Shown one piece after another: positions 1-35,439 of a DNA stretch of 35,439 nucleotides. Location: positions 1-35,439 of the forward strand of contig MUIB01000051.1 of NCBI GenBank assembly GCA_002084135.1. The letters are read 5' to 3'. The notes beneath the pieces are model-generated. The model made no database searches, was not told the DNA's origin, and saw nothing but the letters and a program-made list of their open reading frames with translations. The DNA comes from Spirochaeta sp. LUC14_002_19_P3 (GTDB lineage: Bacteria; Spirochaetota; Spirochaetia; DSM-2461). Within the stretch, counting starts at the first letter, position 1. Every line of letters begins with the position of its first letter. Both the position numbers and the translations under genes were made by a program.

Positions 1-16
1 AGCCCTTGGAGCGCTT

Positions 17-30
17 CTTATATATATAAG
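17..30. promoter_or_regulatory. perfect 14-bp palindrome CTTATATATATAAG abutting the ribosome binding site of the first ORF
   Basis: Read directly: CTTATATATATAAG runs into AAGGAG about 7 nt before ATG at 40. Confidence 0.4.
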
Positions 31-39
31 GAGTGCACA

Positions 40-969
40 ATGGGCAACAATAAAAACAAAACGCCGCAAGACACAGGGCAAGTTAAAAAGAGCATCGACC
101 ACGATTCCTTTTTCAAAAACATTATCAAGGATTATGGCGTCCAATTTCTTGAATGGCTATTCAAAGAACTCGTTGCCGTTCGGGGCGGTATAGTAAAGCA
201 TGAAGTGCTCAGCGAGGAGATGGGCCAAAACTTTCCCCTCTACGGAAAAATCCGTGCCGATGCGGTGGTAAAGTATACTTTCGCCAAGGGCGAACTCATT
301 CTGGTACTGTTTGAATTCAAATCCAAGAGCAGACAATTCGACATAGACAAGTACCTCTACTACTTCGCCCACCTGAACTATCGTTTCCCAAAGGTTCCCA
401 TTCTGCCGGTTGTGATATTCAGCGACAGGAAGAAACCACGCAATCCCCCTCCTACCGAGCTGAAAAAGGAATACTTTGGGAAAACATTTCTGCACTTCCA
501 ATATCATCCCGTCTACCTGAAAGACTACAAGGCGGCCGATTACACCAATCGAGATAGCGAGATGGATAGGCTACTGGCCTTCTTCATGGACAGGGGTGCA
601 TTGACACTTAGAACTATTTTTATGAATATTCTTAACTACTTCGGGAAGAAGAATGCTTCTGACAGGCTATTGAAATACTTACATGAGCTGGAATATAATT
701 TCATGAAGGAAGACAGCGCGGGATATGAATCATTTCATAAATCAGAAAAGGAGGACAAAATGTCTCAGTTATTTATCAGCGACATGGTACAGAAAGGCAT
801 AGAGCAAGGCATAGAGCAAGGGATAGAGCAAGGGATAGAGAAAGGCATGGAGAAAGGCATGGAGAGAGGTATTCATCAAACAGCAAAGAACCTCAGGGAT
901 ACAGGGATAAGCATGGACATTATCAGTAGAGCCACTGGTCTTACGATGAAAGAAATACAGAAGCTGTAA
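40..969 (+). CDS. Rpn family recombination-promoting nuclease / putative transposase (PD-(D/E)XK)
   Basis: 309-aa ORF with AAGGAG SD; DHDSFFKNIIKDYG N-terminus, RADAVVKY...LILVLFEFKSK (D...ExK core) and C-terminal (E/Q)xGIEQG repeats typical of Rpn/PDDEXK transposase-like proteins. Confidence 0.8.
   Translation: MGNNKNKTPQDTGQVKKSIDHDSFFKNIIKDYGVQFLEWLFKELVAVRGGIVKHEVLSEEMGQNFPLYGKIRADAVVKYTFAKGELILVLFEFKSKSRQFDIDKYLYYFAHLNYRFPKVPILPVVIFSDRKKPRNPPPTELKKEYFGKTFLHFQYHPVYLKDYKAADYTNRDSEMDRLLAFFMDRGALTLRTIFMNILNYFGKKNASDRLLKYLHELEYNFMKEDSAGYESFHKSEKEDKMSQLFISDMVQKGIEQGIEQGIEQGIEKGMEKGMERGIHQTAKNLRDTGISMDIISRATGLTMKEIQKL
792..869 (+). repeat. 12-bp tandem repeat (about 6 units) encoding GIEQ/GIEK/GMEK units
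   Basis: aaaggcatagag caaggcatagag caagggatagag caagggatagag aaaggcatggag aaaggcatggag. Confidence 0.85.
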
Positions 970-1304
970 GATTATTAGTGGGTAGTGGCTAGTGATTAGT
1001 CTCGCCCGCGCTGATAGTATTGATTACTTTCGGAAAAATACTGTACACAGGCTATTGCAATGCATACAAGAGCTTTAGAATGCGGCTATATAGCGTCCTC
1101 ATTACCAGACATTCGTAAACTGTGTTAACATTTTCATGGTCTGGGCCGGAACTTCCAGGCTAAAACTTCAGATTAAAGGGCAGATCGACCAGATTTTTAT
1201 TTTGGGCCATGCTTGTAAATGAATTATGAGGCAATTCGCCCCCTTGACAGAAATAGTCATGTATTATAGCATTGAATTTGGAACAAGAATAAGGAGGCCC
1301 CTTC

Positions 1305-1520
1305 TTGAAGGAAGAAGCCATTGAGGTGGAAGGTATTGTCAAAGAATCGTTGCCCAACACCATGTTTCGCGTTGAGTTAAAAGCTGGTCATTTAATTCTC
1401 GCCTATCTATCCGGGCGAATGCGCAAGCATTATATCCGCATCGTACCAGGAGATAGGGTAAAAGTAGAACTTTCCCCCTACGATCTCACCCGAGGGCGCA
1501 TAGTGCGTCGGGAACGGTGA
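1305..1520 (+). CDS. infA: translation initiation factor IF-1
   Basis: 71-aa ORF, TTG start with [32 protein letters not shown]...[42 protein letters not shown]. Confidence 0.95.
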
Positions 1521-1624
1521 GAAGGTCAATGGCTATCAGTTAATTTCTAACAGGCAAAGAGGCTAGAAAATACCGCAGGCAATCTGCATCAATCCTTCAG
1601 GGATGCCAGTCAATTCCCTCAATT

Positions 1625-1698
1625 CGCGTCCTGCAGGATTCGAACCTGCGACCTACGGGTTCGAAGCCCGGTACTCTATCCAGCTGAGCTAAGGACGC
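1625..1698 (-). tRNA. tRNA-Arg (anticodon TCG)
   Basis: Reverse complement folds as a cloverleaf: GCGTCCT/AGGACGC acceptor, anticodon loop CTTCGAA, GGTTCGAATCC T-arm. Confidence 0.92.
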
Positions 1699-1705
1699 CC
1701 AAAAG

Positions 1706-1778
1706 GGTGGATGACGGGATTTGAACCCGCGACAACCAGAACCACAATCTGGTGCTCTACCACTGAACTACATCCACC
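1706..1778 (-). tRNA. tRNA-His (anticodon GTG)
   Basis: Reverse complement GGTGGATGTAGTTCAGTGGTAGAGC...TTGTGGT...GGTTCAAATCCCGTCATCCACC; extra G-1 opposite C73 as expected for tRNA-His. Confidence 0.93.
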
Positions 1779-2119
1779 ACGGTTTTATGATTTGTACACT
1801 TCTATAGATTGTCTGTCAAGAGCTTTTTTGGAAGATTGCAACGGTTGCTGCTCTTATCCCCAGAGTAAACCGGACTTACTCCAATGCACATAACCGTAGA
1901 TGCCTATCCATGTCCAAAAATGAAATATTTCGCTTGCGATTTTAATCATTGATACAAAAATCCAGGAAACCGACTTTGCTTGAGCATGAATAGCGGTGAA
2001 ATTCGAACCTTAAGCCTGAATCTGTCTTAATGTAATTATTTTTCCTAAAAACAAATAATTTATTTTAACAAGCGAAAAACTGCTACTATGTTTTATTGTG
2101 TTAATGCAATAAAATCTTC

Positions 2120-2150
2120 TTGACTTTTATCCCGATATTTCCCATATTAT
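2120..2150 (+). promoter_or_regulatory. candidate sigma70-type promoter for the beta-propeller lipoprotein gene
   Basis: TTGACT (2120-2125), 19-nt spacer, TATTAT (2145-2150), just upstream of SD GAGGAG and ATG at 2170. Confidence 0.35.
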
Positions 2151-2169
2151 ACTCAGAGGAGAGTAAATC

Positions 2170-3411
2170 ATGAAAAAAATGCAATTTTTCACCCATAAAA
2201 ATGGGCTTTTCGGATGTATGGCAGGAATAGTTCTGCTGATCGTGGGATTAACCGACTGTTCGCAGGGAGATAACCCCACTCCCTCTGCCTTTTCTGCCGT
2301 TTTTAAGGATGGAACCGGAGGGGTTGATGGGCTTGATGCTGCCCAATCTGTGGCTGTAAGTAAGGATGGGAAAAATGTCTATGTAACAGGAGGCTTGGAT
2401 AATGCCTTGGCGGTATTTACCCGCGATACCAGCACCGGGTCCCTTACCTATTCTACTGTTTTTAAGGATGGAACTGGGGGAGTTGATGGGCTGGGTGATG
2501 CTGTTTTTGTGACTGTAAGCCAGGATGGGAAAAATGTCTATGTGGCAGGTTATGGTGAAAATGCCCTGGCGGTGTTTAATCGTGATACCAGCACCGGGGA
2601 ACTTACGTATTCTGCTGTAATCAAGGATAACGATGCCCTTACAGGTGGAGGAAATGTTGATGGGCTAGAGGGTGCTACTGCTGTGGCTGTAAGCCAGGAT
2701 GGGAAAAATGTTTATGTGGCAGGTAGAAGCGATAGAGCCTTGGCGGTGTTTACACGCGATACCACCGGAGCCCTTACCTTTTCTACTGTTTTTAAGGATG
2801 GAAGCGGAGGGGTTGATGGGATAAATGGTGCCAGTTCTGTGGTTGTAAGCGAGGATGGGAAAAATGTCTACGTGGCAGGTTCTGATGATAATGCCCTGGC
2901 GGTGTTTAATCGTGATACCAGCACCGGGGCCCTTACGTATTCTGCCGTAATCAAGGATAACGATGCCCTTACAGGCGGGGGAAATGTTGATGGGCTGGAG
3001 AGTGCCCGATCTTTGACTATAAGCCAGGATGGGAAAAATGTCTATGTGGCAGGATCCCTTGATAGTGCCTTGGCGGTGTTTAATCGCGATACCAGCACCG
3101 GGGTCCTTACCTTTTCTACTGTTTTTAAGGATGGAACCGACGGGGTTGATGGGCTGGATGGTGCCTGGTCTGTGGCTGTAAGCGAAGATGGGGAAAATGT
3201 CTATGTGGCAGGATGGGAAGATAATGCCTTGGCGGTATTTACCCTCGATACCAGCACCGGTGCTCTTACGTTCTCTACTGTTTTTAAGGATGGAACCGGA
3301 GGAGTTGATGGGCTATTTCGTGCTTCTTCTGTGGCAGTAAGCAAGGATGGAAAAAATAGCTATGTAACAGGTTATTTGGATGATGCTGTGGCTGTATTTA
3401 CATGGAAATAG
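2170..3411 (+). CDS. lactonase/YncE-like beta-propeller protein, probable lipoprotein
   Basis: 413 aa; signal peptide with possible relaxed lipobox LTDC; seven ~50-aa repeats of the type DGKNVYVAG..NALAVFxRDTSTGxLTxS. Confidence 0.8.
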   Translation: MKKMQFFTHKNGLFGCMAGIVLLIVGLTDCSQGDNPTPSAFSAVFKDGTGGVDGLDAAQSVAVSKDGKNVYVTGGLDNALAVFTRDTSTGSLTYSTVFKDGTGGVDGLGDAVFVTVSQDGKNVYVAGYGENALAVFNRDTSTGELTYSAVIKDNDALTGGGNVDGLEGATAVAVSQDGKNVYVAGRSDRALAVFTRDTTGALTFSTVFKDGSGGVDGINGASSVVVSEDGKNVYVAGSDDNALAVFNRDTSTGALTYSAVIKDNDALTGGGNVDGLESARSLTISQDGKNVYVAGSLDSALAVFNRDTSTGVLTFSTVFKDGTDGVDGLDGAWSVAVSEDGENVYVAGWEDNALAVFTLDTSTGALTFSTVFKDGTGGVDGLFRASSVAVSKDGKNSYVTGYLDDAVAVFTWK

Positions 3412-3453
3412 CTGCTGCCAAACATAGCCCAAAGGTGTAAAAGTCTATAAAAT

Positions 3454-3472
3454 GGGCGGTTACAAACCGCCC
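3454..3472. terminator. hairpin downstream of the propeller gene (possible terminator)
   Basis: GGGCGGTT-ACA-AACCGCCC, perfect 8-bp stem, 43 nt after the stop codon; no clear U tract. Confidence 0.4.
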
Positions 3473-3579
3473 CAACACTCAGCAGGCCAACACCAATTTT
3501 ATTCCCAAACGCGGGTATGCAATTCACAGAGAATGAATTATCCTTAATACACCAGGCATGGCGGACCCTACTGATAATG

Positions 3580-3597
3580 TTTTTTTTAGAGGTGCCC
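3580..3597. mobile_element. isolated end relic of the MITE-like element
   Basis: TTTTTTTTAGAGGTGCCC matches the terminal inverted repeat seen at 11565-11724 and 20636-20796; no partner end nearby. Confidence 0.4.
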
Positions 3598-3655
3598 TTA
3601 ACTTTAACTGGACATCCAAAATGAATTCCGATAGAATCCACAACAGGAGGAACAA

Positions 3656-4264
3656 ATGACGGCATCATGTACAAAGATGAAATATCTTGTTTTCACTGTT
3701 ATTTTACTTACTGTAATCCCCGCGCTGTTTATTGGTTGCGGGTATAACCGCATGGTTACCTACGAAGAAGGGGTAACTTCGGCCTGGGCTCAGGTAGAAA
3801 ACGTTTACCAACGGCGGATGGATCTTATTCCCAACCTGGTGGAAACCGTTAAGGGCTATGCCGCCCATGAGCAGGAAACCCTTACAGCCCTTACCGAGGC
3901 ACGCAGCCGAGCTGGGGGAGTTATGAATATTGATGAAAATCTTCTCAACAATCCCGAAGCCTTCGCCCGTTTTCAGCAGGCTCAAAACGGCTTGGGTGCC
4001 GCGCTTCAGCGCTTACTGGTGGTAACCGAAAACTATCCAGACCTGAAAGCCAACCAGAATTTTCTGGCCTTGCAGGATCAGCTTGAAGGCACCGAAAACA
4101 GAATTACGGTGGAACGCAAACGCTTTAACGATGCGGTAAGGAATTATAACACCTATATCCGCCGCTTTCCCCAGGCCATAACGGCCCGTATAACCGGCTT
4201 TGAAAGCAAGCCCTATTTTGAAGCAGCCGATGGAGCCGAAACCGCCCCAAAGGTGGAATTCTAA
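3656..4264 (+). CDS. lemA: LemA family protein (start may be 3677)
   Basis: Signal anchor/lipobox-like N-terminus FIGCGYN then NRMVTYEEGVTSAWAQVENVYQRRMDLIPNLVETVKGYAAHEQETLTALTEARSRA. Confidence 0.93.
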   Translation: MTASCTKMKYLVFTVILLTVIPALFIGCGYNRMVTYEEGVTSAWAQVENVYQRRMDLIPNLVETVKGYAAHEQETLTALTEARSRAGGVMNIDENLLNNPEAFARFQQAQNGLGAALQRLLVVTENYPDLKANQNFLALQDQLEGTENRITVERKRFNDAVRNYNTYIRRFPQAITARITGFESKPYFEAADGAETAPKVEF

Positions 4265-4938
4265 TGGCTTTTCTCAAACCTGAAGGACGAGAACGGATAG
4301 GACGCTGCATTGAAAAAGCGGAAAAAAATACAAGCGGGGAAATTGCAACGGCCATTATACCCGAAAGCGATGATTATAAAGACCGGGAACTGCTGGCGGC
4401 CATTGTCTGCGGGGTAATAGCTTATATTCTGCTGGTTATCTTCTCCGATCCTTTTGCGCGGCTGCTCGACAAATGGAGCTGGTTCGATTCCCCGCGGCTT
4501 CTTCCCTTGTCCATGCTCACGGTTACCCTGCTTACCGGCTCTCTGAGCTATGCGCTGGCGCAGATTCCGGCACTGGACAGACTCATTGTTGGCAGGCGTG
4601 TTATGGCCGAAGCCGTCCGCAATCGGGCGCTGCGGCACTTTGTGGAAAGCGCCGTTTACGACACCATCGACCGCACCGGCGTACTCCTGTTTATTTCGGT
4701 GCTGGAACGTCGGGTGGAGCTAATCGCCGACAAGGGCATAAGCGCGAAGGTGGATAATGCGGCCTGGGAGTCCATTGTTGGCACTCTGGTGAAGGGCATT
4801 CAAGAGAAGCGCATAGTGGAGGCCCTGGAAGAGGCCATAGCAAGCATAGGTGCCATTCTCGCCGAACATGTCCCGCCCCGCCCCAGCACGGTGAATGAAC
4901 TGAGCAACCTTCCCGCCGATCTGGAAAAGGGGAGCTGA
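4264..4938 (+). CDS. TPM domain membrane protein
   Basis: ATG overlaps the lemA stop region; EKAEKNTSGEIATAII, two TM segments, TGVLLFISVLERRVELIADKGI. Confidence 0.85.
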   Translation: MAFLKPEGRERIGRCIEKAEKNTSGEIATAIIPESDDYKDRELLAAIVCGVIAYILLVIFSDPFARLLDKWSWFDSPRLLPLSMLTVTLLTGSLSYALAQIPALDRLIVGRRVMAEAVRNRALRHFVESAVYDTIDRTGVLLFISVLERRVELIADKGISAKVDNAAWESIVGTLVKGIQEKRIVEALEEAIASIGAILAEHVPPRPSTVNELSNLPADLEKGS

Positions 4939-4940
4939 AA

Positions 4941-5726
4941 ATGAAAAAATTATGTTTTCTGGCCATTTTTTTTATGCTGACCTTTTCCACCGCACTCAGT
5001 GCCCTCAAGGTGCCTCAACTAACCGGCCATGTAAACGACTACGCGAACCTTTTGTCCGCTTCCGCTTCCTCCCAGGCGGAATCCTACCTCAGTGCCATTG
5101 ATAGATCCGGCATCGCTCAAATTGCCCTGCTCAGCATCCCTTCCCTGGAAGGGGAATCCCTAGGGGCTTTTTCCATTCAGGTTACCGATGAGTGGGCCCT
5201 GGGACAGGGGGAAAAAGCCAATGGCGTTCTCCTTCTGGTATCCCTGGAGGATAAAAAAATCCGTATCGAAGTGGGCTACGATTTGGAAGGAATTCTTACC
5301 GATGCCATAAGCGGCTACATTATCCGCACCGCCATTGTTCCGCAGTTCAAATCCGGGAACTATGAAGCGGGCATTCTCAGCGGTATTGAGGCCATTGGCA
5401 AACTTGTAACTGGCGAGGCCGAAATTTCCCCCCAGCAGGTAGAACAATCCAGCGCCCGGAGCGGGGGAGGATTTTCGCCGATATTTCTAATATTTTTCCT
5501 TCTTATTTTCCTCCTTACCCGGATGGGCAGTTATCGCAGCTATCGGCGGCGGGGAATTTCTCCGGGAACGGCCTTGTTCATGGGAATGCTCATGGGAGCC
5601 GGGAGCCGAGGCGGCTATCGAAGCGGGGGCTTTGGCTCTTCGGGAGGAAGTTTCGGCGGCGGATTCAGCGGAGGCTTTAGCGGCGGCGGCGGATTCGGCG
5701 GCGGCGGTGCCAGCGGAGGCTGGTAA
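4941..5726 (+). CDS. TPM domain protein with glycine-rich C-terminus (YgcG-like)
   Basis: LTGHVNDYANLLS...GVLLLVSLEDKKIRIEVGYDLEGILTDAISG, TM segment, C-terminal GGSFGGGFSGGFSGGGGFGGGGASGGW. Confidence 0.9.
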   Translation: MKKLCFLAIFFMLTFSTALSALKVPQLTGHVNDYANLLSASASSQAESYLSAIDRSGIAQIALLSIPSLEGESLGAFSIQVTDEWALGQGEKANGVLLLVSLEDKKIRIEVGYDLEGILTDAISGYIIRTAIVPQFKSGNYEAGILSGIEAIGKLVTGEAEISPQQVEQSSARSGGGFSPIFLIFFLLIFLLTRMGSYRSYRRRGISPGTALFMGMLMGAGSRGGYRSGGFGSSGGSFGGGFSGGFSGGGGFGGGGASGGW

Positions 5727-5947
5727 ACTTCGGCAATAAAATACACGGCGCGGGAAGAACCATGGGGAAAAGTATGTACCTGTGGGCGCCAGAGGTCATG
5801 CAAAACAATAATATCCTCAGGGCACCTCATCCTTCTTTTGGGGTTCTGCCGTTCCGGTATTTCCGGCACAGTTCCAGCATGTTAGTTGCCGTTTACTGGT
5901 AAATTTTGTTATTTTAAGATAAACTCAAGAACGATGGGAGGAATCCA

Positions 5948-8518
5948 TTGGATAAATTTACCATAAAAAGCCGCGAAGCTCTGGAAGCCGCCGGAAAAAT
6001 AGCCGGGGACAGCGGCCATGCGCAGCTTGATATCGATCATATACTTACCGCTTTGGTGCGGCAGGAAGATGGAATTGTACCCCATCTGCTATCTCGTTTG
6101 GGCATTGCCTCGGGACAGCTTGACAAGGAATTGCAGGCCCTGCTCGATGCCAGGCCTCGCGCTTACGGCGATACCGTGCAGATTAAACTCACGTCCAGAG
6201 GGGCCGCCGTTCTCAAAGCCGCCGAAAAGGAAGCCGACAAGCTCAAGGATGAATATGTTTCCGTTGAGCACTTACTCCTGGCCATTGCCGATTCCCAAAC
6301 ACCCGCGGGGGAGCTTCTTAACAAACTCGGCGCAGGCCGCGGCTCCATACTGCACGCCCTCAAAGAGCTACGCGGAGGCCGGCGGGTAAGCGATGAAGAC
6401 CCGGAGGGCAAGTTCCGTGCGCTGGAAAAGTACACCATTAACCTTACCCAGCGGGCGCGTCAGGGCAAGCTCGACCCCGTAATAGGCCGCGACAGCGAGG
6501 TGCGCCGGGTTATGCAGGTGCTCAGCCGCCGCACCAAGAACAACCCCGTGCTCATCGGCGAGCCCGGCACCGGCAAAACCGCCATTGTAGAGGGGCTGGC
6601 CTCGCGCATCGTGGAAGGCGATGTGCCCGATTCCCTAAGGGGCAAGCAGCTTTTGGCACTGGACATGGGCGCTCTGGTAGCCGGTGCCAAATACCGGGGC
6701 GAGTTTGAGGAACGTCTCAAAGGGGTAATTCAGGATGTTTCCGCCTCGGACGGCAAAATTGTTCTGTTCATCGATGAACTTCATACCGTTATGGGTGCCG
6801 GGGCCTCCGAAGGCGGTACCGATGCCTCCAACCTGCTCAAGCCCGCCCTGGCACGGGGTGAACTGCACACCATCGGTGCCACTACCCTCGACGAATACCG
6901 CAAGCACATCGAAAAAGATGCCGCCTTTGAACGGCGTTTCCAGCAGGTGTTGGTAAGCGAACCCTCTGTCGAAGACACCGTGGCCATCCTGCGCGGCCTA
7001 AGGGAGCGCTATGAAGTCCATCACGGCGTGCGCATCCGCGACGAGGCCCTTATATCGGCCGCGTCCCTCTCCGACCGCTACATTACCAGCCGCTTCCTGC
7101 CGGACAAGGCCATTGATTTGGTGGACGAAGCAGCCAGCCGCCTGAAGATGGAAATAGAAAGCCAGCCAGTGGAGCTGGACACCCTGGAGCGGAAAATCCT
7201 CCAGCTTAAAATTGAAAAACAGTCGCTGGACCGCGAAACCGATCCGGCCTCCAAAACCCGCCTGGGCACGCTGGGACAGGAGCTGGCCGATCTGAGTGCC
7301 AAACGGGACGCTTTGAGAGCTCAATGGGAAAACGAAAAGGGTGCCATTGAGCAAATTCGCGTTATCAAGCAGAAAATCGAAGAGCTCAACGAACAGGCCG
7401 CGGTCGCCTCCCGCGACGGCAACCTCGCCTTAGCCGCAGAAATTCTCCACGGAAAGCTTCCGGAGGCGCAGAAAGACCTCGCTGAAAAAACGGAACAATT
7501 GAAATCCCACCAGGGCGAAAACAGTCTGTTAAGGGAGGAAATCGGCGAGGAAGACATTGCACGGGTGGTTTCAGCCTGGACAGGCATTCCGGTATCAAAG
7601 ATGATGGCCTCGGAGCGGGAAAAATACCTGGATCTGGAAAAAATTCTCAAGAAGCGGGTGGTAGGTCAGGAAACCGCGGTGAGTGCCGTAGCCAACGCCG
7701 TGCGCCGCAACCGCAGCGGTTTGGCCGATCCGGGGCGTCCTTTGGGATCATTTATATTCCTGGGCCCCACCGGGGTGGGTAAAACCGAACTGGCCCGCAC
7801 TCTGGCGGCCTTCCTTTTCGATGATGAGCGCGCCTTAACCCGTATTGACATGAGTGAATACATGGAAAAATTCGCCACTTCACGGCTGGTGGGTGCCCCG
7901 CCGGGCTATGTTGGCTACGAAGAGGGCGGCCAGCTTACTGAAGCCGTGCGGCGGCGGCCCTACTCGGTGGTGCTCTTCGATGAAATAGAAAAGGCCCACC
8001 CCGATGTGTTCGACCTGCTCCTTCAGCTTCTCGATGATGGCCGCCTTACGGACAGTCAGGGCCGGGTGGTAGACTTCCGCCACTCCATCATTATAATGAC
8101 CAGCAACCTCGGCTCGGAGGTAATTCTGGAAAAAGGTGTAAGCCCGGAAACCCGCGCCGTCCTGAACAGCCGTCTTAAAGGATCATTTAAACCCGAATTC
8201 CTGAACCGCGTAGACGAAATTATAATCTTCGATGCCTTGGCCGAGGAACAGCTCGGTGCCATCCTCGACATTCTTCTTGCCCAAACTGCCGCCCGCCTGA
8301 AGGAAAAGCACCTGAGTTTGGAATTCACTCCTGCCGCCAAGGCTCTCATTGCCCGCCGCGGCTACGATCCGGCCTTCGGTGCCCGCCCTCTCCGCCGCGC
8401 CATCCGCGATCTGGTAGAAAATTCCCTCGCCAAAATGCTCCTGGGAGGAAAATTCGCGGAAGGGGATAAAATAAAGGCCGATGCAGGGGAGGAAGGGCTG
8501 AAATTTTACAGAGGCTGA
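5948..8518 (+). CDS. clpB: ATP-dependent chaperone ClpB
   Basis: 856 aa, TTG start; two Walker A motifs GEPGTGKT and [20 protein letters not shown], middle coiled coil, C-terminal [19 protein letters not shown]. Confidence 0.97.
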
Positions 8519-8545
8519 ATGAGGCAGGTGTTGGAGGGGCAACCG

Positions 8546-8576
8546 GGCAAGGGCCAGGAATGATCTGCCCCTTGCC
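8546..8576. terminator. hairpin between convergent clpB and gap (candidate bidirectional terminator)
   Basis: GGCAAGGG (8546-8553) / CCCTTGCC (8569-8576), 8-bp perfect stem. Confidence 0.4.
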
Positions 8577-8636
8577 TGTGAGCTGCTGATGCAGTCCCTC
8601 TGAAATTCACAAAGGAATTCCTGGAGGGAGCTGTTA

Positions 8637-9665
8637 TTAAATAGCGGCGAAAAGAGTTGCCAGTTCAGCCATTCTGGATGAATAACCCATTTCATTGTCG
8701 TAGTAGCTGGTCATTTTTACGAGAGTGTTTGCACCAGCTTCCGTAGCGATGGTGTTGCCTGGTATCATCATGGAGCTCCAGGGTTCGCCAACGCAGTCCC
8801 GGGAGCATTCATAGTAGTCGCTCACATCGAGAATTTTACCCGAACGGGAACTTGCATTGATTTTTTTGGCTTTTTCTGCCACGGCGGCATTTATTTCTGC
8901 GACGCTGTGCTTGCCTTCAATGAGGTACACCACTTCGGTAACGGAACCGGTGTCGGTGGGAACGCGCAGGGCTGTTCCGTTGAGCTTGCCGTTCAGATGA
9001 GGCAGTACCTTGCCCACCGCAATGGCGGCACCGGTGGAAGCGGGGATGATGCTGTTCAGGGTAGCGCGGTTCTTGCCGCCGCCGAAAAAGTCCTGAACCC
9101 GCTGGGTGGCCGTGGCCGCATGGGTAGTGCACATTAGTCCGGTAATAACCTTAAAGCTGTCGTCAACCGCTTTTGTAAGCGGTGCCAGACAGTTTGTGGT
9201 GCATGAAGCATTGGAAATAATTTTATCCGCAGCGGTAAGGGATTCATGGTTTACGCCGATTACAACGGTTTTGGTATCGTCCTTGCAGGGCGCGGATATG
9301 ATAACCTTCTTCGCACCGGCATCCAGATGCGCCTTGGCTTTTTCTGTGGAAAGGTAGAAGCCGGTGCATTCCAGCACCACATCCACATTGTGCTTGCCCC
9401 AGGGTATGCGGCTCGCATCCTTTTCAGCATAAACAGTTACCTTATGATCCCCAATCTGAATAATATTGTCGCCTGCCAGCTTTACATCAACCGGAAATCG
9501 GCCATGGATGGAATCCTTGGGCAGACCCGCTGCAATCTCCGCTGCCGGAACTAAATCGTTCCCGGCAACAATTTCTATTTTGTCGTTGTACTGGGAGGTT
9601 ATAACCCGCATAACATTTTTACCGATGCGGCCCATCCCGTTAAACGCAACTCTGACTTTTGCCAT
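8637..9665 (-). CDS. gap: type I glyceraldehyde-3-phosphate dehydrogenase
   Basis: MAKVRVAFNGMGRIGKNVMR...ISNASCTTNCLAP...ALRVPTDTGSVTEV...YDNEMGYSSRM; GGAGG SD. Confidence 0.96.
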   Translation of the reverse strand: MAKVRVAFNGMGRIGKNVMRVITSQYNDKIEIVAGNDLVPAAEIAAGLPKDSIHGRFPVDVKLAGDNIIQIGDHKVTVYAEKDASRIPWGKHNVDVVLECTGFYLSTEKAKAHLDAGAKKVIISAPCKDDTKTVVIGVNHESLTAADKIISNASCTTNCLAPLTKAVDDSFKVITGLMCTTHAATATQRVQDFFGGGKNRATLNSIIPASTGAAIAVGKVLPHLNGKLNGTALRVPTDTGSVTEVVYLIEGKHSVAEINAAVAEKAKKINASSRSGKILDVSDYYECSRDCVGEPWSSMMIPGNTIATEAGANTLVKMTSYYDNEMGYSSRMAELATLFAAI

Positions 9666-9889
9666 ATAATGGCCTCCTTGGAAATTATTTTCTCTTATGG
9701 AAAATGATAATACAGCATTATCGCCTTTGCTGCAAGGGGTGCCTCCTTTGAAGTTTGAAATATGAAAAATAATGGGCGGGGGGTGGCGTGCCGAGGGGTG
9801 ATTGGGGTGAACGTGAAGGGGGAAAAGGCTGTTGCTTTGTTTTGGATTGCTGGAATTCAGGTGAATGCAGCGGATATGTTCTGGAGTTG

Positions 9890-10543
9890 CTATAGAAAAA
9901 TGCCTATAAGAAGAGTTCCAGCGATACCTGAAAGAAATCCAACTATGCCGCCTATAATAAGATTAGTTCTGGATTTTCGGTTTTCACCCAATTCTTTCTG
10001 TTTTAGATGTTCATGCTCTTTGATTATTTCCGGTAAAGCTGTTTGATCGACAAATTTATAATATTCAAGGATTTTATCAAACCATTTGCCATAAATATCT
10101 TCATCATAGATGGGTTCTATATTAGTTCTGTCTCCGCGGGATGCTGCAATACTTTCTTCAACTTTATTTATAAATTCTAATATTTCTAAACGCTTCTGGC
10201 CAAGAATATTTACTGTGGCCAATCGATACTCGGCAGATATATTGTCCATTAACATACTAAAATCGATAAGAGAACCATCAACCAAATCATGGTGAGCATT
10301 TCTAAATGCATGACTGGCTTCCTGACATGAGGCATTAAACTTGTCCATGTCCTCATCTGAGGAAAGGTGGGAATAAGAAGCCTGCTCTAAAAGCTTTATA
10401 ATAGCTCTAAGTGCATACCGTAATTCGTTAAGAACCTCTATGGGAGGAAAGGCGTTACCAGCGGTTTCATATTGCTTCTGCCTGACGGATATCTTCTTGT
10501 GAGAATCTATAAGATCAATGATTTTTTCATGAAAATCTGACAA
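9890..10543 (-). CDS. hypothetical protein with C-terminal transmembrane segment
   Basis: 217 aa, TTG start 3 nt after the upstream stop; C-terminal LIIGGIVGFLSGIAGTLLIGIFL. Confidence 0.7.
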   Translation of the reverse strand: MSDFHEKIIDLIDSHKKISVRQKQYETAGNAFPPIEVLNELRYALRAIIKLLEQASYSHLSSDEDMDKFNASCQEASHAFRNAHHDLVDGSLIDFSMLMDNISAEYRLATVNILGQKRLEILEFINKVEESIAASRGDRTNIEPIYDEDIYGKWFDKILEYYKFVDQTALPEIIKEHEHLKQKELGENRKSRTNLIIGGIVGFLSGIAGTLLIGIFL

Positions 10544-10546
10544 TAT

Positions 10547-10765
10547 TTAATCTTTGTCATTCTGCCCGGAAGGAGTATACTGCAACCGCTCGTTGATAAA
10601 AGCCATTCTTTCTGCCTGGGTTTCTCGTCTTTTCTTCCATTCAGACGGGGTACGAAATGCGCCTCTTTGCAGGTACATATTTCCACGGGCCAATCGGATC
10701 GTTGTGTATTTTCTTACATTGTCACGGATTAACTGAGCTTTCTCTTCAACTGATAATTCAGACAT
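10547..10765 (-). CDS. small hypothetical protein, first gene of a two-gene operon
   Basis: MSELSVEEKAQLIRDNVRKYTTIRLARGNMYLQRGAFRTPSEWKKRRETQAERMAFINERLQYTPSGQNDKD; strong SD GGAGGAG before ATG at 10765. Confidence 0.65.
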   Translation of the reverse strand: MSELSVEEKAQLIRDNVRKYTTIRLARGNMYLQRGAFRTPSEWKKRRETQAERMAFINERLQYTPSGQNDKD

Positions 10766-10953
10766 GCTCTCCTCCTCCCATTTGGTTTTTAGATGTAGTT
10801 TCATATTACAGGAGAGCTTATTACAACATTGAATAATATGCAAGAGTAGTTTTTGTAAAAAAGTGCAATTTTTTTAATTTTTTTAAAAAATTCAATCCCC
10901 TACAGCAGGAACACCGCACTCGCACTCCCAAACGAAACAATCCCCTCTCAAAG

Positions 10954-11023
10954 CACCTGTCTGCTTGCAGCACACAGGTGGGGCTGTCTGGTGCAAAAGG
11001 CACAGGCAAAACCTGGCAGCCCC
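10954..11023. terminator. two adjacent hairpins downstream of the mannitol PTS operon
   Basis: CACCTGT(10954-10960)/ACAGGTG(10974-10980) and GGGGCTG(10980-10986)/CAGCCCC(11017-11023) with inner GTGC/GCAC. Confidence 0.45.
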
Positions 11024-11058
11024 CAACACCACAACTAAAGCAGGCGGGGGGCTGATGT

Positions 11059-11541
11059 CTACAAAACCCCCGCCTCAAAATCGGCCTGAAAGGCTTCCAG
11101 GGCGGCCTTGAGCTGAGGCTTGTCTTTGGCACGTCGAATGGCGGCAATGTGTTTATCGCTGTCGCAGAGTTCGGCGATTTCCGGGACAACTTCGCTGTTA
11201 TGCTCTTCGCGGTTTACCGCACCGGCGAAGATGAGCAGATCGACCGGGTCGTTGTCTGCATCGCCGAATTTGACTGGCTTGGCCAGGGTCATGAGGGCAT
11301 AGCCGGTTTTTAGCACTCCGTTTTCCGGTTTGGCGTGGGGCATGGCAATGCCTGGTGCTATAACGTAATACGGGCCAATCTCCTTGTGGTTATTCACCGC
11401 CGCATCGACATAGGCACTCTTGCAGATGCCGCCGACGGTCATCATTTTTCCACAGACGCGCACTGCGTCTTCCCAGTCCTTCACCTGCGCCTTAACGGCG
11501 ATGTTGCCCGAATCGAGCAGTCGTTTTATAAATCCTGCCAT
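11059..11541 (-). CDS. mtlF: PTS mannitol-type EIIA component
   Basis: MAGFIKRLLDSGNIAVKAQVKDWEDAVRVCGKMM...VIAPGIAMPHAKPENGVL; PHAKP active histidine; AAAGGAG SD; adjacent to mtlD. Confidence 0.85.
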   Translation of the reverse strand: MAGFIKRLLDSGNIAVKAQVKDWEDAVRVCGKMMTVGGICKSAYVDAAVNNHKEIGPYYVIAPGIAMPHAKPENGVLKTGYALMTLAKPVKFGDADNDPVDLLIFAGAVNREEHNSEVVPEIAELCDSDKHIAAIRRAKDKPQLKAALEAFQADFEAGVL

Positions 11542-11564
11542 AATGTACTCCTTTTTTATATGTA

Positions 11565-11724
11565 GGGCACCTCTAAAAACCCCCATTTAGTTCTTGACTC
11601 GAACTTTTCCGCCGCTACTGCGTTGTCAAAATGCTCACGTAGCCCGGCTACGCTCCGCTTTTGCCGCCTTGTATCGACAAAAATTTCTTCGTCAATTTCC
11701 TAAAGCTGGTTTTTAGAGGTACCC
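11565..11724 (+). mobile_element. MITE-like element, full copy A (160 bp)
   Basis: GGGCACCTCTAAAAACC...GGTTTTTAGAGGTACCC terminal inverted repeats (16/17 match), flanked by perfect 5-bp direct repeat ATGTA (11560-11564 and 11725-11729). Confidence 0.88.
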
Positions 11725-11827
11725 ATGTATTCCAAGTGACTTTTTACCATCAATTTCATTATGCTCAACTTTCGCACGTATTCCAAAAAATATACCAGAA
11801 ACTCAAGCACAGGGAGCCGATGCGCCG

Positions 11828-11847
11828 ATTCCCGTATGCGCGGGAAT
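11828..11847. repeat. ATTCCCG-N6-CGGGAAT intergenic palindrome
   Basis: ATTCCCG TATGCG CGGGAAT in the mtlD-EIIA intergenic region. Confidence 0.45.
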
Positions 11848-11899
11848 AACGGGAGCGTAAATATTCAAGCCAGTGCAATAAAATTCCTCCATAAGTTTC

Positions 11900-13066
11900 C
11901 TAGAGCTGTTTCTTATACGCTTCGGCAATCCCTAAGAGTGCATCCCGCTCCTCTGCGGCTTCGCCAAGGCCGGTAATGCGGGAAATGGCATCCGGGAGAT
12001 TGCCCTTAGAGAGCAGTTTTTCCAGTTCACGGCTCTGCTCGTCGGCGGGATTGCGGTAGGCCAGAGCCGCGGCTATCACCTCGATAAGGGCGGCATTTTC
12101 CGTGCGGTATTCCAAAGTGCCCCGCAGCGGCTTTATGAGCCGTTCCTCCCGGCTCAGTTTCCGCAGCGGCTGGCGGCCTACCCGGGTAATTTCATCCCTC
12201 AGTGCCGGGTTGGCGAAGCGGGCAAGGATTTTCTTGATATACACCCTGTGCGCTTCGGGGTCGAAGTGGTGGCGGCGGACTAAAACCTCGCCGCTTTCCA
12301 TCATGGCCCGCTCTACTGTAGCGTATAGGCTGGTATCGGCTATGGCTTCGCCTATGGTGTCATATCCTTTCCGTGCGCCCAGGTAGGCGGCGGCGGCATG
12401 GCCGGTGTTGAGGGTAAAGAGTTTGCGCTCCAGATAGGCCGGAAGTTTGTCCGTGCATATCATGCCCTCTACCGCCGGAATTGTACCCTTGAAGCCGCCC
12501 TTGTCCACAATCCACTCACAAAATTCCTCTACGCGAACCCGTAAGGGATCATCCAAAACATGGCCCGGCGGTACGATTCTATCCACTGCCGCATCGGGAA
12601 AGCCAATGTGCCTATCCGCATATTCCAGTTGTGGGCCGCTCAGTTCCTTCCTTACCAGCCTGGCCAGTTCGCTTGAGCCACCCACCATGTTCTCGCAGGC
12701 AATAATGTTAAGCGGCTCCGTTATGCCCCGGCTGTTTCTCAGGGCAATGCCCCGGACGATAGCAGGGGCAACAAAGGGGAGAATATTGGGACCCACCGCG
12801 GTGGCAAGCAACTCGGCGTTCGCGAACTCTTCGGTGAGCTCCACGCTGTCCGAGTGCAATGCCCGAACCGGGCCCACGGTAATGTCCGTCCGTTCGGCAC
12901 CCAACACCTCCACTCCATACTCCCCCCGGCGGTTAATTTCGGCGATAATCGGCTCCTGCACATCGGCAAAGACAACCTTATAGCCCGAAGCGCAAAGAAG
13001 CGGCCCGATAAAGCCCCGCCCAATGTTTCCGGCACCAAACAGTATGGCCAATTTTTCTTTTTTCAT
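11900..13066 (-). CDS. mtlD: mannitol-1-phosphate 5-dehydrogenase
   Basis: MKKEKLAILFGAGNIGRGFIGPLLCASGYKVVFADVQEPIIAEINRRGEYGVEVLG...NTGHAAAAYLGARKGYDTIGEAI. Confidence 0.95.
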   Translation of the reverse strand: MKKEKLAILFGAGNIGRGFIGPLLCASGYKVVFADVQEPIIAEINRRGEYGVEVLGAERTDITVGPVRALHSDSVELTEEFANAELLATAVGPNILPFVAPAIVRGIALRNSRGITEPLNIIACENMVGGSSELARLVRKELSGPQLEYADRHIGFPDAAVDRIVPPGHVLDDPLRVRVEEFCEWIVDKGGFKGTIPAVEGMICTDKLPAYLERKLFTLNTGHAAAAYLGARKGYDTIGEAIADTSLYATVERAMMESGEVLVRRHHFDPEAHRVYIKKILARFANPALRDEITRVGRQPLRKLSREERLIKPLRGTLEYRTENAALIEVIAAALAYRNPADEQSRELEKLLSKGNLPDAISRITGLGEAAEERDALLGIAEAYKKQL

Positions 13067-13080
13067 AATGATCTTCTCCC

Positions 13081-15111
13081 TTATCCCATGAGCTGACTGA
13101 AATGACGCATTAAACTCTGCTGAATGTCTTCCCGGCTGCCCTCCGCAAGAACGGATGGGAACTCCGAATCCTCGCTGAGGGTTAAAACGATTTCCGAAAG
13201 CACCCGTCCCTCGGCGGTGTTCGCGCCGGGAGGGGCCGCCATAACCAGCAGCGAGTGCCCTCCCTGTTGCGCCTGAAGCAGTGCCGCACGGGGCGCGGAA
13301 ATGGCCGCGGTTCGGCAGTGAAGGAGCTGTATGCCGTATTCCTCAAATACAAGACTGCCATATTCTTCCCGTTTTTGGAAGTCCTCCCGCAATTGAGACT
13401 CATCGAGAACAAAGGGCTTCAAAATCGATATAGCCTGCCCGATAATATCCCCCGAAGAATCCAGCGGACGGAGGGTAAAATCACGGAGCACGTCCATAAT
13501 CGCGGAGAAGGATATTTCTCCAAAAGGAACCCGGCTGGAGACACCAGGCTCCAGCTCCGCCAGGCCATCGAACTCCTGTTCTTCCAAGCCCTCCGCGCTG
13601 GATTGCCGGGCGGTATCCCGTATCGCGCCTATAATTTCAGTTTGGCTCATGCCGGGGGCTATCAAAACGTGAGGGATGGAAATATCCGCGATGGGGAAGG
13701 TGGATATGAGCAGGTTGAACTGCTTCTGATTCCGTGCCAGCCTGCCCATGTCGTTTACCCAGTCGGTGTTGAACCGGGTACCGGCGGGAAGCGCCTTTAC
13801 GGCCAGCCGCCGCAGGTAGTTGGTCATGCCCATGCCTTCATAGCAGATAATTTTCACCATCATGGCGGGCTTGCCGCGGCTACTGCGGCGTTCCAGTCGC
13901 GCCTCCAGGGCTAATATGGCCTCTTTGGCGTAGCAAATGAACCTGTCGGGGTTAAGACTCATTGTGCTGCCATTCAGGGCTTCGGCCATGTATTTGGCCA
14001 TAAGCCCAGCCGCCGGGCTGTTTAGCGGATTGTTCCTGGTTTTAGGTTGCTCAAGATATGAGGCTAATTCCATGCGGTGGAGCGCGGCGGCAATAACCAC
14101 CCGCAGATAGTCGATAAGCTGATGGTCGTCGTGGAGCCATATCCGGTGCTGCTCCTCGAGTTCGCCCAGGGTTAATTCCAGTGCTCTTTTAATAGCCGTG
14201 TAAAGACCTCCCAGGAGATCCCGGCTGTCGGTGTTGATTGCTCCTGATGGCTCAAGGCAGCAGAGCAGGGTAGCCAGAAACCCTGTTTCGCTCTCCAGGT
14301 TTGCTTTCGGCACATTGCCGCTGAAAAGTACACTTATCATCGTTTGGGCGCACTGGCGGTACAGCGGCGGCGTTTCCAGTCCGTTACAATCCTCCGCTTC
14401 GATAAGCATGGGTCCGCCCTCGATAATACGGCGGTACATCAGAAGCAGGTAGGCGGTAAGCAGTAGCTGGTAATGGGGGGAAAATGTCATTCCCAGAATT
14501 GGTACCGATGAGGAAATGGCATCTTCAATCAGCGGTATCCTCTCGCGGACTTTCAGGGCCCGCGAAAACCAGCCCCGTGAATCCGTATCGGTGAAGATCA
14601 GCATGCTTATCCGATGCGGCGGGAAAACAGCCAGAAGACTTTCCACGAAAAATTTCCGCGAAACGGCCTCTTCGGCCTGAATCCTTACCCCCACCCCTTT
14701 CTGTCGGAGAATTGTTATCTCTGCGGGCAGCAGGCCTTCGAGGAGTTTCAAATCGCCGCTTACCGAGGAATCGCTGATAAAGAAATCCGCGGCTATGCGG
14801 CTTAGTTTTACCCAGTCAGTCTCCAGAAGCAGGTAGAGAAGCATCATCATCGGTCTGATGGAAGGAGGATCCGCGCTTCCCGTAGCTGTTTGATTCAAAT
14901 AATTCTTTGGGAGCTTATCGAGTAGCTTTACACCGAAGCCCCGGCGGCGCTCCAAACGAATATCGCGGTAGGAAAGACTGCGTTCCAGCGAGTCCAAATC
15001 GCGGTGAATGGTACGCACGCTTGAAGCGGTCAGGCGGGCAATTTCCTCGGCGGTAATGTATCCGTCCGCGGAATTCAGGGCCTGTAGAATTTCCCTCCGC
15101 CGCGTCTTCAC
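13081..15111 (-). CDS. PRD-containing BglG/MtlR-type transcriptional regulator with PTS EIIB/EIIA-like modules
   Basis: 676 aa; N-terminal HTH (ITAEEIARLTASSVRTIHRDLDSLER), PRD regions, C-terminal EIIA-like IQLLHCRTAAISAPRAALL; 4-bp overlap with ptsI. Confidence 0.85.
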   Translation of the reverse strand: MKTRRREILQALNSADGYITAEEIARLTASSVRTIHRDLDSLERSLSYRDIRLERRRGFGVKLLDKLPKNYLNQTATGSADPPSIRPMMMLLYLLLETDWVKLSRIAADFFISDSSVSGDLKLLEGLLPAEITILRQKGVGVRIQAEEAVSRKFFVESLLAVFPPHRISMLIFTDTDSRGWFSRALKVRERIPLIEDAISSSVPILGMTFSPHYQLLLTAYLLLMYRRIIEGGPMLIEAEDCNGLETPPLYRQCAQTMISVLFSGNVPKANLESETGFLATLLCCLEPSGAINTDSRDLLGGLYTAIKRALELTLGELEEQHRIWLHDDHQLIDYLRVVIAAALHRMELASYLEQPKTRNNPLNSPAAGLMAKYMAEALNGSTMSLNPDRFICYAKEAILALEARLERRSSRGKPAMMVKIICYEGMGMTNYLRRLAVKALPAGTRFNTDWVNDMGRLARNQKQFNLLISTFPIADISIPHVLIAPGMSQTEIIGAIRDTARQSSAEGLEEQEFDGLAELEPGVSSRVPFGEISFSAIMDVLRDFTLRPLDSSGDIIGQAISILKPFVLDESQLREDFQKREEYGSLVFEEYGIQLLHCRTAAISAPRAALLQAQQGGHSLLVMAAPPGANTAEGRVLSEIVLTLSEDSEFPSVLAEGSREDIQQSLMRHFSQLMG

Positions 15112-16817
15112 GTCCCGTTTTCGCCTGTTAAATCGTCAATCCGCTGAGTCAGCAGACGCAGATTCTGATCGTGAAAATCGCTGATTAAAAGTTCATCGCG
15201 AATATCGGCCAGAAAATCGATGTCCAGAGTGGTAACAAGCTCCTTCAGGCGGGGAATATCCGCGCTGGAAGAGCTCAACTCCCTTACTCCCAGTGCCAGC
15301 AGAGCCAGAATGGTTTCAGGCCGACTGGCCATATCGCCGCACACGCCAAGAGGAATATCCGCGTCCCGGGCCGCCGTTACAATTCTGTCCAGAGCGGTTA
15401 TCACCGCCGGGTGAAGCTCCTGATAAAGATTCACCACCCGCGGATTTCCCCTGTCTATGGCCAGAAGATACTGAACCAAATCATTGGTGCCGATGCTGAG
15501 AAAATCGCTCTCGCGGGCCAGCTCCCCTATCCGCAGCACCGAGGCGGGCGTTTCCACCATAATGCCCAGCGGCAGTTCAGGGTAAATATCCTGAAGAATG
15601 GCCCGTACCGCGCGAATCTCGGCCACCGTTACCACCATCGGAATCATGGCTTGAACCTTAAAGCCCTCGCTGTGAAGCCGCCCAACAGCCTTAAGCTGAT
15701 CGGCAAGAATCTCCCTATGGCTCAAAAGAAAGCGGATGCCGCGCTCGCCCAGAAAGGGGTTCTCTTCGGGCCGCTGATCCGAATAGGGCAGCGGCTTGTC
15801 CGCGCCGCAGTCCAATAGCCGGATGGTTACTGTATAAGGCTGGAGTATGGCACAGATTTCGCGGTACTTTTCATACTGCTCATCAACGGTGGGGTAAGTA
15901 TTAAAGGACATGAAGATGAATTCAGTCCGCACCAGGCCGCTTCCCTGTGCCCCCGCCTCCACGGCCAGACGGGCATCTTTGGCACTGCTGATATTGGCCT
16001 TCATTATCAGGGCTTCCCCGCTGTTCAGCCGGGCTTCCGTGTTTCGCGACCATTCCCGCTTAAGCTCCGAATCGCGCTTCAGGGCACGGTTGTTCTCTCG
16101 GACGCGCTTGGCCCTCTCATCGGAAATATTGCGTTCCAGCACTCCGCGGCCGCCGTCTACCAGGCAGAGTTCTCCGGGACTCACAGCCACCAGGGCTCCT
16201 TCGGCGCCGGTTACGCAGGGAATGGTAAGGGAACGTGCCAGAATTGCCGCATGGGACGTAGGGCCGCCGGTTTCGGTAACAATTCCGGCAACGTGTTCCA
16301 GATCCAGAGTAACTGTATAGGCCGGGGAAAGTTCCCTGGCTATGATAACGGATGGCTCGCTTAAGGATGCCACATCCAGAATATCGCCAAAGCATATTGC
16401 CTCAGCGAGGCGGTTCCCAATATCCCGGATATCCGCGGCACGCTGCTGGAAGTACTCCGAATCCATTTCGGCAAACTCGTCCGCGGTTTCTCCGCAGAAC
16501 GTTAAAACCGCTTCAACCGCACTGATACAGGGCTTCCCTTCCAGTGCGTCCTGTACCCCTTCTTCGATATCTCCGCCGGTTAAAATTTCAAGGTAACCGT
16601 CGAAAATATCCGCTTCGTCCTGGCCTATCCGCTGTTTAACCAGCTCATAAGTTTTACGGTAATATTCACTGGTAACGCGCAGCCCTGTTTGAAACCGGGA
16701 CAATTCCGTTTCCCGGTCGGTGGAACTTACCCGCATATCCGGCGGAATGCTCCGTTCCGAAAGAATAACAGCAGGGCCAACCCCCTCGCCCGGTGAAGAT
16801 GGAATTCCCTTAACCAC
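15108..16817 (-). CDS. ptsI: phosphoenolpyruvate-protein phosphotransferase (EI)
   Basis: GIPSSPGEGVGPAVIL, phospho-His motif ETGGPTSHAAILARSLTIPCV, SIGTNDLVQYLLAIDRGNPRV, LGVCGDMASRPE. Confidence 0.95.
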   Translation of the reverse strand: MVKGIPSSPGEGVGPAVILSERSIPPDMRVSSTDRETELSRFQTGLRVTSEYYRKTYELVKQRIGQDEADIFDGYLEILTGGDIEEGVQDALEGKPCISAVEAVLTFCGETADEFAEMDSEYFQQRAADIRDIGNRLAEAICFGDILDVASLSEPSVIIARELSPAYTVTLDLEHVAGIVTETGGPTSHAAILARSLTIPCVTGAEGALVAVSPGELCLVDGGRGVLERNISDERAKRVRENNRALKRDSELKREWSRNTEARLNSGEALIMKANISSAKDARLAVEAGAQGSGLVRTEFIFMSFNTYPTVDEQYEKYREICAILQPYTVTIRLLDCGADKPLPYSDQRPEENPFLGERGIRFLLSHREILADQLKAVGRLHSEGFKVQAMIPMVVTVAEIRAVRAILQDIYPELPLGIMVETPASVLRIGELARESDFLSIGTNDLVQYLLAIDRGNPRVVNLYQELHPAVITALDRIVTAARDADIPLGVCGDMASRPETILALLALGVRELSSSSADIPRLKELVTTLDIDFLADIRDELLISDFHDQNLRLLTQRIDDLTGENGT

Positions 16818-16828
16818 AGGCCTGCTCC

Positions 16829-17077
16829 TTACTGTACCAGTGCCGTAATGCTGGCCATCACTTCATTCTCATCAGGACCATCGCAGCGGACCGTTATTTT
16901 ATCGCCCTGAACAATTCCCAACTTCATTATTTTCAAAAGACTCTTGCCGGGAGCTTCCACCCCATTCTTGCTCAGACTTACTTCCGACTGCCCCTCTTTT
17001 ACAATCTTAACGAATTTATTGGCGGGACGGGTATGCAGACCCTCTTCATTGCCCACTTCCAGTGTTTTTTCAATCAT
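16829..17077 (-). CDS. ptsH: phosphocarrier protein HPr
   Basis: 82 aa; NEEGLHTRPANKFVKIV (His15 region) and PGKSLLKIMKLGIVQGDKITV (Ser46 region). Confidence 0.94.
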   Translation of the reverse strand: MIEKTLEVGNEEGLHTRPANKFVKIVKEGQSEVSLSKNGVEAPGKSLLKIMKLGIVQGDKITVRCDGPDENEVMASITALVQ

Positions 17078-17272
17078 TATTTTCTCCCTTGAAATGAATT
17101 GCCGGATTGGGATTATCCAATCGTCCGATGCTTATTGTCTAATCGGATATATTTATCGAAGCTGTGACAGAACTGTCAATATAACAATTTGGGACTTTCC
17201 TGCCTTTGGCAGGCAAGCCGCCGCCCCTCCAATCCTGGCTCCAACCGGGGCGGCGTACCCTGCAAAACAAAC

Positions 17273-18652
17273 CTATTGCTTTCCTGCCGACAACTCTTTC
17301 ACAATATCATCGTATTCTGGAGCATTAACAAAATTGGTAATACTGAAATGCCTGGCATTCGGCGCAGCTGCCCTGGCCCGTTCGGTCAGGTTGACATGAG
17401 ATATAACCAACTGCGCATCCTGAGGCACCTCGTCTACAGAAGCGTGAACCACCTCAACATTCAGGCCTGCGGCCTTGAGCTTCTTGCGCAGGCGATTGGC
17501 ACCCATCGCGCTGGAACCCATACCCGCATCGCAGGCGAATACAATCTTCTGCACGACACCTATGCCCTTAATCGACTTAACCTGATCCTTAGCCTTAGCC
17601 AAACTGGCGCCTGCTTCGTCTTCGCGCCTGGAGAAGCGTTTAACGAACGGCATAGCGACGAAGAAACTCACCGTCGCCGAAACGGCAACGCCCAGAAGCA
17701 CAATAACGTGCATGCCCTTGGGTGCAACCGCCATCAGGGCAATAATACTACCCGGCGAAGGAGTGGCCACCAAACCAGCACCAAGAAGACTGAATACCAG
17801 AACCCCCGACATACCGCCCGCGATAACCGCAAGAATCACTGCCGGATTCATCAGCACATAGGGGAAATATATCTCGTGAATACCCCCGAAAAAATGGACA
17901 ATAATCGAAGCCGGAGTGGATTCCTTCACCATTCCCTTTGAAAAGAACCAGTAAGCCAGCAGAACTCCCAGGCCGGGCCCCGGATTGGTTTCCAGCAGGA
18001 AGTAAATCGACTTGCCCAAATCCTGCACCTGTGCCGCCCCCAGCGGGCCAAGCACACCATGGTTTATCGCGTTATTAAGGAAAAGAACCTTGCCCGGTTC
18101 AATGAAAAGGCTGGCAACGGGAAGCAAACCCATCTTCACAATGGCGTCAACACCGCTCTGCAGAAAAGTGGTTAAGCCCAGCACCACCGGGTTGATCACC
18201 AAAACACCAAGAATGGCGAGCAAACCGCCGATAATACCAGCCGAAAAGTTATTCACCAGCATCTCAAAGCCAACCGGAATATGCGGTTCAACCATCTCAT
18301 CGAACTTCTTGATAACGAAACCGCCGAGAGGCCCCATAATCATGGCACCCAGCAGCATGGGAATGTCAGCTCCAACAACAACACCCATCGTGGCAATAGC
18401 CCCTACAACACCTCCGCGGACATTCCACACCATCTTGCCGCCCGTATAGCCAATAAGAATCGGCAGCAGATTAAGCAGAATCGGCCCGACAAGAGTTACC
18501 AGCTTCTCGCTGGGAGTCCAGCCCGTGGGAATAAAAAATGCTGTAATCAACCCCCAGGCAATGAATGCCCCAATATTGGGCATAACCATACCGCTTAAAA
18601 AACGGCCAAAACGCTGAATACGGGCTCTTGTGCCCATAGCAGTCTGTTCCAT
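17273..18652 (-). CDS. mtlA: PTS mannitol transporter EIICB
   Basis: RIQRFGRFLSGMVMPNIGAFIAWGLITA...GFEMLVNNFSAGI...NNAINHGVLGPLG...GGIHEIYFPYVLMNP; C-terminal EIIB FACDAGMGSSAMGA; AGGAGG SD before ATG at 18652. Confidence 0.94.
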   Translation of the reverse strand: MEQTAMGTRARIQRFGRFLSGMVMPNIGAFIAWGLITAFFIPTGWTPSEKLVTLVGPILLNLLPILIGYTGGKMVWNVRGGVVGAIATMGVVVGADIPMLLGAMIMGPLGGFVIKKFDEMVEPHIPVGFEMLVNNFSAGIIGGLLAILGVLVINPVVLGLTTFLQSGVDAIVKMGLLPVASLFIEPGKVLFLNNAINHGVLGPLGAAQVQDLGKSIYFLLETNPGPGLGVLLAYWFFSKGMVKESTPASIIVHFFGGIHEIYFPYVLMNPAVILAVIAGGMSGVLVFSLLGAGLVATPSPGSIIALMAVAPKGMHVIVLLGVAVSATVSFFVAMPFVKRFSRREDEAGASLAKAKDQVKSIKGIGVVQKIVFACDAGMGSSAMGANRLRKKLKAAGLNVEVVHASVDEVPQDAQLVISHVNLTERARAAAPNARHFSITNFVNAPEYDDIVKELSAGKQ

Positions 18653-18737
18653 ACTGTTCCTCCTGAACATTACTAATGTTTAATATTAGCCATACTACAG
18701 CCATTGGGAAAATACAGCAAACAAAAGTACCGCAAAG

Positions 18738-18854
18738 TTGGCAGCAGATACCGGAGGGGTATTTGGCAGATAATACAAAACTGGTCAGCTTTTCCAGGAC
18801 GGGTGCCCTTGAATCAAAACCCTGTTCTGGGGTATTCCATCTGCCTGTAATACC
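18738..18854. promoter_or_regulatory. candidate operator cluster between divergent mtlA and thyX
   Basis: TTGGCAG direct repeats at 18738-18744 and 18763-18769 flanking ATACC-N5-GGTAT (18748-18762); second IR GGTATT(18831-18836)/AATACC(18849-18854). Confidence 0.35.
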
Positions 18855-18970
18855 TGGTTTGCGGAAAATTGTTTTATGCAGTTCATTGTTGCGGCACTGA
18901 ACCGGAAAAATGAGGTTGATGAAAAAAAGCTGTTGGAGTAGAATGATTAAATTGAAGGAAGTGAATCATC

Positions 18971-19807
18971 ATGGCCCATTGTACAGTCGAAGAAGCGGAT
19001 GCGATACTTGACAAGGAATTTCAGGTTCTCGACAAAGGCTTTGTCCGCCTGGTGGATTACATGGGCAGCGATGAGCGCATCGTGCAGGCGGCACGGGTGT
19101 CCTACGGTGAGGGCACAAAATCGTTCCGTGAAGATGCCGCTCTTATCGATTACCTTTTACGCAATGAGCATACCTCTCCTTTTGAACAGGTTGTATTAAC
19201 TTTCCACGCCAGAATGCCTATTTTCGTTGCCCGCCAGTGGGTGCGGCACCGAACCGCCCGGCTCAACGAAATTTCCGGACGCTACAGCGTTTTGAATGAC
19301 GACTTCTACCTTCCTGAATTAGAGGATATCTGCGCCCAAAGTGCGGACAATAAACAGGGCAGGGAGGAAAGCCCCCTCCCGCCCGATCAGGGGAAAGCGG
19401 TAAGAACCATTATTAAAGAAGCGTGTGAAGAATCCTGCAAGGCATACGAGCAGCTTTTGGGCCTTGATACCGCCCGGGAGCTGGCCCGCATGGTGCTTCC
19501 CCTGAATCTGTATACAGAATGGTATTGGCAGATCGATCTCCACAACTTGTTCCATTTTCTGCACTTACGGCTGGATGCCCATGCCCAGAGGGAAATTCGT
19601 GTCTATGCGGAAATAATGTATGATATGGCCAAAAAGGTCTGTCCCCGAGCCTGCCAATCCTTTGAGAAGCATATTTTTAAAGGAACCCGCTTCTCCGCCG
19701 CGGAACGGGCGGCCCTGAGCGGAATGGAAACAAAACATGGCCTAAGCGGCAAAGAAGCCCGGCGGCTTGAAGCGAAACTGGAAGAAGGCCGGAAACTTCG
19801 GGAATAG
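18971..19807 (+). CDS. thyX: FAD-dependent thymidylate synthase ThyX
   Basis: ThyX signature WVRHRTARLNEISGRYS plus EHTSPFEQVVLTFHARMPIFVARQW. Confidence 0.96.
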   Translation: MAHCTVEEADAILDKEFQVLDKGFVRLVDYMGSDERIVQAARVSYGEGTKSFREDAALIDYLLRNEHTSPFEQVVLTFHARMPIFVARQWVRHRTARLNEISGRYSVLNDDFYLPELEDICAQSADNKQGREESPLPPDQGKAVRTIIKEACEESCKAYEQLLGLDTARELARMVLPLNLYTEWYWQIDLHNLFHFLHLRLDAHAQREIRVYAEIMYDMAKKVCPRACQSFEKHIFKGTRFSAAERAALSGMETKHGLSGKEARRLEAKLEEGRKLRE

Positions 19808-19814
19808 CCTACCT

Positions 19815-20810
19815 CTAATAATCCAGCTCTTTCCCGTAAACAGGCTGCTTATCCGTGCCGTGCAGGGAATTTTCCACCCATACCACCATGGCATACATCC
19901 GCTTGTAAAACGCTGAATAAACATCCATCATTCTGGAAATAAAATCCATATTCGCCATGTTCACTGCGCAGAAGCCGTAAACAAGATAGCCCTCTTCCAC
20001 AGCAAAGATAAGAATATTCATGGCCAGATTATTCTTGTCGGCCACCTTAATCAGAGGCCGCAGCACCGAAACATTATTCACAAAAAACCCCAGGCTCTCA
20101 CCATCATAAACATACTGCGTTTCATAAAAACCGCTGCCCAACACCACTTCTTTCATATACATAAAAATCCTGTCGTGCATGGGAATGCTGTCTACAATCT
20201 CGTCTTCCAGACGCCTGCGGTTCTGTACATCCTGAATCCGGTAAACTTTATCGAACAGCGGCACAACTGCCTTTTTTTTGTCCGACTGATATGTTACTTC
20301 AGTAATTTTGCTTACCCGGCGGGTAATGTTATAGAGATTCAAATCAATATCATGAACGCCTTTCGGATAGGGAATAAGGTACAAGCCCTCGGACAAAACA
20401 TTCGGCTCCAGGCGCTGATACTGCCGCTTGATACTCTCCAGCGAAGAGTGATTCGGAGCCAGAGCCATACCAATATGCTTCCGATCGTAGCGCAGCACCG
20501 TCCCCTCGGATTTGAGCTTCTCCACGGTTTCAGCCGGGATATTCGAGAGGAGATTCCCCAGGTTAAGCTGCCGGGCGCCAAGCGGCGATGCCAGCAGACC
20601 GAGAAAGGGGAGTCCAAACCATAGAAATTGCCTAAGGGTACCTCTAAAAAACAGCTTTAGGAAATTGACGAAGAAATTTTTTGTCGATACAAGGCGGCAA
20701 AAGCGGAGCGTAGCCGGGCTACGTGAGCATTTTGACAACACAGTAACGGCGGAAAAGTTCGAGTCAAGAACTAAATGGGGGGTTTTAGAGGTGCCTCTAA
20801 GTTTTATCAT
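19815..20810 (-). CDS. secreted hypothetical protein; signal-peptide region interrupted in frame by MITE copy B
   Basis: 331-aa ORF; removing the 55-codon insert restores MIKLRQFLWFGLPFLGLLASPLGARQ, a good Sec signal peptide, followed by LNLGNLLSNIPAETVEKLKSEGTVLRYDRKHIGMALAP... Confidence 0.8.
   Translation of the reverse strand: MIKLRGTSKTPHLVLDSNFSAVTVLSKCSRSPATLRFCRLVSTKNFFVNFLKLFFRGTLRQFLWFGLPFLGLLASPLGARQLNLGNLLSNIPAETVEKLKSEGTVLRYDRKHIGMALAPNHSSLESIKRQYQRLEPNVLSEGLYLIPYPKGVHDIDLNLYNITRRVSKITEVTYQSDKKKAVVPLFDKVYRIQDVQNRRRLEDEIVDSIPMHDRIFMYMKEVVLGSGFYETQYVYDGESLGFFVNNVSVLRPLIKVADKNNLAMNILIFAVEEGYLVYGFCAVNMANMDFISRMMDVYSAFYKRMYAMVVWVENSLHGTDKQPVYGKELDY
20636..20796 (-). mobile_element. 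MITE-like element, full copy B (about 161 bp), inside CDS 19815-20810
   Basis: Nearly identical to the inverse of copy A; ends GGGTACCTCTAAAAAAC and TTTTAGAGGTGCC(T); CTAA present at both junctions (20632-20635, 20797-20800). Confidence 0.88.
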
Positions 20811-20876
20811 ATTTCATTCATAGCATATTACGCAGATTGTTCCAATCACGGTTTCCCTAAATCAGCAGCCTGAAAC

Positions 20877-21698
20877 TTACTTTGCCTTTAGTCCCAGAAT
20901 CTCACGGGCTTCCGCCGGAGAAGCAATCTCGCGGCCCAATTCCCCGGCGATGCGCAGCACCCGTTCAACGAGAGTCCTGTTGGTGGCGGGAACACCTTTC
21001 CTGAGAGAGAGAGTGTCTTCCAGGCCAGTGCGGACATGGCCGCCAAGGAGAATGCCGGCGGTAAGCATGGGAACCTGAGCACTGCCAATACCGCAGACTG
21101 TCCAGGTGGAACCGGGCGGAATGATTTCGCTCATAAAGAGCAGGTTTTTTATAGAACCGGCGATGGAGCCTGGAACATTCATTACCATGTTGAAGTGCAG
21201 GGGGCTTTTGAGAATACCTTTTTTCAGCAGGTAAGAGGTGTTGGTTATCATTGCGCTGTCGAAGGCTTCAATTTCCGGCTTAATGCCGTTGGCGTACATT
21301 TTTTCCGCCAGCGCGGCAATGAGCCGGGGGGAATTGGCGTTAACGGAATCAGGAAAATTAGAGGAGCCCGCCGACAGGCTGGCCATTTCAAAGGGCAAGT
21401 CCAGCATTTGGCCGCGGCATTCGGGAGTGTTTTCCCCGCCGCGGGCCCCGGTGGAGCATTGGGTTATAACATTGAGACTGCGGCGCTGTATTTCATTCAG
21501 TATGGCCTCGAAACAGGCGCGGGAATGGGTAGGCTCTCCGTTTTCATCGCGGGCATGGAGGTGGGCAATGGATACGCCCTGCTCCATACCCTCCTCTATT
21601 TGATCGGCTATTTCTTCAGGAGTCATGGGGGTGGACTCGTTGAGAGCCTTTGTGGGGACATTGCCAGTAAGGGCAAGGGTAATGATGAGCTTTTCCAT
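20877..21698 (-). CDS. BKACE family beta-keto acid cleavage enzyme (3-keto-5-aminohexanoate cleavage enzyme-like)
   Basis: MEKLIITLALTGNVPTKALNESTPMTPEEIADQIEEGMEQGVSIAHLHARDENGEPTH...PEIEAFDSAMI; HxH metal motif retained. Confidence 0.88.
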   Translation of the reverse strand: MEKLIITLALTGNVPTKALNESTPMTPEEIADQIEEGMEQGVSIAHLHARDENGEPTHSRACFEAILNEIQRRSLNVITQCSTGARGGENTPECRGQMLDLPFEMASLSAGSSNFPDSVNANSPRLIAALAEKMYANGIKPEIEAFDSAMITNTSYLLKKGILKSPLHFNMVMNVPGSIAGSIKNLLFMSEIIPPGSTWTVCGIGSAQVPMLTAGILLGGHVRTGLEDTLSLRKGVPATNRTLVERVLRIAGELGREIASPAEAREILGLKAK

Positions 21699-21699
21699 C

Positions 21700-23058
21700 T
21701 TATTGATGAACCAGTTCCTGAGCGCAGAGCTGAAGGGCGCGCTCCATCCGCTCATAGAGCAAATCGATTTCTTCGCGGGTAATGGACAGAGGAGGGGAGA
21801 GAAGAAAATGATCTCCCTCCGTGCCGTTTACGGTGCCGCCGCCGGGGTAGAGCACAATGCCCTGCTCCAGAGCTGTTTCCGTAAGCCGGTTCGCGGCCTT
21901 AAGTGCGGCGGGAAAGGGTTGTTTGCTTTTCTGATCTTTTACCAGCTCCACACCCAGCAGCAGTCCTTTTCCGCGGACATCGCCAACGATGGGAATGTCC
22001 AGCAGATTCTGCATTCGTTTCAGAAGGTATTCCCCCTGCATATTGGCGTTGGATACATAGCCCTCCCGCTCAATTATTTCCAGTACCTTGAGGGATATTC
22101 CGCAGGAAAGAGGATTCCCGGCATAGGTGTGGCCATGAGCCAGGCGGCCTGAGCCGTTTATCATAATGGCATTGAAAACCGTATCGGAGGCGATGGCGGC
22201 ACCCATGGGGGTGTAGCCGCTGGACATACCTTTAGCGACGGTAAGAATATCGGCCTGTACACCATAATGATCGGAACCGAAGTTTTTTCCGGTGCGGCCA
22301 AAACCGGCCATGACTTCGTCGATGATGAGCAGGATGTCATACTTGTCGCAGATGGCGCGCACCATATCGAAATAGATTTTTTCGGGATGAATGCCGGGAG
22401 CGGCGGCACCTACAACGGGTTCGCTGATAAAGGCGGCAATGTTTTCCGCTCCGTGCTTAAGAATTGCCGCCTCCAGCTCCCCGGCGGCTTTAATGCTGGT
22501 ATCTTCCAAACTTTTGCAGTTCCAGGGATTGCGGTAGTGATAGAATTGATTGATATGGGGAAAATCCAGCAACAGGGGGCCGTAGAGCCGCCGCCGACCT
22601 TCCATGCCGGTCATGGAAAGGGCACCAATGGTGTTGCCGTGAAAGGAATGATACTTGGTAATAACCTTATGCTTCCGGGTGTTAAGGCCATCGCGTTCGA
22701 CATAGTACTGACGGGCCATTTTAAGGGCGGCCTCCGTGGCTTCGGAGCCGCCGGACACGAAGAAGACATGGTTAAGACTTCCGGGGGTCCATTGAGCGGT
22801 TTTTTCCGCGCAGGCTTCAATGGGCTGTGCCGTCCACCGGGAGAGATGGATGTAGGCAAGGCATGCCATTTGCTCTTTGGCATAGGCGGCAACTTCTTTA
22901 TTGCCGTGTCCGATATTGGCAACAGCCGCCCCGGCACAGGCATCTATGAAGGGGCGGCCTTTGTCATCGAAGAGGTAGATTCCCTCTCCGCGGATTATTT
23001 TTGGATAGCTCCAATTCTGATCGCGGTAAAAAACATCATTATTGGGAGCCTTACCCAT
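21700..23058 (-). CDS. class III (PLP-dependent) aminotransferase
   Basis: FIDACAGAAVANIGHGNKEVA, FVSGGSEATEAALKMARQY, KYHSFHGNTIGALSMTG, LLIIDEVMAGFGRTG, TVAKGMSSGYTPMGA. Confidence 0.93.
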   Translation of the reverse strand: MGKAPNNDVFYRDQNWSYPKIIRGEGIYLFDDKGRPFIDACAGAAVANIGHGNKEVAAYAKEQMACLAYIHLSRWTAQPIEACAEKTAQWTPGSLNHVFFVSGGSEATEAALKMARQYYVERDGLNTRKHKVITKYHSFHGNTIGALSMTGMEGRRRLYGPLLLDFPHINQFYHYRNPWNCKSLEDTSIKAAGELEAAILKHGAENIAAFISEPVVGAAAPGIHPEKIYFDMVRAICDKYDILLIIDEVMAGFGRTGKNFGSDHYGVQADILTVAKGMSSGYTPMGAAIASDTVFNAIMINGSGRLAHGHTYAGNPLSCGISLKVLEIIEREGYVSNANMQGEYLLKRMQNLLDIPIVGDVRGKGLLLGVELVKDQKSKQPFPAALKAANRLTETALEQGIVLYPGGGTVNGTEGDHFLLSPPLSITREEIDLLYERMERALQLCAQELVHQ

Positions 23059-23067
23059 ACCTCGCAG

Positions 23068-23766
23068 CTACTGCCTTGTACTTAGTCTTTCACCTGTATA
23101 GGGACTGTACATGTACTCAGGGCTGAATTTATTGCCTAGAGAGTCAGTCTTGAAGGTATCGTTTCCACTGCTACCGAATTCCATTATTTCACCCGTATAA
23201 GGGCTGTAGATGTAGTCCGGATTGAACTTATGGCCGAGAGCATCCACTTTATAACTTCCTGTGTTGGGCCCAAATTCAACAGTCGAAATGGATTTGCTCC
23301 AAATACGATTGCTAACAAGTTCGTGGTTGATAGGATCGTACTTTTTGTAAACGACGTACTGCTCATCACGCTGAAACAAACTATCGGGATTGGCAATAAT
23401 CATATATTCCAGCTCGAATTTATTCACATCCTCTTTTGCAGTCGGCATGTCGCCGTTCTCAGCAGCCGCCTTTCCAAGTTCGTTTCTCAAAACAACCTTG
23501 GCTTCAATCCACCATTCCTCCTCGGTGTCCCACTTTATAATCTCCAGTCGTTTGATGGTGTTAATTGCAAGGTTACTCTTGATTCTCTCCCCATCGTCCA
23601 GAATGACCGTAACATTCCACTTCCGGCCAAAATTGGCCAGAATCTCATCGGCCTGAATAACTTGGGAATTCGTTGTGTAAATTACTCCCTTGCCTTTCTC
23701 ATCCAGCCCCCAAACGCTCATCGCGATAATAAATGTAAACACCATAGCAATTAAAATTCGTCTCAT
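23068..23766 (-). CDS. secreted hypothetical protein with two C-terminal LGxKFxPxYxYSPYTGE repeats
   Basis: Signal peptide MRRILIAMVFTFIIAMSVWG; AGGAGG SD; YKVDALGHKFNPDYIYSPYTGEIM and FKTDSLGNKFSPEYMYSPYTGERL; stop 9 bp before the aminotransferase start. Confidence 0.75.
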   Translation of the reverse strand: MRRILIAMVFTFIIAMSVWGLDEKGKGVIYTTNSQVIQADEILANFGRKWNVTVILDDGERIKSNLAINTIKRLEIIKWDTEEEWWIEAKVVLRNELGKAAAENGDMPTAKEDVNKFELEYMIIANPDSLFQRDEQYVVYKKYDPINHELVSNRIWSKSISTVEFGPNTGSYKVDALGHKFNPDYIYSPYTGEIMEFGSSGNDTFKTDSLGNKFSPEYMYSPYTGERLSTRQ

Positions 23767-23922
23767 AAAAAATTCCTCCTGTGAGAATACATTGTTAATA
23801 CCGTAACATACCATATATCGGCTGAAAAGTTCAATAACTTTTATTCTTTTTTTTCAAGTTTGGAAATAAAATGCCGATATGAGCCAAAAACAATGTGCCG
23901 ACAGCATAGGAAGTATGCCATT

Positions 23923-24198
23923 ATGCAGATAATCAATGTCAGGGTAATCCCAAAGGCTAAAATTCAGACAGTAAAAAAGGAACTCCATGAGGATGGGATA
24001 CTCTACCGTGTCTATGTTACGGCCCCTGCTCAGGATGGCAGAGCCAACAAGGCGGCAATAGAACTGCTGGCACACGAGATGGGTGTTGCCAAGTCAAAAA
24101 TATCCATTATAAGCGGGCAGCATTCACGCAGCAAGAAAATACGCATCGATCCCTGGAAAACAAAAATATCCCCTCCGTCTACTAGACGATACGGCTGA
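23923..24198 (+). CDS. DUF167 (YggU-like) family protein
   Basis: MQIINVRVIPKAKIQTVKKELHEDGILYRVYVTAPAQDGRANKAAIELLAHEMGVAKSKISIISGQHSRSKKIRI. Confidence 0.9.
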   Translation: MQIINVRVIPKAKIQTVKKELHEDGILYRVYVTAPAQDGRANKAAIELLAHEMGVAKSKISIISGQHSRSKKIRIDPWKTKISPPSTRRYG

Positions 24199-24199
24199 A

Positions 24200-26923
24200 T
24201 TGTCGGAAAATGCAGCCATGGTACAAAAAGAAACAGTAAGCATTCTCCCTGGCCGATTTCAGCATCTGCCTTATAATTCTGTTCATGAGGCCGTGAAAGG
24301 CAAACCTTCCGCAAGAATTATCGCAGACGATATAGTCTGGACATGCAAAAAGACCGATGGGAAGTCGGATGCCAAGTCTGCTGAAGACTCAAAGAACAGC
24401 TGGAGCTTCCAATTCAAGGTGCTTGAGGATCATCTTGACGACGGCCCGGTTATCCTGCGATTTGACAATTTACCCAGTGCCATGGATATTTCAGTCAACA
24501 GCAGTGAAATCGGTTGCTTCCCCGCTGACTTTGTTCCCGTAGAGCTGAACATTAAGCCCTTCCTGAAAACCGGAGGCAATGAAATTATCCTGAACGAAAT
24601 CCCGGCTTCTGGAAAATCCGGGGAACAGACGGAGCCGCTACACCTGCCGACAAAGCTGATTGTCTTTCCCCCTGGAGGATTTTTGGACATTTCCATATCA
24701 TGTCAATTCGATGGTACCTGCCTGGATGCCCAGCTTAAAGTACGGTGTATTCTGGATGGCGGGACAGCCGTGGAGGGTGAAAAACGGACGCTGTGCTGGT
24801 ATTTGTACGAGCCGGGCTCACCGGATATATACGCCTCCAGCGATCCGGTTTCGGTAACTTTTGACGGACAACACAATCCCTCAATTTCCATGAACGGCTG
24901 GATACATGAACCCAGGCACTGGACTGCTGAATCCCCATTTCTCTATAACATTATAATAGAAATGATCGACGACATAGGCGTTGTTAAGGATGTGCGCTCC
25001 ATGGCATGGGGGTTCCGCCAGTTTACCCTCCTCAACGGCCTTGAAGGTGGAATGCTTATGCTTAATAACGAGCCTGCCACCCTCCTCGGTTGCAGACAGC
25101 CCGCCCCCCCGCGGGAGATGAGCCTTAAAGAGCTGGAAACCGGTCTTCTGCTTATGAAGCGGCTGAATATGAACACCCTGCAATGCTCCCATCAGCCCTT
25201 TTCCGAAGCCCTTTATCAGATTGCCGACCGGATTGGCCTGTATATCTTTGAGGAAATTACCGCCGATGGCGGGGATGAAAGCACCGTTATGGAATACCTG
25301 AAAACAGTGATAAGAAGCCGCCGTACCCATCCATCTATTGTCGGCTGGATTATCAGAACCTCACCGCATACGGAGAAGCACCTGAAAGCACTCAAAAAAT
25401 CAAGCCTGGACAGCAGCCGTCTTCTTTGTATTCCAGGCAGTACCAACGCCGAGGCTTCAGATTTTTTCTTTTATCCGCCGTTGAATACCGATTTGGCGGT
25501 GCAACCGCAGAATACGCAGAAAATCGCCCCGCCAAAGTATCAGGACAAACCGGTAATTTTAAGAGCACCCGCCAACTCCCTGAGAAGTCATTTCAGCCCC
25601 TACACGGAACTCGCAAGAACTCAGAAAAACATTGCCGGAACAATCATTGAAAATCTTTATGCGGAAAACCTTTCCTTTGCCGGAGCCATGCTTACCCCCC
25701 AGCACAGACTCACTCCCGATGCGGCCGAAATTCAGGTTCAATTCTGTCCCGTTTCCATCGCCGCCATCGATTTGGAATACGGCAAAATCGCGTTAAGCAA
25801 TCATTTAACATTTAATCGGCTGTTCGACTATGAAATATACTGGCGGCTCCAGCGTAAAGGGGAAACAGCCGCCTCCGGCATGATATATCAGCCCGATACA
25901 GGCCCCGGTGAAAGCCGCCTTACTCATCTATTCAGAGACCTGAAAGCCTTTCCCGGCCGCGGAGAGGGTTTTCTAACCTTTATTGTGCGGGTAAAGGAAG
26001 AAAACACATGGGCAAAGGCCAGCCAGTCGGTGGGCAGAATGCAAATTCCAGTTCCAGAGAACTTAAAACCTTATCAGATATATAAGACTATCAGCGAACG
26101 GCCTTCAGAAGTGGCGGCCCCTCCCCCGGTGGAAAGTGTTCAGGAAGAGCCGCCGCACATTCCCTGGTCGCACAAGATTAGCGGTAGCGAGTTGCTGGCG
26201 GTAAGAGGTAAAATCGGCCTGCGCTTCAGCCTGAACACGGGCCTGCTGGAAGCCATGTACCTGGATTGGAGAAATTTTTTCACGCACGGATTTGCCCTGT
26301 GCGGCGATAATTTAGCAAAAGAGACTATACCGATTGCGTCAAGTAGCCATAAATTAAAAAACCATCCCGACAATCTGGAACTGCTGTTCAAGCTGAAAAG
26401 CCCGGAATTAACAGGCACAGCCGAATTCAGGGTAAATTTATACACCGACGGCCGCATTGCCGTTTTCCTGAAAGCCGCACCCGTTTCTTCCCGGCGGCTT
26501 ATCCTGTGTTTTGGCCTTCCATCCGAATACAAGCAGCTCATCTGGTATGGCTGCGGTCCCCACCGCGTGTATTCCAGCAGCCTTATGAGCGCCTCAGTCG
26601 GACTCCATACCTCAACCGTAGATGAACCGCTTCCCGAAAATCAGTCGTATGAAAACATACCCGCCTATGCGGGAGTGCGCTGGCTGGAACTGGGCGACGG
26701 CGGACATGCCGTCCGCATAAGCAGCCCGGAGACACCGATAAAAGGACGCATGAAAACCAAACAGCTTCCCCTCAGCTTCAACTGCTTCAAAGCCCAATTC
26801 CCCAACACCGGAGACTCAGCAGAAGGAGAAAATCATCCTCAGGAATACATTCAGGCTGTTTTGTACGGCAATGAATTATCCGGCAGCACCCAGGAACTGA
26901 AGTTTATTCTCTTGCCTGTATGA
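24200..26923 (+). CDS. LacZ-like glycoside hydrolase family 2 protein, probably catalytically inactive
   Basis: 907 aa; LacZ-like layout (PRHWTAESPFLYNIIIEM, GFRQFTLLNG, LLLMKRLNMNTLQCSHQPFSEALYQIADRIGLYIFEE, HPSIVGWI) but catalytic motifs are replaced; TTG start at 24200 or ATG at 24218. Confidence 0.75.
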   Translation: MSENAAMVQKETVSILPGRFQHLPYNSVHEAVKGKPSARIIADDIVWTCKKTDGKSDAKSAEDSKNSWSFQFKVLEDHLDDGPVILRFDNLPSAMDISVNSSEIGCFPADFVPVELNIKPFLKTGGNEIILNEIPASGKSGEQTEPLHLPTKLIVFPPGGFLDISISCQFDGTCLDAQLKVRCILDGGTAVEGEKRTLCWYLYEPGSPDIYASSDPVSVTFDGQHNPSISMNGWIHEPRHWTAESPFLYNIIIEMIDDIGVVKDVRSMAWGFRQFTLLNGLEGGMLMLNNEPATLLGCRQPAPPREMSLKELETGLLLMKRLNMNTLQCSHQPFSEALYQIADRIGLYIFEEITADGGDESTVMEYLKTVIRSRRTHPSIVGWIIRTSPHTEKHLKALKKSSLDSSRLLCIPGSTNAEASDFFFYPPLNTDLAVQPQNTQKIAPPKYQDKPVILRAPANSLRSHFSPYTELARTQKNIAGTIIENLYAENLSFAGAMLTPQHRLTPDAAEIQVQFCPVSIAAIDLEYGKIALSNHLTFNRLFDYEIYWRLQRKGETAASGMIYQPDTGPGESRLTHLFRDLKAFPGRGEGFLTFIVRVKEENTWAKASQSVGRMQIPVPENLKPYQIYKTISERPSEVAAPPPVESVQEEPPHIPWSHKISGSELLAVRGKIGLRFSLNTGLLEAMYLDWRNFFTHGFALCGDNLAKETIPIASSSHKLKNHPDNLELLFKLKSPELTGTAEFRVNLYTDGRIAVFLKAAPVSSRRLILCFGLPSEYKQLIWYGCGPHRVYSSSLMSASVGLHTSTVDEPLPENQSYENIPAYAGVRWLELGDGGHAVRISSPETPIKGRMKTKQLPLSFNCFKAQFPNTGDSAEGENHPQEYIQAVLYGNELSGSTQELKFILLPV

Positions 26924-27046
26924 AAAGGGCAATTAAAACTTTTTACCAGGCGGGCACTTTTATAATAAGCTAATGGAACCATACCAAGAGGGATGTTTCC
27001 GCTTTCTGCTGTAATACGACACCCCGGTGGCAGAACAAGCTTCAGC

Positions 27047-28489
27047 TTAACTCTTCACCAGCTCCTTCATAAACGCGTAAACTCTCCCAACAGAAGGAAT
27101 AAAAAGCCGCTCATCCGGGGAATGGGGCTGGCGTATCGTTGGCCCGAAGGAAATCATTTCCATATCGGGATAATGGGACCCAATCGCACCGCATTCCAGA
27201 CCGGCATGGGTAACTTCCACCTCCGCCTCTTCCCCGGATAATTTTTTCCACACCGTTTTCGCCCTGGCCAGCAGGGCTGAATCGGGACGCGGTTCCCAGG
27301 CCGGATAATGATTGCCGCTGGCACCGCTGCCGCCGCAGAGCCGGGCCAGACAGTACATGCTTTCGGCCAGGCTCGCCCCCCGGCTGGCCCGGGCGCTGCG
27401 AATATTGGTAAGCACCTTAAGTGCCGCGGCCTCAGTGCGCAGCATCGCAAAGTTCAGGCTGGTATCCGCCGCCCCCGGAACGCTGTAAGACATGAATTTC
27501 ACCCCATGGGGAATCTGTTTCAGGGCATCCAGCAGTTTTCCACCGCTCTCGGGCGTGAACAGACCGCCCTCACCCGGTTTGGCGGCACCCAGAGTGAAGC
27601 GGAGATTCTTCTCCCTCTGGGCATACTCGGCCTTCGAAACAGCTTCCATTTCTTCCACCACTTTTTTTACCTTGCTGACCCCTTTAGCACTCACGGCGAT
27701 TAAGGCGCACGCATCGCGGGGAATCGCGTTATGGGCACTACCACCGCACAGCCCCCCAAAGCGCACATCGGGAACGGCATCTACAATCGCCCTTAACACC
27801 CGAACCAACAATTCATTCGCGCAGGCGCGCTGCAGAATAATCTCTATCCCCGAGTGGCCGCCTTCCAGGCCGCCAATAGTAAGCTCCATGGTTTCAAAGC
27901 CCTCCGGCAACGGTGCACACTCCACAGGCAAGGTCAAATTAACATCCATTCCCCCTGCGCAGCCGATAGTGAATACCCCCTCATCTTCGGAATCAATATT
28001 CAGCAGCACCCGCCCTTCAAGAAAATCGGGCTCAAGATTCTGGGCCCCGACAAGACCGGTTTCCTCATCGGAGGTAATGAGCACTTCCAGCGCCGGATGT
28101 TCGGCCTTTTCCTCTGTAATAAGGGCGAATATCATCGCCAGTGCAATGGCATTATCCGCTCCCAGGCTGGTGCCCTTTGCCTTCAGCCAGTCCCCATCCC
28201 GCCATGAGACAATGGGATCGTTCTGAAAATCGTGCTCCACGCCGGGGCGTTTTTCGCATACCATATCCATGTGCCCCTGAAGCACCAGGGTTGGTGCCGA
28301 TTCATAGCCCGGCGAAGCGGGCACCTTATAAAGGATGTTGTGAGCCGCATCGGTACGAACCTCGAAACCCTTCTCCTTGCCCCAGTTCATCAGCCAGGGA
28401 TGAATCTTCTCCAGATGATGGGATTGACGTGGAATCCTGTTGATCTCATCCATCAGCTTGAGAATCTTTTCTGTTGTGTTGTCAGTCAT
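27047..28489 (-). CDS. pepD: aminoacyl-histidine dipeptidase (peptidase D)
   Basis: IPRQSHHLEKIHPWLMNWGKEKGFEV, LVLQGHMDMVCEKRPG, GTSLGADNAIALAM, ITSDEETGLVGA. Confidence 0.94.
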   Translation of the reverse strand: MTDNTTEKILKLMDEINRIPRQSHHLEKIHPWLMNWGKEKGFEVRTDAAHNILYKVPASPGYESAPTLVLQGHMDMVCEKRPGVEHDFQNDPIVSWRDGDWLKAKGTSLGADNAIALAMIFALITEEKAEHPALEVLITSDEETGLVGAQNLEPDFLEGRVLLNIDSEDEGVFTIGCAGGMDVNLTLPVECAPLPEGFETMELTIGGLEGGHSGIEIILQRACANELLVRVLRAIVDAVPDVRFGGLCGGSAHNAIPRDACALIAVSAKGVSKVKKVVEEMEAVSKAEYAQREKNLRFTLGAAKPGEGGLFTPESGGKLLDALKQIPHGVKFMSYSVPGAADTSLNFAMLRTEAAALKVLTNIRSARASRGASLAESMYCLARLCGGSGASGNHYPAWEPRPDSALLARAKTVWKKLSGEEAEVEVTHAGLECGAIGSHYPDMEMISFGPTIRQPHSPDERLFIPSVGRVYAFMKELVKS

Positions 28490-28574
28490 TACTATTCCTT
28501 TTATTGTTTATTTTAGAAATTTTTTCCGTTGCCGCAGAGCAAATTTTCATAGAGGATTATGTTAAATCACAATA

Positions 28575-30239
28575 TCAGTAATGAAAACCGCTGTGCCCGA
28601 TAAATTCTCGTAAAATGGAGAACGAGGGAACCTCCTCAATGGGAAAAGGAAAAAAATTCCGCAGGAGGTTTATCAGCCTTCGGGCTTCCCCGTATTCAAA
28701 CTCATCGGGAGTTACCGTGCCTAGCAGAGGCTCAGCGAACACCTTAAGCACGGCTATTTCATAATCCAGAGCTGAATTAAACATAATATCCGCGCTGGAA
28801 TCCCAGGGGAAGATATTCTCCTCTTCCCCCCGGCGCACGGAAGGCCAGATTTTCAGAGTTTGAAGAGCGGTATAGCGCCGGAACTGATGATCGCGAACAA
28901 TGCGCCGAATCAGCCTGTTATCCGTTGTAGCAATGCGAACATGATCGTCAATATTAAGCGCGGTAAGTGCGGAAATATAAATACGGAAAACGCTGTCTTC
29001 ATCCAATATTCTGATAAGACTTGGATTTAATGCATGGATGCCCTCATAAAGTAGAATGTTGTTCTCTTCAAGACGGAGCATCCTGCCCCTGGGCAGGCGG
29101 CCACCGGCTTTTTTAAAATCGAAAATTGGGGTTTCAACCTCTTTTCCGGCGAGAAGATCGCTGAGATTCTGATTAAAGAGCGGTATGTCCAGAGCCTCCA
29201 GAATTTCAAAATTCGGCTTGCCCTGCTCATCTTTGGGAATATTGGGCCTTTCCAGGTAATAGTCGTCAAGACTAATCAGCACCGGACTCAGACCACTGGA
29301 TTTAAGACTTAAGGAAAGCTTTTTTGTAAACGTCGTTTTTCCGGAAGAGGAAGGGCCGGCAATCATTATCGCCTTAATATTTTTGCTACGATCGGCTATC
29401 ATCCCGCCTATTTCGGCAATTTTCCTGTCATGCAGAGCTTCCGCGCTAAGAATAAAGTCTCTGGCATCTTCAGAATTCCGGGAAAGGGCATTAAGGCTTG
29501 CCACATTGGGAACTCTAAGAATTTCACCCCACCTTTTATGCTCTTTGTACACAGCATAGAGCTTGGGCTGCTCATGTCTTACAGGCAGAATATCTGGCTT
29601 CTCTACAGATGGAAAACGTAGCAGCAGCACTTCCTGGTAAAATTCTACCGCAAATATTTTGAGTACACCGGTACTCATTACCAGCGGACTGTGCCGTAAA
29701 GCGATAAAATCCCCGCAACGCCATATTGGTACATGAGAATCATTCTTCTCCTGTACAAGTTGTCCAGTAGACCGTCCAGCAAAGTATGCCAATGCTTCCT
29801 TCCACGACATCAACCCCGGTTCTATAGGCAGATCCCTCGCACTTATTTCCCACATGGCTTCTTCCACTTCCTGAGCAATCCGACTGCTCACTGCCAGCCC
29901 GGAATCCTGAAATCGATAAAAAGAACTCTGATCCAGGGAATGCCCTATTACCGCTTTTTGGTCTGGATAAAGAGAACGTACGGCAAATTCAAACACAAAA
30001 ACAAGTGAATCGCGATATATGCGGCTTCCGGCTTCTTCATTGAAGTATACTGGCTTGAGTTCACTGCTGATGGCAATGGGGTCCATGAGTGAAAAATACT
30101 CATTGTTTACACGGACTGCCGCGATATTCGGATCGACTTTCTTATTTATCTGCTTAAGGCAGTGAATAACCCGCACACCCGTGGGAACTGATATTTGCTG
30201 TTTTTCGGGCCAAATAATAACATCTATGGAATTGGGCAT
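28575..30239 (-). CDS. nucleoside kinase with TGS-like N-terminus and uridine kinase-like C-terminal domain
   Basis: N-terminal PEKQQISVPTGVRVIHCLKQIN; Walker A IAGPSSSGKTTFTKKLSLSL; LISLDDYYLER; YEGIHALNPSL. Confidence 0.87.
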   Translation of the reverse strand: MPNSIDVIIWPEKQQISVPTGVRVIHCLKQINKKVDPNIAAVRVNNEYFSLMDPIAISSELKPVYFNEEAGSRIYRDSLVFVFEFAVRSLYPDQKAVIGHSLDQSSFYRFQDSGLAVSSRIAQEVEEAMWEISARDLPIEPGLMSWKEALAYFAGRSTGQLVQEKNDSHVPIWRCGDFIALRHSPLVMSTGVLKIFAVEFYQEVLLLRFPSVEKPDILPVRHEQPKLYAVYKEHKRWGEILRVPNVASLNALSRNSEDARDFILSAEALHDRKIAEIGGMIADRSKNIKAIMIAGPSSSGKTTFTKKLSLSLKSSGLSPVLISLDDYYLERPNIPKDEQGKPNFEILEALDIPLFNQNLSDLLAGKEVETPIFDFKKAGGRLPRGRMLRLEENNILLYEGIHALNPSLIRILDEDSVFRIYISALTALNIDDHVRIATTDNRLIRRIVRDHQFRRYTALQTLKIWPSVRRGEEENIFPWDSSADIMFNSALDYEIAVLKVFAEPLLGTVTPDEFEYGEARRLINLLRNFFPFPIEEVPSFSILREFIGHSGFHY

Positions 30240-30264
30240 AGTTTAACCTCTTGTACATGCGGGG

Positions 30265-31473
30265 CTATTTCATTGGGATTAATTTTTGTGCTCTCAAGTC
30301 TTTCAGCCTCTGATCGCTGAGAATACCCTTAATATCTATTTGGGTATCTTTGGTATCAAGCCGCATACTTTGCTGGTATACATTCATATTTTCATCCAAT
30401 ATCAGCTTTACGATTGGATTCTTGGGAGCGTTTTCATTAACATTGACAACAACTCCAATGGTTCCATTTTCAAGCTGCACATAGGTACCAGGGGGATAGA
30501 GTGAAAAAGCAAACAGCAAGGCCCTAATAACTTTTGCATCATAAAGCCCCCCCATCTCCCGGATCATCTCAAGCATCGCCAGATGACCGTTCATACCCGC
30601 TCTGTAGGGGCGTGCTGAAATTTTGGCATTGAATACGCTGGCAACAGCCAAAATCTTGCCTGTTTCACTAATCTGACCTTTTTTCAGCCCTCTTGGATAG
30701 CCGGAGCCATTCTCTCTTTCCTGATGTTCACCCACCCCCCGGATAATATCCGGTATAACGGGCAGTTTTGCTTCTTTAAAATAATCGTTTAACAGATTCA
30801 TTCCCAATGCGGGATGCGTTGTAAAAAGTTTTTTTTCAATATCAGTCAGCTCTGATTTCTTATTGTAAATCTTGCTACAAATATCAAAAGGCAGCTTCAT
30901 CATGCCAATCTTGTGGAACAGTCCCGCAGTACCAAGTTCCACAAGCCGAAATTGGGAAAAATTCAGCTCCTCTCCAATAATCAGAGCGATAATTGTTGTC
31001 TTTATGGTATGATTGATGAGATAATCAACTTCCGAGCAGTTGAGTTTTGCAATTTGCAGCATTGGGCCTTTCTCTGTTTTAATTATGCCGATGAGTGCTT
31101 TAACCCTTTCCATAACTGCTTGTAGATCTAATTGACGCTTACGGCTGAACATCTCATATACCTTACGGGTAAAAAGTGCAAGTTCCTGATAGAAAGCTCT
31201 CGCATTCTGAAATTCTTCTTCATCCTCGTCTTCAATAATTTCATCTCCATCCGAAATTTCCGTGGCAGAGGCATCAGGTTCCACAATGCGTCCTTTTGTA
31301 AGGACTTCCATGAATCCCCATTTTTTTAAATTACTGATTAATGATTCGGGTGCAGGTACCCCTTTGGTTAAAAGAAGATATTTGGCATCAAGCCAAAGAG
31401 AATCCTCCGTCTGCGAGAATGGCTTCAGCGTATCCACAGATATTTTATCAACTTCTGTTGTGCGGGCTTTCAT
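30265..31473 (-). CDS. degenerate HD-GYP domain protein
   Basis: GLFHKIGMMKLPFDICSKIYNK...THPALGMNLL...GEHQERENGSGYPRGLKKGQISETGKILAVASVFNAKISARPYR. Confidence 0.85.
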   Translation of the reverse strand: MKARTTEVDKISVDTLKPFSQTEDSLWLDAKYLLLTKGVPAPESLISNLKKWGFMEVLTKGRIVEPDASATEISDGDEIIEDEDEEEFQNARAFYQELALFTRKVYEMFSRKRQLDLQAVMERVKALIGIIKTEKGPMLQIAKLNCSEVDYLINHTIKTTIIALIIGEELNFSQFRLVELGTAGLFHKIGMMKLPFDICSKIYNKKSELTDIEKKLFTTHPALGMNLLNDYFKEAKLPVIPDIIRGVGEHQERENGSGYPRGLKKGQISETGKILAVASVFNAKISARPYRAGMNGHLAMLEMIREMGGLYDAKVIRALLFAFSLYPPGTYVQLENGTIGVVVNVNENAPKNPIVKLILDENMNVYQQSMRLDTKDTQIDIKGILSDQRLKDLRAQKLIPMK

Positions 31474-31624
31474 CGTTCTTGATCCCTTTTCATTTCCATT
31501 ATAAACTGCTGTTTAGCAGATAGTATATGTATTATACCGGGAAAGAAAGTTTATTGCCAGATTTATCCACTGAAATACTGAGGTTTCAGAAATCCGGCAT
31601 TAGTACATGCCTTCGGAGCGCAGC

Positions 31625-32437
31625 GTGAAATTTAAAACCTTACTCCTTCTTTTCAATGTTGCGGTTATATCCATTCTTGTCGTGTTTATATATGGAACCT
31701 TGCTTCTTGCTGAAAAAGATTATACAGCTTTCTACCGGAACTGGATATGGATACTCACTGCGCTTTTCTTCATTGTTATCGGTTTTCTGAATGCTTATTT
31801 TATCCGCCGCCAGCAGCTTTTTCACTTGATGGAAAATGAAGACTGGCTGGCCGTGCTGGATTGGATCGATAAAAAGTATACCGATAAACCGATAAGCAAG
31901 AGTTTAGCGAATCTGTACATCAGTACCGCAATAACAATAGCTGATTTATCTGCGGTGAAAAAATTTGAGGCAAGAATAAGGCAGGGGCAGCCGGAATTAT
32001 TGCGGTACATAGGTGTCGCTCTGGGAATTCCTGTTATTCTGAACGAGAGCCGTCAGGCCGTTTTCGAGTACTTTACTCCCCTGGCCGACGATGAAAAGAC
32101 CTACGGCAGGGACTGGGCTCGGTGGTGCCGAGCCTGTGCCGGGGGGAATGAATGGAACCATGAGCTGGTATTGCTGCTGAACTCCAGGGATATTTCGATA
32201 CAGTTATTATCCCTTAACTCTTTGGAGCAAAAGATCGATGGATTAAAAAAAGAAGAAATTGAGCAAATTACATCGGTCAGGAAAATTCTTTGTCCGGTTT
32301 TTAAGGGCAGGAACGGGTTGCGGATGCTACGGCATTCCCAGGAAAATCATCAAATGGCCCTTGTTATGGCACAGCAGACTGAAGAAGTCATGAAATCGTT
32401 AATGGCGGAAGCCGCCTCTCATACAGAGGGCAGCTGA
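31625..32437 (+). CDS. hypothetical membrane protein
   Basis: GTG start at 31625 (SD CGGAG) or ATG at 31607; two N-terminal TM segments and a soluble helical C-terminal region. Confidence 0.7.
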   Translation: MKFKTLLLLFNVAVISILVVFIYGTLLLAEKDYTAFYRNWIWILTALFFIVIGFLNAYFIRRQQLFHLMENEDWLAVLDWIDKKYTDKPISKSLANLYISTAITIADLSAVKKFEARIRQGQPELLRYIGVALGIPVILNESRQAVFEYFTPLADDEKTYGRDWARWCRACAGGNEWNHELVLLLNSRDISIQLLSLNSLEQKIDGLKKEEIEQITSVRKILCPVFKGRNGLRMLRHSQENHQMALVMAQQTEEVMKSLMAEAASHTEGS

Positions 32438-32463
32438 TATAATGGAAATTTTTCGGAGGAATT

Positions 32464-33963
32464 ATGAGTGTTAGAGTGCGCTATGCACCGTCCCCAACCG
32501 GCCTGCAGCACATAGGGGGAATTCGCACCGCCCTGTTCAACTATTTTTTTGCCCGTGCTAACGGCGGCCAATTCATTCTTCGGATAGAAGATACTGATCA
32601 AACCAGAAGCACTCCGGAAGCCCTTGAAGACCTTTACTCCAGCCTGAACTGGCTGGGCATTGATTACGATGAGGGACCGGGAAAAGACGGCGGCTGCGGG
32701 CCCTATATTCAATCCGAGCGGCAGGCTCTTTACCGGGAAATGGCCGATAAGCTCATCGGGGACGGCACTGCCTACCGCTGTTTCTGCCGCCCGGAGCGGC
32801 TTGAACAGCTCAGGGAGCAGCAGAAAGCTGAGGGAGTAAGTATTATAGGCTACGACAGGAATTGCCGCGGCCTGAATCCTGATGAGGCCGCCTCCCGCGC
32901 CGCTTCGGGGGAAGCCCATGTTATCAGATTAAAAGTGCCGCTCGAAGGAAAAACTGAGTTCACCGACATTCTTTTAGGCCGTACCGGAAGGAAGAACAAG
33001 GACATCAGTCCCGATCCGGTTATTCTCAAGGCAGATGGCTTTCCCACCTACCATCTGGCCAATGTTATCGACGACCATCTCATGGGCATTACCCACATCC
33101 TGCGCGCCCAGGAATGGATACCCTCCGGCCCCCTTCATGTTCTGCTCTACCGGGCATTCGGCTGGGAGCTGCCTCAATACTGCCACCTGCCAATGGTAAT
33201 GGGCAAGGATGGCCAGAAGCTCTCCAAACGCCATGGTGCTACAGCTCTGAGCGAGTTTCGCCGCGCAGGCTATCTGCCGGAAGCGCTGATTAACTCTATA
33301 ACCCTTCTTGGCTGGAGCTATGACGATTCCCGTGAATTCTTCACCAAAGATGATTTTTCCGCTCTGTTTACCCTGGAGCGGATTAACAAGTCCCCGGCGG
33401 TTTTCGATTACAACAAACTCGACTGGTTTAATGGTCAGTATATACGCCTCAAAGAGCCGGAAGCTTTGAAAGCCGAACTCATGGCCATTCTGGTTAAAGA
33501 CGGCATTGCCGCCAATCCGCCCTCCCAAAAGGATTATGCTATTCTGGAAGGTGCCTTCCCTGTTGTGCGCGAACGATTAAAGACACTCACGGATGTTTCA
33601 CCTTTAACGCGCTTCCTTTACACCGATCCGGGACTCGGCACGATAGGGGATGCTATTCCCAAAGGAATGAATAACACCGAAGCCGCGGCCATTCTCGGCA
33701 CAGCCCTTGAATTGCTTGCAAAAGCCCCTCCCCTCCCCTCCACCCCGGACGCATGCGTGAGCTGGGATAAAGACAGGGAAGAAGAATTCCGCGGCACAGC
33801 CGCCGGGTTGGGATGCAAACTGGGGGCATTGATGCAGCCGCTGCGCCTGGCCCTTACCGCTAACAAGGTGAGCCTGCCTCTGTTTCCGGCCATACGGCTA
33901 CTGGGAATGAAGGAATCGCTGGCGCGGGGACGGCGCTTAATGGATGCCTTAAAGCAAGCCTGA
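32464..33963 (+). CDS. gltX: glutamyl-tRNA synthetase
   Basis: VRYAPSPTGLQHIGGIRTALFNYFFAR (HIGH-type) and GQKLSKRHGATALSEF (KMSKS-type). Confidence 0.96.
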   Translation: MSVRVRYAPSPTGLQHIGGIRTALFNYFFARANGGQFILRIEDTDQTRSTPEALEDLYSSLNWLGIDYDEGPGKDGGCGPYIQSERQALYREMADKLIGDGTAYRCFCRPERLEQLREQQKAEGVSIIGYDRNCRGLNPDEAASRAASGEAHVIRLKVPLEGKTEFTDILLGRTGRKNKDISPDPVILKADGFPTYHLANVIDDHLMGITHILRAQEWIPSGPLHVLLYRAFGWELPQYCHLPMVMGKDGQKLSKRHGATALSEFRRAGYLPEALINSITLLGWSYDDSREFFTKDDFSALFTLERINKSPAVFDYNKLDWFNGQYIRLKEPEALKAELMAILVKDGIAANPPSQKDYAILEGAFPVVRERLKTLTDVSPLTRFLYTDPGLGTIGDAIPKGMNNTEAAAILGTALELLAKAPPLPSTPDACVSWDKDREEEFRGTAAGLGCKLGALMQPLRLALTANKVSLPLFPAIRLLGMKESLARGRRLMDALKQA

Positions 33964-34001
33964 AAAATTCAAAACCCTGCAAGATTGGCATTTTTTCTTA
34001 T

Positions 34002-34034
34002 GGGTACCTCTAAAAAACAGCTTTAGAGATGCCC
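34002..34034. mobile_element. 33-bp internally deleted MITE remnant (copy C)
   Basis: GGGTACCTCTAAAAAACAGCTTTAGAGATGCCC: first 24 nt identical to the copy B end, then direct junction to the opposite end. Confidence 0.8.
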
Positions 34035-34043
34035 CTATGTTCG

Positions 34044-35021
34044 TTATGCAGTATATCCCCTGGATTTTCGATACTGTTCAATGCTTATCATGGGAGGCCG
34101 TTCATCTTCCTGTATATTATACTCCGTTATTTTATATTCTTTATGCTGAGCCTGAAACTGTCTATGCACTGTATGCAGCTCGCCCTCCCAATGCAGAATA
34201 TTTTCCTCCTTCAAACGTTTGAAAAAAGTTTGAAGTATGCCAAAAGACATTCTTCCCAAGTCGAGAGTTTCCTGATTTCTGTGAACACGCTTATCCAGGT
34301 CGGTCTGAGCAAAAGTGGACAGGCCATGAGCGCGGTATACGTCTATGAGTTGGCCTGTTTCCACCCCGTACCCCACGGGAAAGGGAATGCTTTCCAGCAC
34401 ACCGCGCCGCACCGCAAATTCCCCCGAAAGCGGCTGCATAATAGCCGTAAGCTCCGGGAAGAACATGCTAAACAGCGGACGGGTAAGCAATTCCGTTACC
34501 CTGCCGCCTCCAGAAGAGCGGATATTGTTCGAAAATGCCAGAGGCCGGTCATAAAACGCCTTAACATAACTCACTTCCGGCCTCTGGATTAAAGGCCCCA
34601 GAAGGCCATAAACAAACCGCGGATGGACATTTTTTATATCTGCGTCAATATACACGATTATATCGCCTTTAAGCTGGTATATCGCCTTCCAGAGATTCTC
34701 GCCCTTACCGCGCTTGAATCCCTCCTCGGGGAGAATATCTGCGGAAAGATACGTATCAGCACCAAAATTTGAGGCCACTTCCAGAGTTCTGTCCTCGCTG
34801 CCGGAATCTATCACCGCAATCTCATCCAGCAGCGGGTAACGGGTTTTCAGTTCGGAGACAAATATTACTATCTCCTTCCCGATAGTCCGCTCCTCATTCA
34901 AAGTGGGAATACACAGGGAAATGCTAAGATTTGCCTTTTCCTTGGCGTCAACCAGTTTTTTTATATCCGCAAAATTTGAGTGATGATAAGTATTGTTCTT
35001 TATCCAGTTATCAAGATTCAT
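34044..35021 (-). CDS. glucosyl-3-phosphoglycerate synthase-like GT2 glycosyltransferase
   Basis: SISLCIPTLNEERTIGKEIVIF, DEIAVIDSGSEDRT, GDIIVYIDADIKNVHPRFVYGLLGPLI, SGGGRVTELLTRPLFSMFFPELT, PFPVGYGVETGQLIDVY. Confidence 0.88.
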   Translation of the reverse strand: MNLDNWIKNNTYHHSNFADIKKLVDAKEKANLSISLCIPTLNEERTIGKEIVIFVSELKTRYPLLDEIAVIDSGSEDRTLEVASNFGADTYLSADILPEEGFKRGKGENLWKAIYQLKGDIIVYIDADIKNVHPRFVYGLLGPLIQRPEVSYVKAFYDRPLAFSNNIRSSGGGRVTELLTRPLFSMFFPELTAIMQPLSGEFAVRRGVLESIPFPVGYGVETGQLIDVYRAHGLSTFAQTDLDKRVHRNQETLDLGRMSFGILQTFFKRLKEENILHWEGELHTVHRQFQAQHKEYKITEYNIQEDERPPMISIEQYRKSRGYTA

Positions 35022-35439
35022 CCGTACATCCTGTGTCAATAGCTTTGAGGAGCGCGATAAACTGAGCCAATCCCCTGCTTATGGGTTCAATATCCACCGA
35101 TTCATTGATTTCACCCGCATTATCGCCAGTGGTAAGCCCTATGGTAAGCGCGGGTATCCCGCGGGCTATAAGAGCTGTTACCTCCGATGTACTCGGAGTA
35201 ATTCGCGGAGTTACTTGAAGGTATTCAAGTATTTTACGCGCCGTAGTATTGAGGGGATGGGAAAAATCCATGCCTCCCGGCTTGCGCCGGGAAATTTCCT
35301 GAAACTCAATTACCGCTCCTGTTTTGGAGGTCATCTCTTCTGTTAAATAATGAATTTTTTGCGCGAGTTCCGAAACAATTTCATCCGATTCGCTGCGTAT
35401 CTCAAAGCGAAGCCTGGCCTTGGTAGGCAGGGTATTATA
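35011..35439 (-). CDS. M20-like metallopeptidase, C-terminal part (5' end truncated by window edge)
   Basis: Open frame continues to the window edge: NTLPTKARLRFEIRSESDEIVSELAQKIHYLTEEMTSKTGAVIEF...TPSTSEVTALIARGIPALTIGLTTGDNAGEINESVDIEPI. Confidence 0.75.
   Translation of the reverse strand, partial: YNTLPTKARLRFEIRSESDEIVSELAQKIHYLTEEMTSKTGAVIEFQEISRRKPGGMDFSHPLNTTARKILEYLQVTPRITPSTSEVTALIARGIPALTIGLTTGDNAGEINESVDIEPISRGLAQFIALLKAIDTGCTDES

Follow-up and report, generated by a model that had tools for sequence, protein, structure and literature searches.

How a gene for a LacZ-like protein could lose both catalytic glutamates and still run at full length is the question raised by this locus of Spirochaeta sp. 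LUC14_002_19_P3, which was analysed within a window (i.e., the whole stretch of DNA under study) of 35,439 nucleotides. Our analyses suggest that, in a single spirochaete lineage, a beta-galactosidase has probably turned into a pseudoenzyme. Few enzymes have been studied as much as LacZ. A sequence-only reading of the locus had described a LacZ-like architecture over 907 aa without stops; frame, length and quoted motifs are as it gave them, the 907 codons holding zero internal stops (Table 1). Pfam matches over the gathering score were obtained for Glyco_hydro_2_C, LacZ_4, Bgal_small_N, and Glyco_hydro_2, with 48.8 bits for the GH2 TIM barrel (the family against which that reading had proposed an HMM alignment), 42.7 bits for LacZ domain 4 and 32.6 bits for the Bgal small-chain domain, and these significant matches make the protein a GH2/LacZ homologue. 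In the PDB sequence set, E. coli LacZ is matched at about 1e-18, and the homology extends over most of the length with the same domain order. Judging from the letters, translation probably starts at the in-frame ATG 24218 rather than at TTG 24200. The upstream DUF167 (YggU) gene ends 19 bases before this ATG and the two genes are possibly carried on one transcript; promoter and terminator scans yielded no more than shuffled sequences did. A match to the DUF167 gene was found in no other searched genome of the same family and in only three more distant genomes. By codon position, the base composition of the LacZ-like gene resembles that of the window's other genes, if slightly flatter.

Table 1. 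Positions of the LacZ-like gene, its upstream neighbour and its altered or best-kept regions within the window.
Feature	Position	Strand	Remarks	Evidence
DUF167 (YggU) gene	23923..24198	+	directly upstream of the LacZ-like gene, same strand	
LacZ-like GH2 protein without catalytic residues	24200..26923	+	907 aa; 901 aa if ATG 24218 is the start	Pfam, PDB sequence search, Foldseek of alignment-based model
Domain 2 (bounds approximate)	24674..25039	+	no deletions; best kept; 49% identity to genus consensus; model confidence mostly >90	
His357 loop (GVNRHDIHPRYGQ in genus LacZ)	25088..25120	+	shrunk to GCRQPAPPREM	
Mg2+ site region	25253..25276	+	EANVESHGLR (genus LacZ) replaced by EITADGGD, then 12-residue deletion	
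Acid/base region HPSIVGWIIRTSPHTE	25328..25375	+	Ser388 at the Glu461 position of E. coli LacZ	
Nucleophile region KPVILRAPANSL	25547..25582	+	CEFA of genus LacZ (holds Glu537) deleted	
Domain 4 (LacZ_4)	25790..26056	+	kept second best, with 85% identity to genus consensus over one 20-column stretch	

Residues were called from an alignment of the LacZ-like protein with LacZ from E. coli and from its own genus, and are given in E. coli numbering. The acid/base glutamate, which the sequence-only reading had considered lost, is indeed replaced (E461 to S, N460 to T, i.e., Thr-Ser in place of Asn-Glu). That reading was also right that the nucleophile glutamate is absent, but it had taken this for a substitution, and E537 falls in a 4-residue deletion. 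The RHEHHP-type region, said to be changed to CRQPAPPREM, is the reduced His357 loop, with H357 itself in a deletion. All three sites are thus altered as claimed, but the extent of the loss was understated, since many more sites are gone. H540 is replaced by R, R388 by Q and W568 by E, and E416 and H418 are also changed; N102, N597, F601, and N604, like H357, lie inside deleted stretches; the D201 position, aligned to E, belongs to a rewritten stretch adjoining a 5-residue deletion. Among the stretches deleted are an N-terminal loop carrying Asn102, HDIH with His357, the loop that follows the Mg2+ site, CEFA with Glu537 and the Asn597/Phe601/Asn604 stretch. Of the principal residues checked for catalysis, substrate and metal binding, only H391 and Y503 survive, and the alignment places no other glutamate at the catalytic positions. 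Among the 109 LacZ compared, 107 have the acid/base glutamate and 108 the nucleophile (the remaining one ends at a contig end); both are present in 106, two being without the acid/base residue only (L022 and L116) and one being cut by the contig end. The protein accordingly carries neither the Asn-Glu motif with its acid/base glutamate nor the nucleophile glutamate that mark a LacZ enzyme, nor its set of Mg2+/Na+ ligands and galactose-binding residues, and its best score against the NCBIfam LacZ equivalog is 151.6 bits for a cut-off of 999. As the homologue of an enzyme with the catalytic residues lost, it answers the description of a pseudoenzyme. Wherever a motif is lost, translation in the two alternative frames gave no convincing LacZ match, so the motifs are not hidden by frameshifts.

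The origin of the gene can be sought within its own genus, where LacZ occurs in seven of eight genomes, some copies being cut by contig ends; named records of the genus include the Olavius algarvensis spirochete endosymbiont, Spirochaeta sp. UBA2779, and other uncultured spirochaetes. The genus LacZ are 29-34% identical to the LacZ-like protein and 48-89% identical among themselves. In a tree including family and E. coli LacZ, the LacZ-like protein is nested in the genus clade (support 96/96), on a branch so long that its exact placement is uncertain: its terminal branch amounts to 3.06 changes per site versus 0.06-0.69 for the genus LacZ. The adjoining peptidase gene of the same contig also falls with the genus, on a branch of normal length (0.5 versus 0.12-0.59 in the genus), which indicates that the acceleration is specific to the LacZ-like gene and that the contig belongs to the host genome. 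By these comparisons the LacZ-like protein is a descendant of the LacZ of its own genus. A gene order shared with the lacZ of relatives was considered and rejected: lacZ adjoins pgi in at least three relatives, and this arrangement is absent at the LacZ-like gene, the pgi of the host lying on another contig without lacZ beside it. The conserved orthologues with the same losses that had been suggested as a check were not found: the protein itself, run against the GTDB genome collection, returned no relative, a scan with the alignment returned genus and distant LacZ with no second copy sharing the active-site losses, and a search of 199 related genomes yielded no orthologue with these losses. 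No second, active LacZ was found in the host assembly (1.95 Mb, 177 contigs, 77.5% complete).

Several of these observations would suit a decaying pseudogene whose frame is open by chance: the gene evolves very fast, it lies outside the pgi-lacZ arrangement of its relatives, no orthologue was found, most relatives have a larger genome assembly than the host, which has no active LacZ left, and a worm symbiont is among these relatives. Against this stands the absence of stops in 907 codons at a divergence that predicts tens of them. When 2.45 substitutions per codon are simulated, as fitted under neutrality, about 32 stops are expected; no simulated frame was still open at 0.3 substitutions per codon, and 5% were at 0.1. 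Decay would then fit only a very recent release from constraint (less than about 0.1 substitutions per codon), leaving the long branch and the loss of the active site unexplained. The dN/dS check proposed by the sequence-only reading points the same way: in a codon branch model giving the LacZ-like branch its own ratio, dN/dS = 1 is rejected (2dlnL = 76), a signal that comes partly from the time preceding catalytic loss, and the value itself is not estimable because synonymous sites are saturated. The protein alignment counts 20 deletion runs and 9 insertion runs, net, with no visible frameshift, and no relative showing frameshift decay was found. Nor are the losses random, as they fall on the active site. 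Well-conserved residues are kept at 19 of 87 positions near the catalytic residues (22%) versus 185 of 469 elsewhere (39%, p = 0.0016), and are deleted at 28 of 87 versus 75 of 469 (p = 0.0008), the opposite of the pattern in E. coli and family LacZ, where 76-79% are kept near the active site and 42-50% elsewhere. Windowed retention is uncorrelated with family conservation in the LacZ-like protein (rho 0.00), whereas the corresponding rho is 0.70-0.84 for seven other LacZ. The substitutions are compatible with the hydrophobic core: of the columns with a residue unseen in any relative, 51 of 79 hydrophobic ones but 70 of 227 polar ones took up a hydrophobic residue (p = 2e-7), a preference similar to that of E. 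coli LacZ. Taken together, the stop, dN/dS, indel, and hydrophobic-column results suggest that a fold-compatible protein has been kept after catalysis was lost. The stops, frameshifts, and dN/dS about 1 by which a pseudogene is recognized are not seen here, and protein-level constraint after the loss is apparent indirectly; because the searches returned no orthologue sharing these losses, it rests on one sequence, without a close orthologue, from one fragmented assembly. On the stop expectation, the codon branch model, the residues chosen at hydrophobic columns, and the clustering of losses at the active site, we regard decay as improbable and uphold the preference for a pseudoenzyme over a simple pseudogene: the LacZ-like protein is quite probably a kept pseudoenzyme without galactosidase activity.

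Fast change following the loss of an old function is compatible with a new one, and an enzyme might have built another active site in the old barrel or elsewhere, acting as a changed glycosidase or in an unrelated reaction. His391 and Tyr503 remain, as does a glutamate (residue 352) where barrel strand 3 ends, and GH2 subfamilies with a changed acid/base residue exist (PMC12243196). The recent subdivision of GH2 in question, however, describes the nucleophile as an invariant Glu, while reporting that the acid/base residue and other sites can be substituted (PMC12243196). Those subfamilies and L022 and L116 share with the LacZ-like protein a departure from the usual Asn-Glu motif, but they retain the nucleophile glutamate, whereas the LacZ-like protein has lost the nucleophile and most of the pocket. 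With the pocket-lining loops deleted and no new carboxylate pair suggested by the alignment, a new enzyme seems very improbable. In L022 and L116, which are LacZ-like, the changed acid/base motif reads WSLGAASGS and WSVGNSAGK, respectively. A pseudoenzyme might also bind sugar without cutting it, as a LacZ-derived lectin or sugar sensor. Inactive glycosidases commonly become sugar binders, e.g., the chitinase-like lectins, and the remaining His391 and Tyr503 line the galactose pocket. Yet replacement or deletion has removed Asn102, His540, Trp568, Asn460, Phe601, and Asn604, all of which bind galactose or its sodium ion, and the stretch around the Asp201 position has been rewritten; the original sugar site can therefore not be intact, and a sugar site would need to be elsewhere, so that we consider this sub-case unlikely.

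What remains of the fold bears on the kept pseudoenzyme and its possible role. AlphaFold2 with 32 aligned LacZ-type sequences gave a model of pLDDT 78 and pTM 0.78, best in domain 2 and with the barrel strands present as read from secondary structure, and all top PDB matches of this alignment-based model in Foldseek are LacZ (TM 0.77). A model without alignment was uninformative (pLDDT 36.5), which means that the predicted fold depends on homology as much as on the protein's own sequence. Over aligned columns, identity to the genus consensus is 49% in domain 2, 43% in domain 4, and 31% in the catalytic barrel, although the barrel is the best conserved domain among relatives. In another GH2 beta-galactosidase, residues around 648-748 (own numbering) are at the dimer interface (PMC12023411). 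The best-kept stretch of the LacZ-like protein (E. coli 664-721) falls within the part that broadly corresponds, a correspondence that is suggestive only.

Since the active site is lost while the outer scaffold is kept, selection probably retains the protein for a job other than sugar cleavage. The most likely role of this LacZ-derived pseudoenzyme would be non-catalytic, structural or binding; a structural or scaffold role in particular is quite possible, if short of probable. The sequence comparisons show that the catalytic and metal sites are lost, with several active-site loops deleted in frame, and that the reading frame and fold-compatible residues were retained through a degree of change that neutral decay would not survive. 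The folded shell, chiefly domains 2 and 4 on either side of an emptied TIM barrel, may then serve as a stable cytoplasmic binding or scaffold protein, probably forming an oligomer through surfaces retained from LacZ. It is tempting, if more tentative, to hypothesize that a bacterial LacZ lost its active-site loops selectively and so became purely structural, its non-catalytic domains and surfaces being what selection acted on, and that a fully emptied GH2 scaffold thereby took on a new role in uncultured spirochaetes.

Pseudoenzymes derived from other glycosidase families, such as the chitinase-like lectins and Klotho, are well known. They share with the LacZ-like protein a glycosidase fold that is kept, catalytic residues that are lost, and a constraint that continues; unlike the present case, which is a bacterial GH2 protein with the cleft loops removed, they belong to GH18 and GH1 and mostly keep the ligand cleft. 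Compared with LacZ-type GH2 beta-galactosidases (E. coli; L067, L069, and L070 of the genus), the protein is homologous over most of its length with a common domain order and is nested in the genus clade, but it has lost both glutamates along with almost all residues that bind substrate or metal, has active-site loops deleted, and is encoded by a gene that is not beside pgi. While pseudoenzymes as a kind are already known, it is unusual for a GH2 LacZ to be emptied and yet stay under constraint, and searches of open-licence papers returned no described GH2/LacZ pseudoenzyme. A natural LacZ with its shell kept and its active site lost shows which parts of the fold can serve without catalysis, and offers a natural loop-deletion set for the trade-off between stability and activity. 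Annotation by family only would mislabel it as a beta-galactosidase.

Another GH2-like barrel, at L149 3915-7079 (G000:C157), was examined as a second LacZ of the host and rejected, as it is a different protein with its motifs kept. This protein of about 1050 aa has a signal-like start and a barrel in which LLGNEN and FTEFG motifs are kept; its long C-terminal part belongs to no known family and resembles an outer-membrane beta domain. Its gene is followed by one with a Flg_new repeat, and a relative is encoded at G004:C219. Elsewhere in the window, positions 40-969 hold an Rpn-family-like ORF for a putative nuclease/transposase, of which a near copy lies on another contig of the host genome (L152 3-449), and positions 2170-3411 encode a lipoprotein-like beta-propeller with repeated NVYVAG..DNALAVF units, weakly like 6-phosphogluconolactonase.
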